The notes beneath the pieces are model-generated. The model made no database searches. It worked only from the letters and a program-made list of their open reading frames with translations, and was not told the DNA's origin. The translations under genes were made by a program, and so were the position numbers. Shown piece by piece: positions 1 through 64,000 of a stretch of 64,000 bases of DNA (positions are counted from its first letter, which is position 1; the number at the start of each line of letters is the position of its first letter). Source of the DNA: Arthrobacter sp. QXT-31 (GTDB lineage: Bacteria; Actinomycetota; Actinomycetes; Actinomycetales; Micrococcaceae); the NCBI RefSeq assembly GCF_001969265.1, contig NZ_CP019304.1, positions 1,426,001 to 1,490,000 on the forward strand, in the 5' to 3' direction.

Positions 1-34
1 ATGCCACAGCCGTGCTGTCGACGGGAGCGTCACA

Positions 35-706
35 GTGACTTTCAGTATTGCCGCCACAGATGGCCACGGTCGCTTCGGCATCGCTGTCAGCTCCTCCTCA
101 CCAGCCGTGGCAGCGCGCTGCGCCCACTTAAGGGACAACATCGGAGCCGTCAGCTCTCAAAACATCACCGATCCGCGCCTCGGCAAACTCCTGCTGGACC
201 GGCTCCAGTCGGGTGCATCCGCCCGGGAAGCCGTCGACACCGTCGCACTGGAGGCACCCTCGGTTGATTACCGTCAGCTTGTGGTTCTCGACGCTCATGG
301 CGGTTCTGCAGTGTTCAGCGGTGCACATACTCTCGGGGTCTATGCAGAAGGGCGGGGCAGCTACAGCGTCGCGGCCGGCAACATGCTTGCCAACCGGGAA
401 GTCCCGCAAGCAATGTGCGATGCCTTTGAGGCCTCGGTCGGGGAACTTGAAGTCAGGCTCCTGCGCGCACTCCGGGCAGCGCTGGAGGCCGGCGGGGAGA
501 AAGGTCCCGTCCGTTCAGCCGGCATCTCCATCGTCTCCGGCCACGGCTGGCGTGACACCGACCTGCGGGTCGACTGGCACGAAGAACCCATCAACGAGCT
601 GGACAGGCTGCTGCAGGTGTGGCTTCCCCAGCGTGAGGACTACGTGGTGCGCGGGCTGGATCCTGCATCATCCGTCGGATACGGGGTGCCCGGCGATGAC
701 CGCTGA
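35..706 (+). CDS. DUF1028 family protein (Ntn-hydrolase-like)
   Basis: This 223-residue protein has the layout of the DUF1028 family: it opens MTFSIAATDGHGRFGIAVSS, continues with a VGAVSSQN-like segment and ends in a short conserved tail. The family belongs to the Ntn-hydrolase superfamily, whose members use an N-terminal Thr, Ser or Cys as nucleophile. Thr2 is a candidate nucleophile here, which is an inference. The GTG start is chosen because GGGAG lies about 8 bases upstream and because it places Thr directly after the initiator. The 3' end overlaps the next gene by 11 bases, so it is probably translationally coupled to the M20 amidohydrolase. Pairing with a hydrolase and aspartase suggests a role in freeing amino acids from N-acylated or conjugated compounds. 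The substrate is unknown. Confidence 0.8.
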   Translation: MTFSIAATDGHGRFGIAVSSSSPAVAARCAHLRDNIGAVSSQNITDPRLGKLLLDRLQSGASAREAVDTVALEAPSVDYRQLVVLDAHGGSAVFSGAHTLGVYAEGRGSYSVAAGNMLANREVPQAMCDAFEASVGELEVRLLRALRAALEAGGEKGPVRSAGISIVSGHGWRDTDLRVDWHEEPINELDRLLQVWLPQREDYVVRGLDPASSVGYGVPGDDR

Positions 707-1868
707 ACCTGTAACGGCAACAGCGATGCCGGATTCCACCGGAGAACAGGCACGGGTGCTGGCGGCGGTGGCCGCCGCCCACCCGGCACTCGTGCACCTC
801 TCCGAGCAGCTCCATGCAAATCCGGAATTGGGCTGGCAGGAACACCAGGCCGCCGGATGGACCGCAGACTACCTTGAGGCGAACGGCTTCACCGTCGAGC
901 GTGGGTACCTCGGCTTTCCCACCGCCATCCGGGCCTTCTACGGCACAGGGAAGCGCAGGGTTGGCCTGATGGCCGAATACGACGCCCTTCCCGGGCTCGG
1001 CCATGCCTGCGGCCACAACATCATCACGGCCACCTCCTGTGGTGCGGCGTTGGCGCTGAAGGACTTCGCTGCCGAACGGAACCTCACGGTGGAGCTCTAC
1101 GGAACCCCTGCAGAGGAAGGTGGCGGCGGCAAGATCGAGTTGCTCAAGCGTGGCGCCTTCGCCGGTCTGGACCTGGCCATGATGACCCACCCGAGTCCGG
1201 TGGACTCCGCGGAGGCGCGTCCCTACGCCGTTGCCCACAGCCACGTGGAATACCACGGCAAGTCAGCTCACGCGGCTGCCTACCCCGAGCAGGGCGTGAA
1301 CGCCAACGACGCCTTTGTCGTAGCCCAGGTCGCGCTCGGCCTGCTTCGCCAGCAACTGCCCGCCGGTACCCGTGTCCACGGCATCCAGACCAGGGGCGGG
1401 GAAGCGCCCAACGCCATACCCGAAAAGACGGAGGGCCGCTGGTACGTACGGGCAGAGACATTGGCTGATCTCGAGCCTCTGGAAAAGCGCGTTTACCAGT
1501 GCTTCGAAGCCGGCGCACTGGCCACCGGATGCGAACTTTCGATAACCCCGGAATCCGAGCCGTACTCCGAGTTCCGCACCGACGTCCGGGCACTCGAGCT
1601 CTACGTGCGGCACGCCAAGGCGCTGGGCCGGGACTTCAATGCCCCCGCTCAGCAGGCCACCATGAACCGGGCGTCAACAGACATGGGAAACGTGTCCCAG
1701 ATTGTCCCGGCCATCCACCCGTACATCGGCCTCGGGTGTTTCCCCGCCGCGAACCACCAGCCCGAGTTCGCAGCGTTCTGTGTAGGCGACGCCGCCAACC
1801 GCGCCATTAAGGATGGCGCGACGGCCCTGGCCCTAACCGCCCTTGACTATCTGGGAACCCCTCAGTAA
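696..1868 (+). CDS. M20 family amidohydrolase/metallopeptidase (AbgB-like)
   Basis: A 390-residue zinc-type amidohydrolase of the M20D group, the type that hydrolyses N-acyl amino acids or p-aminobenzoyl-glutamate. It carries the metal-binding HACGHN motif at residues 103-108, a GTPAEEGGGGK segment at 136-146 with the catalytic and metal-ligand Glu pair, and a HGKSAHAA dimerisation-domain motif near residue 190. The ATG at 696 is preferred because it overlaps the DUF1028 stop and starts just before the conserved region. The same frame stays open upstream to position 213, but that part overlaps DUF1028 and lacks family character. Aspartase follows after 24 bases, so one reading is an operon that frees an amino acid and then deaminates aspartate. 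The substrate cannot be told from sequence. Confidence 0.87.
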   Translation: MTAEPVTATAMPDSTGEQARVLAAVAAAHPALVHLSEQLHANPELGWQEHQAAGWTADYLEANGFTVERGYLGFPTAIRAFYGTGKRRVGLMAEYDALPGLGHACGHNIITATSCGAALALKDFAAERNLTVELYGTPAEEGGGGKIELLKRGAFAGLDLAMMTHPSPVDSAEARPYAVAHSHVEYHGKSAHAAAYPEQGVNANDAFVVAQVALGLLRQQLPAGTRVHGIQTRGGEAPNAIPEKTEGRWYVRAETLADLEPLEKRVYQCFEAGALATGCELSITPESEPYSEFRTDVRALELYVRHAKALGRDFNAPAQQATMNRASTDMGNVSQIVPAIHPYIGLGCFPAANHQPEFAAFCVGDAANRAIKDGATALALTALDYLGTPQ

Positions 1869-1892
1869 ACCACCGACCTAGGAAGCCACACC

Positions 1893-3317
1893 ATGACGCA
1901 TGAAACGACTCCCACAGGCTCCGGACCAGTTGGCCGGCTGGAGCGCGACAGCCTGGGGGAAAAAGTTGTTCCCGCTGACGCCTACTGGGGCATCAGCACC
2001 CTCCGCGCTGTCGATAATTTTCCGGTCAGCGGCCGCAGCATCGGCAGTTTCCGTTCCCTGGTGTGGGCGATGGGGGCGGTGAAATACGCGGCCGCACGGG
2101 CCAACGAATCCCTCGGCCTGCTCCCGGCCGACAAGTCAGAAGCGATCCAGACAGCTGCCCTCGAGGTGATGGAAGGCCAGTTCGATTCCTCCTTCGTCGT
2201 CGACAGGATCCAAGGCGGCGCGGGAACCAGCACCAACATGAACGCCAACGAGGTCATCGCCAACCGTGCCCTGGAGATTCTGGGCCACAGCAAGGGTGAC
2301 TATGCGCAGCTGCACCCCATCGATCACGTAAATCGCAGCCAAAGCACCAACGATGTCTACCCCACCGCGGTCAAACTTGCACTGCAGCGGGACCTGATAG
2401 AACTGTGCTCCGAACACGGCAGGCTCAGCGAAGCCTTCGACGCCAAAGCAGAAGAATTCGCCGCCATCGTCAAAGTCGGACGGACCCAGCTTCAGGACGC
2501 AGTACCCATGACCCTGGGGCAGGAATTCGGGGCGTTCGCCGAGACACTGCGCGAGGACAGGTACCGGCTTGAGGAGCTGCTGCCCCACCTGCGCGAATCC
2601 AACCTCGGCGCCACAGCCATCGGCACAGGGATCACCGCTCCCCCCGAATACCGGGACGTTGTTGTCGCCGAGCTGGCCCAAGTCGCCGGGTTGGACGTCG
2701 TCTCGGCGGCGAATCTCGTGGAAGCCACCGGCGATACCGGGGTATTCCTCCTGGCCTCGGGGGTGCTGAAGCGGGCTGCGGTGAAGCTATCCAAGGTCTG
2801 CAACGACCTGCGTCTGCTGTCCTCCGGGCCACAGTCCGGATTCGGCGAGATCCTCCTTCCCCCCGTCCAAGCCGGATCCTCCATCATGCCCGGCAAGGTG
2901 AACCCAGTCATCCCGGAAATGGTCAATCAGGTAGCGTTCCGCGTCGTCGGCGCGGACGCGACGGTGACCATGGCAGTCGAAGCGGGCCAGCTGCAGCTCA
3001 ATGCCTTCGAGCCCGTTATGGCTGACGCGCTGCTGGAATCAATAGCCTGGCTAACGGCGGCGTGCCGGCAGCTACGTACTCACTGCGTCGACGGCATCAC
3101 GGCGAACAGGCCTCTGCTTGCAGAGCGAATGGCGGAGTCCATCAGCGTCGTCACCGGCCTCGCGCCCCTGCTCGGCTACACGACAGCCGCGGAGTTGGCC
3201 AAGGAAGCGTTGACTTGCACCCGCAATATTGCAGAGCTCGTCCTATCCCGCGGCCTCCTCGACGAACAGGAACTCGAAAAGGCTCTTTCGCCGGCCGTCC
3301 TCGCCGGACTCAAGTGA
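1893..3317 (+). CDS. aspA: Aspartate ammonia-lyase
   Basis: This 474-residue cytosolic enzyme of the fumarase/aspartase superfamily converts L-aspartate to fumarate and ammonia. It has the N-terminal block RLERDSLGEKVVPADAYWG, the GGAGTSTNMNANEV segment, and the signature GSSIMPGKVNPV near residue 328 that contributes the catalytic Ser loop. Length matches the family (about 470). The TQLQDAVPMTLGQEF segment and its amino-acid operon context favour aspartase over class II fumarase, which shares most of these motifs. It lies 24 bases after the M20 gene with AGGAAG upstream of the ATG, so it is probably the last gene of the operon. Confidence 0.88.
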   Translation: MTHETTPTGSGPVGRLERDSLGEKVVPADAYWGISTLRAVDNFPVSGRSIGSFRSLVWAMGAVKYAAARANESLGLLPADKSEAIQTAALEVMEGQFDSSFVVDRIQGGAGTSTNMNANEVIANRALEILGHSKGDYAQLHPIDHVNRSQSTNDVYPTAVKLALQRDLIELCSEHGRLSEAFDAKAEEFAAIVKVGRTQLQDAVPMTLGQEFGAFAETLREDRYRLEELLPHLRESNLGATAIGTGITAPPEYRDVVVAELAQVAGLDVVSAANLVEATGDTGVFLLASGVLKRAAVKLSKVCNDLRLLSSGPQSGFGEILLPPVQAGSSIMPGKVNPVIPEMVNQVAFRVVGADATVTMAVEAGQLQLNAFEPVMADALLESIAWLTAACRQLRTHCVDGITANRPLLAERMAESISVVTGLAPLLGYTTAAELAKEALTCTRNIAELVLSRGLLDEQELEKALSPAVLAGLK

Positions 3318-3608
3318 CCGCAACGGACGTGGTCGCTCCGTTTTCGCGGGGCGGCTCATCCGGCATATGCCAACAGCTCTTCGCTGCCTCTCCCCCGGAC
3401 GCCGCTAGGGCGGCCATCCACCCATCCGTTCCAAGAAATACCAAGCTTTTTACAAGTTGCCTGAGCGAATATGTTTCGAGGGTATACGCGAAGTTGCCAG
3501 AACTGCAGCAGCACGGGCTTTGATTTCTCGTATCCAGTAGGGAACGTCGCTGGGGACTGGCATAGGCAAACAACTCCAATACGAGTGGTGAGGCTGGTGG
3601 CCATCCCT

Positions 3609-5756
3609 ATGCAAAACGACGTGAACTACAGATTTTTCCCCACGGTCGGGCGTGGTAGAGGCCACTGGGCTTCCTGGCTCAATGTACGGCGGGCAGGCGG
3701 CCCCCCACCTGTTCTTCGTCTGCACGGGTCGCGACATCTGAGGCTCCCCGCACTGCTGGCCGCGCTGTCGCTTGCGCTGGGCGTCCTGGTGGTGCCCGTT
3801 ACGGCGTCAGCCGCCGAAGGTGATGTTGGGGTGGAGGGTTTGTCGCATTCGGGGACGGGCACGCCGACGGGTACGAAGCGGCAGACGAATGCGTTGTGGT
3901 TCAATGACGGGTTGTGGTGGGGGAACCTGTGGGATACCGCGAGCTCGGATTTTCATATCTTCCGGTTCAATGCCGCGACGAGTTCGTGGGTGGATACGGA
4001 GGTCGCGACGGATACCCGTGCGAACACCCATCATGACGTGTTGTGGGACGGGTCGACGTTGTATGTGGCCAGTTACCGGTTCGTCAATGACGGCCTGCCG
4101 GCCGAGCCGAATTTCCCGTCGACGATGCGCCGGTACAGCTACAACTCCAGCGCCAAGACGTACACGCTGCTGGGTTCGTCCAACATCAACAACCACCGGG
4201 TGGAGACCCTGTCGATCGATAAGGACTCGACCGGGCGGCTGTGGGCCACGTGGCAGCAGGGCAACCGGATCTATCTGAACGTCACCGGCACCAACGGCGC
4301 GACCTGGGGGACCCCGTTCGCCCATCCTGCGTCGCTGGCCAACGTGTCGGTGGATGACAACTCGGCGCTGATCGCCTTCGGGCCCGGCAAGATGGGCCTG
4401 ATGTGGAGCCGGCAGGTCGGGGACGCCAGTGACGGCATGTACTGGAGCTCGCACGTGGATGGAGCGGGCAATACCTCCTGGACTACGCCGGTTGCGGCGG
4501 TCAAGGGCCAGCGCACCGGTGATGACCATATGAACCTGAAGTGGCTGGACTCCTCCAGCAGCCGGGTGTTCGCCGCGATCAAGACCTCGTTCACCTCGGC
4601 ATCCCAGCCGCTGATCCAGCTGTTGGCGTTCAACGGCACGGCGTGGTCCGCGACCACGATCGCGACCGTGGCCGAGTGCCCGAACCGGGTGATCGTGATG
4701 ATCGATGAGAGCGCGCAGAGGGTCCGGACCTTCGCCACCTACCCCAAACCGTCCGGCACGACGAACGCCGGGGTCTGCACCAGCTCGGGAGGTGCGATCT
4801 ATGAGAAGTCCACGCCCCTGGACAACATCAGCTTCACCACCACGAAAACGGCCCGGATCGTGGACGCCGACCAGTACGTCCACAACGTGACCTCGACCAA
4901 GCAGAACCTCAACAGCACCGCACGGGGCACCGCCAACAGCGGCCTGCTGCTGCTCGCCGACGTCAACGCCACCAGCCGCTACTGGCACTACTACGACCCC
5001 ACCGGCGGCGCCGGCGGCGCTATCAGTCCGTCCATCCGCAGCGCGGCGGACGTCGTCGCGTCCGGTCCCGACGGAGTGCTGTGGAACTACCCGGCCACCG
5101 GCCGGGGTGGGTTCCAGGCCCGGCAGAAGATCGGCGTCGGCTGGTCCGCCCTGAACAAGGGGTTGGTGACGGACTGGAACAGCGACGGCGTCTTCGACCT
5201 CATCGCCCAGTGGAAGAACGGCCGGCTGAGCCTCTACCCCGGAAGGCCCGGCGGCGGGTTCGCCGCCGCCCGGTCCATCGGCACTGGCTGGGGCGGGTAC
5301 CACGTCACCGTCGGCCGCTGGCGCACAAACGACAGGTATCCGGGAATCCTCGCGTACGACGCCGCAGGGACCCTCTGGTACTACGGCAACAGCACCGGAT
5401 CATTGCTGTCGCCCCGGATCACAACCGGGACCGGGTGGGGCGGCCTGTACCTCACCATGACCGACTTCGATCAGGACGGGGAGCAAGACCTGCTGGCCAA
5501 GCGCAGCGACGGGAGGCTGCTGCTGTATCGCTCCACCGGAACCGGAGGCTTCGTCTCAGAAGCAAGGCCCACGGTAGGCACCGGCTGGAACAGTATCAAC
5601 AGCATCACCGCAGTCGACGGTTTCACCACAGGTGGTCACGGACTCATGAGCCGGCTCAGCGACGGCCGCCTCGCCCGCTACCCCTTCAGCAAAGGTACTT
5701 GGGCTGCCCGCACCATCGTCGGCTCCGGCTGGGGTAACTACAACATCTTCCGCTAG
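3609..5756 (+). CDS. Secreted protein with C-terminal GxGW repeat (FG-GAP/VCBS-like) domain
   Basis: A large exported protein of about 715 residues. A basic stretch is followed by a hydrophobic core (LLAALSLALGVLVVPV) and an ASA-A cleavage site near residue 69. The first two thirds (residues 75-480) contain recurring aromatic blade-like segments such as LWFNDGLWWGNLW, as in beta-propellers. The last 230 residues hold five GxGW motifs near residues 507, 557, 606, 655 and 703, about 49 apart, alternating with D-x-D-x-D/G runs (DWNSDGVFDL, DFDQDGEQDL) that look like calcium-binding FG-GAP or VCBS blades. The start is uncertain: ATG 3609 gives an unusually long n-region, and the frame stays open further upstream. 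Codon use in the first third is richer in GGG and TTG than in neighbours. A cell-surface carbohydrate- or protein-binding role is an inference. Confidence 0.75.
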   Translation: MQNDVNYRFFPTVGRGRGHWASWLNVRRAGGPPPVLRLHGSRHLRLPALLAALSLALGVLVVPVTASAAEGDVGVEGLSHSGTGTPTGTKRQTNALWFNDGLWWGNLWDTASSDFHIFRFNAATSSWVDTEVATDTRANTHHDVLWDGSTLYVASYRFVNDGLPAEPNFPSTMRRYSYNSSAKTYTLLGSSNINNHRVETLSIDKDSTGRLWATWQQGNRIYLNVTGTNGATWGTPFAHPASLANVSVDDNSALIAFGPGKMGLMWSRQVGDASDGMYWSSHVDGAGNTSWTTPVAAVKGQRTGDDHMNLKWLDSSSSRVFAAIKTSFTSASQPLIQLLAFNGTAWSATTIATVAECPNRVIVMIDESAQRVRTFATYPKPSGTTNAGVCTSSGGAIYEKSTPLDNISFTTTKTARIVDADQYVHNVTSTKQNLNSTARGTANSGLLLLADVNATSRYWHYYDPTGGAGGAISPSIRSAADVVASGPDGVLWNYPATGRGGFQARQKIGVGWSALNKGLVTDWNSDGVFDLIAQWKNGRLSLYPGRPGGGFAAARSIGTGWGGYHVTVGRWRTNDRYPGILAYDAAGTLWYYGNSTGSLLSPRITTGTGWGGLYLTMTDFDQDGEQDLLAKRSDGRLLLYRSTGTGGFVSEARPTVGTGWNSINSITAVDGFTTGGHGLMSRLSDGRLARYPFSKGTWAARTIVGSGWGNYNIFR

Positions 5757-5835
5757 AACCAGCAGGGCGGGGACGGTCACCGGACCCGGCGGCACTTACG
5801 CCGTCGGGGTCCGTCAATTGAATCTAAGGGGAGAA

Positions 5836-6468
5836 ATGAATACTTCTCGGATTGCCGCCGGAACTGCCGTCTTGGCGCTGTTGCTCACTGCGTGCTCCGG
5901 CCCGGCGCCCCAGGCGGCACCCACAGCCTCAGTTGCCCCGGCATCGACGCCTAGCGCAACACCGACCCCGGCTCCGGCCGCTACCGGTACCGGTACTGAG
6001 AACGAACGCGGCCAGCTGGTCACGAAGATCGGTGAAGAGGCCATACTCGTTACCGACGGCTACGACGCCCCTCCCACCCTTACCTTCAAGGTGACGTCCA
6101 TAAAGCCGATCAAATGCGACGCGCCCAACGCGCCCCGGCCAAATGGGACTGCCATCGCGGTGGCCCTGGAAATCGTTGCCTCCCCAAGGTTCTCGGGACC
6201 GCTGAAAGTGGATGGCCAGTCAGGGATGATCAGCTTCGGCCCGCACTACTGGAAGGGCTACGCCTCCGGCGGCACCCGGATGACTACCGTTCAATCCGCC
6301 GTCGAGCATGGCTGCCTTGCCGACAAAACCAAGCTTTTGCCCCGCTATTTCGGCAAAGGCGAAAAGCTGACCGGTCTGGTCATCCTTGACGTGACGACGC
6401 CGGCTGGCGAAGTTTCGTTCGTCCCGAACGGCATAGGGGGCTGGGTCTGGAAGTACCCCGCAACATAA
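5836..6468 (+). CDS. Putative lipoprotein of unknown function
   Basis: A 210-residue protein with a short signal peptide and an LLTAC lipobox, so it should be anchored by Cys to the outer face of the membrane. A Pro/Ala/Thr-rich linker of about 35 residues follows the Cys, and then a compact domain of about 150 residues with three Cys, including KCDAPNAPRP and EHGCLADKTK. The domain resembles small Ig-like or DUF4352-type extracellular folds, with low confidence. ATG 5836 is chosen because AGGGGAG lies just upstream; an in-frame TTG at 5818 would put six polar residues before the signal. It follows the secreted repeat protein by 79 bases and may be co-transcribed. Confidence 0.75.
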   Translation: MNTSRIAAGTAVLALLLTACSGPAPQAAPTASVAPASTPSATPTPAPAATGTGTENERGQLVTKIGEEAILVTDGYDAPPTLTFKVTSIKPIKCDAPNAPRPNGTAIAVALEIVASPRFSGPLKVDGQSGMISFGPHYWKGYASGGTRMTTVQSAVEHGCLADKTKLLPRYFGKGEKLTGLVILDVTTPAGEVSFVPNGIGGWVWKYPAT

Positions 6469-6530
6469 TCAGCGACCCGGGTCGTACGTTTGAATTTCAA
6501 TGCGGGGTCGAATGCGCGCTGGGGGCGTCG

Positions 6531-7445
6531 TCACGACGGCTGGTATTCGCGGTGGAGCATGCGCATGTGTTCCTCGGCCAGTTTGATCATGGCCTGGGTG
6601 GCCGGGGAGAGGCTGGCGGGGTCCCGGCTGATGATGGCGAAGGTTTCGATCAGGGGTGGGTCGAGGCTGACCCAGTTGAGTTTTTTTGTGTAGCCGAGGG
6701 CTTCGGCAACTGGAACGGAGACCACTGCGCCGGCCGTGCCGCTGGCAGCCACCGATAGGGCGGCGGAGCCCGTTTCGACTTCGATGTCGGGCGTGAACGG
6801 AATGCCGAGGGTTTGGGCCCGCTCGCTGAGTTGGCGCCGTGTGGGGTCGTTCTGCGCCCATCCCGAGTCAGGGAGCACGAGCGGGCGCTGCAGCAGCCCT
6901 TCGATGGTGACCGGTTCGGTTAAGGCCGGCTTGGTGTGGAAGTAGGCTGCTTCACAGGACCACAGGACGTCACTGATGGTGAGCCCGCGGGCGTCGATCG
7001 GCAATGCGACAACACCGGCTTCAAGCCGCCCGGCCCGGACCTGGTCAGCGACTTGGGCGGAATTCCAGCCCACTACCCGCACATGGATATTCGGGTGCAG
7101 TGTTCGGAAGGCCGGGATTAGCCCGGACAGGACGTATTGGCCGCTGTTGAACATTCCGAATGCGACGGTGCCTTCTTCGCGGTCCCGGATTCCGGTGACC
7201 GACTCCATGGCCGCCTCGTAGTCGCGTGCGACTTTACGGGCGTGGGGCAGGAATCGTTGGCCGGCTTCGGTTAGCGTAAGTCCCTGCTTGGCGCGGGTGA
7301 AGAGGGCGACGCCGAGGCCCTGCTCAAGTTTCCGAATCTGCTCGGACAGTGTTGGCTGGGAAACCCCCAACTCTTCGGCGGCCTGCGTCAAAGACCCCGC
7401 AGCAGTCGCTGCCAGGAAGTAGTTAACCTGAAGGATGGTCACCAA
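6531..7445 (-). CDS. LysR family transcriptional regulator
   Basis: This 304-residue regulator has an N-terminal winged helix-turn-helix (QPTLSEQIRKLEQGLGVALF, residues 29-48) and a periplasmic-binding-protein-like effector domain from about residue 90. It is transcribed away from the amino acid ABC transporter operon, the classic LysR arrangement, and an inverted repeat lies between the two starts. It is a clear paralogue of the LysR protein at 11501-12445: both share the G-T-V-x-F-G-x-F-N-S and R-V-V-G-x-N-S motifs in the effector domain. It probably activates the transporter operon in response to the imported compound. Confidence 0.92.
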   Translation of the reverse strand: MVTILQVNYFLAATAAGSLTQAAEELGVSQPTLSEQIRKLEQGLGVALFTRAKQGLTLTEAGQRFLPHARKVARDYEAAMESVTGIRDREEGTVAFGMFNSGQYVLSGLIPAFRTLHPNIHVRVVGWNSAQVADQVRAGRLEAGVVALPIDARGLTISDVLWSCEAAYFHTKPALTEPVTIEGLLQRPLVLPDSGWAQNDPTRRQLSERAQTLGIPFTPDIEVETGSAALSVAASGTAGAVVSVPVAEALGYTKKLNWVSLDPPLIETFAIISRDPASLSPATQAMIKLAEEHMRMLHREYQPS

Positions 7446-7472
7446 TGGCCCCTTTCATTGCGTGCTGCCAGT

Positions 7473-7513
7473 CTATAGGCGTCCTCTCTGCATGGCATAG
7501 ACGCGACCTATAG
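7473..7513. promoter_or_regulatory. Inverted repeat in the divergent LysR/ABC promoter region
   Basis: CTATAGGCGTC (7473-7483) faces GACGCGACCTATAG (7500-7513); the right arm has a three-base insertion relative to a perfect inverted repeat. It lies 27-68 bases upstream of the LysR start, in a spacer of about 200 bases, where a LysR regulator would bind to control itself and the operon at 7648. The assignment is inferred from position and symmetry. Confidence 0.45.
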
Positions 7514-7647
7514 GTAACCGAGCCCCATGCGTCATTAGAGCAACTTAAGCCGGAAACTTGCGTCAAGTCCCTTGTAATCTAAAGGTGAACTTGGTTACAT
7601 CTTCTCTATCCCCAGAAAAAACCTATGGATAGCCGGGAGGCCATGTC

Positions 7648-8436
7648 ATGGAAACCGCAACAGTGCCCGCCACGTCACCGCCCAGTTTGGGTGCCGTGCA
7701 GGTGGCGGGGCTCCACAAGTCCTATGGCAAGCACACTGTGCTTACCGACGTAAACCTGCAGATGACCGAAGGCGAGGTGGTCTCAATCATCGGCCCCTCA
7801 GGGGCCGGCAAGAGCACCTTCCTTCGTTGCCTGAACTACCTGGAAGTCCCGACGGCGGGAACGATCACCATCGGCGGAACAACAGTGGACGCAAGTGCCA
7901 AGCGCCCGGACCGTGCCAGTCTGGACAGGCTCCGGCGGGTCACGGGAATGGTCTTCCAGGGATTCAACCTGTTTCCCCACCTGACCGTGATGGAGAACAT
8001 CACCCTTCCCCAGATGAAGGTCCTGGGCCGCAACCGCGAAGAGGCCCGCGCCGTCGCCGACTCACTGCTGGCCAGGGTAGGCCTGACAGCCAAGAGCGAC
8101 CAGCACCCCTCCCGCCTTTCAGGCGGGCAGCAGCAGCGCATTGCCATTGCCCGCGCCCTGGCTCTGACTCCCAAAGTAATGCTGTTCGATGAGCCCACCT
8201 CCGCGCTTGACCCGGAGCTGGGACTGGAGGTCCTCGCCGTCATGCGCGACCTCGCCGACGAAGGCATGACCATGATCGTGGTCACCCACGAAATGCAGTT
8301 CGCCCGCGACGTCTCAGACCGGGTGATGGTCATGGCCGACGGACGGGTACTGGAGCTCGGGCCAAGCCAACAGGTGATGACCGCCCCTACGCACGAACGA
8401 ACAAAGAAGTTCCTTCGCGCCGTACTGGACCGGTGA
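7648..8436 (+). CDS. Polar amino acid ABC transporter, ATP-binding protein
   Basis: The ATPase of a polar amino acid importer (262 residues, GlnQ/HisP type). It shows the Walker A motif GPSGAGKST near residue 51, a Q-loop (VFQGFNLFPHLTVMEN), the LSGGQQQR signature, Walker B (VMLFDEPTSALDPE) and the H-loop (VVTHEMQFA). It is the first gene of an ATPase-permease-permease-binding protein operon, and its stop overlaps the next gene. Substrate specificity cannot be read from the ATPase. Confidence 0.93.
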   Translation: METATVPATSPPSLGAVQVAGLHKSYGKHTVLTDVNLQMTEGEVVSIIGPSGAGKSTFLRCLNYLEVPTAGTITIGGTTVDASAKRPDRASLDRLRRVTGMVFQGFNLFPHLTVMENITLPQMKVLGRNREEARAVADSLLARVGLTAKSDQHPSRLSGGQQQRIAIARALALTPKVMLFDEPTSALDPELGLEVLAVMRDLADEGMTMIVVTHEMQFARDVSDRVMVMADGRVLELGPSQQVMTAPTHERTKKFLRAVLDR

Positions 8437-9077
8437 TCGGCATGCTCACGCAGATCGCCTCCGGCATCGGCCTCACCGCCTACATCACGCTGGCTTCCCT
8501 GGGCATCGGCGGAGTGGCCGCCTTGCCGCTGGTCGCCGCCCGCCGCTCCACCTGGCTCCCCCTCCGGGCCGCAGCAACCGTCTACATTGACGTCGTCCGG
8601 TCCATTCCGCCCATCACTTGGCTGTTCCTCATCTACTTCGGGCTTCCCCAGTACGCCCTCCGGCTGGACTCTGTAACCGCCTCCATCCTGGGCTTCTCCG
8701 TGATCGCTTCGGCCTACATGGCAGAGACCTACCGGTCCGGCCTGCTCGGCATTCACCGTGGCCAGTGGGAAGCCGCCACAGCCTTGGGCATGGGCTTCTT
8801 CGCCACCGCTCGAAGCATCATCACCCCGCAGGCCTTCCGGGTTACACTCCCGGCAGTCGCCGCCTACGCCATCGCCCTGCTCAAGGACTCGGCTTTGGCC
8901 TCCACCATCGGCGTCCACGAAATCACCTACCAGGCCGGAGCGGCGTCACGCGCCACCTACGAGGGCCTGCTCGCCTTCTGCATTGCCGGAGCTCTCTACA
9001 TCGCCATGAGCGCGCCCCTGGCCCTCGCCGCCCGCCGGGTGGACCGCACCCTTCGCCAGAAAGTGGAGGTGGCCTGA
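8433..9077 (+). CDS. Polar amino acid ABC transporter, permease
   Basis: A 214-residue inner-membrane permease of the HisM/GlnP type with about five membrane helices. It has the EAA loop that contacts the ATPase (QWEAATALGMGFFATARSIITPQ, roughly residues 110-132, with the conserved EAA-x3-G core). GTG 8433 overlaps the ATPase stop by four bases; ATG 8442 is an alternative three codons in. It pairs with the next permease as a heterodimer. Confidence 0.9.
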   Translation: MIGMLTQIASGIGLTAYITLASLGIGGVAALPLVAARRSTWLPLRAAATVYIDVVRSIPPITWLFLIYFGLPQYALRLDSVTASILGFSVIASAYMAETYRSGLLGIHRGQWEAATALGMGFFATARSIITPQAFRVTLPAVAAYAIALLKDSALASTIGVHEITYQAGAASRATYEGLLAFCIAGALYIAMSAPLALAARRVDRTLRQKVEVA

Positions 9078-9730
9078 TGACCATTCTTGACCAATGGATC
9101 GCATGGCTTCCCGCCCTGTCCCCCGGACTCGGCGTCAGCCTGAGCCTGACTGGCCTCTGCCTTCTGCTCGGCATGCCTTTTGGCCTGCTGCTGGCACTGG
9201 CCGTTGAAAGCAAGGCCACGCCCCTGCGCATCGCAGCCCTGATTTTGGTTGAAATCGGCCGGGGCGCCCCCGCCCTGGTGCTGCTGTACCTGCTGTACTT
9301 CGGACTGCCCGAAAACGGCATCACGCTCCCGGCCTTCGCCACAGCGGTGGTCTCCCTGTCCTGGACCACCGGAGCGTACTCCAGCGAACTGTTCCGTTCC
9401 GGGCTCGCCTCGGTGCCCAAGGGGCAGCGTGAAGCCGCAATGACCTCGGGGCTGCACGGCTGGACCGGATTCCGCTACATCATCCTCCCCCAGGCCATCC
9501 GGATATCCACACCACCGCTTGCCAGCCTGGCCGTCACCATCTTCCAGACCAGTTCACTGGCCTTCGTCATTGCCGTGCCCGAGCTGATGTCAAAGGCCTA
9601 CGCACTCGGCTCGATCACCTTCGAATACCTCAGTATTTTCTGCTTCACCTCCGTGCTGTACGGCTCGATCACCCTGATCGCCCTCGCTTTCGTCCGGCTC
9701 GGCGAACGCCGCCTCAACCACTACCTCTAA
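9077..9730 (+). CDS. Polar amino acid ABC transporter, permease
   Basis: A second 217-residue HisM/GlnP-type permease with about five helices and an EAA loop (QREAAMTSGLHGWTGFRYIILPQ). The ATG at 9077 overlaps the previous stop codon (TGATG), indicating coupled translation. The frame stays open far upstream, but that part overlaps the preceding permease and is not coding. It is followed by the substrate-binding lipoprotein after 29 bases. Confidence 0.9.
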   Translation: MTILDQWIAWLPALSPGLGVSLSLTGLCLLLGMPFGLLLALAVESKATPLRIAALILVEIGRGAPALVLLYLLYFGLPENGITLPAFATAVVSLSWTTGAYSSELFRSGLASVPKGQREAAMTSGLHGWTGFRYIILPQAIRISTPPLASLAVTIFQTSSLAFVIAVPELMSKAYALGSITFEYLSIFCFTSVLYGSITLIALAFVRLGERRLNHYL

Positions 9731-9759
9731 CCCCACACCCCCAACAAGAAGGACCCACC

Positions 9760-10626
9760 GTGAAGACATCCCCCGCATGGATCCGCAGGACCGCTCCCCT
9801 CAGCGCAGCAGCCGGCCTGCTCGCACTCGCCCTCTCAGGCTGCAGCCCCACCGCAGGTGCCGCCGTCGACCCCTCCTGCACACCGAAGCACCAGTTCAGC
9901 ACCATCACCAAGGGCACGCTGACGGTATCCACGTATGATTTCGCCCCGCACATGAAACTCGACGGCACCAAGCTCTCAGGCGTCGAAGGAGACCTCCTCA
10001 ATGAGATTGCCAAGAGGGAATGCCTCACCGTGACCGTCGAAGCCTCCGGGGGCGCCGGCGCCGCCATCCCGGCCGTGCAGGCCAGCCGGTCTGACCTGGC
10101 CGCCGGCGACTGGTGGCGCACCAAGGCCAGGGCAAAGCTTGTGGCCCTGAGCAACCCTGTCTATCTCGACCAGGGAGCCCTGGTATCGGTCGCCGGCTAC
10201 AAGACAGTCGCGGAACTCGACGGGAAGAAGATCGGCTCCGTGTCAGGAAACCTCTGGAACGACGAGTTCGCCCAGGTCTTTGGCGACAAGTTCTCCGTCT
10301 ACCAGGACCCGGAAGCCGTCTTCAACGACCTCGCTGCAGGCCGCATTGACGCCGTCATCGACAGCGTCGGCGCCACCACAGCCCGCTTCGAAGCCAACCC
10401 CATCAAAGACGCGAAGATCGTCCCGCTCCAGCCCGATTCCCGTATCCCCGTGACGGCACACCCGGGCCAGCTGAACTGGCCCACCAAGCTGGACAACACC
10501 GAACTCACCAAAGCCCTCAACGAAAACATTGAGGAGCTGCGCAAGGACGGAACCATCGCCGAACTGCTGAAGAAGTACGGCATGGACCCCAGCGCCGCCG
10601 AAGTCGGCGAACCGAACATGCTCTAA
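9760..10626 (+). CDS. Amino acid ABC transporter, substrate-binding lipoprotein
   Basis: A 288-residue extracytoplasmic solute-binding protein of family 3. The signal peptide ends in a LALSGC lipobox. The mature part starts with the typical L-T-V-S-T-Y-D-F-A-P and D-G-x-K-L-x-G-V-E-G-D-L segments, and later has AGRIDAVID, the hinge motif of amino acid binding proteins. The GTG start has AAGAAGGA upstream. The ligand is unknown; the neighbouring SDR suggests that the imported compound carries an alcohol or ketone group. Confidence 0.9.
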   Translation: MKTSPAWIRRTAPLSAAAGLLALALSGCSPTAGAAVDPSCTPKHQFSTITKGTLTVSTYDFAPHMKLDGTKLSGVEGDLLNEIAKRECLTVTVEASGGAGAAIPAVQASRSDLAAGDWWRTKARAKLVALSNPVYLDQGALVSVAGYKTVAELDGKKIGSVSGNLWNDEFAQVFGDKFSVYQDPEAVFNDLAAGRIDAVIDSVGATTARFEANPIKDAKIVPLQPDSRIPVTAHPGQLNWPTKLDNTELTKALNENIEELRKDGTIAELLKKYGMDPSAAEVGEPNML

Positions 10627-10660
10627 ACCAGAACCCCGCACAAGATTAAGGAACAGCCTA

Positions 10661-11398
10661 ATGACTGAACTCACGGAACGGGTCGCGCTCGTTACAGGAG
10701 GTGCCCGGGGACAGGGCGCCGCACACGCTGAAGCTCTCGCCTCGTCGGGGCTTCGGGTGGTGATAGCCGACGTCCTGGACGAGGCCGGCGAAAAGACAGC
10801 GGCCGCTCTGGCGGAGAAGGGCCACGCCGTACGTTACATCCACCTTGACGTCACTGACGAGGCGGCCTGGGCGGCCGCCGTCGAAAACATCGAAAAGCAC
10901 GACGGCGGACTGGACACCCTGGTCAATAACGCCGGCATCATCCGGGTCACCCCGTTGAACGAGCTGAGCCTGGCCGAGTGGGACCTGGTGCAGAAGGTAA
11001 ACACCAGCTCTGTGCTGCTCGGCATGAAAGCCGCATTCCCCGCCATCGCCCGGCGCGGCGGGGGCACGATCATCAATGTCGCCTCCACCGCCGCCCACCG
11101 CGGCGCGGAAGCGTACGGCGCCTACTCCGCGTCAAAGGCGGCTGTCCTGGCCCTCACCCGCGCAGCTGCCTTGGAATACGCACCGCACAACATCAGGGTC
11201 AACTCGATCAGCCCCGGCGGCGTTGAAACACCCATGAACGATGACGAACCCGCCGGCGGCACTTCCTCCAGCACCCCGCTTGGCCGCCGGGCACGGCCGG
11301 AAGAAATCTCGCCGCTGGTGGTGTACCTGGCCACAGACGCGTCCTCCTTTGCCACCGGGGCGGACTTCCTGATCGACGGCGGGGTGACCGTACGGTGA
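10661..11398 (+). CDS. Short-chain dehydrogenase/reductase
   Basis: A 245-residue classical SDR. It has the NAD(P)-binding TGGARGQG motif at residues 12-19, NNAG near residue 89, and the catalytic YSASK motif near residue 155, with the usual C-terminal D-G-G-V-T-V. It sits 34 bases after the transporter operon and probably oxidises or reduces the imported compound. The FabG-like family is too broad to name a substrate. Confidence 0.9.
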   Translation: MTELTERVALVTGGARGQGAAHAEALASSGLRVVIADVLDEAGEKTAAALAEKGHAVRYIHLDVTDEAAWAAAVENIEKHDGGLDTLVNNAGIIRVTPLNELSLAEWDLVQKVNTSSVLLGMKAAFPAIARRGGGTIINVASTAAHRGAEAYGAYSASKAAVLALTRAAALEYAPHNIRVNSISPGGVETPMNDDEPAGGTSSSTPLGRRARPEEISPLVVYLATDASSFATGADFLIDGGVTVR

Positions 11399-11444
11399 CG
11401 GCCGTCCGGCAGTTTCACCAGAACGCCAAAGCGGCATGACACCC

Positions 11445-11476
11445 AGGCGCCGGCCCGGCAATCCCGGCCGGCGCCT
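11445..11476. terminator. Bidirectional terminator hairpin
   Basis: A perfect 11-bp stem, AGGCGCCGGCC (11445-11455) with GGCCGGCGCCT (11466-11476), and a 10-base loop. It lies between the convergent SDR and LysR genes, so it can stop transcription from either side. There is no U-tract, which is common in actinobacteria. Confidence 0.6.
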
Positions 11477-11500
11477 GGTTGCCGGCAGGACCGGCCGCCG

Positions 11501-12445
11501 TTACCGGCCCTTCTGTTCCCCGGGCCTGCTGTTCTGCAGAAGCGAAATATGCCGGTGCGCATGCTTAATGAACTCGCGGGTTGCGGGCGACAATGAGCCG
11601 TTGGTCCGGGTGATGAAGGCAAAGTGCTCGTGGAAGGCCGGCTCGAGCGGGACATACCCGAGCCCGTGCTGCTGGAGCATGGATTTGGCCACGTGGTAGG
11701 ACACCAGCGAGTCCCCTACGCCCTGGGCCGCCAGCTCCACGGCGTGCGTTTGGAACTCCACCTCGGCGATGGGATCCAGCGTGACCCCTGCATGCTGGGC
11801 GCGTTCGGTCACGGACAGCCGCAGGGGATCCGAATCGGACCACCGCGCCTCCGACAGGATCAGGGGCGCTGTCGCCAGCTTTTCGATCGACATGGGACCT
11901 TGCAGGCGTCCCGGGTCGGCGCTGACGTAGACCACCTCGTCGCGAAGCACCGGAGGCCCGACCGAAAGACCCCTGTCGTCCACCGGAAGCTGCACGAGTC
12001 CGGCTTCGAGCTCGCCGGAGCGGACGGCGTCCGCGACTTCAGAGGAGTTCAGGCCCACCACACGGATCTTGACCAGCGGATACTGCTCGTGGAAGTCGCG
12101 GATCAGGCCCGTCAGCAGGTAGAGGTGTGCGCTGTTGAAGGTGCCGAAAGACACCGTGCCGCCCTGCAGGGTGCGCACTTCGCGGACCAGGTCTGCCAGG
12201 CTGTCCACCTCTGCGAGCGCCCGCTGGGCGCTCGGCAGGAGCAGCCGCGCGGCTTCGGTGAGTTGCAGCTCCCTGTTGGTGCGGGTGAACAGCTTCACGC
12301 CGAGGCTCTGTTCCAGCCGGCGGATCTGCTCGGAGAGGCTCGGCTGGGCGATGTGCTCGGCCTCCGCGGCCGCCGACAACGTCTTGTGCTTAGCGGCGGA
12401 GAGAAAGTAGCGAAGCTGCTGCAGCGTCAGATTAGACATAGGCAT
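11501..12445 (-). CDS. LysR family transcriptional regulator
   Basis: A 314-residue LysR regulator with an N-terminal winged helix (QPSLSEQIRRLEQSLGVKLF) and a type 2 periplasmic-binding effector domain. It diverges from the MFS-SDR-monooxygenase operon at 12578 and most likely controls it. It is closely similar in sequence to the LysR protein at 6531-7445, so the two neighbouring catabolic operons may have arisen by duplication or may sense related compounds. The C-terminal tail (NSRPGEQKGR) is basic. Confidence 0.92.
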   Translation of the reverse strand: MPMSNLTLQQLRYFLSAAKHKTLSAAAEAEHIAQPSLSEQIRRLEQSLGVKLFTRTNRELQLTEAARLLLPSAQRALAEVDSLADLVREVRTLQGGTVSFGTFNSAHLYLLTGLIRDFHEQYPLVKIRVVGLNSSEVADAVRSGELEAGLVQLPVDDRGLSVGPPVLRDEVVYVSADPGRLQGPMSIEKLATAPLILSEARWSDSDPLRLSVTERAQHAGVTLDPIAEVEFQTHAVELAAQGVGDSLVSYHVAKSMLQQHGLGYVPLEPAFHEHFAFITRTNGSLSPATREFIKHAHRHISLLQNSRPGEQKGR

Positions 12446-12577
12446 TTCCTTGAGGAAGGGTCGTGAATTGAGTCTACACCTCGGGCAAAAGCGTACGTAC
12501 TGTTGATTTCACAGCCGGTGACGGCAATCACATACCCAGCCGACTCCGGCTTATTTTCCACTGACTTAGGACCATTC

Positions 12578-13954
12578 ATGACTGCGATTACTGCTCCGTC
12601 CGGGCATCTCATCGACGACGGGCCGCTCACCAGGTACCACCGCCGGCTCATCGCCGCCTGTTCGGGTGGCCCCTTCCTCGACGGTTACCTGCTCAGCATC
12701 GTGGGCGTGGCCCTGGCCGGTGCCAGCGCCGAACTCGGCCTCGGGTCGGCCGAACTTGGCCTTGCCGGAGCGGCATCGCTGGTGGGCCTGTTCCTTGGAA
12801 GCCTGCTGCTGGGCCCGATCACGGACCGCATCGGCCGCAAGATGATGTACACCGTGGACCTGCTGGCGATGGTCGTTGCCTCGGCCGCCTGCCTGTTCAT
12901 CAGTGACGGTTTCCAGCTCATCCTCCTCCGCTTTGTCGTCGGCCTCGCTGTCGGCGCCGACTACCCCATCGCCACCGCGCTCCTGACCGAATGGATGCCC
13001 AAGAGGCGCCGGGGCGCCATTATCGGATGGCTTTCAACCATCTGGCTTGTAGGGGCAATCGTCGCCTACCTCGTAGGCTTCCTGCTCTCCACAGTGTTCG
13101 GGCCCGAGTCCTGGCGCTGGATGCTCGCCAGCGGCGCCGTGTTCGGCCTCATCGTGATGCTCCTGCGTTTCGGCGCCCACGAGTCCCCGCGCTGGCTGGT
13201 CGCCAAGGGCCGGTTCGACGAAGCCCGCGACGCCCTCTCCAAAGCGCTCGAACGCAACGTCACCATCGAGGAAGTGCACGCCCTCGTCAGGACGGATGAA
13301 CCCGAGTCCAAGGCAGGCTTCGGTTCACTGCTCAAGGCCCCCTTCCTTAAACGAACCCTGTTCTGTGGCCTGACCTGGATGTGCATCGCACTCCCGCAAT
13401 TCGCCCTCTTCACCTACGGGCCCATCATCCTGGCCCAGTTCGGCCTGGCCCACGGCGGCGCCGAAGAAACCCTCGGCCAGATTGTCCTGAATCTGGGTTT
13501 CCTCATCGGCACCCTCCCGGCCCTCCGGTGGGTTGAGACCCTTGGCCGCCGTCCCCTGATGATCTGGACATTCGTGGCAGCAGCAGTCTTCCTGCTCCCG
13601 CTCGGGCTGTGGCCGGAAGGACCCAGCTGGTTCGTGATGGTGTTCTTCTTCCTGTTCACCGTGGCCAGCGGCGCCGGAACCATCCTCGTCTTCATCTACC
13701 CCAACGAGCTGTTCCCCACCAGCGTCCGCGCGTCCGCCGTCGGGCTCGCCACCGCTATCAGCCGCATTGGTGCAGCCATCGGCACCTACATGGTCCCCCT
13801 GTCGCTCAGCGGTCTGGGCACCGGCCCCACCATGATGATCGGCGTCGGGCTGACCCTCCTGGGCCTGGCCATCAGCATCGCCTGGGCCGAAGAGACCCGC
13901 AACAAGTCCCTCACCTCACTGACCACCAAAATCCTGACCACGGTCAAGGGTTAA
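12578..13954 (+). CDS. MFS transporter (sugar/aromatic acid porter type)
   Basis: A 458-residue proton-coupled importer with about 12 membrane helices. MFS motifs are visible after helix 2 (GPITDRIGRKMMY) and in the second half (RWVETLGRRPLM), together with the RFVVGLAVGADYPIA segment. ATG 12578 is selected because AGGA lies 6 bases upstream; the in-frame extension to 12503 encodes no membrane-compatible leader. It is the first gene of the operon divergent from LysR, so it probably imports the compound that the following SDR, monooxygenase and ThDP enzyme degrade. Confidence 0.88.
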   Translation: MTAITAPSGHLIDDGPLTRYHRRLIAACSGGPFLDGYLLSIVGVALAGASAELGLGSAELGLAGAASLVGLFLGSLLLGPITDRIGRKMMYTVDLLAMVVASAACLFISDGFQLILLRFVVGLAVGADYPIATALLTEWMPKRRRGAIIGWLSTIWLVGAIVAYLVGFLLSTVFGPESWRWMLASGAVFGLIVMLLRFGAHESPRWLVAKGRFDEARDALSKALERNVTIEEVHALVRTDEPESKAGFGSLLKAPFLKRTLFCGLTWMCIALPQFALFTYGPIILAQFGLAHGGAEETLGQIVLNLGFLIGTLPALRWVETLGRRPLMIWTFVAAAVFLLPLGLWPEGPSWFVMVFFFLFTVASGAGTILVFIYPNELFPTSVRASAVGLATAISRIGAAIGTYMVPLSLSGLGTGPTMMIGVGLTLLGLAISIAWAEETRNKSLTSLTTKILTTVKG

Positions 13955-13975
13955 GAAATCCAAGGAACAGTCACC

Positions 13976-14695
13976 ATGAACAAGACATCCCCGCGCGTCG
14001 CCCTCGTCACCGGAGCCGGCAGCGGCATGGGCCGCAGCACCGCCGAAGCCTTCCTGAACGAAGGCTGGCACGTGATCGCCGTCGACGTTACCGCCCCCGA
14101 ATTCAACGGCCACTCCGCACATGTCACACCCGTGATCGCCGACGTACGGGACCGCGCTTCGCTCGAGGAAAAGCTCGACGACGTCCTCCCGGACTTGGGC
14201 GGCGCGATCCACGCCGTCGCCAACATCGCCGGCGTCTACCCGCCGTCCACCTTGGACACCTACACCGAAGAGCTTTACCGCCTGGTCTTCGACGTCAACG
14301 TCCTGGGCATCCTCAACGTCATGGCAGCCGCCAAGCGGTCCATGCCTGAAGGGTCCGCAATCGTGAACTTCGCCTCCGTGGACGGCTACCACGTCTCCCC
14401 CGGCCAGCTGGTCTACGGAGCTTCCAAGGCCGCCGTCATCATGATCACCAAGGCCACCGCACTGGAACTCGCGGACCGCAAGATCCGCGTCAACGCCATC
14501 GCCCCGGGCTGGGTGGACACCCCCGGAAACCGCGCCACCGGACGCATGGAAGCCGCCGCCGCCTCCATCCCGGTAGGCCGGGTCGCGCAGCCGGAAGAAA
14601 TTGCCCGCTGGGCCTGGCTCCTCACCGGCAGCGACGCGGCCGGCTTCATGACCGGCGAGACCGTCACCCTCTCCGGCGGCGATGTCATCCGCTAA
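13976..14695 (+). CDS. Short-chain dehydrogenase/reductase
   Basis: A 239-residue SDR with the cofactor motif TGAGSGMG at residues 12-19, a NIAG variant of the NNAG motif, and a YGASK active-site segment. An AAGGAA ribosome site precedes the ATG, and the MFS stop lies 21 bases upstream. In context it may convert an alcohol substrate into the ketone used by the next gene, a Baeyer-Villiger-type or flavin monooxygenase; this order is an inference. Confidence 0.88.
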   Translation: MNKTSPRVALVTGAGSGMGRSTAEAFLNEGWHVIAVDVTAPEFNGHSAHVTPVIADVRDRASLEEKLDDVLPDLGGAIHAVANIAGVYPPSTLDTYTEELYRLVFDVNVLGILNVMAAAKRSMPEGSAIVNFASVDGYHVSPGQLVYGASKAAVIMITKATALELADRKIRVNAIAPGWVDTPGNRATGRMEAAAASIPVGRVAQPEEIARWAWLLTGSDAAGFMTGETVTLSGGDVIR

Positions 14696-14743
14696 ACCGC
14701 GGCCACTTTCCACCTGCAAACTTCTACCTGAACGGAATTCACC

Positions 14744-16042
14744 ATGACCCGCTACTGCATCATCGGCGCCGGCGCCGCAGGCATCTCAGCACTCCAGCAA
14801 CTGCGCCAGGCCGGCTACGACGTCGACTGCTTCGAAAAGAGCGGCCGCGTTGGCGGCCACTGGCACACCGACTACGAGGCGCTGCACCTCATTACCGCCC
14901 GGGACATGACCCACTTCGAAGACTTCCCGATGCCGGCGCACTACCCGCACTTCCCGCGCCGGGACCAGGTCCGCGACTACATCGAGTCCTACGCCCACCA
15001 CCACGGCCTCTACGACATCATCCAGTTCAACACCGAGGTCCTCTCCGTCACCCCCGTCCCCACAGAAGGGCCCGTCGGTTCAGCAGGGTGGACCGTCACC
15101 ACCTCCAACGGCTCGAACGTCTACGACGGCGTCATCGTCGCCAACGGACACCTCTGGGACAAGAAAGTTCCCCGGTTCCCCGGCGAATTCACCGGAAAGC
15201 AGCTCCACTCCAGCGAGTACAACAACGTCAAAGACATCGACGGCAACCGCGTCCTGGTGGTCGGAGCTGGCAACTCCGGCTGCGACCTCGCCGTGGACGT
15301 CGCCCAGCACCGCCTCGAGGCAGACATCGTCATCCGCGAAGGGACCTACTTCCAGCCCAAAGCCTACTTCGGCAAACCCCGCCAGGAACTGGACTTCCTC
15401 AAGCAATTCGCTCCGGACGAAGTAGACCTCATCAGCCGCCTCCTGGCCCGGGTATCCATCGGCGAATGGAGCGACTACCCCGGCATGCCCGAACCCAAGC
15501 ACCGCACCTTGGCCGAAGGCAGCACCGTCGTCAACAGTCTCCTGCCGTATTGGGTTCAGCACGGCCGCGTCGGCATCGTTCCGGGCATCGAACGCTTCGA
15601 GGGCAAGACCGTCCACTTCACGGACGGCACGGCCCGGGAATACGACACGATCCTCTGGGCCACCGGCTTCCACTCGAGCGTCCCCTTCCTTGACGCCAAC
15701 CTGGTCCCCCGCCGGAAGGGTGCGCCCATCCGTTACGGCGCAGGGATCATCCCCGAAGGACTGGAAAAGCTGTACTACGTGGGCATGATTGCACCCCGTG
15801 GCCCGCAGATCCCCGTTTACGGCATGCAAACCAAACTCGTGGCCAGGATGATCGGCCTGCACGAGAACGCCGGCGAGCACGGCGCCAATATTGGCGCCTA
15901 TATCTCCGGACTGCAGGACTCCGAAGACCGCATCGATATCGTCCGCGCCATCTGGGAGGACCAAATGAAGGACACTGAACGGCTCCTGGCCGCCTTCGCG
16001 GCCGCCCATTCCCCCGCCGTTCCGGCGGCTTCAAACGCCTAA
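14744..16042 (+). CDS. Flavin-containing monooxygenase
   Basis: A 432-residue FAD- and NADPH-dependent monooxygenase. It has the FAD Rossmann motif GAGAAG at residues 8-13, the family fingerprint F-x-G-x3-H-x3-Y (FTGKQLHSSEY) near residue 150, and the NADPH motif GAGNSG near residue 172. ATGFH near residue 305 matches the conserved second FAD-domain motif. FMOs oxygenate soft nitrogen or sulfur atoms or carry out Baeyer-Villiger oxidation of ketones; the two SDRs nearby make a ketone substrate plausible. It is in the middle of the operon, 49 bases after the SDR. Confidence 0.88.
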   Translation: MTRYCIIGAGAAGISALQQLRQAGYDVDCFEKSGRVGGHWHTDYEALHLITARDMTHFEDFPMPAHYPHFPRRDQVRDYIESYAHHHGLYDIIQFNTEVLSVTPVPTEGPVGSAGWTVTTSNGSNVYDGVIVANGHLWDKKVPRFPGEFTGKQLHSSEYNNVKDIDGNRVLVVGAGNSGCDLAVDVAQHRLEADIVIREGTYFQPKAYFGKPRQELDFLKQFAPDEVDLISRLLARVSIGEWSDYPGMPEPKHRTLAEGSTVVNSLLPYWVQHGRVGIVPGIERFEGKTVHFTDGTAREYDTILWATGFHSSVPFLDANLVPRRKGAPIRYGAGIIPEGLEKLYYVGMIAPRGPQIPVYGMQTKLVARMIGLHENAGEHGANIGAYISGLQDSEDRIDIVRAIWEDQMKDTERLLAAFAAAHSPAVPAASNA

Positions 16043-16104
16043 GCCGCCAACCGCCGTCGTACGTCATCCAGCCCCAGCCAGACAGAAAGAGCTCCCCGAT
16101 CACC

Positions 16105-17786
16105 ATGACAGCGCAGTTGACGGATACGGAAACAGTTCAAACCGCCGACGCTCCCACCACCAAATCTGCCGGCCACGTCATTGTCGATTCGCTCGTGGCC
16201 CACGGCGTGAAGCGGAGCTACGTGGTTCCCGGGGAGAGCTTCCTCGATGTCCTGGACGGGCTGCACGGCTCGCCGATCCAGACGGTCGTGTGCCGCCATG
16301 AAGGCGGCGCGGCGTACATGGCCGAGGCGGACGGGAAGATGAACCAGGTGCCCGGCGTCGCGATGGTCACGCGCGGGCCGGTGCCGCCAACGCCCACGTC
16401 GGGTTGCACACAGCCTGGCAGGATTCGACGCCGATGGTCCTGTTCGTGGGCCTCATCCCGTTCGGGCACAGGGACCGGGAAGCGTTCCAGGAGTTCGATA
16501 TCAAGGCCTGGTTCGATACTGGCGCCAAGCGGGTCATGGTCCTTGACCATCCGGAGCGGGCGTCCGAGATCGTGGCGGAAGCGATGTTCGCGGCCATGAG
16601 CGGACGTCCCGGTCCTGTGGTGGTGGGCCTGCCCGAGGACATCATCCGCCAGCAGATCGAGCCCGCCCTGCACCCCACCATTCCGGTGGCGACGGGCGGG
16701 ATGACCAGCTTTGATGCCAAGGCTGTGGAAGCGGCCCTGGTGTACTCCTCCAAACCCCTGTTCGTCACCGGAGGCAATGACTGGTCCCAGGCCGCAGCGG
16801 ACCAGCTGACCGCATGGCTGGAAAAGCACCACATCCCCTCGGCTGCCGAATGGCGCACCCAGGGAACCGTTCCCTTCGATTCACCCTCCTACGTGGGGCC
16901 AATCGGCTACGGCCGCCCGCGTCCCACCTACGACCTTCTGGAAGAAACAGACCTGCTCGTCTTCGTTGGCACCGTTCCCGGGGACGTCATCACCGACGGT
17001 TTCGTGTGCCGGCAGGACTGGAACAAGAAAAACTTCCTGGTCACCATCGATCCGGCCCTCCGTGGCCGCTCAGGCCCCGTCTCCTGGCAGATCGTGGCCA
17101 AACCCGACGTATTCGTCCGCGACCTCGTGGAAATCGAACTGCCCTTCCGCGAAGACTGGAAAGTGTGGACGCACCGGATGCGGGGCGAGCAAATGGCATT
17201 CGCATCGCTCCCCTCTTCAGAGCCACGCCCGGGCCCAGCCCGGATGGACACCCTCATGGCCCACCTGGTTCCAGGCCTTCCCGAGGACGCGATGGTGAGC
17301 TTCGGAGCCGGCGAACACACCAACTGGGCACACCGGTATTTCCCCACCCGACGCTACGCCTCCATGCTCAGTGCAAGGAATGGCTCCATGGGCTACTCCA
17401 TCCCCGCAGCGATCGCCGCATCCTTGGCTCATCCTGGCCGCAGGATAGTCACCGTTGCCGGCGACGGCGAATTCCTGATGAACGGCCAGGAACTGGCCAC
17501 CGCGGCGCAATACGGAGCCACTCCCCTGGTTATCGTCATGGACAACCAGGAATACGGCACCATCCGCACGCACCAGGAACGCCACTATCCCGGCCGCGTC
17601 TCCGGAACCCAACTCCGGAACCCTGACTTCGCGATGATGGCTTGCGCGTTCGGCGGGTTCGGCATCCGCGTCGAAGAGGACAAGGACGTCCCTGCAGCAC
17701 TGCAAGCGGCACTCAACGCCATCGAGAAAAACCACGTTTTCGCCCTGATCCATCTCGTGGTGGAACAGCGCGTCAAGGCCTACTAG
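16105..17786 (+). pseudogene. Thiamine-diphosphate-dependent enzyme (acetolactate synthase-like) with a one-base frame lesion
   Basis: Joined across one frameshift, the product is about 560 residues, full length for an acetolactate synthase or benzoylformate decarboxylase-type enzyme. The N-terminal domain has the catalytic Glu in CRHEGGAAYMA; the C-terminal domain has the ThDP/Mg motif GDGEF followed after the usual spacing by VIVMDNQEYGT. The reading frame changes at about 16378-16382: the frame from 16105 gives VTRGP and then nonsense, while adding one G restores the family motif VTRGPGAANAHVGLHTAW. The rest reads cleanly to 17786. Such enzymes cleave or ligate 2-keto acids and hydroxyketones, which suits a pathway with an SDR and a ketone monooxygenase. 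The break may be real or a sequencing error. Confidence 0.85.
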
Positions 17787-17813
17787 CATCGTTCACCGCC
17801 CAAGGAGTCCCCC

Positions 17814-17966
17814 ATGAAATCCCGAACCGCCCTGCTGGACCGCAAGCCTTTACTGGCTGCCTCTTCGCCTGCACGCCTCCGTTCGCTCGTCGTCATCAAC
17901 GCGGTACCGATGGGTCCGGACTGCGACGACGACTGTCCCTTCTGCCAAGGTCCCGAAACCGACTGA
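17814..17966 (+). CDS. 50-residue Cys-rich peptide with CX3CX2C motif
   Basis: A short gene with a strong ribosome site (AAGGAG at 17802-17807, 6 bases before the ATG), 27 bases after the ThDP enzyme, so apparently the last gene of the operon. The first 30 residues are basic and hydrophobic (RLRSLVVINAV); the C-terminal part is acidic and contains CDDDCPFC, with Cys at 37, 41 and 44, then ends QGPETD. Three clustered Cys could bind a metal or Fe-S cluster or be a site of modification; the CX3CX2C spacing is that of radical-SAM cluster loops, but the protein is far too small to be such an enzyme. No family is recognised. Its stop lies 3 bases from the stop of the convergent transporter gene. 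Confidence 0.6.
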   Translation: MKSRTALLDRKPLLAASSPARLRSLVVINAVPMGPDCDDDCPFCQGPETD

Positions 17967-17969
17967 CCC

Positions 17970-19400
17970 TCAGGCCCTTCGCACCACGTAGATGGCCCCG
18001 GTGGAGATGTCCTCTTCGAGTTCCTCGAGGGAGCGTCCATGGGTCTCGGGGACCTGGGTTGCGATGAAGATGATGGCCAGCACCCCGACCCCCGCGAAGA
18101 GGAAGAAGGTGGTGGAGATCCCAAGAGCGGTGACGACGGAGGGAAAGTAGAGACTGATGACGGCGTTGGCGATCCAGAGGAAGAACACTGCGATGCCCAT
18201 GCCGAAGGTGCGGATTTTCAGCGGGAAGATTTCGGAGAGTGTCACCCATACCGCGATATTGAGGAAGGTCTGCATGGAGCCAACAAAGCCCACGACAAGG
18301 AGCAGGATCACCCAGGGCCGGTAACCGGCATCCGCCGGGATGGCGAACGAACATGTGCCAATGAGCAGGTGCATCGTGGTTGTCAGGATGAAGCCGGTCA
18401 GCAGGAGCTTGCGGCGTGCAATACGCCCCATCATGGCCAGTCCGGCGATGCTTCCGACGACGGAGATGACGCCGGGGGCGATGTTGGCCACGAGCGCTCC
18501 GCTTGCGTCAAAGCCGGACTGCGTGAGGACCGTTTGGCCGTAGTACATGATCGAATTGATGCCCGTCAGCTGCTGTGCGACGGCCAGCCCGATGCCGATG
18601 AGGATGATTCGCAGGATCCATGGGTTCCGCAGGGCACCGATTCCGTCGCCCTCGGTGTTTTTCTCCTCTTCGGTGAGCTGGCGGACCTCCGCGAGTTCAG
18701 CTTCGGCGCGGGATTCCGGCCGTACCTGCTTGAGGACGGCGAGCGCTTCAGCCTCCCGTCCCTTGGACAAGAGCCAGCGCGGACTTTCAGGTACGCCCAA
18801 CATGCCGATGAAGAGGGCGGCAGCAGGAAGTGCCGCAACCGAGAGCATGATGCGCCAAACACCCTCATGCTGGCCCCAAAGGCTGCCGATAATGGCATTC
18901 GCAATGAAGGCGGCCAGTGCCCCCACCACGATCATGAGTTCATTCCTGCCGGCCAGCGTGCTCCTTTGTTCGGCCGGCGCGATTTCCGCGAGGAACACGG
19001 GAACCACAACCGACGCTCCGCCCACGGCCAGGCCGAGAATAAACCGTGCGACGGCCATCACCTCGAAATTTGGCGAGAACACGCAGGCCAGCGTTCCGGC
19101 AAAGAACATCATCGCCAGTGCAAGGATCGTGATTCGGCGGCCCAGGACGTCCGCGAGACGGCCACCTGACACGGCCCCGATCGCTGCCCCGACAAGCAGG
19201 GAACTTGTCACCACTCCCTCGGTGAACGAGCTGAGCCCCAGCTCCGCCTTCATGGGCTCCAAGGCGCCGTTGATGACACCGGTGTCGTACCCGAACAGAA
19301 GGCCGCCCAGGGTGGCGATAACGGTGACAAGGCCCAGGCGCTTCGTATGTAAGCCAGAAGCGGGTGCCGGCCGCGCCTGTGAGATCTGCGTGTCTAGCAT
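17970..19400 (-). CDS. MFS sugar porter (IolT/XylE-like)
   Basis: A 476-residue proton-linked importer of the sugar porter family with 12 predicted helices. Family hallmarks are GGLLFGYDTGVINGAL in helix 1, GRLADVLGRR after helix 2, PESPRWL at the end of helix 6, QQLTGINSIMYYG in helix 7 and PETHGRSLEELE at the C-terminus. IolT-type myo-inositol and related cyclitol or pentose transporters look like this. AAAGGAG precedes the ATG. An operator (19426-19441) matching the two LacI-type sites at 25033-25081 lies 26 bases upstream of the start, which places this gene in the regulon of the LacI protein at 25126. Confidence 0.92.
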   Translation of the reverse strand: MLDTQISQARPAPASGLHTKRLGLVTVIATLGGLLFGYDTGVINGALEPMKAELGLSSFTEGVVTSSLLVGAAIGAVSGGRLADVLGRRITILALAMMFFAGTLACVFSPNFEVMAVARFILGLAVGGASVVVPVFLAEIAPAEQRSTLAGRNELMIVVGALAAFIANAIIGSLWGQHEGVWRIMLSVAALPAAALFIGMLGVPESPRWLLSKGREAEALAVLKQVRPESRAEAELAEVRQLTEEEKNTEGDGIGALRNPWILRIILIGIGLAVAQQLTGINSIMYYGQTVLTQSGFDASGALVANIAPGVISVVGSIAGLAMMGRIARRKLLLTGFILTTTMHLLIGTCSFAIPADAGYRPWVILLLVVGFVGSMQTFLNIAVWVTLSEIFPLKIRTFGMGIAVFFLWIANAVISLYFPSVVTALGISTTFFLFAGVGVLAIIFIATQVPETHGRSLEELEEDISTGAIYVVRRA

Positions 19401-19425
19401 GAGACTCCTTTGTCGTCGCCCGGCA

Positions 19426-19441
19426 TCTACAGCGCTCTAGA
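19426..19441. promoter_or_regulatory. LacI-type operator upstream of the MFS sugar porter
   Basis: TCTACAGCGCTCTAGA differs at only two of 16 positions from the pair of identical operators at 25033-25048 and 25066-25081, and is close to the perfect palindrome TCTAGAGCGCTCTAGA. It sits just upstream of the porter's ribosome site, where a repressor would block transcription. Confidence 0.65.
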
Positions 19442-19579
19442 TAGAACGGACCTGACAGGCTGTTAATGGGACGAGGGTGAATAACAGAATAACCAAAAAC
19501 TTTGCCGGGACGTGACCTCGGCCACGTGCCCAGGGGGCCAAGGGGCTGTGCCACCGCCGTGTTGCAGCGCTTTTTACCG

Positions 19580-19891
19580 CTACCGGATGAAGGTGCCTGC
19601 CTGGCGCCGGCGGGTGAGCAAGCCCTTTCGTTCCAGGTAGGTCCATGCGCTGCGCACGGTGGCGACGGCGAGGTTCAGCTCCCTGGCCATGTCTGAGTCC
19701 GGCAGCAGTTTTGTTCCGTGGCTGATGGATCCATCCGCAACTGCGCGTTCCAGGCTCTGGGCGAGTTGGTAGTAAAGGGGTTCCGGACCGCTGCGTTTCA
19801 GCTGCAGCAGCTGTGAGTAGGGTGCTCCCGCCCCGGGCGCCCCCATGCTGAGGGCACCCGAGGCAGCGTTGCCGGTGTTGTCAGCGCGCAT
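19580..19891 (-). CDS. Minimal GntR family DNA-binding protein
   Basis: A 103-residue protein that is little more than a GntR winged helix: LYYQLAQSLERAV, then SDMARELNLAVATVRSAWTYLERKGLL, ending TGTFIR-like (AGTFIR) directly at the wing. The usual effector or oligomerisation domain after the DNA-binding part is absent, and the 35-residue N-terminal extension is low complexity. ATG 19891 overlaps the upstream isomerase gene by 11 bases, so it is co-translated as the last gene of the operon. It may be a stand-alone YtrA-like regulator or a truncated larger one. Confidence 0.65.
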   Translation of the reverse strand: MRADNTGNAASGALSMGAPGAGAPYSQLLQLKRSGPEPLYYQLAQSLERAVADGSISHGTKLLPDSDMARELNLAVATVRSAWTYLERKGLLTRRRQAGTFIR

Positions 19892-20816
19892 CAGCAGCGG
19901 CCGGCGCGGGTTCGGCGAACCGGAGGCTGTGGACTCCGCAGCCCCCGAGGTAGTTGCGGGTCCGCTGGGCGATGGGCAGGGGCGCGTCGGGCGGGCATGG
20001 GAACATGTCCTGTTCGACGATGGCGAAGACATCCACTCCGCGTTTGGCGACGGCTTCGAGCAGCGGCGGGAATTCCGGCACGCCGAGGGGCGGTTCGGTC
20101 ATGGCGCCGAGGGTTACGGCTTCGCTGAATGAGAGGTTCCCGGCCTGGACCCTGGCGACAACCTCGGGGTTGACCTGCTTGAGGTGCAGGTAGCCGATGC
20201 GCTCCGGGTGGCGGTTGATGATAGCGAGGTTGTCTCCCCCGCAGTAGGAGACGTGGCCGGTGTCCAGGCAGAGGTTCACGTATTCCGGGTTGGTGTTCTC
20301 CAGAAACCGGATGATGTTCTCCTCGGTGTCCACGTGGCTGTCCGCGTGCGGGTGGTACTGGAGGTGAACCCCGTATTCCTCGAACATTGCCTTGCCGAGC
20401 CGGTCCGCGCCGGAGGTTTTCGCTGCCCACTGTTCGGCGGTCAGCTCGCCGGGCTCAAGTTCTTCACCCGTGAACAGGTCGCGCCACATTTCGGGAAGGA
20501 CGACGACGTGTTCCCCGCCGAGCGCGGCTGTGAGGGCGGCGACGTCGGTCACCTGGTTCCACACGGCGTCCCAGGAGCCGGGCTGGTGGAGCCGTTCCGA
20601 GACCGTGCCGGCGGAGAGCCGCAGGCCGCGGGATCCGAGTTCGTCCTTCAGCTGGGCCGGATCGGTGGGCAGGTATCCGTAGGGGCCCAGTTCGATCCAC
20701 TGGTAGCCTGCGGCGGCGACTTCGTCGAGGAAGCGGGTATAGGGGACCTGGTTGGGGTTGTCCGGGTACCAGACGCCCCAGGAATCGGGGGCAGTGCCGA
20801 CGCGGATGGTGGCCAT
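19881..20816 (-). CDS. Sugar phosphate isomerase/epimerase family protein (IolE-like)
   Basis: A 311-residue TIM-barrel protein of the xylose isomerase-like superfamily. It opens GTAPDSWGVWYPDN and has metal-site segments WIELGPYGYLPTD, VHLQYHPHADSHVDT, LCLDTGHVSYCGGDN and YLHLKQV, the pattern of IolE (inosose dehydratase) and related keto-cyclitol enzymes. It stands between a Gfo/Idh/MocA dehydrogenase and a small regulator, the same pairing as IolG with IolE, so the likely pathway is oxidation of a cyclitol or sugar followed by dehydration or isomerisation. The exact reaction is not certain. Confidence 0.82.
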   Translation of the reverse strand: MATIRVGTAPDSWGVWYPDNPNQVPYTRFLDEVAAAGYQWIELGPYGYLPTDPAQLKDELGSRGLRLSAGTVSERLHQPGSWDAVWNQVTDVAALTAALGGEHVVVLPEMWRDLFTGEELEPGELTAEQWAAKTSGADRLGKAMFEEYGVHLQYHPHADSHVDTEENIIRFLENTNPEYVNLCLDTGHVSYCGGDNLAIINRHPERIGYLHLKQVNPEVVARVQAGNLSFSEAVTLGAMTEPPLGVPEFPPLLEAVAKRGVDVFAIVEQDMFPCPPDAPLPIAQRTRNYLGGCGVHSLRFAEPAPAAADAR

Positions 20817-20850
20817 AGGTGTTCTCCTGTCTAAAAGTCCGTTGTCGGGG

Positions 20851-22035
20851 TTAGGCCGGCTGGGGGTGGTTGATGTCCGCGGTGGTGTTGGTCTCGGCTG
20901 CTTCCAGGGCTGCTCCGACGACGCCCATCATGGCCAGTGCGGTGTTGAAGTTGGTGTCCATGGTGCGGTTGTCGCGGACACAGCGGAGGAACTCCTGGAT
21001 CTCAGCGACGAAGGCTTCGGCGTAGCCGGTGCCGACCCCGGCGCCGGGCATGGCGGCGACGTCGTTGAAGTAGGGGTGTTCGGGTCCGGTGAAGATCCGG
21101 CGGGGGCCGTTGACGGCTGCGGCGGCGGTGCCGTTCTGGAAGAGGTGGAACTCGCCGGCGCTGATCGAATCGAAGAGCGCGTGCCCTTCGGACCCGAACA
21201 CTTCCACGCCCAGGGAGTTGGGGATGCCGCTGGCGATCCGGCTGAGGCTGATTTGGCCGACGGCGCCGCCGTCGAATTCGACGGTGACCAGGGCGACGTC
21301 GTCATTGGTGACGGGACCGCGTTCGCTGGTGGTGGTTCCGCCGTGGCCGATCGCACCGGCTGCGGGCTTGGGGCGTTCGGTGATGACGGTCCGCAGCGTG
21401 GAGTTCAGAACCCGGCTGACGGGCCCGACGACGAACTGGGCAGCGTCGATGGCATGGGCTCCGATGTCCAGGAGGGCTCCGCCGCCGGACTGTTCCTGGG
21501 AGTAGCGCCAGGACAGGGCGCCGGAGGGGTCAGCGGCGTAGTCAGCGTTGTACCAGGCACGCACGGTGTGGATCTGGCCGACGGCGCCGTTCTCCACGGC
21601 CTGGGCGAGCGCGGCCAGGCCGGGCAGGCGGCGGAAGGAGAACCCGACGCCGGTGACGGCGGTGGAGGCCTGGGCGAGGTCGGCGAGCCAGGCAGCTTCC
21701 TCACGGGTGCGGCCGATGGGCTTCTCGGCGAAGAGGTGCTTGCCGGAGGCGATGACCTTGGGCAGGATCTGGGCGTGCAGGTGGTTGGGCAGGGCGACGC
21801 TGACGGCATCGATTTCCGGGTTGGCCAGGAACGCGTCGATGTCGGCGACGGCGTTGGCGAAGCCGTAGCGCTTGGCGACGGACTGGGCGAGTTCGAGGTT
21901 GGGGTCGGCGATGGTGTGCAGCTGGACGTCGACGTCGGCGAGGTCGCGGGCCATCATGGCGTTGCGGTAGCCGAAGGCGTGGGCCTGGCCGGCCATGCCT
22001 GCGCCGATGATGCCGATGCGGAGCGTGGTAGTCAT
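20851..22035 (-). CDS. Gfo/Idh/MocA family oxidoreductase
   Basis: A 394-residue NAD(P)-dependent dehydrogenase with an N-terminal Rossmann fold (GIIGAGMAG at residues 8-16) and the catalytic EKPIG motif near residue 107. The C-terminal alpha/beta domain carries the D-I-G-x-H-x-I-D signature (DIGAHAIDAAQ) typical of inositol and sugar dehydrogenases. ATG 22035 is preferred; the open frame upstream overlaps the ATPase gene and is not conserved in character. It follows the transporter genes in the same operon and should perform the first oxidation of the imported polyol or sugar. Confidence 0.88.
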   Translation of the reverse strand: MTTTLRIGIIGAGMAGQAHAFGYRNAMMARDLADVDVQLHTIADPNLELAQSVAKRYGFANAVADIDAFLANPEIDAVSVALPNHLHAQILPKVIASGKHLFAEKPIGRTREEAAWLADLAQASTAVTGVGFSFRRLPGLAALAQAVENGAVGQIHTVRAWYNADYAADPSGALSWRYSQEQSGGGALLDIGAHAIDAAQFVVGPVSRVLNSTLRTVITERPKPAAGAIGHGGTTTSERGPVTNDDVALVTVEFDGGAVGQISLSRIASGIPNSLGVEVFGSEGHALFDSISAGEFHLFQNGTAAAAVNGPRRIFTGPEHPYFNDVAAMPGAGVGTGYAEAFVAEIQEFLRCVRDNRTMDTNFNTALAMMGVVGAALEAAETNTTADINHPQPA

Positions 22036-22044
22036 GTGTTCTTC

Positions 22045-22086
22045 TCTTTCTGGCCTAGCGGCCGGTTCTTTCTGGCCTAGCGGCCG
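22045..22086. repeat. 20-bp direct repeat at the end of the ATPase gene
   Basis: TCTTTCTGGCCTAGCGGCCG occurs at 22045-22064 and again at 22067-22086. The second copy spans the stop codon of the ABC ATPase gene (22077); the first is a duplicate of that gene end placed in the spacer before the dehydrogenase start. It looks like a small tandem duplication. Confidence 0.8.
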
Positions 22087-22847
22087 ATGCTGTGGAGTTC
22101 GTGCTGGAGGGCTTCGAGTTCGGCGCCGCCGGACATCTGCTGGGCGAGGTCGGCGATGGTGATCTGGTCTTTGGAGTAGTCCCCGATGGTCCGGCCGCGC
22201 TGGAGGAGGACGAAGTGGTCGCTCACCGGGTAGGCGTGGTTGGGGTTGTGGGTGATGAAGATGACCCCGAGGCCGCGGTCCCGGGCCTGGACGATGTACT
22301 TCAGGACGACGCCGGACTGCTTGACGCCCAGCGCGGCGGTGGGTTCGTCCAGGATCAGCACCCGCGCCCCGAAGTACACTGCCCGGGCGATGGCCACGCA
22401 CTGGCGTTCGCCGCCGGACATGGTGCCGATCGCCTGCTCGGGGTCGCGGATGGTGATGCCCATCTTGGCCAGTTCCTCGACCACGATGTCCTTGCTCTTG
22501 CGGGGTGTGAGGAAGCCCCGCCGGGTGGGCTCGGATCCGAGGAAGAAGTTCCGCCAGATCGGCATGAGCGGTGAGAGTGCGAGGTCCTGGTAGACGGTGG
22601 CGATGCCGCGCTGCAGGGCGTCCCGGGGTGAAGCGAACCGCACCTCTTCGCCGTCGACCATGAACTGGCCGCTGTCGGGGGCGTGGACGCCGGAGAGGGT
22701 CTTGATGAAGGTCGACTTGCCGGCGCCGTTGTCGCCGAGCACGGCGGTAACTTCGCCGGCGCGGACGGCGCAGGTGACGTCCTGGAGGGCGCGCACGTGG
22801 CCGAAGTTTTTGCTGATGTTGCGGACTTCGAGAATGGGGGTTGTCAT
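22077..22847 (-). CDS. Sugar ABC transporter, ATP-binding protein (single-domain RbsA-like)
   Basis: A 256-residue ATPase with Walker [10 protein letters not shown] near residue 37, a Q-loop in VYQDLAL, the signature MSGGERQ, Walker [13 protein letters not shown] and an H-loop in FITHN. RbsA proteins normally have two such domains (about 500 residues); this one has a single domain, like FrcA-type and some inositol transporters. ATG 22847 overlaps the permease stop by four bases. Confidence 0.9.
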
Positions 22848-23941
22848 GATCCCACCGCCTGTGACTTCTTCTTGAGGTAGAGGTTGATGAAGACGGCGAC
22901 CAGGAGGATGGCGCCGAGGAAGAACTTGAACAGTTCGCTGGGGAACCCGGCCAGGGGCATGCCCTGCTGGACCATGCCGAAGATCAGGGCGCCGATGGAT
23001 GCGCCGAGGATGGAGCCGGCGCCGCCGGTGAGGAGGCACCCGCCGATGACGGCGGCGATGATGAAGTTGAATTCGGCCCCGATACCGGTGGTGACGGTCG
23101 CTGAGGAATAGCGGACGACGGTGAGCTGGCCGACGAGCCAGGCTGCTGCTGCGGTGCCCATGAAGAGTCCGATGCGGACCTTGGCGACCGGGACGCCGAC
23201 GGCCAGTGCGCCGGTGGCGTTTCCGCCGACGGCGGCGATCCAGTTGCCGATTTTGGTGCGGTTGAGGAGCACGATGCCGACGATGGTCAGGGCGATCCAC
23301 CAGATCAGGGAGACCTGGAAGCCGCCGACCGAGGAGCCGAAGAGGGCCTTGGCGCTGTCGAAGCCGTTGTACTCCGAGATGCCGGAAACGGTGACCTGCT
23401 TAGTGAGGTTGGTGGTGACGGCGTAGTTCAGGCCCCAGAGCATGAACATGGTGCCGAGGGTGATGATGAAGCTGGGGAGCTTGGTTTTCTGCACCAGGAA
23501 GCCGTTGAAGAAGCCGATGGCGAGGGCGAAGACCAGCGAGGCGGCCATACCGAACCAGATGTTGGTGTTCAGCTGCGTGGTCACCAGGGCGGTGACAAGG
23601 GCGGTGGAGCCGGTCATCACGCCGGTTGAGAGGTCGAATTCTCCGCCGATCATGAGCAGTGCGACGGCAACTGCCATGATGCCGAGGGTCGCTGCTGGGT
23701 CCAGGAAGTTGCCGATGCCGGCCTGGCTGGCGAAGGCCGGGGAGATAATGGCGAAACCGGCAAAGACGACGACGGCCGCGAAGGCGGAGCCGAACTCAGG
23801 AGACATGAAGATCCGCCGGAACCGGCCGACGGTCAACTGCCGGTCGTCGGCGTCGTGAGATGCCTTCGAGGGCGCAGGTTGGGGCGCATCCACACCGGAC
23901 AGGGGCGTGCTGTGTGCGTTGAGGTTTTGTGCCATGGTCAT
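22844..23941 (-). CDS. Sugar ABC transporter, permease (RbsC-like)
   Basis: A 365-residue inner-membrane permease of the ribose/inositol/fructose class with 8-10 helices. Typical segments are [19 protein letters not shown] and a late [17 protein letters not shown] loop. The start at 23941 overlaps the stop of the binding-protein gene (ATGA), giving coupled translation; a second in-frame ATG is two codons further in. It should pair with the ATPase at 22077 and the binding protein at 23938. Confidence 0.92.
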
Positions 23942-24927
23942 CGCGTTCCCTTGCTGACGAGGTCGGTGACGGTGTCTACGTTGTCCTTCGTGATGAAGGC
24001 CGGGCCGGTCAGTACCGGCTGGCCACCGCCGACGGTGTTGGCATTGTCGTGGTTGAGCACCAGGAAGGCGATCGGGAGATAGCCCTGCAGGTACTGCTGC
24101 TGGTCCACCGTGAACAGGATGTCCCCGGCCTTGACGGCGTTCAGCACATCGCTGCTGATGTCGAAGGTGCCAAGCTTTGCGGCGCTTCCGGCGTCCTTCA
24201 TGCCGGCCAGTGCCGCTGTGGCCACCGACGGCTCCAGGGCCAGGATCGAGTCGAAGGACTTGTCACCCAGCAGCTTGGACTTCACTGTGGCCTGGATGCC
24301 CTGCGGGTTGTTCAGGTCTACCTGGAGCTTTTCAATCTGGCCGCCGAAAGCCTTGGCGGCTCCTTCGCAACGCTGCTCGAGGCCGATGTTGCCGGCCTCG
24401 TGGATGATGCAGAGCCCCTTCTTGCCCCCGGCCTCGGCGAGTTTCTGCCCGGCTCCGGTACCGGCCGCCGTCTCCGTCTGCCCCACATGCTCCAAGGCGC
24501 CGAGCTTGGCCGCGACCTCGGCGCCGGAGTTGATCGTGACAATGGGAACGTTTTTGGACTTGGCCTCCCCCAAGGCAGATCCCAGGGCGTCGGGGTTGGC
24601 CAGGGAGACGACAACGCCATTGGGGTTCTTTGCCAAGGCAGCCTGAAGAAGTGTTGCCTGCTTGGAGCCCTCCACGTCTCCCGTAATGCTGACGTTGACA
24701 CCATATTGTGCGGCCGCGTCCTCGGCGCCGCGCTTGACGACATTCCAGAAAGAACCGTCCGGGTTGCCATGGATAACGACGGCGTAGGACAGGTCGCGCT
24801 TGGCGCCGCCGGCGGCGGCGTTCGCCGCACCGCCGGTCTCAGACGCCTTGCCGCCGGTGCCGCAGGCGCTCAGCCCTAATGCGAGTGTGGCCACACCAAC
24901 AGCTGCCACAGACTTCCAACTCTTCAT
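23938..24927 (-). CDS. Sugar ABC transporter, substrate-binding lipoprotein (RbsB-like)
   Basis: A 329-residue periplasmic-binding-protein class I (ribose-binding type) lipoprotein; the signal peptide ends in LGLSACG. The mature domain has the repeating alpha/beta pattern of sugar binders, with VVIHGNPDGSFWN near the start, a NPNGVVVSLANPDAL segment and the typical central PIVTINSG strand. It is the first gene of the operon, and the two operators at 25033-25081 lie about 105 bases upstream. Confidence 0.9.
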   Translation of the reverse strand: MKSWKSVAAVGVATLALGLSACGTGGKASETGGAANAAAGGAKRDLSYAVVIHGNPDGSFWNVVKRGAEDAAAQYGVNVSITGDVEGSKQATLLQAALAKNPNGVVVSLANPDALGSALGEAKSKNVPIVTINSGAEVAAKLGALEHVGQTETAAGTGAGQKLAEAGGKKGLCIIHEAGNIGLEQRCEGAAKAFGGQIEKLQVDLNNPQGIQATVKSKLLGDKSFDSILALEPSVATAALAGMKDAGSAAKLGTFDISSDVLNAVKAGDILFTVDQQQYLQGYLPIAFLVLNHDNANTVGGGQPVLTGPAFITKDNVDTVTDLVSKGTR

Positions 24928-25032
24928 CGAGTTCCTCGTTTCAAATAACGGCCGATGTGGACGGCCGAACAGCGCCCCTGAATCAGGATTCGCGCCGGCG
25001 AACCGGCTTTTCCGCTTGCTATCGTCTGATTA

Positions 25033-25081
25033 TCTAGAGCGCACTAGATGTGATGGTGCTAACAATCTAGAGCGCACTAGA
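25033..25081. promoter_or_regulatory. Pair of identical 16-bp LacI-type operators
   Basis: TCTAGAGCGCACTAGA occurs identically at 25033-25048 and 25066-25081, spaced 33 bases start to start (about three helical turns), in the spacer between the divergent transporter operon and the LacI gene. Each copy is a near-perfect palindrome with the central CG step typical of LacI-family sites. A third, near-identical copy precedes the MFS porter at 19400. Binding by the LacI protein at 25126 is inferred from position and site sharing. Confidence 0.75.
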
Positions 25082-25125
25082 AATGTTTGTCAAGACAACA
25101 CTAGAATGAGCTTGAAGGAGGGTCC

Positions 25126-26112
25126 GTGAACGTAACGATGTCCGATGTTGCCCGCGCTGCGGGAGTCTCGCCCGCACTGGTTTCCCTGGCATTCCGGGAT
25201 GCCTACGGCGTCAGCAAGAAGTCCCGCGAGCACATCCTGAAAACGGCTGCGAGCATGGGGTATGAACCCAACCGGGTCGCGTCAAGGCTCGCGAGCAAGT
25301 CAGACGGCACCATAGGCGTCTTCCTCCTCGACCTCCACAACGAGGTCTTCGCCGACATGTTTGATGGCATGCGGGAAGCGGCGCAGCCGCACGATCGCGA
25401 ATTGGTTCTGTCCGTGGGCTCCGTTGGGGGCGCTCTCGACCGTCCGGCGCTCGATTCCCTTGTCAGGACCCGAGTGGATGTTGCAATTGCTGCGGGCCTT
25501 CTCCTGCCGGACAAGGAACTGGCTTCGTATCTGGGGCGGCTTCGCCTCGTCAGCGTGGCCCGAACCGTCCCTGGCTTCGACGCGGTCGCATCGGATAACA
25601 AGCTGGGCGCCACGATGGCGGTGGAGCATCTGCTCGAGCTCGGCCACCGACGCATCGTGCACCTGGCTTCGCCACCCACAGACGGTTATCTGGAGCGCCG
25701 CCACGGGTACATCCGGGCGATGGAAAAAGCGGGGCTCAAACCCCAGACCATCACATGCGACTACAGCAGGAGTGCCGCCGCAGCCATCGCAGCACCGCTG
25801 TTGGACTCGGCAGAGCGCCCCACAGCCATCTTCACCCACAATGACCAGACAGCGCTGGGCGTCCTCGACGCCGCCCATGCGCTGGGACTGAAAGTGCCCG
25901 AAGACATCACGGTCGTCGGCTACGACAACACTTCCGCGAGCCAGTTGCCCGGCGTCGACCTGACAACCGTGGACCTTCACCCCGTCGACCTAGGGCGACG
26001 GGCCGCCGAGGTGGCAATTCTGAGATCAATGAACCCGACTATGGAGCCCATGGTCGAAGTATTCAGCCCGTCTTTGATCGTGCGGGCCTCCTCGGCGCCC
26101 CCTCCGGCGTGA
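25126..26112 (+). CDS. LacI family transcriptional regulator
   Basis: A 328-residue repressor with a LacI helix-turn-helix (TMSDVARAAGVSPALVSLAF) and hinge helix (PNRVASRLASK) in the first 60 residues, then a class I periplasmic-binding fold with IGVFLLDLHNEVFADM, IFTHNDQTALGVLDA and GYDNTSASQLPGV. The GTG start has an excellent ribosome site (AAGGAGGG). It faces away from the sugar transporter operon and is the likely repressor of that operon, of itself and of the porter at 17970, released by the imported sugar or cyclitol. Confidence 0.93.
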   Translation: MNVTMSDVARAAGVSPALVSLAFRDAYGVSKKSREHILKTAASMGYEPNRVASRLASKSDGTIGVFLLDLHNEVFADMFDGMREAAQPHDRELVLSVGSVGGALDRPALDSLVRTRVDVAIAAGLLLPDKELASYLGRLRLVSVARTVPGFDAVASDNKLGATMAVEHLLELGHRRIVHLASPPTDGYLERRHGYIRAMEKAGLKPQTITCDYSRSAAAAIAAPLLDSAERPTAIFTHNDQTALGVLDAAHALGLKVPEDITVVGYDNTSASQLPGVDLTTVDLHPVDLGRRAAEVAILRSMNPTMEPMVEVFSPSLIVRASSAPPPA

Positions 26113-26151
26113 GCCCGGAGAGGGTGCGCGGATGGGGGTGTGGCGCGCCCG

Positions 26152-26760
26152 CTAAATCGGCTGCGTCGTCAAGAGAGTGAGCCCGACTTCCTGAACGGTG
26201 GTGATTCCGCCGAGCAGGGAAAGGGAGCCCACAGTGGCCTGATGTGCTTCCGGGCTGGCGGCCGAGCAGGCGTCCTCGACCAGAAATACTTTGTATCCGA
26301 GATCAACTGCCGCACGGGCGGTGCTTTCGACGCTCAGGTTGGTTGCCACTCCGGCGAATAGCAAGGTGTCGATGTTCCGTTCGGAGAGCAGCTTATGCAG
26401 TTCCGCGTTCATGCCACCCACCGAGGCGTGCGTGATGACAGTGTCATTCGCCGTCGGCGCGAGAGGTTCAACGATCTGGGCAAGGGCGCTGCCGTCCTTG
26501 AGGGAGCCGCCCTGCCGCACCTCCTGCAGCAGCGGTGAGTTCGGTACGAGGTTGCTGTAGTCAGGAGCGAAGGCAACCCGAGTGTAGATTACGTGGATTC
26601 CGGCCTTACGGGCCGCGCCCAGCAGGTTACCGATTTTCTCGATGACACCGCGGCGCCTGACCTCCTCGTGGAAAAACGATGCAAAGGCCCCCTCCTGCGC
26701 AACAATGTCTCCCTGGCAGTGGACAGCGATAACAGCTGTTCTTTCGGCAATGAGTTCCAT
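26152..26760 (-). CDS. Isochorismatase-fold protein with substituted catalytic residues
   Basis: A 202-residue protein with the cysteine hydrolase/isochorismatase fold: a Rossmann-like N-terminus (TAVIAVHCQGDIV), an AARKAGIHVIYTR strand, and the strongly conserved LLFAGVATNLSVESTARAA block. The family triad is Asp-Lys-Cys; here the Asp of the usual I-D-M-Q-N-D is His (AVHCQGD), the Lys is His (VITHASVGG), and the Cys of G-V-A-T-N-x-C-V-E is Ser. ATG 26760 follows GGGAGG by 7 bases. Its neighbours are an MFS exporter and a GntR regulator on the same strand. It may be an inactive or altered-chemistry member. Confidence 0.82.
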   Translation of the reverse strand: MELIAERTAVIAVHCQGDIVAQEGAFASFFHEEVRRRGVIEKIGNLLGAARKAGIHVIYTRVAFAPDYSNLVPNSPLLQEVRQGGSLKDGSALAQIVEPLAPTANDTVITHASVGGMNAELHKLLSERNIDTLLFAGVATNLSVESTARAAVDLGYKVFLVEDACSAASPEAHQATVGSLSLLGGITTVQEVGLTLLTTQPI

Positions 26761-26865
26761 TGGTTTTCCTCCCAGCTTCCCGGCACCACAACGACTCGTG
26801 TTCATAGACTGACAGATGAGGGTGCCTGCGGCAGGCATCTCTGCCGTGTCTTGGCTTACCGGGAT

Positions 26866-28041
26866 CTAGTCCAGCCGCACGCCCCGGAGCAGCGCGAGCG
26901 TTCCGCCCACTACAAGGGCTGAGGCGAGGAAGACTCCGGCGGCACCGAGCCCTGCTGCCACCACACCGATGGTACTGGGCAGCACCACCTGCCCCACCCG
27001 GTTCCCGGCCAGTCGGAGGGCAAGCGCCCGGCCACGCTGGCCTTCTGGAGCCTGGGACGAGAGCCAGGACATGGTGAGGGGCTGGCCGATGCCAAGGCCC
27101 AGCCCGAGAACGGCCATGACAACAAATAACAGCCAGGCCGGCATCGGAATGGCCGCCGCCGCCAACGCGACCGTGGACAGGGCAAGGCTCAACACCAGCA
27201 ACCTCATGCGGCCGATCCTTCGCGAGACCCGTCCCAGGAGGAGCCGGGAGACCATGGAAAACACCGCGCGGACTGTGAGCATGGCGCCGACAGTTGCGGC
27301 CGTCAGGCCGCGGTCGGTACCCAGGGCAGGGAGGTAGACCATGATCAGGTCCACCACGGCCAGGACAGTGGCACTGGTGGCCAAAGCCCGGGCAACACCG
27401 GGAGCCTTGAGCAAGGAAACAGCACTGGCTTTGCCGCCATCTGCCGCGGTAGCCCTTCTCTTGCCTCCGTTGACCTCCACGGAGAGCACGAAAGTAGTCA
27501 CAAATAGCACCAGGCTCATGCAGACGGACAGGAGGAAGATCGCCTGGGTGTCGGGGCGGACGGAGGCGCCGCCCACCAGGGCAATGGCCATGGGTCCCAG
27601 CGCCTGCCCAAGTGATGCGGCGAATGTCAGGTACCCGAAAGCTGAGTCCATTCGGGAGGAGGCCGCGTTATTGGCTATCACCGCTTGCTGTCCCACCACA
27701 CAGGCCAGCTGGCCGGCGCCAAGCAGTGCAGTTCCGATGACCAGCGCGACGATCGATGATCCTGCCAGCAGGAGGAAGGACGAGCAGGCAAGGACGACGC
27801 CGGACCCGATCGCCATCAGCCGGCGTTCACCCAGGCGGTCCACCAGACCGCCGGTGGGGACGGCGAGCAGCAGGGGAAAGACTGCGTAGCTGGCTGCCAG
27901 AAGCCCCAAGGCAAAGTCGGGAACGTCCAACTCGAGGGCCCGGTAGGTGGCGGCCGGGCGCACGAGGAACGTGACGGCCTGGATCAGCGCGGAGTGCGTG
28001 AGAAGGGCGGCAGCCGAGCGGCGTCCAAGTTCACCAATCAT
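26866..28041 (-). CDS. MFS transporter
   Basis: A 391-residue MFS protein with about 12 helices and the motif GGLVDRLGERRLM after helix 2; the second half has GRVSRRIGRMRLLV at the corresponding position. The length and loop pattern fit drug- or metabolite-exporter types. The ATG overlaps the stop of the GntR gene by four bases, so the two are one operon and the regulator probably controls this transporter. Substrate unknown. Confidence 0.88.
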   Translation of the reverse strand: MIGELGRRSAAALLTHSALIQAVTFLVRPAATYRALELDVPDFALGLLAASYAVFPLLLAVPTGGLVDRLGERRLMAIGSGVVLACSSFLLLAGSSIVALVIGTALLGAGQLACVVGQQAVIANNAASSRMDSAFGYLTFAASLGQALGPMAIALVGGASVRPDTQAIFLLSVCMSLVLFVTTFVLSVEVNGGKRRATAADGGKASAVSLLKAPGVARALATSATVLAVVDLIMVYLPALGTDRGLTAATVGAMLTVRAVFSMVSRLLLGRVSRRIGRMRLLVLSLALSTVALAAAAIPMPAWLLFVVMAVLGLGLGIGQPLTMSWLSSQAPEGQRGRALALRLAGNRVGQVVLPSTIGVVAAGLGAAGVFLASALVVGGTLALLRGVRLD

Positions 28042-28703
28042 GAGATGCCAAGACCGCTGCCGGAAATCACCCGCAGTGCCGCATCCCGGGCGGCGATGAC
28101 ATGCTCGAAGGCGGTTTTGGCGGCCTGCTCCGGGTCACCGCCCGCCACGGCGTCCACCAGCGTCCGGTGCTGGGTGAGGGCCTGGTCCCGCCGTTCCTGG
28201 GTGCTGTTGGTGAAGTGCCGGTACCGCTCCATCTGGCTGGAAATCTGGTCATGGAACCGTCGGGCCCACGAGTTTCCGGCAATTTCGGCAATCTTCGCGT
28301 GCAGCGCCATGCCTTGCTGCATCGCGTCGTCGGCGAACTCCACCATGGCGGCATTCCGGGCAAGGATGCCATGGAGCGCTTCAATGTCGGCCGCCGTCGC
28401 TTTCAGGCAGGCATTCCGCGCCATCAGGGATTCCATTGCGGCTCGAACCTCATACAGTTCGGAGATCACTGCTTCGTCGAGTTCCGGAACCAGCACACCG
28501 CCGGTGGCCTGCTGCTCCAGCAGGCTCTCGGAAATCAGGCGCCTGATCGCTTCCCGCAGGGGCGTGCGGCTGACCCCGAGCGCCGCCGCCATCGCAGGTT
28601 CGTATATCCGTTCCCCGGGTTTCAGCTCAAGCGTCAGGATCTGCCGCTTCAGTTCGGCATAAGCGACATGGGCGCCGGTATTCCGGGCAGGGGTATCAGG
28701 CAC
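28038..28703 (-). CDS. GntR family regulator with FCD effector domain
   Basis: A 221-residue FadR-type regulator with an N-terminal winged helix (EPAMAAALGVSRTPLREAIRR) and an all-helical FCD domain from about residue 90, with the metal-ligand pattern around RAAMESLMARNA and FEHVIAARD. GTG 28703 is preferred because GGAGGT lies 7 bases upstream; in-frame extension to 28751 would run through the operator. It is first in an operon with the MFS gene and is probably autoregulated by the site at 28732-28747. Confidence 0.9.
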   Translation of the reverse strand: MPDTPARNTGAHVAYAELKRQILTLELKPGERIYEPAMAAALGVSRTPLREAIRRLISESLLEQQATGGVLVPELDEAVISELYEVRAAMESLMARNACLKATAADIEALHGILARNAAMVEFADDAMQQGMALHAKIAEIAGNSWARRFHDQISSQMERYRHFTNSTQERRDQALTQHRTLVDAVAGGDPEQAAKTAFEHVIAARDAALRVISGSGLGIS

Positions 28704-28731
28704 GAACTCGACCTCCACAAAGAAACGTACT

Positions 28732-28747
28732 TGTATACAGTTATACA
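28732..28747. promoter_or_regulatory. Candidate GntR operator
   Basis: TGTATACAGTTATACA contains the 8-bp palindrome TGTATACA and a second TATACA half in the same 16 bases, 29 bases upstream of the GntR start. FCD-type GntR regulators often bind TGTATACA-like sites, so self-control of the GntR-MFS operon is likely. Inference from pattern and position. Confidence 0.5.
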
Positions 28748-28929
28748 GCAATGCCTATAAGGCTGGGGGTGGCGAGTAGCCCGGAAGTGCCGTCCCGCCC
28801 CTCCTTTATTCAGGCCAGCGGTTATTCAGGCCAGCGGTGGACCCGCATCCCCGTGGTCGGCGGGGCGATCGCAAGCAGGACCCGGGGCGGCGACGCCGTC
28901 TGGACCGGCTCCAGGTCCCCGAGGAATCA

Positions 28930-30261
28930 TGTCAAGATGCCCGCCTGGGTTGATTCGTGGAATCATTTGATTTTGCCCGGATGGCGGGCTGCTTCTTGGG
29001 GGCTTGCTTGGCGGTGGTCAGGGTCAGGAGCTCTGTGCAGAGGGCCTGGATCTGGCGTTGGATGGCGGCCGGGTTCAGTGGCCGGTTTTCACGTTTCAGG
29101 CGGGCTTTGGTGGCTTTGGTGACGGTGCCGGTGTCGGCCAGGACGCGCTGGAACGGGGTGGCGGGCGCGTCGTAGGTCTTGGTGACCTTCGCGCCGGTCC
29201 GGACTTTCGCGACGAGTTTTTGCTGGGGTCCGAAGTGGTTGGTCAGCAGCCGCTGGAGCGCCCAGATCCGGTTCAGCAGTTCCAGCTCGCCGGGTGTGTC
29301 GTAGCGGTGGTAGCCGACGGTCTGACGGATGACGTGCCAGTTCTTCTGCTCGACATGGGCGCCGTCGTTCTTGTTCCCGGACCGGGACCGGGTGAAGGTC
29401 AGTTTCTCCTGCTCACACCAGCGGAAGAGTTCCCAGTTGATGAACTCCGAACCGTTGTCCGAATCGATCCCCAGGATCGGAAACGGGAACGCGGCGGTGG
29501 CGTCCTTGATCGCCGCGAAGACCCATTTCTGCGCCTTGTTCCGCACCGACCGGGTCTCCGTCCAACCGGTCGCGATGTCAGTGATATCAAGGGTGAAGCA
29601 GAACTCGCCCTGGTTATTGCCGCCCTCGTGGCCGACCAGATCGATCTCCACGAACCCGGGCACCGCATCATCCCACTCGGCCCAGGTCCTCACCGGAATC
29701 GAGTCCTTCAGCAGCGTTCCAGGTTTGGTGTGGGACCGGCCGCGGGGCTCCAGTTTCGCCCGGTCGGCCTTGAGCCGGCGGTCGATGGTCGCCGGTGAGA
29801 TCGTCAGCAGCTGGGCCGCCGTGGCGGCGTCAATGCGGAGCTCTTTAAACCGCCGCAGCCGCGGGACCAGGTCCGGCAGCGCTGCTGCGAGGAGCCGCCC
29901 GCAGGGCGTTCCCTGGACCGCCCAGCAGAACCGCAGCGCCTCGATCACCGGTTCCCCGTACAGAGGCGGCCGAGTCGGCCTGGGCAGCACGGCCCTCAGT
30001 ACCAGCGCCTGCCGCAGGGCCTTGCGGGCGTGGTCGCGGTGCCATCCCGTCGTCGCGCACAGCTCATCGAGAATCTGCTTCTTCACGGCCCGGTCCGAGC
30101 GGGCGTAGCGGGTGGCGATGACCTTCGTGACAGCCCTGCGTTCACTCATCGAAAGCTCCATGGCTCACAGTGCCGACACGGCAAACGCCACCCCGGCGGA
30201 CACGCCGCTACGCGGGCATTCTCAAATGATTCTTCGAATACCGCTACGCGGGCATCTTTCA
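28930..30261 (-). mobile_element. Insertion sequence with compound terminal repeats
   Basis: About 1.33 kb carrying one DDE transposase gene. The ends share two boxes in inverted orientation: AAGATGCCCGC (28934-28944) with its complement at 30248-30258, and GAATCATTTGA (28960-28970) with its complement at 30222-30232, each pair 26 bases apart. The outermost bases are TG and CA. The left terminal repeat overlaps the transposase stop codon. The right end also holds a CGCTACGCGGGCAT direct repeat, 36 bases apart. No target-site duplication is visible, so the exact borders are approximate and the element may be old. Confidence 0.8.
28932..30161 (-). CDS. DDE-type transposase with integrase core (rve) domain
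   Basis: A 409-residue transposase. It has an N-terminal helix-turn-helix region (about residues 20-60), a second HTH-like stretch (AATAAQLLTISPATIDRRL, about 111-129), and an rve integrase core whose acidic residues are seen in GFVEIDLVGHEGG, LGIDSDNGSEFIN and the downstream NDGAHVEQKNW glutamate. The basic, Lys/Thr-rich C-terminus is typical. It resembles IS481-like or unclassified actinobacterial elements. The gene appears intact, with all three DDE positions present, so the element could be active. Confidence 0.88.
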   Translation of the reverse strand: MELSMSERRAVTKVIATRYARSDRAVKKQILDELCATTGWHRDHARKALRQALVLRAVLPRPTRPPLYGEPVIEALRFCWAVQGTPCGRLLAAALPDLVPRLRRFKELRIDAATAAQLLTISPATIDRRLKADRAKLEPRGRSHTKPGTLLKDSIPVRTWAEWDDAVPGFVEIDLVGHEGGNNQGEFCFTLDITDIATGWTETRSVRNKAQKWVFAAIKDATAAFPFPILGIDSDNGSEFINWELFRWCEQEKLTFTRSRSGNKNDGAHVEQKNWHVIRQTVGYHRYDTPGELELLNRIWALQRLLTNHFGPQQKLVAKVRTGAKVTKTYDAPATPFQRVLADTGTVTKATKARLKRENRPLNPAAIQRQIQALCTELLTLTTAKQAPKKQPAIRAKSNDSTNQPRRAS

Positions 30262-30355
30262 TGAGTCAACGCGAGGTCTTGCTGCCAGCGGCCGGGACGC
30301 GCACGATGAGTGCATGCGTACATGGGCCGGTCCCAGCATGCTTGGGGGGAGAGAG

Positions 30356-31099
30356 ATGGGCACGGACGCTGACGCCCGGACACGGACGCTGAGCGGAGAC
30401 CGTCGATTTTTCCCGTTGCCGGTGTATCAGTCATGGGCTGATGTGGTTTTCCTTCATTGGAGGATTCCGGTGGCAGTAGCGGGCCCTTACATGCCCCCGG
30501 GTGTGGAGCCTGACGTGCATGCCGGGTCGACCTGGGTCGGCCTGATCGGCTTCCGGGTTACGGGTACCTGCCTGGGGCCCCGCCTAGGTCTCCCCTATGC
30601 CGGAGCGTTCACCGAGGTCAATGTCCGGCTGTACTCCCGTGACGCTGCGGGGCGGCACGGGGTGGTGTTCCTGTCCTTGGACGCGGACAGGCTCGCGTTC
30701 GTTCTGGCCGCCCGTGCCGCCGGAGTGCCATACGTATGGTCCCGCTGCCGCCCCACGGCGATGCGCGGCACCTCCCGGGGATACGGATACGAAGTGGAGC
30801 GCTTCCGCGGGCAGGCAAAGTCTTCTTTCGGCGCCTATCCGGACATGGACCACCCGGCCCTGGACGGATTGTCATTCTGGCTCACAGCCCGGTTCGGACT
30901 CCATACCCGTGCGGGGCGGCGGGTCTTTTACCTGCCCATTGCCCACCGGCCCTGGCCGCTGTACTGCGCTGCGGCAGCCGCATGGGAAGACGCACTGGTC
31001 TGCGCCGCCGGAATCACGGTCCACGGCCCGCCTGACTCAGTGCTGTACTCCCCCGGCGTCCGGACGCAGTTCGGGCAGCCCCGGCAGGTTCTCGGCTGA
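30356..31099 (+). CDS. DUF2071 family protein (YqjF-like)
   Basis: A 247-residue protein with DUF2071 features: the opening VVFLHWRIPVAVAGPYMPPGVEPDV, then WVGLIGFRVTGT, TEVNVRLYSRD and FLSLDADR. Such proteins, including YqjF, form a barrel of unknown biochemical role. ATG 30356 is chosen because GGGGGAGAG lies directly upstream. It sits alone between the insertion sequence and the convergent isocitrate dehydrogenase gene. Confidence 0.8.
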   Translation: MGTDADARTRTLSGDRRFFPLPVYQSWADVVFLHWRIPVAVAGPYMPPGVEPDVHAGSTWVGLIGFRVTGTCLGPRLGLPYAGAFTEVNVRLYSRDAAGRHGVVFLSLDADRLAFVLAARAAGVPYVWSRCRPTAMRGTSRGYGYEVERFRGQAKSSFGAYPDMDHPALDGLSFWLTARFGLHTRAGRRVFYLPIAHRPWPLYCAAAAAWEDALVCAAGITVHGPPDSVLYSPGVRTQFGQPRQVLG

Positions 31100-31157
31100 C
31101 CCTGGCAGCGCCAACCCGACGTAACGGATTCCTCGCAACGAGTGTCGGATGGCGCAC

Positions 31158-32387
31158 TCACGTTGCTCCCCCGCCGGAACGGGCCGCCAGGCGGTCGGCT
31201 ACTGCTTGAATAAACCCTTCGGTAGTGACGGCTTCGGCGTGAGTGGGGACTAACCGGGCCAGGTCGGCAGTCATCGTTCCCTCCTCAACGGTTTTGACCG
31301 TGGCAAGCTCAAGATCGGCGGCGAAGCCGGCCAGTGCAGTGTTGCCGTCCAGGGCCGCGCGGTGTGCGAGTGCGCGGGTCCAGGCGTAGATGGTGGCGGT
31401 GGGGTTGGTGGAGGTGGTTTCGCCGGCTTCCCGGCGGCGGTGGTGCCGGGCGATGGTCCCGTGGGCGGCCTCGGTGAGCTGGATGCTGCCGTCCGGGGAA
31501 GTGAGGACGGAGGTCATGAGTCCTGGGGAGCCGAAACCCTGGGCGACGATGTCCGACTGGACGTCGCCGTCGTAGTTCTTGCAGGCCCAGACGTAGCCCC
31601 CTTCCCATTTAAGGGCGGAGGCCACCATGTCATCAATGAGCCGGTGCTCGTAAAAGAGTGCGGCTGCTTCGAAGCTGGACTGGAACTCGTCGGCGTAGAC
31701 GCTCTCAAAGACGTCCTTGAAGTGTCCGTCGTAGGCCTTGAGCACGGTGTTCTTGGATGAGAAGTACACCGGGTAGCCGCGTGTGAGCGCGTAGGCGAAG
31801 CAGGCCCGGGCGAAGTCGCGGATGGAATCGGTGTAGTTGTACATGCCCATAGCCACTCCTCCACCCTTCGGGAAGGCGGCGACCTCGTGGCTGGTGGCCG
31901 GGGACCCGTCGTCGGGCGTGTAAGTCAGCGTGAGCCGCCCGGCGCCGGGGACCGCGAAGTTCACCGCCTTGTACTGATCGGCGTGGGCATGGCGGGCGAT
32001 GACGATCGGCTTAACCCACCCTGGGACGAGCCGGGGCACGGAATCGATGATGACGGGTTCGCGGAAGATGACCCCGTTCAGCTCATTTCGCAGGGTGCCG
32101 TTGGGCGAGGGCCAGAGCTTGGTGAGCCGGTACTCCGCCGCACGCGCGGCATCCGGCGTGATGGTGGAGCATTTCACTCCCACCTGGTGCTCGGCGACAG
32201 CCTTCGCGGCCTGGAGCGTGACGCTGTCCCCGGTCCGCTCGCGGTTGCGGAGCGAGAGGTCAAAGCGCAGGATGGGCACCTCGACGTTCGGGGTGATGAG
32301 TCTGTCCTTGACGAGGGTCCACATGGTGTGGGCCATCTCGTCGCCGTCGATTTCAACGATGGGCTGGTTGACGCTGACCTTGTTCAT
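31158..32387 (-). CDS. icd: NADP-dependent isocitrate dehydrogenase (homodimeric type)
   Basis: A 409-residue enzyme that oxidatively decarboxylates isocitrate to 2-oxoglutarate. It shows the N-terminal VEIDGDEMAHTMW, the metal and substrate site NYDGDVQSDIVAQGFGS near residue 270, and the ATIYAWTRALAHRAALDGN region, all typical of the eukaryote-like homodimeric class. Its ATG overlaps the aconitase stop by four bases, so the two consecutive citrate-cycle steps are translationally coupled. Lying next to a tricarboxylate importer, this is more likely an inducible catabolic copy than the housekeeping gene; whether another copy exists cannot be seen here. Confidence 0.92.
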   Translation of the reverse strand: MNKVSVNQPIVEIDGDEMAHTMWTLVKDRLITPNVEVPILRFDLSLRNRERTGDSVTLQAAKAVAEHQVGVKCSTITPDAARAAEYRLTKLWPSPNGTLRNELNGVIFREPVIIDSVPRLVPGWVKPIVIARHAHADQYKAVNFAVPGAGRLTLTYTPDDGSPATSHEVAAFPKGGGVAMGMYNYTDSIRDFARACFAYALTRGYPVYFSSKNTVLKAYDGHFKDVFESVYADEFQSSFEAAALFYEHRLIDDMVASALKWEGGYVWACKNYDGDVQSDIVAQGFGSPGLMTSVLTSPDGSIQLTEAAHGTIARHHRRREAGETTSTNPTATIYAWTRALAHRAALDGNTALAGFAADLELATVKTVEEGTMTADLARLVPTHAEAVTTEGFIQAVADRLAARSGGGAT

Positions 32388-35053
32388 GCTGTTTCGGGTT
32401 CCTTTGCAGGTGAGGCTTCGATGGTGGTGCGCAGCAGGGAGGGGATGACGCCGCCGACGCGGAGCAGGGCAACGTCGAGTTCGGTTTCGACGGCGGCGCT
32501 TGCGTTGAACTCCTCGGTCCGGCCGTCTGCGAGGTGCAGGACAACACGGATCCGGGTGCGCGGGGCAAGTGCGCCGGCGGGTGCAACGATCTCGATCCGG
32601 TCCCCGGGCCGCAGATCCTGAAGCCTGCCGCGGACATTCTCGGGGGCGATAAGCGGCAGCACACCCATTCCGATGAGGTTGGAGCGGTGGATCCGCTCGA
32701 AGCTGCCTGCGATGACCGCCCGCACACCGAGGAGCCTCTGGACTTTGGCTGCCCAGTCGCGGGAGGAACCGGTGCCGAACCTTTCGCCGGCGATGATGAC
32801 CGTGGAGTTCCCTTCCCGGCGGTATCGGTCGGCAGCCTCTGGCAGTGGCAAGACCTCGCCGCTGGGGCCGTGCACGGTGTGGGCAACCGGCAGGCCGCCG
32901 GGGATTGCGGTCCCGAGGTGGTTGTTGACGGTCTTGTTGTGGAACCCGCCGCGGAGCATCACTTCCCAGTTGCCGCGCCGCGAGGCAAAGACGTTGAGAT
33001 CGGCCCGGTCTTCGCCGCGTTCCACCAGGAAGTCTGCCACGAGGCTGTCTGCCGGGATCGCGCTGGCCGGGGAGATGTGGTCTGTGGTGATGTCATCGCC
33101 AAGGACCAGCAGGGGGTGGGCGATGTAGTGGCCCAGCTGGCTTCCCTGGTCTGGCGAGGCAAACGGTGGCCGGCGCAGGATTGTGGAGCCGGGGTCCCAG
33201 GGGAAGAGCGGCGTGTCGGGTGCTTCGAGCCGGGACCACATGGGATTCCGCACGGCCACCGAGAAGTCCCTGGCGAAGTCCAGCGGGTCTTGTCCCGCTT
33301 CCCACGCCACATCTATTTCCGCCTGTGTCGGCAGCAGGTCAGCGAGCCTGACCGGTGCACCTTCCGCGCCGCTCCCGGCACGGAAATCGTAGGAGGCCAG
33401 GTCGACGTCCGCCCGGCCGGCCAGGGCGTAGGCCACGACGAGGGGCGGGGACATGATGAAGCCGAGGTCAAGGTCCGGATGTACCCGGCCAGGGAAGTTG
33501 CGGTTGCCGGAGAGGATGGCCACCGGGCGGATCCTGCCTTCGTCCAGGCTTGCCCTGATGCGGTCGGGAAGGGGGCCAGGGTTGCCAATGCAGGTAGTGC
33601 AGCCAAAACCAACGATGTCGAAACCGACCGCACCGAGGTCTTCCAGCAGGCCGGAGCGCTTGAGGTAACTGGCCGCCGCGGGCGACCCCGGGGCGAGTGA
33701 GGTTTTGACCCATGATGGCAGGCCCAGTCCCAGCTTTCGGGCCTTGGCGGCAACCAGGCCGGCAGCGATCAGCAGCTTGGGGTCCGTGGTGTTGGTGCAG
33801 CTGGTGATCGCGGCCAGCGCAACGGGGAACAGCGGCAGGTCCCCGGCATGTTCCCGGAGGGGATTTTCGGTGTGCAGGACCGCCGGTATCTCTGCCAGCG
33901 CGAGCAGGTCCTGCGGGCGGCGCGGCCCCGCAGCGCGCAGTTCGATGGCTGCCAGATCAACCGTGATGGTGGAGGTGTAGTCGGGCTCAGCATCCGGGTC
34001 GAACCAGAAGCCGCAGGCCCGGGCGTAGGTTTCCACGAGGGTGCGTTGGAATTCGCTGCGGCCTGTTTCACGCAGGTAGTCCAGGACGTTTGCGTCGATC
34101 GGGAAGTAGCCGGTGGTGGCCCCGTATTCGGGCGCCATGTTGGACACCACTGCCCGCTGCCCCACCGTCAGACCGGCCACACCGGGACCGTAGAACTCCA
34201 CGAATTCACCCGATACCCCCATGGCACGCAGGCGCTGGGTGACGGTCAGGGCCAGGTCAGTTGCAGTAGCACCGGGAGGGAGGGCGCCCGTCAGCCTGAC
34301 ACCGATGACGTCCGGAATCCGGAGGGTGGTGGGCATGCCGAACATAACAGTCTGGGCTTCAAGGCCGCCGACGCCCCAGCCAAGTACGCCAAGGCCATTG
34401 ATCATGGGCGTGTGGCTGTCCGTGCCGATCATCATGTCCGGGACTGCCCACGGCAGGCCGCCGTCGTGATCTTCAACCGTGGTGACTACCGTGGCCAGCT
34501 GCTCGAGGTTGATGGTGTGCATGATGCCGGTGCCCGGCGGGTTGATGTGGACTGTTTCCATCGCCTGGGATGCCCACTTCAGGAAACGGTAGCGCTCCCG
34601 GTTCCGCCGGTATTCGTGGACCAGGTTGCGGCCGGCTGCGTCCGGACGGCCGTACTCCTCAACGGCCAGCGAATGGTCGATCGAAACGTCCACTCGGAGC
34701 ATGGGGTTCAGCGTGGACGGATCCACGCCGGCTTCCGCGAGCGAGTCCCGCATTGCCGCCACGTCCACCAGGGCTGGGGTGCTGGTGGTGTCATGCATCA
34801 GCACCCGCTGCGGCCAGAACTCCAGTTCCTCTTCAGAGCTGCGGGCCCGGAGCCAATTGCGCAGGTTCCCGACCGTCCGGGCGGCTTCCGCCGGCACTGA
34901 CCTGCGGAGGGTGTTTTCCGCCAGCAGGCGAAGCACCATGGGCAACCGGTGGAAGTCCGGGCCCAGCGCGGCCCGGACGTCGGTAATGCGGAACCTGCGT
35001 CCCCCTACCGCAATGGCCTGATGACCAATGGTGGTTCCGGTTTGGAGCGTCAT
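32384..35053 (-). CDS. acnA: Aconitate hydratase
   Basis: An 889-residue monomeric aconitase of the AcnA/IRP type, interconverting citrate and isocitrate. It has the substrate-site block MIGTDSHTPMINGLGVLGWG, the three [4Fe-4S] ligands in CTNTTDP and GFGCTTCIGNPGPL, and the C-terminal swivel-domain motif GERFGTGSSRDWAAKVQRLLGVRAVIAGSFERIHRSN. ATG 35053 is chosen because GAAGGTG lies upstream and the aconitase domain starts shortly after; the open frame beyond it lacks similarity. It is the first gene of the acn-icd pair and diverges from the tricarboxylate transporter operon, which argues for citrate or a similar acid as the inducer. Confidence 0.93.
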   Translation of the reverse strand: MTLQTGTTIGHQAIAVGGRRFRITDVRAALGPDFHRLPMVLRLLAENTLRRSVPAEAARTVGNLRNWLRARSSEEELEFWPQRVLMHDTTSTPALVDVAAMRDSLAEAGVDPSTLNPMLRVDVSIDHSLAVEEYGRPDAAGRNLVHEYRRNRERYRFLKWASQAMETVHINPPGTGIMHTINLEQLATVVTTVEDHDGGLPWAVPDMMIGTDSHTPMINGLGVLGWGVGGLEAQTVMFGMPTTLRIPDVIGVRLTGALPPGATATDLALTVTQRLRAMGVSGEFVEFYGPGVAGLTVGQRAVVSNMAPEYGATTGYFPIDANVLDYLRETGRSEFQRTLVETYARACGFWFDPDAEPDYTSTITVDLAAIELRAAGPRRPQDLLALAEIPAVLHTENPLREHAGDLPLFPVALAAITSCTNTTDPKLLIAAGLVAAKARKLGLGLPSWVKTSLAPGSPAAASYLKRSGLLEDLGAVGFDIVGFGCTTCIGNPGPLPDRIRASLDEGRIRPVAILSGNRNFPGRVHPDLDLGFIMSPPLVVAYALAGRADVDLASYDFRAGSGAEGAPVRLADLLPTQAEIDVAWEAGQDPLDFARDFSVAVRNPMWSRLEAPDTPLFPWDPGSTILRRPPFASPDQGSQLGHYIAHPLLVLGDDITTDHISPASAIPADSLVADFLVERGEDRADLNVFASRRGNWEVMLRGGFHNKTVNNHLGTAIPGGLPVAHTVHGPSGEVLPLPEAADRYRREGNSTVIIAGERFGTGSSRDWAAKVQRLLGVRAVIAGSFERIHRSNLIGMGVLPLIAPENVRGRLQDLRPGDRIEIVAPAGALAPRTRIRVVLHLADGRTEEFNASAAVETELDVALLRVGGVIPSLLRTTIEASPAKEPETA

Positions 35054-35196
35054 TGCAACACCTTCTCTTCGCTTTCCTGCCCCGACCGGGTAGCAGGACG
35101 TGCCGTTTGGAGTACCCAAACCGACGCTTGCTGCTTGCACTTGGGATGTTGTCCCACCGCCCCTCGTCAAGCGGACCGGTGGACAGATATAGATCA

Positions 35197-35210
35197 TAGC
35201 TTATAAGCTA
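35197..35210. promoter_or_regulatory. Candidate operator between acnA and the tct operon
   Basis: TAGCTTATAAGCTA is a perfect 14-bp palindrome in the divergent spacer (144 bases from the acnA start, 62 from the tctC start). With its left flank it matches 12 of 16 positions of the sequence at 38867-38882 before the GntR gene at 38906, so both are likely sites for that regulator. Confidence 0.6.
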
Positions 35211-35271
35211 CAGCGGTGGCGCTAATCACATAAAGGGCCGCTGCTGTACTCCCCGAAAGGAAGGAAGGGCG

Positions 35272-36288
35272 ATGGAGCCCCATCCGACGTCTGTTAAGAA
35301 AACCTCCCGCATGAAGCAGGTGGCACGCGCCGCCTTCGCCGTCCTGGGCATCACCGCCGTCGCCCTGGCCTCCGTGAACGCGTCGGCAAGCGGCTCCGGA
35401 GATGACGCCCGCAACCGGCTCACCCTGATCGCGCCCGCAGGTGCGGGAGGCGGCTGGGACGGAGCAGCACGTGAAGCTCAGCAGGCAATGCGCGCGCAGG
35501 GCCTTGTCAACAACGCGCAGGTGGTGAACATCCCCGGAGCCGGAGGAACCATCGGCCTGACGAAATTCGCGGGGATGGAAGGCGAGAGCAGCACGCTGAT
35601 GCTGATGGGCATCACCATGCTGGGCGCGATCAACATCAATGGCTCCGACACCACCCTGGAGGATGTCACGCCCATCGCCCGGATCACGGAGGACTACGAC
35701 GTCCTGGTGGTTCCCGCCAACTCGCCCTACAACTCGGTGGATGAGTTGGTATCCGCCTGGAAGCGGAACCCCGGTTCCTTCGCTTTCGGCGGCGGTTCGC
35801 TCGGCAGCGTCGACCAGATGATCATTACGCAACTCGCCCAAGCCGGCGGCATCGAACCCACTGCGGTCAACTACATCGCATACTCCGGCGGCGGTGAACT
35901 GGCCACCTCGCTCATGTCCGGAACCATCAAAGCCTCAGTAAGCGGCTACGTGGACTTCGCGGACCAGATCGAAGCCGGACGCCTGAAGGCCCTCGCGGTC
36001 TCGGCCCCGGAACCGGTGGAGTCGATCGACGTGCCCACACTGAAGGAGCTCGGCTACGACATCAGCTTGACCAACTGGCGCGGGATGGTTGCCGCCCCCG
36101 GCATCACGCCCGAACAGAAGCAGGTACTGCAGGACATCGTGACCGAAGTGGTGCAGACCCCTGAGTGGAAAGACGCCATAGAGCGGAACCAGTGGACTGA
36201 CAGATTCCTCGCCGGAGAGGAATTCGAACGGTTCATCGCCGACGAGAGTGAAGCCGTGAACAACATCTGGAACGAACTCGGCTACTGA
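35272..36288 (+). CDS. tctC: Tripartite tricarboxylate transporter, substrate-binding protein
   Basis: A 338-residue extracytoplasmic receptor of the TctC/Bug family. A signal peptide of about 40 residues (hydrophobic AAFAVLGITAVALASVN) is followed by the family opening TLIAPAGAGGGWDGAARE and the NIPGAGGTIGLTKFA ligand loop. A lipobox is absent. The ATG has AAAGGAAGG upstream. It begins the operon that also encodes TctB and TctA, and should capture citrate or a similar acid. Confidence 0.92.
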   Translation: MEPHPTSVKKTSRMKQVARAAFAVLGITAVALASVNASASGSGDDARNRLTLIAPAGAGGGWDGAAREAQQAMRAQGLVNNAQVVNIPGAGGTIGLTKFAGMEGESSTLMLMGITMLGAININGSDTTLEDVTPIARITEDYDVLVVPANSPYNSVDELVSAWKRNPGSFAFGGGSLGSVDQMIITQLAQAGGIEPTAVNYIAYSGGGELATSLMSGTIKASVSGYVDFADQIEAGRLKALAVSAPEPVESIDVPTLKELGYDISLTNWRGMVAAPGITPEQKQVLQDIVTEVVQTPEWKDAIERNQWTDRFLAGEEFERFIADESEAVNNIWNELGY

Positions 36289-36322
36289 CCTCCCTGCCAT
36301 CACACACAACGCTGGAGAAGAC

Positions 36323-36709
36323 ATGACAATCCTGGTCGGATACACAAAAACCCCCGAGGGCAACGCCGCCCTCAGCCACGGTCTGCAGGCGGCTGAACTT
36401 GCCGGTAAGCCCTTGGCCATCTTCCCTCTCGGGGAAATTCATCAGACTGCCACCCGCGAGGCCGGGGACGCCGCCGTGCACGAGGCGGTCGAAGCCGGTG
36501 CCACACTCCTGCACCGGGACCCGCAGGGACGGCACCCCGCTGAAGAACTCCTGGACAGCGCCATGGAAACCGGTGCCACCCTTGTGGTGATCGGCGTCCG
36601 CAACCGCTCCCGGGTCAGCAAAGTCATCCTCGGCTCCGATGCCCAGAGCATCATCCTCGGCTCGACCGTTCCCGTCCTGACTGTAAAGGCGGCCTCCGAT
36701 GATCACTGA
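36323..36709 (+). CDS. Universal stress protein (UspA domain)
   Basis: A 128-residue single-domain Usp protein, MTILVGYTKTPEG at the start and VVIGVRNRSRVSKVILGSDAQ near residue 88, where the nucleotide-binding G-x2-G-x9-G-S pattern has Asn in place of the second Gly. It is located between TctC and TctB with an 11-base overlap into tctB, so it is made with the transporter. Usp genes within transport operons may act as nucleotide-dependent modulators; the function here is unknown. Confidence 0.85.
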   Translation: MTILVGYTKTPEGNAALSHGLQAAELAGKPLAIFPLGEIHQTATREAGDAAVHEAVEAGATLLHRDPQGRHPAEELLDSAMETGATLVVIGVRNRSRVSKVILGSDAQSIILGSTVPVLTVKAASDDH

Positions 36710-37259
36710 AGCAGGCAACAACGCCGAAGCTGCCAGGGAACTCCTTCCCTCTGACGGTCCGGCAAACAGCAGGCACGGATTCTGGGCGGGCCGCAGCGGC
36801 CTGGCGGTAGCGGGGATCCTCGCTGCGATCGGCGCCTACCTCACTGCGGGCATCGTGACCATGGACGTGCCGGAAGGGGCCAAAGCTCCGGGGCCGACGT
36901 TCTTTCCCATCCTCATCGTCATCGCCATTTTCGTTCTGGCCGTTCTGCTGACAGTACAGACTCTGCGGAAGCCCGAGCACGTCGCGGAAGCCGACACGGG
37001 ACACCGCTTCCATACTGACTGGAAATCCCTCGGGCTCGTCTTCGGCGCTTTCCTGGCATTCGCGTTGCTGCTCATCCCGGTCGGCTGGCTCCTCTCCGCG
37101 GCAGTGCTGTTCTGGGGGGTATCCCGCGCATTGGGAAGCAGGCGCCCTTTGTTCGACGTCGGCCTGTCTCTGGTCTTCTCCTCGTGCATCCAGCTGGCAT
37201 TCGGCGCCGGCCTGGGCCTTAACCTGCCCGGCGGCATCCTGGAAGGAATCTACGGCTGA
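36699..37259 (+). CDS. tctB: Tripartite tricarboxylate transporter, small membrane subunit
   Basis: A 186-residue membrane protein with four predicted helices (GLAVAGILAAIGAYLTAGI, FFPILIVIAIFVLAVLLTV, LGLVFGAFLAFALLLIPVG, FDVGLSLVFSSCIQLAFG). This is the normal size and topology for TctB, which pairs with TctA. Its ATG lies within the Usp gene and its stop overlaps the tctA start (TGATG). Confidence 0.88.
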   Translation: MITEAGNNAEAARELLPSDGPANSRHGFWAGRSGLAVAGILAAIGAYLTAGIVTMDVPEGAKAPGPTFFPILIVIAIFVLAVLLTVQTLRKPEHVAEADTGHRFHTDWKSLGLVFGAFLAFALLLIPVGWLLSAAVLFWGVSRALGSRRPLFDVGLSLVFSSCIQLAFGAGLGLNLPGGILEGIYG

Positions 37260-38764
37260 TGGAATCCCTTAACCTGCTCCTGGAGGGCTTCTCACAGGCC
37301 TTCACACCCATGAACCTGCTCTGGGTCTTTGTCGGCGCTTTCCTGGGCACCGCCGTCGGCGTCATCCCGGGCCTGGGCTCCTCGATGGCCGTCGCGCTCC
37401 TGCTTCCGGTGACATTCAGCCTTGACCCCGTGGGCGCTTTCATCATGTTCGCCGGCGTCTACTTCGGCGGGCTCTTTGGCGACTCCACCATGGGCATTCT
37501 GATGAACACCCCGGGCGGCTCAACCGCCATCGCCACCACCTTTGAAGGCCACCGGATGGCCAAACTCGGTCGGGCACCTCAGGCGCTGGCAACCTCCGCG
37601 ATCGGTGCCTTCATCGGCGGCCTCATCGCCACCACGCTGGTGGTGTTCTTTGCTCCCAAGCTTGCCGACATCGCCGTGATGTTCGGCCCTGCCGAATACT
37701 TTGCGCTTGCCGTCTTCGCATTCATCGCCACCGCCTCCGTGGTATCAGACTCAGCCATCAAAGGCCTGTCCGCCCTCGCCATCGGCCTGGCCCTCGCAAT
37801 CGTGGGTATCGACGGCATCTCCGGAGCGTCCCGCTTCACCGCCGACGTGCCCCAGCTCTTTGACGGAATCAGCATCATCGTCATCACGGTCGGCATCCTG
37901 GCCCTGGGCGAAGTCTTCCACGTTGCTGCTCGCATCCACCGCGATCCGAAGCTCTCAGCAATCGCCGTGTCCGGCCGCCCCTACCTTTCAAAGCGGGAAT
38001 TCCGTGAGGCATTACCCGCGTGGCTCCGGGGTACGGCCTTCGGCGTGCCCTTTGGTGTCATTCCGGTGGGCGGCGCCGAAGTGCCCACTTTTATGGCCTA
38101 CGGAACTGAGCGCCAGCTGGACCGCAAGCGCCGCGAACCGCAGTTCGGCAAGGGGGCGATCCGCGGCGTCGCAGCACCGGAGGCAGCCGGCAACGCCACC
38201 TCCGGCACCGCGATGGGCGCCCTCCTGGCACTCGGCCTGCCCACGTCAGCCACGGCAGCAATCATGCTGGCAGCGTTCCAGCAGTACGGGCTGCAGCCCG
38301 GACCGCTCCTGTTCGAACGCAACGCCGACCTGGTGTGGGCCTTGCTGGCGAGCCTCTTTATCGGTCTGGTGGTCCTGCTGGTCCTTAACCTTCCCTTCGC
38401 CCCGCTGTGGGCCAAGCTGCTGCTGATCCCCAAGCACTACCTGTATGCCGGCATCACAGTCTTTTGCGGCCTCGGCGTCTACGCCACCAGCGCAGCTGTT
38501 GCCGACCTTTACATCGTGCTGGCCATCGGAGTCCTTGGTTTTGTTCTGCGCCGGTACGGCTTCCCGCTGGCTCCCATCATGATTGGCGTCGTCCTCGGCC
38601 CCCTGGCCGAGACCAGCCTGCGCAACGCCATGATGTCCAGCGGCGGCCAGGTTTCAGTCCTGATCGACAGCCCCGTCACATGGACGCTCTACGGGATTCT
38701 GGCCATGGTGCTCGCCTACACACTCTGGCGCCGGATCACTGCCCGCGCCCGCCAGGACGTCTAG
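37259..38764 (+). CDS. tctA: Tripartite tricarboxylate transporter, large permease subunit
   Basis: A 501-residue membrane protein with about 12 helices and the TctA signature GVIPGLGSSMAVALLLPVTF near residue 38, repeated in the second half around FGVIPVGGAEVPTFMAYGTE. It forms the sodium- or proton-coupled translocation path with TctB. A terminator hairpin follows at 38788-38822, marking the operon end. Confidence 0.93.
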   Translation: MESLNLLLEGFSQAFTPMNLLWVFVGAFLGTAVGVIPGLGSSMAVALLLPVTFSLDPVGAFIMFAGVYFGGLFGDSTMGILMNTPGGSTAIATTFEGHRMAKLGRAPQALATSAIGAFIGGLIATTLVVFFAPKLADIAVMFGPAEYFALAVFAFIATASVVSDSAIKGLSALAIGLALAIVGIDGISGASRFTADVPQLFDGISIIVITVGILALGEVFHVAARIHRDPKLSAIAVSGRPYLSKREFREALPAWLRGTAFGVPFGVIPVGGAEVPTFMAYGTERQLDRKRREPQFGKGAIRGVAAPEAAGNATSGTAMGALLALGLPTSATAAIMLAAFQQYGLQPGPLLFERNADLVWALLASLFIGLVVLLVLNLPFAPLWAKLLLIPKHYLYAGITVFCGLGVYATSAAVADLYIVLAIGVLGFVLRRYGFPLAPIMIGVVLGPLAETSLRNAMMSSGGQVSVLIDSPVTWTLYGILAMVLAYTLWRRITARARQDV

Positions 38765-38787
38765 CAACTCCCGACGCTCACCGAGTT

Positions 38788-38822
38788 CCGGGGTGGAGCG
38801 CGCCACGGCGCCTCCACCCCGG
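38788..38822 (+). terminator. Terminator after tctA
   Basis: CCGGGGTGGAG (38788-38798) and CTCCACCCCGG (38812-38822) form a perfect 11-bp stem, with further GC pairs possible in the 13-base loop. It lies 24 bases after the tctA stop and before the next promoter region. Confidence 0.65.
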
Positions 38823-38866
38823 TCTCAACCAGGTAGGGCGGGGAACCGCGAGGCGGTAATGTAGCC

Positions 38867-38882
38867 CATAGCCTATGAAGTA
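38867..38882. promoter_or_regulatory. Candidate GntR operator upstream of the regulator gene
   Basis: CATAGCCTATGAAGTA begins with the 11-bp palindrome CATAGCCTATG and matches 12 of 16 positions of the site around 35195-35210 before tctC. It lies 24 bases upstream of the GntR start, as expected for autoregulation. Confidence 0.5.
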
Positions 38883-38905
38883 GGAAGGCGCGTAAGGAGC
38901 ACACC

Positions 38906-39577
38906 GTGTCAATCCCTCCCATTGCACTGACGAAAAGCGCCTACGCCTACGACGAATTGCGCCGCCGCATACTTACCGGCCAGATCAAGCCGGGCTCAGT
39001 CTTCAGCCAGACAATGCTCGCCCAGGAACTCGGAGTCAGCACCACTCCCCTGCGCGAAGCCCTCCGCAGGCTCGCCGCCGAAGGCATGGTGCAACTTGAC
39101 TCGCACAGGGATGCCAGAGTCACCCCCCTCACCGCAGACGAAGCGCGCAACCTCTACGTCATCCGGGAAAACCTCGACCCGCTGGCCGCAGCGCTGGCCG
39201 CCACAAGCCGAACACCGGATGACGTCTCGAGTATCGAAGCGGCATTAAAGCGGCTCACTCCGCTGAGTGATTCCAGCGATTTGGATGCACTGACAGCACA
39301 CCGCAACTTCCACCGTGCCATCTACGTGGCATCCCACAACCCTCTCCTCATCGGAATCCTCGAGGGTCTGTGGGATAAAGCAGACCAGTACCGCCAGATT
39401 GGATTGCAAAACCAGCAGGACTCCTCAGCGGACCAGGACCGCGTCCAGCAGGAACACGTCCAGATAGCCGAAGCCGTTATTGCCGGTCAGGCCGATCGTG
39501 CCCGTGAAGTCATGCAGCGGCACGTCCTTGGAAGCCTGGGCCGGAGGGCAATCGATGTCCTCGAAGGGCCCAAATAG
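38906..39577 (+). CDS. GntR family regulator with FCD domain (tricarboxylate module)
   Basis: A 223-residue FadR-type regulator: winged helix with SQTMLAQELGVSTTPLREALRR in the first 75 residues, then an FCD domain with HRNFHRAIYVASHNPLL, whose histidines are the expected metal ligands. The GTG start has AAGGAG upstream. It stands directly after the tct operon on the same strand but behind a terminator, and probably senses citrate or a related acid to control acn-icd and tct. Confidence 0.9.
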   Translation: MSIPPIALTKSAYAYDELRRRILTGQIKPGSVFSQTMLAQELGVSTTPLREALRRLAAEGMVQLDSHRDARVTPLTADEARNLYVIRENLDPLAAALAATSRTPDDVSSIEAALKRLTPLSDSSDLDALTAHRNFHRAIYVASHNPLLIGILEGLWDKADQYRQIGLQNQQDSSADQDRVQQEHVQIAEAVIAGQADRAREVMQRHVLGSLGRRAIDVLEGPK

Positions 39578-40097
39578 CTGGAAGAGCCAGCTCACGCGCC
39601 GCGCCATCTAGCGGTTTTGAGAACCATGACAGCCGGTGGGTCTGTGTCGTTGGGAGCATCCGCTTGTTGTCCGCACCGGGGGCCGGGCGCTCCTGTTACC
39701 AACGCGTACTGTGCCTCCCCCAGCCGGGTCGCCGTGACCGTTGGGGGCCGGGCGCAGGGCGTCCGACGGCGGCACCCGGCATGCTTCCGAATGTTTCCAG
39801 CATGTTAACTGGGGCGGGAATTTGTGCCTCCGAATTTCTCACGTAAATGTTTATGGATCCCTCGCGTAAACGAATTCCCTCACGTAGTTTTGCTTGTGAA
39901 AGGAACGCAGGTGACCGGCATCACACCGGATGACCTGCACCGGAGACGAACAGTTCCGGCAGCGACGCCGGCACCGAGAATCCAGGGACCTTTCGGCCTT
40001 GTGGCCCCCACGGAAACACCACCACCGCCCGTACCGGGTGTGCGCGGTCTTTTCGTGCCTCGGGCATCCTCATTTTCGTTCTATCTAGGAGATAAGC
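39578..40097. other. 520-base intergenic region before the methylamine oxidase gene
   Basis: No convincing gene is seen. Near its right side three direct copies of CTCrCGTA occur at 39838-39845, 39861-39868 and 39879-39886, a possible activator site. An AGGAG ribosome site (40087-40091) precedes the amine oxidase ATG. Confidence 0.5.
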
Positions 40098-42035
40098 ATG
40101 ACTCTTGATATTGAATCTTCGACTGTTGTTGGGGTGGCGCATCCGTTGGATCCGTTGTCGCGGGAGGAGATTTCGCGTGCGGTGGGGATTTTGAAGGCTG
40201 GTCCTGCTGCGGCGGAGTCGTTCCGTTTTATCAGTGTTGAGCTGCGTGAGCCGTCCAAGGCTGATCTGCGCAATGGTGTGCAGGTGGTCCGTGAGGCGGA
40301 CGCGGTGCTGGTGGACCGGGCGGTCGCGCGGTCGTACGAGGCGGTCGTGAACCTGGAGACGGGCACGGTGGATGCGTGGAAGCAGCTGGCGGAGAATGTC
40401 CAGCCGCCGTTCATGCTTGATGAGTTCGCCGAGTGCGAGGAAGCGTGCCGGAAGGACCCGAACGTTATCGCCGCGTTGGCCAAGCGGGGCCTGACGGACC
40501 TGGACCTGGTCTGCTTCGAGCCGTGGAGCGTGGGGTATTTCGGTGAGGACAACGAGGGCCGGCGCCTGATGCGTGCCCTGGTCTTCGTCCGGGACGAGGC
40601 CGATGACAGCCCGTACGCGCACCCGATCGAGAACTTCATTGTTTTCTATGACCTGAACGCCGGGGAGGTCGTCAAGCTCGAGGACGACCAGAAGATCCCC
40701 GTCCCTCCGCCCGGGGCAACTACCTGCCCAAGTACGTCGGCCCGGCCCGCACGGACCTGAAGCCGATCGAGATCACCCAGCCCGAGGGCGCCTCCTTCCA
40801 GGTCACCGGCAACCACGTGCGCTGGGCCGACTGGTCCTTCCGGGTCGGTTTCACCCCCCGTGAAGGCCTGGTGCTGCACCAGCTGAAATTCCGTGACCAG
40901 GACGTGGACCGCCCGGTCATCAACCGCGCCTCCCTCTCGGAAATGGTGGTCCCGTACGGTGACACCGCCCCGGTGCAGGCGAAGAAGAACGCGTTCGATT
41001 CCGGTGAGTACAACATCGGCAACATGGCCAACTCCCTGACCCTGGGCTGTGACTGCCTGGGCGAGATCAAGTACTTCGACGGTCACTCCGTCGATTCCCT
41101 GGGCAACCCGTGGACGATCGAGAACGCGATCTGCATGCACGAAGAAGACGACTCGATCCTGTGGAAGCACTTCGACTTCCGTGAAGGACCGCCGAGACCC
41201 GCCGCAACCGCAAGCTCGTGATCTCCTTCATCGCCACGGTCGCGAACTACGAATACGCCTTCTACTGGCACCTGTTCCTGGACGGGTCCATCGAGTTCCT
41301 GGTCAAGGCCACCGGCATCCTCTCCACCGCCGGCCAGCAGCCCGGGGAGAAGAGCCCGTACGGCCAGTCCCTGAACAACGACGGCCTCTACGCCCCGATC
41401 CACCAGCACATGTTCAACGTCCGCATGGACTTCGAAGTCGACGGGCCCAACAACGCCGTCTACGAAGTGGACATGGCCTACCCCGAACACAACCCCACCC
41501 ACACCGCGTTCATGGCCGTGGACCGGCTCCTGGAAACCGAGAAGGCCGCGATCCGCAAAACCGACGAGGCCAAGCACCGGTTCTGGAAGATCGTCAACCA
41601 CGACTCCAAGAACATCGTCAACGAACCGTCGCCTACCGCCTGATCCCCACCAACGGGATCCAGCTCGCCGCCGGAGACGAGTCCTACGTCTCCCAACGCG
41701 CCCAGTTCGCCCGGAACAACCTCTGGGTCACCGCCTACGACCGGACCGAACGCTTCGCCGCCGGCGAGTACCCCAACCAGGCCACCGGCGCCGAGGACGG
41801 CCTGCACATCTGGACCCAGAAAGACCGCAACATCGTCGATCAGGACCTCGTGGTCTGGTACACCTTCGGCATGCACCACGTCGTCCGCCTCGAAGACTGG
41901 CCCGTCATGCCCCGCCAGAACATCGGCTTCATGCTCGAACCCCACGGCTTCTTCAACCAAAACCCCACCCTCAACCTCCCCACCGAAACCCGCACCACCA
42001 ACGGCGGCCACTGCTCCACCGGCAACAACCACTAA
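40098..42035 (+). pseudogene. Copper amine oxidase (methylamine oxidase type) with three one-base frame lesions
   Basis: Joined across three breaks, this is a 646-residue quinoprotein amine oxidase that oxidises a primary amine to aldehyde, ammonia and hydrogen peroxide. The start (DPLSREEISRAVGILKAGPA) and the whole length closely resemble the Arthrobacter P1 methylamine oxidase as I recall it. The cofactor-forming Tyr is in NYEY (codon 41248-41250), and the copper ligands are in HQHMFN and MHHVVR. The frame slips by one missing base near 40708-40712, 41186-41188 and 41628-41632; at each point adding one G or C restores the family sequence (RGNYLPKY, REGTAETRR, NEPVAYRL). After three deletions the original frame and normal stop return. 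Real decay or base-calling error are both possible. Confidence 0.9.
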
Positions 42036-42161
42036 CCACCAGCACCAAAAACCAGCAACACAGCACTAACCACCACACAGACGGTCCCCGGGCGCTGCCC
42101 CACGGCGGCACCCGGGGACTGCGCACATGCTTCGCAGTTCCCTGCGGAAAGGAACAACATC

Positions 42162-42800
42162 ATGAAACTGCAAGTTGCCATCGACCTCCTGACCACCGAA
42201 GCTGCCCTCGACCTGGCCGGCAAGGTTGCCGAGCACGTCGACATCATCGAACTGGGCACCCCGCTGATCAAGGCCGAAGGCCTCTCCGTCATCACCGCAA
42301 TGAAGAACGCCCACCCGGAGAAGATCGTCTTCGCCGACCTGAAGACCATGGACGCCGGTGAACTCGAAGCCGACATCGCCTTCAAGGCCGGCGCCGACCT
42401 GGTCACCGTTCTCGGCTCCGCCGACGACTCCACCATCGCCGGTGCGGTCAAGGCAGCCCAGGCCCACAACAAGGGCGTCGTCGTCGACCTCATTTGCGTG
42501 ACAGACAAGGTCACCCGCGCCCGGGAAGTCCACGCCCTGGGTGCCAAGTTCGTTGAGATGCACGCCGGCCTGGACGAGCAGGCCAAGCCCGGCTTCGACC
42601 TGAACGGCCTGCTGCGCGCCGGAGTAAAAGCCGGCGTTCCGTTCTCCGTGGCAGGCGGCGTGAAGCCCAGCACCATCGATGCTGTCCAGCAGGCCGGCGC
42701 CGATGTCGCCGTCGTCGGCGGTGCCATCTACAGTGCAGCTGACCCCGCACAGGCAGCAAAGGAACTCCGGGGCGCTGTTATGTGGCGTCCCGCCGGTTAG
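42162..42800 (+). CDS. hxlA: 3-hexulose-6-phosphate synthase
   Basis: A 212-residue TIM-barrel enzyme of the orotidine decarboxylase/KGPDC family that condenses formaldehyde with ribulose 5-phosphate, the first step of the ribulose monophosphate cycle. Conserved features are QVAIDLLTTEAALDLA, the catalytic FADLKTMD segment near residue 56, and SVAGGVKPSTI with the phosphate-binding VVGGAIYS at the end. It lies 126 bases after the amine oxidase on the same strand, so it can trap the formaldehyde made from methylamine. The partner isomerase (hexuloisomerase) is not adjacent. Confidence 0.92.
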   Translation: MKLQVAIDLLTTEAALDLAGKVAEHVDIIELGTPLIKAEGLSVITAMKNAHPEKIVFADLKTMDAGELEADIAFKAGADLVTVLGSADDSTIAGAVKAAQAHNKGVVVDLICVTDKVTRAREVHALGAKFVEMHAGLDEQAKPGFDLNGLLRAGVKAGVPFSVAGGVKPSTIDAVQQAGADVAVVGGAIYSAADPAQAAKELRGAVMWRPAG

Positions 42801-42832
42801 GCCGGAGTGAGCCGCCGTTCGTGAGACCCTCG

Positions 42833-42851
42833 CACAGCTTCAGAAGCTGTG
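42833..42851. terminator. Small hairpin after hxlA
   Basis: CACAGCTT, loop CAG, AAGCTGTG: an 8-bp perfect stem 33 bases after the hxlA stop. It could be a weak terminator. No U-tract follows. Confidence 0.35.
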
Positions 42852-43021
42852 TCCCGACATGTCGCATCAGGACTAGGCAAAGAGCTGCGCGCTGATGCTC
42901 CTCCTTGTTCGACGTGTCGGGCCGCTGATTTGTCCGCCTGAATTACACCCCAACCTGACAATAGAAGCCGCAAAGCACGCGGGAGGGCGGATTAGCGGCG
43001 TCCTGTGGATCCCCGAACACA

Positions 43022-43276
43022 TCAAATGCGGCTCAGAACCGTATAGCCGCAGGCAACGTCCGAGGCGGTTTCGACGGTGAATTGTCCGGGTCCGGTTCTG
43101 GTCACCCTGATGCCGTGATTTATTGCAAGGGCACCAGGAATGAGGCTTGCAACGGGTCGGGCGGGTGCCGCCTGTAGTAGCTCCCTCACGAAGGCCGGTG
43201 TGGCTGGTTTATTTACTGCGTGAACACCGTTCATGCAGTAAGGGACGGGAAAAGAAGCTGCTCGTTGCTTCGTCAT
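43022..43276 (-). CDS. Hypothetical protein, doubtful
   Basis: An 84-residue open frame in a 558-base stretch between hxlA and the next transporter that is otherwise without a gene. The C-terminal half (RVTRTGPGQFTVETASDV) has a plausible beta-strand pattern, but no domain is recognised and the ribosome site is weak. It lies downstream of a strong terminator hairpin (43295-43339), so it would need its own promoter. Confidence 0.25.
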   Translation of the reverse strand: MTKQRAASFPVPYCMNGVHAVNKPATPAFVRELLQAAPARPVASLIPGALAINHGIRVTRTGPGQFTVETASDVACGYTVLSRI

Positions 43277-43294
43277 GACCCGCAGTTTGTGCTG

Positions 43295-43339
43295 GAGAGC
43301 CAGCGGACTGACCTCGTCCTGAGTCGTCCGCTGGCTCTC
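43295..43339 (-). terminator. Terminator of the transporter-isomerase-ribokinase operon
   Basis: GAGAGCCAGCGGAC (43295-43308) pairs perfectly with GTCCGCTGGCTCTC (43326-43339), a 14-bp stem with a 17-base loop, just downstream of the MFS stop on the minus strand. Confidence 0.75.
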
Positions 43340-43358
43340 ACCTTGCCTAGCTAGCGCC

Positions 43359-44744
43359 CTAGCTATGGCTGGTGGAGATTTGTTCTACGTTCCGGTCAGG
43401 GGCCTCTGTTACTTCGCTATTTGTATGGCCTGCGAGGATCGAGTCCACCTCAGCTTTTTCTTTGGTACCCCACGTTTCGCGCGTCGTTAGTACGCCGAGC
43501 AGCCCGATGATGCCTACAAGAACGTACAGGGACGCGCCGCCGGCCCATCCGAAGTTCGCTGCCAGGAGTACTGCCAGGAAGGGGGCAAGCCCTGAGATTG
43601 AGGCTGCTACCTGGTAGCCGATGGAGGCGCCGGAGGTCCGTGTGTTGGTCCGGAAGAGTTCTGCGAACCAGGCTCCTTGCGTTCCGGTGAAGGTGGCGTG
43701 GATGATGCCGATGCCGATGACGAAGGCGAGCACGATCAGGACGGGGTTACCGGTGTTGCTGAGCATGAACATCGGGAAGCCGAAGACAATCACGGCGATT
43801 GCGCCGCCGAGGTAGAGCTTGCGGCGGCCGATGTGATCGGTCAGGCTGCCTGCGAGCAGGGTAACGGGGATCGCGATGAGGCTGGCGACGACGATGCCGG
43901 TAAGGCCTACGGCGCGGTCTGCGGGGTTGTTTTGGGTGATGTAGGAGAGCAGGAACGTTGCGGTGACGTAGTAGGCGCAGCTTTCGACGATACGCAGGGA
44001 GATCACGCGCAGGATGTTGCGCCAGTCGTTCTTGAAGACTGTTGCCAGGGGATTCTTCACAATCGCGCCGTGGTGCTTGGCGTTGACGAATTCCGGGGAT
44101 TCTTCGAGTTTCATCCGTACGACGAGCCCGACCACGATGAGGACGGCGCTTGCCAGGAAGGGCAGCCGCCACGCCCAGTCGGTCTGCAGGGACGCGGAGA
44201 GCAGGAAGGCAGCGTTGGCCAACGTGATGCCGAGCGGGTTTCCGGCTTGAGGGATGGCGGCGAAGCGCCCCCTCTTCTTCCAGGGCGCGTGCTCGAATGT
44301 CATCATGACTGCTCCGCCCCACTCCGCGCCGAAGGCCAGCCCTTGGATCATTCGAATGATAATGAGCAGGATGGGAGCGAGAATGCCGACTTGGTCGTAT
44401 GTGGGAAGGCAGCCGATGAGCACGGTGGCGATTCCCATGGTCAGGAGCGCTCCTACGAGCACGGGCTTGCGTCCGTGTTTGTCACCGAGGTAGCCGCCGA
44501 TGGCGCCGCCCAGGGGTCGCATGAAGAAGCCCACTGCGAGAGTGGCGAAGGCGAGCAGTGTCCCGACGACAGGGTCGGTGTTGGGGAAGAAGACCTTGCC
44601 AAAGTACAGTGCGGCAGCGGTGCCGTACGCGACGAAGTCGTAGTTCTCGACGCAGGTGCCGGCGGCGGACGCGAGGGCCGTCTTGAATTTTCCTGGGGAC
44701 CCATGGGCGGCTTGCTGGGAGCGGTCGGAAAGTTGTGCCGTCAT
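43359..44744 (-). CDS. MFS transporter, metabolite:H+ symporter (MHS) family
   Basis: A 461-residue importer with 12 helices. Family motifs are GTCVENYDFVAYGTAAALYFGK at the start, RPLGGAIGGYLGDKHGRKPVL after helix 2, and RMIQGLAFGAEWGGAVM in helix 4, as in ProP, ShiA and KgtP. It is the third gene after ribokinase and an RpiB-like isomerase. A sugar or sugar acid is suggested by the neighbours, although MHS members more often carry carboxylates or betaines. Confidence 0.92.
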   Translation of the reverse strand: MTAQLSDRSQQAAHGSPGKFKTALASAAGTCVENYDFVAYGTAAALYFGKVFFPNTDPVVGTLLAFATLAVGFFMRPLGGAIGGYLGDKHGRKPVLVGALLTMGIATVLIGCLPTYDQVGILAPILLIIIRMIQGLAFGAEWGGAVMMTFEHAPWKKRGRFAAIPQAGNPLGITLANAAFLLSASLQTDWAWRLPFLASAVLIVVGLVVRMKLEESPEFVNAKHHGAIVKNPLATVFKNDWRNILRVISLRIVESCAYYVTATFLLSYITQNNPADRAVGLTGIVVASLIAIPVTLLAGSLTDHIGRRKLYLGGAIAVIVFGFPMFMLSNTGNPVLIVLAFVIGIGIIHATFTGTQGAWFAELFRTNTRTSGASIGYQVAASISGLAPFLAVLLAANFGWAGGASLYVLVGIIGLLGVLTTRETWGTKEKAEVDSILAGHTNSEVTEAPDRNVEQISTSHS

Positions 44745-44799
44745 CGTGATATCTCCTTTGATATTTTCATTGTGTCTTTTGGGTTTGGGTGGTGCAGGT

Positions 44800-45270
44800 T
44801 TAGATGTCGTGCGCCAGCTTCCTGGCTCCCATAAGTTCGAGTTCCCGCAGTTTTGCTACCCGCCGTCTGGTGTCTTCGTCGTCGTCGAACTTCGCGACGA
44901 GGAAAGCCTCGAGGACTTCTTTGGCTGTGGCGCGGCCGACGAGCCAGGCCCCCATGGCGATGACGTTCGCGTCGTCGTGCTCCACGGACTGATGCGCTGA
45001 GTAGACGTCGTGGCCCAACGCGCAACGTATGCCCGGGATCTTGTTGGCTGCCATCACGGCCCCAACGCCTGTTCCGCAAACCAAGACGGCTTTGTCGGCT
45101 TCGCCGGTGAGGACAAGTTCGCAGGTGGCGCTGGTGATGTCAGGAAAGTCAACGGGCGACTCGTCGGGCGCGCCGCGATCGATGACCTCGTGGCCGAGGC
45201 CTTCCAGGACTGAGCGGACGAAGTCCTTCAGCGGGAAGCCGGCGTGGTCATTTCCAAGAACGATTTTCAT
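44800..45270 (-). CDS. rpiB: RpiB/LacAB family sugar-phosphate isomerase
   Basis: A 156-residue isomerase of the ribose-5-phosphate isomerase B family. It begins MKIVLGNDHAGFPLKDFV, where the usual Ser before Asp is Asn, and carries the active-site VLVCGTGVGAVMAANK loop and a late RCALGHDVYSA segment. Length and motifs fit RpiB, which can also isomerise allose 6-phosphate and related sugars. ATG 45270 is preferred; the upstream open frame overlaps the ribokinase gene. It follows ribokinase by seven bases, so both probably act in one pentose or hexose route. Confidence 0.9.
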   Translation of the reverse strand: MKIVLGNDHAGFPLKDFVRSVLEGLGHEVIDRGAPDESPVDFPDITSATCELVLTGEADKAVLVCGTGVGAVMAANKIPGIRCALGHDVYSAHQSVEHDDANVIAMGAWLVGRATAKEVLEAFLVAKFDDDEDTRRRVAKLRELELMGARKLAHDI

Positions 45271-45277
45271 GTGACTC

Positions 45278-46225
45278 CTAGTGGTGGGAAAGGAAAGGGG
45301 CTGGCGACTTGTGATCGTGGTCACGCAGGCTTGGTAGTTCACGGCGCCAGGGAATGGATTCCACGGCGCCGGCGCGGGTCACTGCGATCGATGCCGCCCG
45401 GCCGGCAATGGCCATCGCGGCAGGGAGTTCGCAGTCAGCAGCCAGGGATGCGGCGAGGTATCCGACGAACGTGTCGCCCGCGGCGGTCGTGTCCACGACG
45501 GATACTTCAGGTGCCGGTATGTGAACATGCCGGCCGCCGAGGAAAGTGACGGCGCCTTGCGCTCCCGCAGTGCACAGCACTGCCGGTCCCAGGACGGGCG
45601 GGAGGATCTCCGTCAGGTCGGCGAGGTCGCCCGATGCATCGGCCAGACGGGCGAGGTCCTGAATTTCCTGCTCATTGACTACGAGTAGGTCAATGTCATC
45701 GAATAGCCCTTCAATCTCGTGTGGAGATGGAGCAGCGTTGAGGATGACGAAGGCGCCGCGGAGCTTGGCTGCACGCGCGGCGTGCCGAACGATGTCCCGG
45801 GGAATTTCCAGTTGGAGAACCAGCACATCATTGGGAGTCATAGTCGCCAGCCCTGCGTCCACATCGGCGAATGACAGTGCAGCGTTCGCTCCGGGGCTGA
45901 GGATGATCTGGTTTTCACCCAGGTCATCTACGGCGATGACTGCTGTTCCAGTGGCAGCGGAATCCACCAGCTTCACGTGGCTGCCGTCGACATTGGACTC
46001 GGCCAGCACCTGCAGGATGGCCGCCCCGTGGGCATCATGCCCAACACAGCCCACGAGCTTTACGCCGGCCCCCGCCTGGGAGGCGGCCACCGCCTGGTTG
46101 GCTCCCTTGCCGCCCGGGCTGAACGTAGCGTCCGATCCCTGGATTGTTTCACCGGCGCGGGGAAAGGACGGGACCCGGATGTTTTGATCGATGTTCAGGC
46201 TTCCGACCACGAAGACCGTGTTCAT
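45278..46225 (-). CDS. rbsK: Ribokinase (PfkB family sugar kinase)
   Basis: A 315-residue PfkB-family kinase that phosphorylates D-ribose or a similar sugar. It has the N-terminal VVGSLNIDQNI, the family signature PGGKGANQAVAASQAGA near residue 38, and the C-terminal catalytic block DTTAAGDTFVGYLAASLA with its Asp base. ATG 46225 has AAGGAG 8 bases upstream. It is the first gene of the minus-strand operon, divergent from the LacI regulator, with three operators between. Confidence 0.92.
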   Translation of the reverse strand: MNTVFVVGSLNIDQNIRVPSFPRAGETIQGSDATFSPGGKGANQAVAASQAGAGVKLVGCVGHDAHGAAILQVLAESNVDGSHVKLVDSAATGTAVIAVDDLGENQIILSPGANAALSFADVDAGLATMTPNDVLVLQLEIPRDIVRHAARAAKLRGAFVILNAAPSPHEIEGLFDDIDLLVVNEQEIQDLARLADASGDLADLTEILPPVLGPAVLCTAGAQGAVTFLGGRHVHIPAPEVSVVDTTAAGDTFVGYLAASLAADCELPAAMAIAGRAASIAVTRAGAVESIPWRRELPSLRDHDHKSPAPFLSHH

Positions 46226-46290
46226 AGCTTTGCTCCTTGGTGACTTCCGGCAATACACGATCAATATCCCTAAGGCTTGGTCGTGGCCTT

Positions 46291-46320
46291 ATGGAAAGGT
46301 TTCCATGGAAAGGTTTCCAT
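46291..46320. promoter_or_regulatory. Two abutting LacI-type operators
   Basis: ATGGAAAGGTTTCCAT occurs at 46291-46306 and again at 46305-46320, sharing two bases. Each is a near-perfect palindrome of the TGGAAACGTTTCCA class bound by LacI proteins. They lie 66-95 bases upstream of rbsK, divergent from the LacI gene. Confidence 0.8.
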
Positions 46321-46430
46321 GAGTATGCCCATGCGTTTTTTGGATGTCAACAGGGACCCCGCCCCCAACTGCCTGACACGCCCCAGGCCCCGCTTGGCTC
46401 CTTGCCAGGGCGCCGCCCTCGCACTACTGT

Positions 46431-46443
46431 TGAAACGTTTCCA
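46431..46443. promoter_or_regulatory. LacI-type operator next to the regulator start
   Basis: TGAAACGTTTCCA, one base short of the TGGAAACGTTTCCA class palindrome, ends 9 bases before the GTG of the LacI gene, so it probably serves autorepression. Confidence 0.65.
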
Positions 46444-46452
46444 CGGGGAGGG

Positions 46453-47502
46453 GTGAGCCAAGTAGCTACCATCAAGGACGTCGCAGAGCGCGCAGGCGTT
46501 GCCTTGGGCACGGCTTCGCGGGTATTGAGCGGAAGTAGCCACACGTCGCAGGATTCCCGGGCGAGGGTCTTGGCAGCAGCTGCCGAACTTAACTACATCG
46601 CGAATGGGCCGGCACGGTCCCTGCGTCGATCGAAGACGGACGTTATCGGCCTTCTTGTGTCCGACATCCGCAATCCGTTCTTCTCCGAACTTGCTCATGC
46701 CGCGGAACAGGAGGCGAGGAAGCATGGATACACAGTGCTTCTTGCCAATGCCAATGAAGACGCCGCCCAGGCCGACGAGTACCTTCGAACCTTCGCCGCT
46801 CAACGCATTGACGGTCTTCTCTTGGCCCCGCAGGGAGGCCGGTCTGGGCAGTTGGACGGCCTGTTGGCCTCGGGGCTTCCTGTTGTTCTTCTCAACAGAA
46901 AAATGGAGGGTATCGACGCGCCGCTTTTTGCAACAGACAATGCCGGAGGCGTTGCCAGCGTCTTGACATGGCTCCAATCCCGAGGGCATCGTGACGTGGC
47001 ATTCGTGGGCGGACCGCAGTGGATCTCCACCGGTTCCGAACGAAGGGCCGCCTACCTGGCTGGCCGCGAGGCTCACGGTATCAGCCTGGACGACGCATTG
47101 GTCGATGCCGGCGACTTCCTTGCTGACGGCTCAGAGGAGGCCATGTACCGGATTCTGGATCGAGGTGCCCGCCCGACAGCCGTATTCGGGGCTAATGGAC
47201 CCACAACACTTGGCGCAATGCGCGCGCTCAGGCGAAGGCTCGGGGCCAAACAGGCATCCCTGATAGATATCGTCTCATTTGACGATCTCGATTGGTTCGA
47301 GTTTGTCGTTCCCGCCGTCAGCGGGGTGCGCAACGATGCTGCAGCCATCGGAAGGCTAGGCGTCCAGGGACTTCTGGGCCTGCTGGCCGGGCGCACCGTC
47401 GCCTCCCAGCGGGTAGCTACGTCGTTCGTTGACAGGGCAGGACCCGGCGCGGGGCTGTTCGAATCCGGAGAAACGCGATCCAGAGCCCTACCCGCGAGCT
47501 AA
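46453..47502 (+). CDS. LacI family transcriptional regulator
   Basis: A 349-residue repressor: HTH TIKDVAERAGVALGTASRVL in the first 25 residues, hinge ANGPARSLRRSK, then the sugar-binding fold with IGLLVSDIRNPFFSEL, DGLLLAPQG, AVFGANGPTTLGAMRAL and IVSFDDLDWFEF. GTG 46453 is chosen because the HTH starts immediately after; the GGGGAGG ribosome site upstream is unusually close, and the frame is open further back to 46237. It most likely controls the divergent ribokinase operon and itself. Confidence 0.88.
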   Translation: MSQVATIKDVAERAGVALGTASRVLSGSSHTSQDSRARVLAAAAELNYIANGPARSLRRSKTDVIGLLVSDIRNPFFSELAHAAEQEARKHGYTVLLANANEDAAQADEYLRTFAAQRIDGLLLAPQGGRSGQLDGLLASGLPVVLLNRKMEGIDAPLFATDNAGGVASVLTWLQSRGHRDVAFVGGPQWISTGSERRAAYLAGREAHGISLDDALVDAGDFLADGSEEAMYRILDRGARPTAVFGANGPTTLGAMRALRRRLGAKQASLIDIVSFDDLDWFEFVVPAVSGVRNDAAAIGRLGVQGLLGLLAGRTVASQRVATSFVDRAGPGAGLFESGETRSRALPAS

Positions 47503-47680
47503 CACGAAATCCAACCGGGAGAACTATTTCGGCTTCCAAACAAGCCACACTCCAACCTGACGTCAGGAATGTAAGAAAAGAACGTCAGGACAGAATCCCA
47601 AACGGATCTCCCGACACCCCTTATTGAAACTCAGAGAGCCCACCTGACACTTTAAACCGTCTTGGTTCACACCGGCAGTG

Positions 47681-48418
47681 CTATGCGCTGACCGGGCCCC
47701 CTGGCGCAGCGGCTCGGGCTGCATGTCCACGACTGACGCTTCGCCACATGAGCACAGCCATGACGAACGCCCAGCCAGCAGTGAGTACCAAGGCGGCACC
47801 CCTGGCTGGTGAATCAAACAGGCCAACATACGGCACCATCAGGCCGTGGATAATCCACGAGACTCCCGCCGCTGCGGCGAGCCAACCCGGCCAGCGGTAA
47901 TACGCGCCGCTCAGCACTATGGCCAAACCGAAGAAGATGAGCGTAAGTCCGAGCAGAATGTTGGAATAGCTCTGGAGGGCATACTCGGTCCACCTCAAGG
48001 CCATGGCTGCCGAAAGGATGGATTGTTCCTGATCGGCAGGCGCATCGACCCACGTGTCCACGGCCCATTTGAGACCAATCCCGTCCACTGCCTGAAGCAT
48101 GGTGATGGCTGCCGCGGTCAGGACCACTCCTATCAGTCCGAAGCGGGCTAGCGCAGTCGGGCCTTCACGCTGGGCAGTCATGGCAGAATGCAGTGCGACG
48201 AGACCGCCGAAAAACGCTAAAGCGGCTACCCACTGGATAAAGTGGATGGCGATCCAGCCGTCGGTCAGCGCATACTCCCTAAAGACCGCCTCGTGGTTCA
48301 TGGGGTTTTCCCTGGACGGATGCACTGCCGTGGCTGCCAGCAACAGGATGACGCCGAGGGGAAGCGCCACTGCTCCGGTCCTCGCCCACAGTGCTTTTGA
48401 TTCCGACCGCGTTTCCAT
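47681..48418 (-). CDS. Six-helix integral membrane protein, unknown function
   Basis: A 245-residue protein with six predicted membrane helices at about residues 15-32, 58-78, 90-110, 150-170, 178-196 and 205-222. No catalytic motif stands out. ATG 48418 has AGGAG upstream. The strand and spacing show no operon partner. The overall pattern is like small DUF4386-type membrane proteins, but this is weak. Confidence 0.65.
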   Translation of the reverse strand: METRSESKALWARTGAVALPLGVILLLAATAVHPSRENPMNHEAVFREYALTDGWIAIHFIQWVAALAFFGGLVALHSAMTAQREGPTALARFGLIGVVLTAAAITMLQAVDGIGLKWAVDTWVDAPADQEQSILSAAMALRWTEYALQSYSNILLGLTLIFFGLAIVLSGAYYRWPGWLAAAAGVSWIIHGLMVPYVGLFDSPARGAALVLTAGWAFVMAVLMWRSVSRGHAARAAAPGGPVSA

Positions 48419-48716
48419 CGCTTCTCCTCTCCGAACTGGCGGCATCCAGGCCATGACCGCGGTCCACAGGACGCATCGCCAGGCTTTTCATCTGTTCCAT
48501 CCGGGTGGAGCGGGTGAGAGCTCTTCACCCGTAGCAACAGGTTACGAGCTTCGAGGGAGAAGGTATACGAAGTACGTTTCGGGTCAGTCGCCTCAAACGA
48601 ATGTCGACATCTCAAGGCGGAACTCGACCCGGAAGGGATAGTGGTCGGTGAGGTGCCAGGAGATACAGGCCGGCGTCAGGATCGCCTCGCAATCCGCAGG
48701 CGAAAGGCAGACTAAG

Positions 48717-48790
48717 AGCCCCCTGTCGGATTCGAACCGACGACCCCCGCTTTACAAGAGCGGTGCTCTGGCCAACTGAGCTAAGGAGGC
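48717..48790 (-). tRNA. tRNA-Thr(TGT)
   Basis: Read on the minus strand it folds as a cloverleaf: acceptor GCCTCCT pairs with AGGGGGC, the D-arm has AGCTCAGTTGGCC, the anticodon loop CTTGTAA gives anticodon TGT, and the T-arm has GGTTCGAATCC. CCA is not encoded. Confidence 0.93.
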
Positions 48791-48867
48791 GTGCCCGTCA
48801 GGGCAGGCGCCGCAACGGCGCGCTACATAAGGGTAGCCCAAGGACCGCCCGCCCGTAAAAACAGGAA

Positions 48868-48908
48868 GGTGGCCCGGCCCCGGGAAAAATCCGGGAGCCG
48901 GGCCACCA
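48868..48908 (-). terminator. Terminator of the thioredoxin-fold gene
   Basis: GGTGGCCCGGC (48868-48878) pairs with GCCGGGCCACC (48898-48908), with an inner CCCGGG-type stem and an A-rich loop. It lies 20 bases after the stop of the gene at 48929 and before the tRNA. Confidence 0.75.
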
Positions 48909-48928
48909 CCGTGTTAAGGCAGGAACGT

Positions 48929-49819
48929 TTAGGCCTTGGCCTTGATGGCCGCCTCGACGAAGGCCGGGAATTCGGTCTGGGCGCTGTCGCCCTTGCCCCA
49001 CTGCTTGCCGTCAACGATGACCGTCGGCGTGCCGGTCACGCCAATGGCCGCGGCTTCCTGGGTGGTGTACTTGACCCACGGACGGTACGTCTTGTTCTCG
49101 ACGCAGGAGTCGATGCTCTTGGCGCCGACCTCCGTGGCCAGCTTCTTCAGTTCGTCGTCGGAGAGGCCGGCGCCGCCTTCGGCCGGCTGCTTGTCGAACA
49201 GCGCGTCCACAAACGCCGAGTACTTCTCCGGGGATTCGTTCACCACGCAGGCAGCGGCGTTGGCTGCACGGGAGGAGTAGTTGGTGGTGGAGCGGCTGTC
49301 CAGGAAGCCCAGGGCACGGTATTCCACGGTGATCTTGCCTTCGTCGCGGAGCTTCGTCAGGGTCTCGTTGTACGTCGCCTCGAAGTTCTTGCAGACGGGG
49401 CAGATGAAGTCGATATAGAGGACCACCTTGACCGGCTTGCCGGCCTCGGCTTCCGCGCCCGGCGCCGTGATGGTTGCCGGCGCCGAGGCGGCCGGGGACG
49501 GAATGTCCGCCACGTTCACGGTTGCGGGCTCGGACTTGGCCACCTCAGTGCCTTTGAGCAGCGTGATGCCGCCGTGCACGTTGCCGTTGGCCGGCGTCGG
49601 GCCCTGGTCAGCCACGGGGGCGTTGTTCCGGATGTTGCTGGTCACCACCAGCGCGATGACGGCGAGGATGGCCACGACGGCGACCACGATGCCCCAGCCA
49701 ATGAGCAGTTTGTTCCGCTTATCCTTCTTAAGCTGCGCCTCGCGGATTTCGCGGGCCTTTTCGCGGGCCTCAGCCGTGCGTTCTGCTTTGGACTTGCGGG
49801 GTTCGTTTGCGGGGCTCAT
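48929..49819 (-). CDS. Membrane-anchored DsbA-like thioredoxin-fold protein
   Basis: A 296-residue protein with a highly charged cytoplasmic N-terminus (residues 1-38), a single membrane helix (about 39-60), a Pro/Ala linker, and an external thioredoxin domain with a CPVC active site at residues 140-143 after YIDFI. A TGTPTVIVDGKQW segment provides the cis-Pro loop. Two further Cys (ACVV and SCVE) may form the second disulfide common in actinobacterial DsbA-like proteins. It probably catalyses thiol-disulfide exchange on exported proteins. Confidence 0.9.
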   Translation of the reverse strand: MSPANEPRKSKAERTAEAREKAREIREAQLKKDKRNKLLIGWGIVVAVVAILAVIALVVTSNIRNNAPVADQGPTPANGNVHGGITLLKGTEVAKSEPATVNVADIPSPAASAPATITAPGAEAEAGKPVKVVLYIDFICPVCKNFEATYNETLTKLRDEGKITVEYRALGFLDSRSTTNYSSRAANAAACVVNESPEKYSAFVDALFDKQPAEGGAGLSDDELKKLATEVGAKSIDSCVENKTYRPWVKYTTQEAAAIGVTGTPTVIVDGKQWGKGDSAQTEFPAFVEAAIKAKA

Positions 49820-49999
49820 CAGTTCCTCGTGTCGTGCGGACAGGTGCGACCACTTCGGGGCAACTCCCCCAGTTTAGGGGAGAACACCGGAGCTTGCGCC
49901 TTCAAGCATTCCTTTTCAGCCTGACCAACGGACGAATGGCCGGGAAGATTCCAGCCCGTTAAGGTTGATAAGAGCCATAAGCAACCTTAGGGAGCCCCC

Positions 50000-51526
50000 A
50001 TGCACGGAGCTGTAAGCGACAAATCCGACACAAATACGGAAAGCGCGGCCGTGCCCGGCAGCAGCCCGGACGCCATCAAGGACGCCGGCCAGGACACCAC
50101 CAAGTACGACTTCATGGTGGTCTCCAACCGACTGCCCGTGGACCGCTGTGCGCCCGGCGAGCCCGGCGATGACGGCTCCGGGTGGCGGCGGTCGCCCGGC
50201 GGCCTAGTCACCGCCCTCGCCCCCATGATGACCAGGACGGACGGCGCCTGGGTGGGATGGCACGGCGCCGCCGATGAAACCGTCGAGCCGTTCAGCCACG
50301 GCGGCATGGACCTGGTCCCCGTCCAGCTCAGCAGCGACGATGTTGAGCTGTATTACGAGGGTTTCTCCAACGCGACCCTCTGGCCCCTGTACCACGACGT
50401 CATCGCGCCTCCTGAGTTCCACAGAACCTGGTGGGACGCCTACCGCACGGTGAACAGAAGGTTCGCCGACGCCGTCGTCCGTACCGCCGATGAAGGCGCA
50501 ACTGTCTGGGTGCAGGACTACCAGCTCCAGCTGGTGCCGCGGATGCTGCGGCAGGCGCGGCCGGACCTCAGGATCGGGTTCTTCAACCACATCCCCTTCC
50601 CGCCGCCGGAAATCTTCGCCCAGCTCCCCTGGCGCCACGCCATCATTGACGGGCTGCTGGGAGCGGACCTGGTGGGCTTCCAGCGCAGCAGCGACGCCGG
50701 CAACTTCATGCGTTCCGCCCGGCGCTTCCTCGGCGCGAGCGTCAAGCAGCAGCAGGTTCACGTCAAGGACGGCAACGGCGACCTCACCCACATCGCGCGG
50801 GCCCAGGCCTTCCCCATCTCCATCGACGTCCAGCACATTACTGAACTGGCGCAGAAGCCCGAGATCATCGAGCGCTCCCGCCAGATCCGGCAGGACCTCG
50901 GCAACCCCAAGACCATCCTCCTGGGCGTGGACCGGTTGGACTACACCAAGGGCATCGGACACCGCCTCAAGGCCTACGAGGAACTCCTGAACGAAGGCAA
51001 GCTCAAGGTGGGCGACGCGACGCTGATCCAGGTTGCCAGCCCCAGCCGCGAGCGCGTGGAACAGTACCGCCTACTGCGCGAGGAGGTCGAAGGCACCGTG
51101 GGCCACATCAACGGCACCTACGACACCATCGAAAACACGGCCGTCCGCTACCTGCACCACAGCTACCCGGTGGAAGAGATGGTGGCGCTGTACCTGGCGG
51201 CGGACGTCATGCTGGTCACCGCCCTCCGCGACGGCATGAACCTCGTGGCCAAGGAATACGTCACCGCCCGCACCAACAACGACGGCGCCCTCGTCCTCAG
51301 CGAGTTCGCCGGCGCCGCCGACCAGCTCAAGCAGGCACTGCTGATGAACCCGCACGACATCGACGGGCTCAAGGACGCCGTGATGCGGGCCGTCAACATG
51401 GCCCCCAGGGAGGCCGCACGCCGCATGCGCTCCATGCGCAAGCAGATCCTGGACCACGACGTCGACCACTGGTCGGCCGACTTCCTGAACGCACTCAACG
51501 AGAAGGTGGTCCGCGATGACTCCTGA
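50000..51526 (+). CDS. otsA: Trehalose-6-phosphate synthase (UDP/GDP-glucose)
   Basis: A 508-residue glycosyltransferase family 20 enzyme that joins a nucleotide glucose to glucose 6-phosphate. It has the N-terminal VVSNRLPVDR, acceptor-site WPLYHD, then VWVQDYQLQLVPRMLRQARP, HIPFPPPEIF, GVDRLDYTKGI and the donor-site ALRDGMNLVAKEYV. The first 35 residues are a polar extension. An AGGGAG ribosome site precedes the ATG. The 3' end overlaps otsB by 11 bases, so the two trehalose enzymes are coupled. Confidence 0.95.
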   Translation: MHGAVSDKSDTNTESAAVPGSSPDAIKDAGQDTTKYDFMVVSNRLPVDRCAPGEPGDDGSGWRRSPGGLVTALAPMMTRTDGAWVGWHGAADETVEPFSHGGMDLVPVQLSSDDVELYYEGFSNATLWPLYHDVIAPPEFHRTWWDAYRTVNRRFADAVVRTADEGATVWVQDYQLQLVPRMLRQARPDLRIGFFNHIPFPPPEIFAQLPWRHAIIDGLLGADLVGFQRSSDAGNFMRSARRFLGASVKQQQVHVKDGNGDLTHIARAQAFPISIDVQHITELAQKPEIIERSRQIRQDLGNPKTILLGVDRLDYTKGIGHRLKAYEELLNEGKLKVGDATLIQVASPSRERVEQYRLLREEVEGTVGHINGTYDTIENTAVRYLHHSYPVEEMVALYLAADVMLVTALRDGMNLVAKEYVTARTNNDGALVLSEFAGAADQLKQALLMNPHDIDGLKDAVMRAVNMAPREAARRMRSMRKQILDHDVDHWSADFLNALNEKVVRDDS

Positions 51527-52340
51527 GGCAGAGCACACCGAGGCCGGCAGCACCCGGCTGACCCTGTCCCCCGAACTGCTGGAGGCGGTGCGCCGCATCG
51601 CCGGGACCGAGCAGCTGCTGGTGGCCATGGACTTCGACGGCACCATCTCACCCATTGTGGACCACGCCGGGGATGCGCGCCCGCTCCCCCGCTCGGCTGC
51701 CGCCTTCGCCGAACTGACCGCACTGCCGCGCACGACGACGGCACTCATCTCGGGGCGGGCACTGGACAGTTTGCGTGCGGTCGCCTCCCCGCCGGAGGAG
51801 ACCCTGCTGATCGGAAGCCACGGTGCCGAGGCGTGGCTGGGTCCCGGCTCCGCCCCGCTGACCCTCGACCCCGAGCAACTGGCCCTCCTCGACGAGGTCA
51901 GGGCTGTCCTGGCCGAGATCGTGGCGGTGGCACCCGGCACTCTGCTGGAGGAGAAGCCAGCCGGCGTCGTCCTGCACACCCGACTGGCGGCGGACGACGT
52001 CGCGGAGGATGCCGTCGCTGCCGCCCGCTCCGCGCTTCAGGACCGCCCCGGCGTCTACCTCAAGAACGGCAAGCGGGTCCTCGAAACCTCCGTGGTGCAC
52101 GCGTCCAAGGGCGAGGGCGTCGACTTCCTCCGCCAGGCGACCGGGGCCACAGCCGTGCTCTTCGCGGGGGACGACACTACCGACGAGGACGCCCTGGGCC
52201 GCCTCGGGCAGGACGACGTCGGCGTGAAGGTGGGCCTCGACTTCACCCAGGCGCAGTTCCGGGTGGAGGCTCCGGTGCACATCGCCGAACTCCTCGAGGC
52301 CCTGCTGCGGGAACGCCGGAAGGCCGTCACCGCCAGTTAG
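51516..52340 (+). CDS. otsB: Trehalose-6-phosphate phosphatase
   Basis: A 274-residue HAD-superfamily phosphatase releasing trehalose from its phosphate. It shows motif 1 AMDFDGTISPI near residue 38, motif 2 ALISGR near residue 70, and motif 4 FAGDDTTDEDA near residue 222. It directly overlaps otsA, completing the OtsAB route for the stress sugar trehalose. Confidence 0.93.
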   Translation: MTPEAEHTEAGSTRLTLSPELLEAVRRIAGTEQLLVAMDFDGTISPIVDHAGDARPLPRSAAAFAELTALPRTTTALISGRALDSLRAVASPPEETLLIGSHGAEAWLGPGSAPLTLDPEQLALLDEVRAVLAEIVAVAPGTLLEEKPAGVVLHTRLAADDVAEDAVAAARSALQDRPGVYLKNGKRVLETSVVHASKGEGVDFLRQATGATAVLFAGDDTTDEDALGRLGQDDVGVKVGLDFTQAQFRVEAPVHIAELLEALLRERRKAVTAS

Positions 52341-52382
52341 GAAGCACCAGTGGGGTATGTCATATGTGACGTCCGTAACATT

Positions 52383-52412
52383 TTGTCCGATTCAAGATAA
52401 ACCTGACATACT
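52383..52412 (+). promoter_or_regulatory. Candidate promoter of ugpC
   Basis: TTGTCC and CATACT are separated by 18 bases, close to sigma-70-type -35 and -10 boxes, about 155 bases upstream of the ugpC start. The leader between also holds the 12-bp palindrome CCCCGGCCGGGG (52467-52478). Confidence 0.4.
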
Positions 52413-52565
52413 CTTCTTTGTGATGTGGCGCACAGGAACCGTGCGGCGTCACTCGATGCTCCTCGGCCCCGGCCGGGGAGTCATCATGTAGGGCACAACT
52501 GAATTACATGAACCATTCACAACGGATCGTCCGGCACGTACCTGCCGGTGAAGGGATTGATAACT

Positions 52566-53648
52566 GTGGCAACAGTTACTTTTGACAACGCTACGCGTCT
52601 GTACCCGGGCACAGAAAAGCCCGCTGTTGACAAGCTCAACATCGAAATCGCCGACGGCGAATTCCTGGTCCTCGTGGGACCCTCCGGTTGCGGTAAGTCC
52701 ACCTCGCTGCGCATGCTCGCCGGCCTTGAGGACGTCAACGCCGGCCGCATCCTCATTGGCGATCGCGATGTCACCGACGTTCCGCCGAAGGACCGCGACA
52801 TCGCGATGGTTTTCCAGAACTATGCGCTGTACCCGCACATGACCGTGGCGGACAACATGGGCTTCGCCCTCAAGATCGCCGGCGTCAGCAAGGAAGAGCG
52901 CGCCGAGCGCGTCCGCGAAGCAGCAAAGCTCCTGGACCTCGAACAGTACCTGGACCGCAAGCCCAAGGCCCTCTCCGGCGGTCAGCGTCAGCGTGTTGCC
53001 ATGGGCCGCGCCATCGTGCGTAACCCGCAGGTCTTCCTCATGGACGAGCCGCTCTCCAACCTGGACGCCAAGCTCCGCGTCCAGACCCGCACCCAGATCG
53101 CTTCCCTTACCCGCCGCCTTGGCGTCACCACCGTTTACGTGACGCACGACCAGGTCGAGGCCATGACCATGGGCGACCGCGTCGCAGTCCTCAAGGACGG
53201 CCTGCTGATGCAGGTGGACACCCCGCGCAACCTGTACGACCGCCCCAAGAACGTCTTCGTTGCAGGCTTCATCGGCTCCCCCGCCATGAACCTGCTGGAA
53301 CTCCCCGTGGTCGACGGCGGCGTCCAGTTCGGCGGCACTGTTTACCCCGTGCCGCACGAGATCCTCGACGAGGCCCACGGCCGCACCGTCACCCTGGGCA
53401 CCCGCCCCGAAGACCTCGAGACCGCTGCCCAGGGCGAAGGCCTCCAGGTTGAGGTCGACGTCGTCGAAGAACTTGGTGCCGACGCGTACGTTTACGGTCA
53501 CACCACGCTGGACGGCAAGAGCCACGACATCGTAGCCCGCGTCGACGGCCGCCGTCCCCCGATGAAGGGCGAGTCCATCTGGGTCCGTCCGCAGTCCGGC
53601 CACGTGCACCTGTTCGACACCAAGACCGGTGAGCGCCTGGGCGACTAA
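52566..53648 (+). CDS. ugpC: Sugar ABC transporter ATP-binding protein (UgpC/MsmK type)
   Basis: A 360-residue MalK-type ATPase: Walker A GPSGCGKST near residue 38, a Q-loop in VFQNYALYPHMTV, signature LSGGQRQRVAMGRAI, Walker B VFLMDEPLSNLDAKLR, H-loop VYVTHDQVEAMT, then a C-terminal TOBE regulatory domain of about 120 residues. GTG 52566 gives the common length. No permease or binding-protein gene lies beside it, as is usual in actinobacteria for a shared ATPase serving several sugar importers. Confidence 0.92.
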   Translation: MATVTFDNATRLYPGTEKPAVDKLNIEIADGEFLVLVGPSGCGKSTSLRMLAGLEDVNAGRILIGDRDVTDVPPKDRDIAMVFQNYALYPHMTVADNMGFALKIAGVSKEERAERVREAAKLLDLEQYLDRKPKALSGGQRQRVAMGRAIVRNPQVFLMDEPLSNLDAKLRVQTRTQIASLTRRLGVTTVYVTHDQVEAMTMGDRVAVLKDGLLMQVDTPRNLYDRPKNVFVAGFIGSPAMNLLELPVVDGGVQFGGTVYPVPHEILDEAHGRTVTLGTRPEDLETAAQGEGLQVEVDVVEELGADAYVYGHTTLDGKSHDIVARVDGRRPPMKGESIWVRPQSGHVHLFDTKTGERLGD

Positions 53649-53720
53649 TCCCCACCGGCACCCTAACCTCGCTCCGCATCGGCCAGGGAACCCTGCCGGC
53701 GTGGGCCCAACGCAAACGGC

Positions 53721-53748
53721 GGCGGTCCTCCCCAACTGGAGGGCCGCC
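53721..53748 (+). terminator. Terminator after ugpC
   Basis: GGCGGTCCTCC (53721-53731) and GGAGGGCCGCC (53738-53748) form an 11-bp stem with one G-T wobble and a 6-base loop, followed by GGGCTTTAA. Confidence 0.7.
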
Positions 53749-53807
53749 GTCGGGCTTTAACCGCCGCCCTTTTAGGCACCCCCTGCAAAATACGGAAGAA
53801 TTGACCC

Positions 53808-55226
53808 ATGACCGAGGAACGCAACGCGCAGTGGCACGACGAACCCACCGACTACGGGCAGATCGGCAAACTGCCGCGCTTCGAGGCGGCCAGTGCCAAC
53901 GATGACAAGGCAGCCTCGGTCGCCAGCAACCTCAACATCACCGCCGCTGCCGCCGATCCGGAGCTCCTGGACCTGCCCTGGCACATCGCGCTTGAAGACT
54001 GGCCCGCGGAGCACCTGGCCGCGCTCCCCCGCGGTATTTCCCGGCACATCGTGCGGTTCGCCCACCTCGGCGGCTCCGTCATCGCCATCAAGGAAACGTC
54101 CGAGCACGTGGCCCGCCACGAGTACCACATGCTCCGCAAGCTCGCGCGGCTGGACGTGCCCTGCGTGGAGCCCGTCGCCGTGATCACCGGCCGCACCACG
54201 CCCGACGGGCGCCCCCTGAACCCCGTCCTGGTGACCCGCCACCTGAAGTTCTCCATGCCGTACCGGGCGCTGTTCTCGCAGATGCTGCGCAAAGACACGC
54301 TCACCCGGCTCATCGACGCCCAGGCGCTGCTGCTGGTCCGGCTGCACCTCATCGGCTTCTACTGGGGCGACGTCTCGCTCTCCAACACCCTGTTCCGCCG
54401 GGACGCCGGCGCCTTCGCCGCCTACCTGGTGGACGCCGAAACCGGCGAACTGTACCCGGACCTCTCCACCGGCCAGCGCGAGTACGATCTGGAGATCGCC
54501 CGCGTCAACATCGCCGGGGAGCTCATGGATCTGCTCGACGGCGGCCTGATCGAGGAGAAGGTGGACCCGGTGGCCACCAGCGAACTCATCATGGAAAGCT
54601 ACCGGCGCCTGTGGAGCGAGCTGACGGCCAAGGAATCCTTCGAGCTGGGCGAGCGGTGGCGCGTCGGCGCACGCATCCGCCGGCTCAACGAACTCGGCTT
54701 CGACGTCGAAGAGTACGCGATCAAGACCACCCAGAACGGCTCCACCATCCAGCTGCAGCCGAAGGTTGTCGACGCCGGCCACCACATGCGCCGCCTGCTG
54801 CGCCTGACGGGGCTGGACGCCCAGGAGAACCAGGCCCGCCGCCTGCTCAACGACATGGACTCGTTCCGGGCGGACAATAACCCGGACATGGACGAGGAAT
54901 ACAGCGCGCACCTGTGGGTCAGCCAGATCTTCGAGCCGATCGTCCGGTCCATCCCCCGCGACCTGTCCGGAAAGCTGGAACCCGCCGAGGCCGTCCACGA
55001 GGTCCTGGAGCACCGCTGGTACATGTCCGAGAAGCAGGAACGGCACATCCCGCTGGCCGAGGCCGTGCAGTCCTACATCGACTCCATCCTGCGCCACCGC
55101 CGTGACGAGGCCGCCATCATGCTCAACCCGGACACGGAACTGCTGAAGATCCTCTCCGTCGAGACCGAGGAGTCCCGGTACGGCGGCGACGAGTCAATCG
55201 ACGAATACCCCGACGCCGACGACTGA
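53808..55226 (+). CDS. DUF4032 domain-containing protein (kinase-like)
   Basis: A 472-residue protein typical of actinobacteria. The N-terminal half resembles a lipopolysaccharide-kinase or protein-kinase fold: VIAIKETSEHVARHEY (candidate ATP-binding Lys) near residue 93, FYWGDVSLSNTLF near residue 183 (an H/Y-x-D-x3-x-N catalytic-loop analogue), and AYLVDAETGEL as a possible metal-binding D. The C-terminal DUF4032 part is helical and acidic at its end. Substrate unknown. Confidence 0.88.
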   Translation: MTEERNAQWHDEPTDYGQIGKLPRFEAASANDDKAASVASNLNITAAAADPELLDLPWHIALEDWPAEHLAALPRGISRHIVRFAHLGGSVIAIKETSEHVARHEYHMLRKLARLDVPCVEPVAVITGRTTPDGRPLNPVLVTRHLKFSMPYRALFSQMLRKDTLTRLIDAQALLLVRLHLIGFYWGDVSLSNTLFRRDAGAFAAYLVDAETGELYPDLSTGQREYDLEIARVNIAGELMDLLDGGLIEEKVDPVATSELIMESYRRLWSELTAKESFELGERWRVGARIRRLNELGFDVEEYAIKTTQNGSTIQLQPKVVDAGHHMRRLLRLTGLDAQENQARRLLNDMDSFRADNNPDMDEEYSAHLWVSQIFEPIVRSIPRDLSGKLEPAEAVHEVLEHRWYMSEKQERHIPLAEAVQSYIDSILRHRRDEAAIMLNPDTELLKILSVETEESRYGGDESIDEYPDADD

Positions 55227-55271
55227 ATTCCCTTGCCCCGGGTTTCCGGGCCTGTGTTTTCCGGGTCTGGG

Positions 55272-56642
55272 TCAGATGGCCTTGCCGGGGTTCAGGATGC
55301 CGGCAGGGTCGAAGAGGTTCTTGATCCGGCGCTGCAGCTCCCTGAGCGGCTCGGGCTGTTCCAGGCCCAGCCAGCGCAGCTTGTACTGCCCCACGCCGTG
55401 CTCGCCGGTAATGGTGCCACCCATTTCCAAGGCCACCACAATGGACTCGTCAAGGGCCTTGTTCAGGCGTGCCATGGCGTCAACATCAACCTGGGCGTTC
55501 ACCCGCTCGATCCAGAACGTCGGGTGGAGGTTGCCGTCGCCCGCATGGGCCACCACCTTAAGGCGGACGCCATGAACCTCAGCCAGCGCCTCAAGCGCCG
55601 CCACGTAGTCCACCAACCTGGAGCGCGGCACGGCAACGTCCTCGCCCACGCGGTACTCGTCATCCAGCTCGACGCCCCTGCTGTTGCGCCGCAGCTCCAC
55701 CAGCCGCTCTGCCTCGGCACTGGCCTCGGTGGTGACCACGGCACCGCCGGCCGCCAATACCTGCCGCACGACGTCGGCCTCCGCCGCCGCTCCAAAGCCG
55801 TCCGTCTGGACCAGGAGCAGCGAAGCTCCCCGCGACACCAGATCCGAGCCGTGCAGCTCGTCCAGTTGGGCAAGCGAACCGCCGTCGAGCAGTTCCATGA
55901 TGGCCGGCTGGACGCGGGCCTTGCCGACGGCCAGCACACCGGCGGCCGCCTGGCGGAAGTCAGGGTAGAAGGCGGCGATGGTGTGCACCTCGCGGGGCAG
56001 GTACTTCAGCCGGACCGTCGCGCCGACCACGATGCCCAGCGTGCCTTCCGACCCCACGAACAGGCCTGTGAGGTCGTAGCCGGCCACGCCCTTGAAGGTC
56101 TGGTGTCCGGTATGCAGCAGCGAACCGTCCGCGCGCACCACGTCCAGGGCCAGCACAGAGTCCCTTGTTACGCCATACTTGGCACACCGCAGGCCGCCGG
56201 CGTTGGTGGCCACGTTACCGCCGATGGTGGACATCCTGAAGCTGGCGGGGTCGGGAGCGTACATGAGCCCGTGCGCCGCGGCGGCGTCGTTCAGGTCGGC
56301 GTTGATGACGCCGGGTTCGACGACGGCGGTCTCGTCATCCGCGTTGAGCTCCAGGATGCGGTTCATCCGCTCCAGGCCAAGGACGACGCATCCCTCGCTC
56401 GCATGGGCGCCTCCCGAGACTCCCGTCCCGGCGCCCCGCGGCACCAGCGGCACGCTCCTGGCAGCACAGGCTTTGACGGTGGCCTGGACGTCATCGACGG
56501 ACTCCGCGAGCACCACGGCAGCCGGGAGCCGGTAGTCCACCACGGGGGCCTGGTCCACTGCGTATGCGGCAAGCGAGGCCTCGTCCCGGAGAACTTTGCC
56601 CGGTCCCAGGATTGATGTCAGTTCGTCGGCGATGCTGCCCAT
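55272..56642 (-). CDS. FAD-linked oxidase (glycolate/D-lactate dehydrogenase, GlcD-like)
   Basis: A 456-residue flavoenzyme of the VAO family. The FAD-binding domain has VPLVPRGAGTGVSGGAHAS and MSTIGGNVATNAGG, and the C-terminal substrate domain ends with the conserved AHAGDGNLHP and GTITGEHGVGQYK. Such enzymes oxidise D-2-hydroxy acids such as glycolate or D-lactate. ATG 56642 with GGGAG upstream is favoured; a GTG at 56657 is also in frame. There is no accompanying GlcE or GlcF. Confidence 0.9.
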   Translation of the reverse strand: MGSIADELTSILGPGKVLRDEASLAAYAVDQAPVVDYRLPAAVVLAESVDDVQATVKACAARSVPLVPRGAGTGVSGGAHASEGCVVLGLERMNRILELNADDETAVVEPGVINADLNDAAAAHGLMYAPDPASFRMSTIGGNVATNAGGLRCAKYGVTRDSVLALDVVRADGSLLHTGHQTFKGVAGYDLTGLFVGSEGTLGIVVGATVRLKYLPREVHTIAAFYPDFRQAAAGVLAVGKARVQPAIMELLDGGSLAQLDELHGSDLVSRGASLLLVQTDGFGAAAEADVVRQVLAAGGAVVTTEASAEAERLVELRRNSRGVELDDEYRVGEDVAVPRSRLVDYVAALEALAEVHGVRLKVVAHAGDGNLHPTFWIERVNAQVDVDAMARLNKALDESIVVALEMGGTITGEHGVGQYKLRWLGLEQPEPLRELQRRIKNLFDPAGILNPGKAI

Positions 56643-56667
56643 GGATCTCCCGTTCACGTACTTTGCT

Positions 56668-57180
56668 TCAGTCTAAGTGCCGGCGGCCGCCCCTACTCTG
56701 CGGCGCCGCCATGAACCTCGCGAACCGGCTCAGCACCTCCGGCCAGTCCGTTTCCCAGCTCGTACGGGTGCCGGCAGGATCCTCGGCGCCCTCCCAGCCG
56801 TCGTGGACCACCCGCACCTCGGTGCCTTCCTTGACGCCGCGGAATACCACGCGAAGCTCGGTGGACCACAGGGCGGTACTGCCTGGGTACCAGGATGCGT
56901 GGAAGGACAGCGGCGGCTGCCAGTCGTCAATGGTTCCCCAGGTGGTGCTCCGCCCGTCCTCGGCTGACTCCAGGATCAGGTTCTCCTCGAACTCCACGTA
57001 GGAGCCGGGTCCGTACACGCTGTTGGTCTCCATTGGCCACCAGAGATGCGTGTGGTCAGTGAAGCCCATAAAGGCCCGCGACACTGGCCCTGGGACGACC
57101 ACCGTGCAGATGACGGGTTCCAGGCTGACTGCAGGCTCCGGAACGTCGCTGCCGGGGGCGTGGCTGAAGAGGTTTTCCAT
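56668..57180 (-). CDS. SRPBCC (START-like) domain protein
   Basis: A 170-residue protein of the SRPBCC/AHSA1-like ligand-binding fold. Typical parts are VPGPVSRAFMGFTDHTHLWWPM, GPGSYVEFEENLIL, and the late EVRVVHDGWEG followed by a W-x3-L-x-R-F-x-x-F helix. It lies 25 bases upstream of the oxidase gene start on the same strand, so they may be co-transcribed. Ligand unknown. Confidence 0.8.
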   Translation of the reverse strand: MENLFSHAPGSDVPEPAVSLEPVICTVVVPGPVSRAFMGFTDHTHLWWPMETNSVYGPGSYVEFEENLILESAEDGRSTTWGTIDDWQPPLSFHASWYPGSTALWSTELRVVFRGVKEGTEVRVVHDGWEGAEDPAGTRTSWETDWPEVLSRFARFMAAPQSRGGRRHLD

Positions 57181-57230
57181 CCCTACCAACTTTACCGGCC
57201 CCCAACAAGCCTGCTCCTCACCTCTGCCCA

Positions 57231-57644
57231 GGGGCCGAGGACGCGTTTAGGAAAAGCCGGCAGGATCTGAGGAAGCGTCGGTGTAAAACCCGCAGGATCT
57301 GAGGACGCGTATAGGAAAAGCCGGCAACATCTGAAAGAGCGTTTCGGAAATAGCCGCAGGATCTGAGGGAGGGTCGGTGAAAAACCTGCAGGATCTGAAG
57401 GAGCGTTTCAATCGATCAACTGATCCTGGAACGCTCTATCACTACCGACGGCTTCTAACCCAACGCGTCATCAGATCCTGGCGTCTCAAACGCGACGCTC
57501 TCTCAGATCCTGCCGTTTCAGAGCAAACCCTCAGTCAGCTCCTGTCGCCTCAAGCCAGACGCGCCCTCACGTGTGGTCGTGGGACTGAGGACGCGTTTGG
57601 GAAATGGCGGCAGGGTGTGAGGACGGGTCCGGTGGGCTGGGCGG
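57231..57644. repeat. Array of thirteen 32-bp degenerate repeats in two orientations
   Basis: Each unit has a 15-base core (consensus GGATCTGAGGACGCG) and a 17-base tail. Six forward cores begin at 57231, 57263, 57295, 57327, 57359 and 57391, five inverted cores at 57432, 57464, 57496, 57528 and 57560, and two forward again at 57581 and 57613. Spacing within each block is exactly 32 bases. Tails come in two types: TTTAGGAAAAGCCGGCA (units 1, 3 and 4, with small changes) and TCGGTGTAAAACCCGCA (units 2 and 5). The first orientation switch is near GATCAACTGATC (57413-57424). There are no spacers between units. It lies between the SRPBCC gene and the rrn terminator. Function unknown. Confidence 0.85.
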
Positions 57645-57650
57645 TTAAAT

Positions 57651-57687
57651 GGTTCAGGCCCCGACGTTCATCGTCGGGGCCTGAACC
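57651..57687 (-). terminator. rrn operon terminator
   Basis: GGTTCAGGCCCCGACG (57651-57666) and CGTCGGGGCCTGAACC (57672-57687) form a perfect 16-bp stem with a 5-base loop just downstream of the 5S gene. On the minus strand a short ATTTAA follows. Confidence 0.85.
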
Positions 57688-57696
57688 GTAAATAGT

Positions 57697-57814
57697 GTCC
57701 GGCGGTGACCTACTCTCCCACACCCTCCCGGGTGCAGTACCATCGGCGCTGTGGGTCTTAGCTTCCGGGTTCGGAATGGGACCGGGCGTTTCCCCCACGC
57801 TATGACCGCCGTAA
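57697..57814 (-). rRNA. rrf: 5S ribosomal RNA
   Basis: Minus-strand reading begins TTACGGCGGTCATAGCGTGG, has the conserved CCGAACCCGGAAG and ends GGTCACCGCCGGAC. The first and last bases pair. Ends are estimated to within a few bases. Confidence 0.92.
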
Positions 57815-57942
57815 CCCTGTTACCCGGACCCCCTGGCGTGTGCCGGCGGGGGTGGGAAGACTGTGGTTACCAACTTGTGGTGACGTATTCAGTTGTTTTG
57901 GTTCCTGCCAGGCAAACCCGGGGGGTTTGTTGGTTGGGAACC

Positions 57943-57960
57943 ACATAGTGGACGCAAGCA
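57943..57960. promoter_or_regulatory. 23S processing stem, 3' arm
   Basis: Plus-strand ACATAGTGGACGCAAGCA is the inverse counterpart of TGCTCGCGTCCACTATGT at 61208-61225. In the transcript the two arms pair over 18 bases (one G-U), enclosing the 23S gene, as RNase III processing stems do. Confidence 0.7.
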
Positions 57961-57971
57961 GTTGTGTTTCT

Positions 57972-63113
<5,142 letters not shown>

Positions 63114-63343
63114 AGTAAAACAGACACAACCAGGCACAATGGAAATAACACCACACCCGGCTGCACAAAATTTGAAACCAGCCAAAACACCAGACCACAC
63201 CACGGGGGTGGGCGGCCCGGCAATTCAACCAATCAATAAAAAATCGGTATCAATAAACTTGGCACACTATTGAGTTCTCAAACAACAGACACACCCGGCA
63301 CCACCCAAACCAACGTTCAGGATCGCTCCGGAGCAACTTTTCA
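63114..63343 (-). promoter_or_regulatory. rrn leader with boxA-like antitermination site
   Basis: Transcribed leader. The minus-strand TGTTGTTTGAGAACTCAATA (complement of 63268-63287) matches the boxA region of actinobacterial rrn leaders, and TTTATTGATACC nearby (complement of 63246-63257) is the 5' arm of the 16S processing stem. Confidence 0.65.
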
Positions 63344-63372
63344 AACATACCCGCTCGCTTCGTCCGAGTCAA
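63344..63372 (-). promoter_or_regulatory. rrn promoter, proximal
   Basis: On the minus strand TTGACT (63372-63367), a 17-base spacer, then TATGTT (63349-63344), very close to sigma-70-type consensus, about 230 bases upstream of the 16S gene. Confidence 0.65.
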
Positions 63373-63451
63373 ATCGGCGGTTTCCGTCCGGCCCAGCCTG
63401 TGGCTTCCGGATCTCCCTGCCGATTCGCTCCATGGAGCGGCGCGGAAATAA

Positions 63452-63480
63452 ACTCTACCACTACCTCCCCGGAATGCCAA
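63452..63480 (-). promoter_or_regulatory. rrn promoter, distal
   Basis: On the minus strand TTGGCA (63480-63475), a 17-base spacer, then TAGAGT (63457-63452), just downstream of the glgB terminator. With the proximal promoter it would give a tandem pair, as is common for rrn operons. Confidence 0.55.
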
Positions 63481-63498
63481 GTGGGCCGAAGCAACGCC

Positions 63499-63538
63499 GG
63501 GGAGGCCCCGGAATCTCAAGGGATTCCGGGGCCTCCCC
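63499..63538 (-). terminator. glgB terminator
   Basis: GGGGAGGCCCCGGAATC (63499-63515) pairs perfectly with GATTCCGGGGCCTCCCC (63522-63538), a 17-bp stem with a 6-base loop, 29 bases after the glgB stop and upstream of the rrn promoters. Confidence 0.8.
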
Positions 63539-63567
63539 CTGGTCGTGGACCGAGGAACCAGAGTGAC

Positions 63568-64000
63568 TCAGACGAGCGGACCGCCCGGCAAAGCCGACTT
63601 CCCGGTGTCACCCTTCGGCTTACCACCGTCCGGTTCAACAGCCGGAGCCTCAGCACCCTTAGGCTCAGCAGCCCGGGTCACAGCACCGCCCGGACCGGCA
63701 GTCGGGGAAGCGGCAACACCGGATCCAACCTCACTGGCTTTCGCCCGGGCCGCGGCCGACGTGGTGATCACACCGGAGTCGGCCGGCCGGAAGTACGCAG
63801 CACCCAAGGGCGGCAGCGTCACCGTCAGAGTGGCAGGCTGGCCGTCAATCCCCTCGTCCTCTGCAACCAGGGTGCCGCCGTTGAGGACGCCCGATCCGCC
63901 GTACTCCTTCGAGTCGGTGTTGAGGACCTCGGTCCACGCTCCGGCGGACGGCACGCCAAGGGCGTATTCCTTGTGCGGGCCGCCGGAGAAGTTCACGGCG
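63568..64000 (-). CDS. glgB: 1,4-alpha-glucan branching enzyme, C-terminal part
   Basis: Only the last 144 codons are in the window; the gene runs past the right edge. NFSGGPHKEYALGVPSAG, then WTEVLNTDSKEYGGSGVLNG and LPPLGAAYFRP are the C-terminal beta-sandwich of GlgB, which introduces alpha-1,6 branches into glycogen. After that domain normally ends, this protein adds about 70 residues rich in Ala, Pro, Gly and Lys, unusual for the family and probably disordered. Confidence 0.85.
   Translation of the reverse strand, partial: AVNFSGGPHKEYALGVPSAGAWTEVLNTDSKEYGGSGVLNGGTLVAEDEGIDGQPATLTVTLPPLGAAYFRPADSGVITTSAAARAKASEVGSGVAASPTAGPGGAVTRAAEPKGAEAPAVEPDGGKPKGDTGKSALPGGPLV

Follow-up and report, generated by a model that had tools for sequence, protein, structure and literature searches.

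What is a row of diverged 32-bp repeats that changes orientation twice doing at the end of an rRNA operon? The window, meaning the whole 64,000-nucleotide stretch of Arthrobacter sp. QXT-31 analyzed here, was scanned with a weight matrix, and 13 units of 32 bp were located at positions 57228-57641 in the order ++++++-----++. The original prediction had placed thirteen repeats with two changes of orientation at 57231..57644; they are real, and its coordinates describe the same array in another phase, 3 bp off. The unit scan divides the array into a forward block of six 32-bp units (57228-57419, plus strand), an inverted block of five (57418-57577, minus strand), and a last forward block of two (57578-57641, plus strand), which is the arm facing the rrn 3′ end. 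Spacing is exactly 32 bp inside each block, which bears out the strict register that had been claimed, and the blocks abut with a 2-bp overlap, giving a length of 13 × 32 minus the 2-bp overlap when the array is cut as 32-mers. The two recurring tail types that had been noticed, A/TTAGGAAAAGCCG and CGGTGNAAAACCY, are present. Four of the 13 units are degenerate: the opening unit scores 10.2, the first of the inverted units 15.3, and the pair at the dyad 11.6 and 9.3. The other nine score 18.6-29.2. Searching the window for GCAGGATCTGAGGACGCGT with up to 3 mismatches gave 7 matches compared to 0.03 expected, and 0 of 100 shuffles reached 7.

The surroundings of the array are well defined on its rrn side. 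A hairpin search places a central dyad hairpin at 57555-57600, between the inverted and last forward blocks, with a 16-bp imperfect stem (57555-57570/57585-57600). The array adjoins the rrn terminator as had been stated: 9 bp separate its end from a perfect 16-bp inverted repeat that has a 5-nt loop (57651-57687, minus strand), found by an inverted-repeat search and presumed to be that terminator. The Rfam scan locates the 5S rRNA, the 3′ end of the rrn operon preceding the array, at 57697-57813 on the minus strand. The neighboring reading frame (56668-57189, minus strand, from the ORF list, start uncertain) lies beside rrn in relatives both with and without the array, and Pfam had no match for its 121-aa short form. 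Rfam had no match over the array in the window or at loci L022, L072, L102, and L121. Elsewhere in the window, an msiK RNA (Rfam RF01747) lies at 52505-52563, directly upstream of another gene that we take, by eye, to be ABC transporter ATPase-like.

The window array is one member of a large family. When the whole 5.04-Mb genome was searched with a 19-mer, 52 matches were found over both strands and 0 with the reversed control. The genome contains at least 39 arrays of two or more units (165 units in 30 loci), and seven relatives contain 49 arrays (205 units in 40 loci); L013 and L023 are single 19-mer matches without an array and were left out of the array counts. The weight matrix found no unit above threshold in reversed loci, and likewise none in 3-mer-shuffled versions of the loci chosen with the 19-mer. 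Profile R1, a sequence-only core-spacer-core model built from 39 own-genome segments, gave at least 110 matches at E ≤ 0.01 among the best 150 candidates scored in this genome. R1 matches at least 52 of 99 sampled genomes, all in the window's genus (52 of 61), where 9 of the 61 genomes gave no match; none of the 38 genomes from other families of the order matched. Within the family, at least 74 of 395 genomes from 2 of 32 genera matched (64 in the window's genus and 10 in one other), and within the class at least 3 of 345, all of the window's genus. These counts are lower bounds since 15-150 candidates were scored per genome, and diverged dialects are under-counted because this genome supplied the training data for both R1 and the weight matrix. 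At the menC/phoX locus, arrays are carried by Arthrobacter globiformis, A. ipis, and Pseudarthrobacter strains, among others. One array used as a query had no match in phages; among plasmids the window array was unmatched, and the only matches of another array were two megaplasmid records of Arthrobacter sp. StoSoilB13. A very strict pattern for the bare hairpin gave few matches, in 3 of 12 genomes. No description of the 32-bp array family was found in the open-licence PMC literature on Arthrobacter repeats, REP/BIME, termination, phased Lrp sites, or the motif. A table of predicted REPs in PMC12306157 has an entry for Arthrobacter livingstonensis, which could in principle include the 32-bp family.

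The family is not special to rrn. Three of the six rrn operons in the genome have an array within 1.5 kb of the 5S gene, and most arrays adjoin protein genes. The array after a third rrn operon (L015 4315-4461; G000:C1:2570314-2570460) has five units that face away from the rrn end, contrary to the usual rule described below. A second array, homologous to the one in the window, lies 1.5 kb beyond it, past another gene that is presumably transposase-like, judged by eye.

The best-conserved part of the unit is a 12-bp motif, about STGANRRMGSGT, that occurs once every 32 bp, and the remainder is variable. Read out of the gene that it follows, the motif is ACGCTCYCTCAC or similar. Between-locus identity at positions 8-19 is 0.96 in genome G081, 0.93 in G020, 0.94 in G016, 0.86 in G002, 0.83 in G072 (10 units only), and 0.75 in the own genome, whose motif is the least uniform of the six compared. 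The corresponding values are 0.55-0.66 for positions 1-7 (GCAGGAN) and 0.37-0.49 for the 13-bp spacer, in a comparison that favors the core because weight-matrix selection covers positions 1-19 but leaves out the spacer; positions 1-7 fall under this selection too and still vary. Since positions 8-19 are conserved while positions 1-7 and the spacer vary, what chiefly defines the element is a directional 12-mer repeated every 32 bp. Single units do not fold better than shuffles (212 distinct units; mean -5.38 compared to -5.05 kcal/mol), and the longest exact stem within these 212 units is 3.34, the same as in shuffles (3.34).

Register was measured in loci chosen with the single 19-mer, a selection blind to spacing. 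Neighboring units are 32 bp apart in 68 of 76 pairs, and the others are 29, 31, 33, or 36 bp apart. R1, the source of loci L060-L072 and L073-L112, favors pairs 32 bp apart. With all sets pooled the distance is 32 bp in 325 of 351 neighbor pairs; this pool, like the pooled hairpin, dyad, and spacer-polarity counts, holds one array twice, L097 and L116 being probably the same. The share at 32 bp is steady with divergence, with 122 of 135 pairs for near-identical cores and 59 of 63 for cores at least 27% apart. These data support selection on register, as originally proposed, and the phased protein-binding array suggested at the same time is compatible with a 12-mer that is better conserved than other parts of the unit. 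A selectively neutral satellite would offer a simpler origin, its units multiplying by slippage or unequal crossing-over and 32 bp being a mere duplication unit. Such a satellite is consistent with the likeness of neighbors in the same arm (core identity 0.866, spacer identity 0.557) and with copy numbers that differ greatly among species at one site. We nevertheless consider it very improbable: the register holds between diverged neighbors, an outcome not anticipated from slippage by itself, the motif is conserved above the spacer and positions 1-7, and the arrays have a strong bias of place. A decayed protein-coding gene was rejected because 32 is not a multiple of 3 and only 3 of the 43 array groups in the own genome run over a called gene. 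The original prediction had been staked on the spacing being kept at other loci and on the region not being a decayed gene; both points were checked in part, and neither result speaks against it. Departures from 32 bp were seen at individual loci. The array at L012 6139-6256 (G000:C1:1562138-1562255), one of the three groups overlapping a called gene, has a period of 33 where it enters the 3′ part of a predicted reading frame, and is in frame, which suggests that the register shifts under coding constraint. A period-31 pattern search found unit pairs with a period of 31 at L027, L028, and L029, in three relatives.

The arrays occupy a particular place relative to genes, which were called with a codon-usage script that does not include rRNA genes. 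Units lie within 25 bp of 28 gene 3′ ends in the own loci and 42 in 40 relatives' loci compared to 0 and 2 5′ ends, respectively, and arrays often begin just beyond the stop codon. The unit nearest the 3′ end faces the gene in 22 of 28 own cases and 39 of 42 in relatives and points the other way in 6/28 and 3/42; part of this facing bias arises because the arms point outward. Array-bearing intergenic regions (n = 76) comprise 33 convergent, 35 tandem, and 8 divergent regions, whereas array-free ones (n = 387) comprise 62, 240, and 85. The convergent enrichment (33/76 compared to 62/387) gives a Fisher value of 5.7e-7. Of the 39 arrays located between tandem genes, 33 are closer to the end of the upstream gene. 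Among 44 arrays with no opposite arm inside 150 bp, 33 point at a 3′ end (protein gene calls, rRNA genes left out). For 17 of these 33 there is a 3′ end on both sides; of the 21 arrays with a 3′ end on one side only, 16 point at it.

From this placement and the motif, we tentatively favor the reading that the window array is one copy of a lineage-specific, dispersed 3′-end boundary element whose row of motifs would be bound by a sequence-specific factor, a reading that we rate somewhat short of probable. Two candidate partners were discarded. Ten neighbors of the divergent exceptions were scanned for a regulator, and they include one response regulator and have no family in common. A DUF559-like protein adjoins arrays at one locus only, in three genomes, and Pfam matches it in the L072 copy only. 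It is encoded at L072 5731-6705, L078 2543-3502, and L090 2616-3575, between arrays and beside a 565-567-aa gene that we take to be formate-tetrahydrofolate ligase.

Two-orientation arrays are mostly built as [---][+++], with the arms pointing outward, and other arrays run in one direction only. Where two strong units diverge, their junction is no more than 2 bp from 18 + 32k in 17 of 24 cases in relatives and 7 of 15 in the own genome. A search by pairing found 43 distinct central hairpins, and some arrays have none. Double changes occur at 14 of 19 pairs in 19 hairpins that were taken from these 43 and consequently lean towards structure. This lean is absent from 27 central dyads located with the weight matrix alone, pairing ignored, in which arm identity at positions 8-19 is 0.966 compared to 0.857 when arms are re-dealt (0 of 2000) and pairing runs into spacer positions 20-24 (0.548 compared to 0.364, 0 of 5000). 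Off-center, the motifs of opposite arms are 0.851 identical compared to 0.777 re-dealt (0 of 5000), a likeness expected from a shared dialect or from copying, and their spacers are 0.325 identical compared to 0.362 between different arrays. Covariation reaching beyond the motif was found only at the central dyad. The 44 arrays without an opposite arm within 150 bp keep both motif and register.

These data bear on the original suggestion that forward and inverted blocks fold on each other into a long hairpin. The window array does fold strongly on both strands (z of -9.0 and -8.6), but the data do not support whole-length pairing as the reason for keeping the blocks, and a full-length hairpin of both blocks was rejected as a target of selection since the spacers of opposite arms are not complementary. 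Because the spacers of opposite arms are not alike away from the center, the complementarity of the motifs, and not selection for a single long stem, may explain the strong fold. At two loci of the rrn-flank site, L197 (2190-2998) and L098 (3538-3962), the arms are separated by 0.4-0.8 kb of other DNA in which no genes are called; this DNA could represent insertions or a different kind of element. A long hairpin without an array follows phoX in Arthrobacter sp. AQ5-06 (L126, after 10152) and MAHUQ-56 (L128, after 10244), with arms like GTTGCTCTATCAC...GTGATAGAGCAAC, and is maybe a related or ancestral element.

The composition of the units raises the question of whether the element acts as RNA. 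The reverse complement of the units, which corresponds to the transcript of the gene pointed at, has C 0.457 and G 0.161 in the own genome and 0.431 and 0.188 in relatives (units scoring >17), whereas sequence downstream of 3′ ends without arrays has C 0.329 and G 0.306, with A = T. The spacer tends to carry a short A-run in unit orientation, equivalent to a T-run in the transcript of the gene pointed at. Between tandem genes, own and relatives combined, spacer A minus T averages +2.34 in 30 arms directed at 3′ ends and -0.83 in 16 directed at 5′ ends (p = 0.0007), a difference suggesting that transcription matters, although the test was made on the same data from which the polarity hypothesis arose. 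Two results speak against a role of transcription: arms between divergent genes lean to A as well (of 12, 9 are positive and 1 is negative), and no polarity rule was seen in two-armed arrays between convergent genes. The short T-runs that might correspond to a U-tract after the hairpin are located inside spacers. Palindrome avoidance was rejected as the cause of the polarity, in that convergent two-armed arrays show no preference for opposite types.

An RNA-level 3′-end element would require no dedicated DNA-binding protein: the C-rich, G-poor transcript of the first arm would load Rho as a rut-like site, and the central hairpin would stop polymerase or protect the RNA 3′ end. The base composition, the compensatory changes in the central hairpin with pairing that extends into the spacer, and the T-run in the sense of the gene pointed at between tandem genes all agree with this possibility. 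The A-run in arms between divergent genes is not predicted by a transcript-sense T-run, the polarity was tested on the data that prompted it, and the retention of motif and register in arrays without a nearby opposite arm also counts against it. To our knowledge, Rho does not require a fixed 12-mer every 32 nt, and genome-specific dialects would not follow from it. We regard an RNA-level element as possible but on the unlikely side.

A sequence-specific factor that reads the motif, as the boundary element would require, leads to an expectation about evolution. Dialects are expected from a trans-acting factor with shifting specificity, and from copying between loci too. The 12-mers of the menC and phoX arrays of one genome are 0.896 identical compared to 0.804 for the same locus across genomes (8 genomes); when menC arrays are re-dealt among the 8 genomes the value is 0.797, and 0 of 2000 permutations, which do not account for species kinship, reach the observed one. 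The sequence GAGAGCG occurs in 44 of 50 units in G081, GGACGCG or GGAAGCG occurs in 32 of 45 units in G002, and the own genome is mixed. The motif differs between genomes and is common to loci inside most of the genomes compared. Copying also occurs and could make part of the dialects because near-identical arrays are found at unrelated loci. Of 666 pairs of own arrays, 11 share at least 44 of 51 bases; three are rrn-linked, and the eight at other loci share 44-49 of 51 bases, spacer included. The forward arrays L019 6028-6146, L020 6580-6791, and L025 6586-6765, at unrelated loci, have 46-49 of 51 bases in common, spacer included, and L019 and L025 have 49 of 51. A 320-aa gene, which we take to be inositol-phosphate-synthase-like, occurs together with the three-unit array that follows it in two almost unaltered copies at separate sites of one genome (L068 4968-6024 and L072 3286-4342). 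We think that copying accounts for part of the dialects only because spacers mostly differ between loci.

Occupancy of a given site varies among relatives. In 23 named loci, phoX is followed by two or more units in 12, a single unit in 2, and none in 9, where two of the 23 menC/phoX loci (L118 and L131) end near the site. The phoX arrays have 2 to 13 units, and the next gene is different and convergent at four loci. The window's own site carries 0 to thirteen units in relatives, with no unit in 15 of 29 loci, several of which stop at contig ends; it is empty with the 5S gene in view in L195, L198, and L203. The element is dispensable, since genomes of the genus without a match exist and the window's site is empty in these three loci. 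Such a pattern might also be left by non-autonomous DNA, mobile or copied, of a MITE-like or REPIN-like kind that settles 3′ of genes; its outward arms would be recombinase-binding ends and its 3′ bias a choice of target. Dozens of dispersed loci, occupied and empty versions of one site, and the near-identical array pairs fit mobile DNA, and the outward repeated ends may be likened to multi-site transposon ends. A Y1 (RAYT-type) transposase is absent from the own genome and present in 1 of 81 genomes of the genus, spacers are on average unmatched between loci while the motif is matched, and no target duplication was evident by eye at the one empty site inspected, L195. Mobile DNA is a serious though improbable account of the family.

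We return to the boundary at gene ends. Here a sequence-specific factor would bind the 12-bp motif, and a row of factors would line up on one DNA face, because sites recur every 32 bp, or three helical turns, or else on the emerging transcript. The row would serve as a boundary at which RNA polymerase is stopped or released and/or supercoils between neighbors are absorbed, especially between convergent genes; in the window, the array would separate the end of the rrn operon from the adjoining gene. Several observations weigh against this reading: divergent genes, where nothing ends, flank 8 of the 76 array-bearing regions; the unit nearest a 3′ end points the other way in some cases; the own genome's motif is the least uniform; and the element is dispensable, with some inter-locus copying. 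A bolder version, which we consider unlikely, holds that a dedicated, fast co-evolving Arthrobacter protein reads the directional 12-mer and assembles a one-faced row outward from the gene-end hairpin, insulating transcription units. If it were true, the dialects would reflect joint change, from one species to the next, in what the protein recognizes and in well over a hundred sites per genome, and the genus would be a natural laboratory for the co-evolution of one protein with its whole site set. Classical U-tailed terminators are scarce in GC-rich actinobacteria, and gene ends are poorly understood there for that reason. The arrays mark dozens of gene ends per genome with a defined motif, a strict period, a copy-number series, and empty sites in relatives, and the genome-specific dialect could help in the search for a binder.

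How the family relates to known systems depends on whether its place or its build is compared. The regular tandem spacing resembles CRISPR and prokaryotic satellites. The arrays differ from CRISPR, as the original prediction had it, in their orientation flips and in neighboring spacers that are partly alike (0.557 identical), and they differ from a simple tandem satellite, again as proposed, in being 39 arrays dispersed over 30 loci with diverged units and orientation flips. Compared to MITEs, the outward arms resemble inverted ends and some near-identical segments occur at unrelated loci; one empty site showed no target duplication by eye. Like intrinsic terminators, including the U-less, I-shaped actinobacterial type, arrays have a GC-rich hairpin near the stop codon, though not in every array, and their C-rich, G-poor transcript resembles Rho rut sites. 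Unlike either, they have phased motif repeats flanking the hairpin, dialects, and members without an opposite arm. Lrp sites are promoter-linked and roughly palindromic, and array units differ from Lrp/AsnC-type sites in being directional and mostly located after genes. Passages of PMC2995911 describe Lrp sites on one helix face, two or three helical turns apart, and the arrays are like such phased operators in that their sites, from the period alone, would lie on one face at three-turn spacing.

The closest comparison is with REP/BIME elements. Passages of PMC3733652 and PMC2817692 describe these as short extragenic repeats that are scattered in both orientations and cluster near the 3′ ends of genes; the functions suggested for them are termination, mRNA stability, supercoiling, and gyrase binding. 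The arrays are likewise dispersed, extragenic, 3′ of genes, and present in both orientations, as REP/BIME elements are in enterobacteria. They are unlike REP, BIME, and REPIN sequences in that the 32-bp unit is not itself a palindrome (212 units, shuffles equal), the hairpin being at the central dyad only. They also differ from REP/BIME in their head-to-tail period of 32 bp, in arms that run mostly outward from one hairpin, and in the conservation of a 12-mer rather than a stem. A RAYT/REPIN identity was rejected because the Y1 transposase is lacking here and found in 1/81 genomes of the genus, whereas REPINs have an associated RAYT. The original exclusion of a REP pair agrees with the build of the unit, which is not a palindrome, and with the near-absence of RAYT; the place is REP/BIME-like. 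The family extends the REP/BIME concept to units that are not palindromes and to genomes without RAYT transposases, and it is best read as BIME-like in place and different in build.
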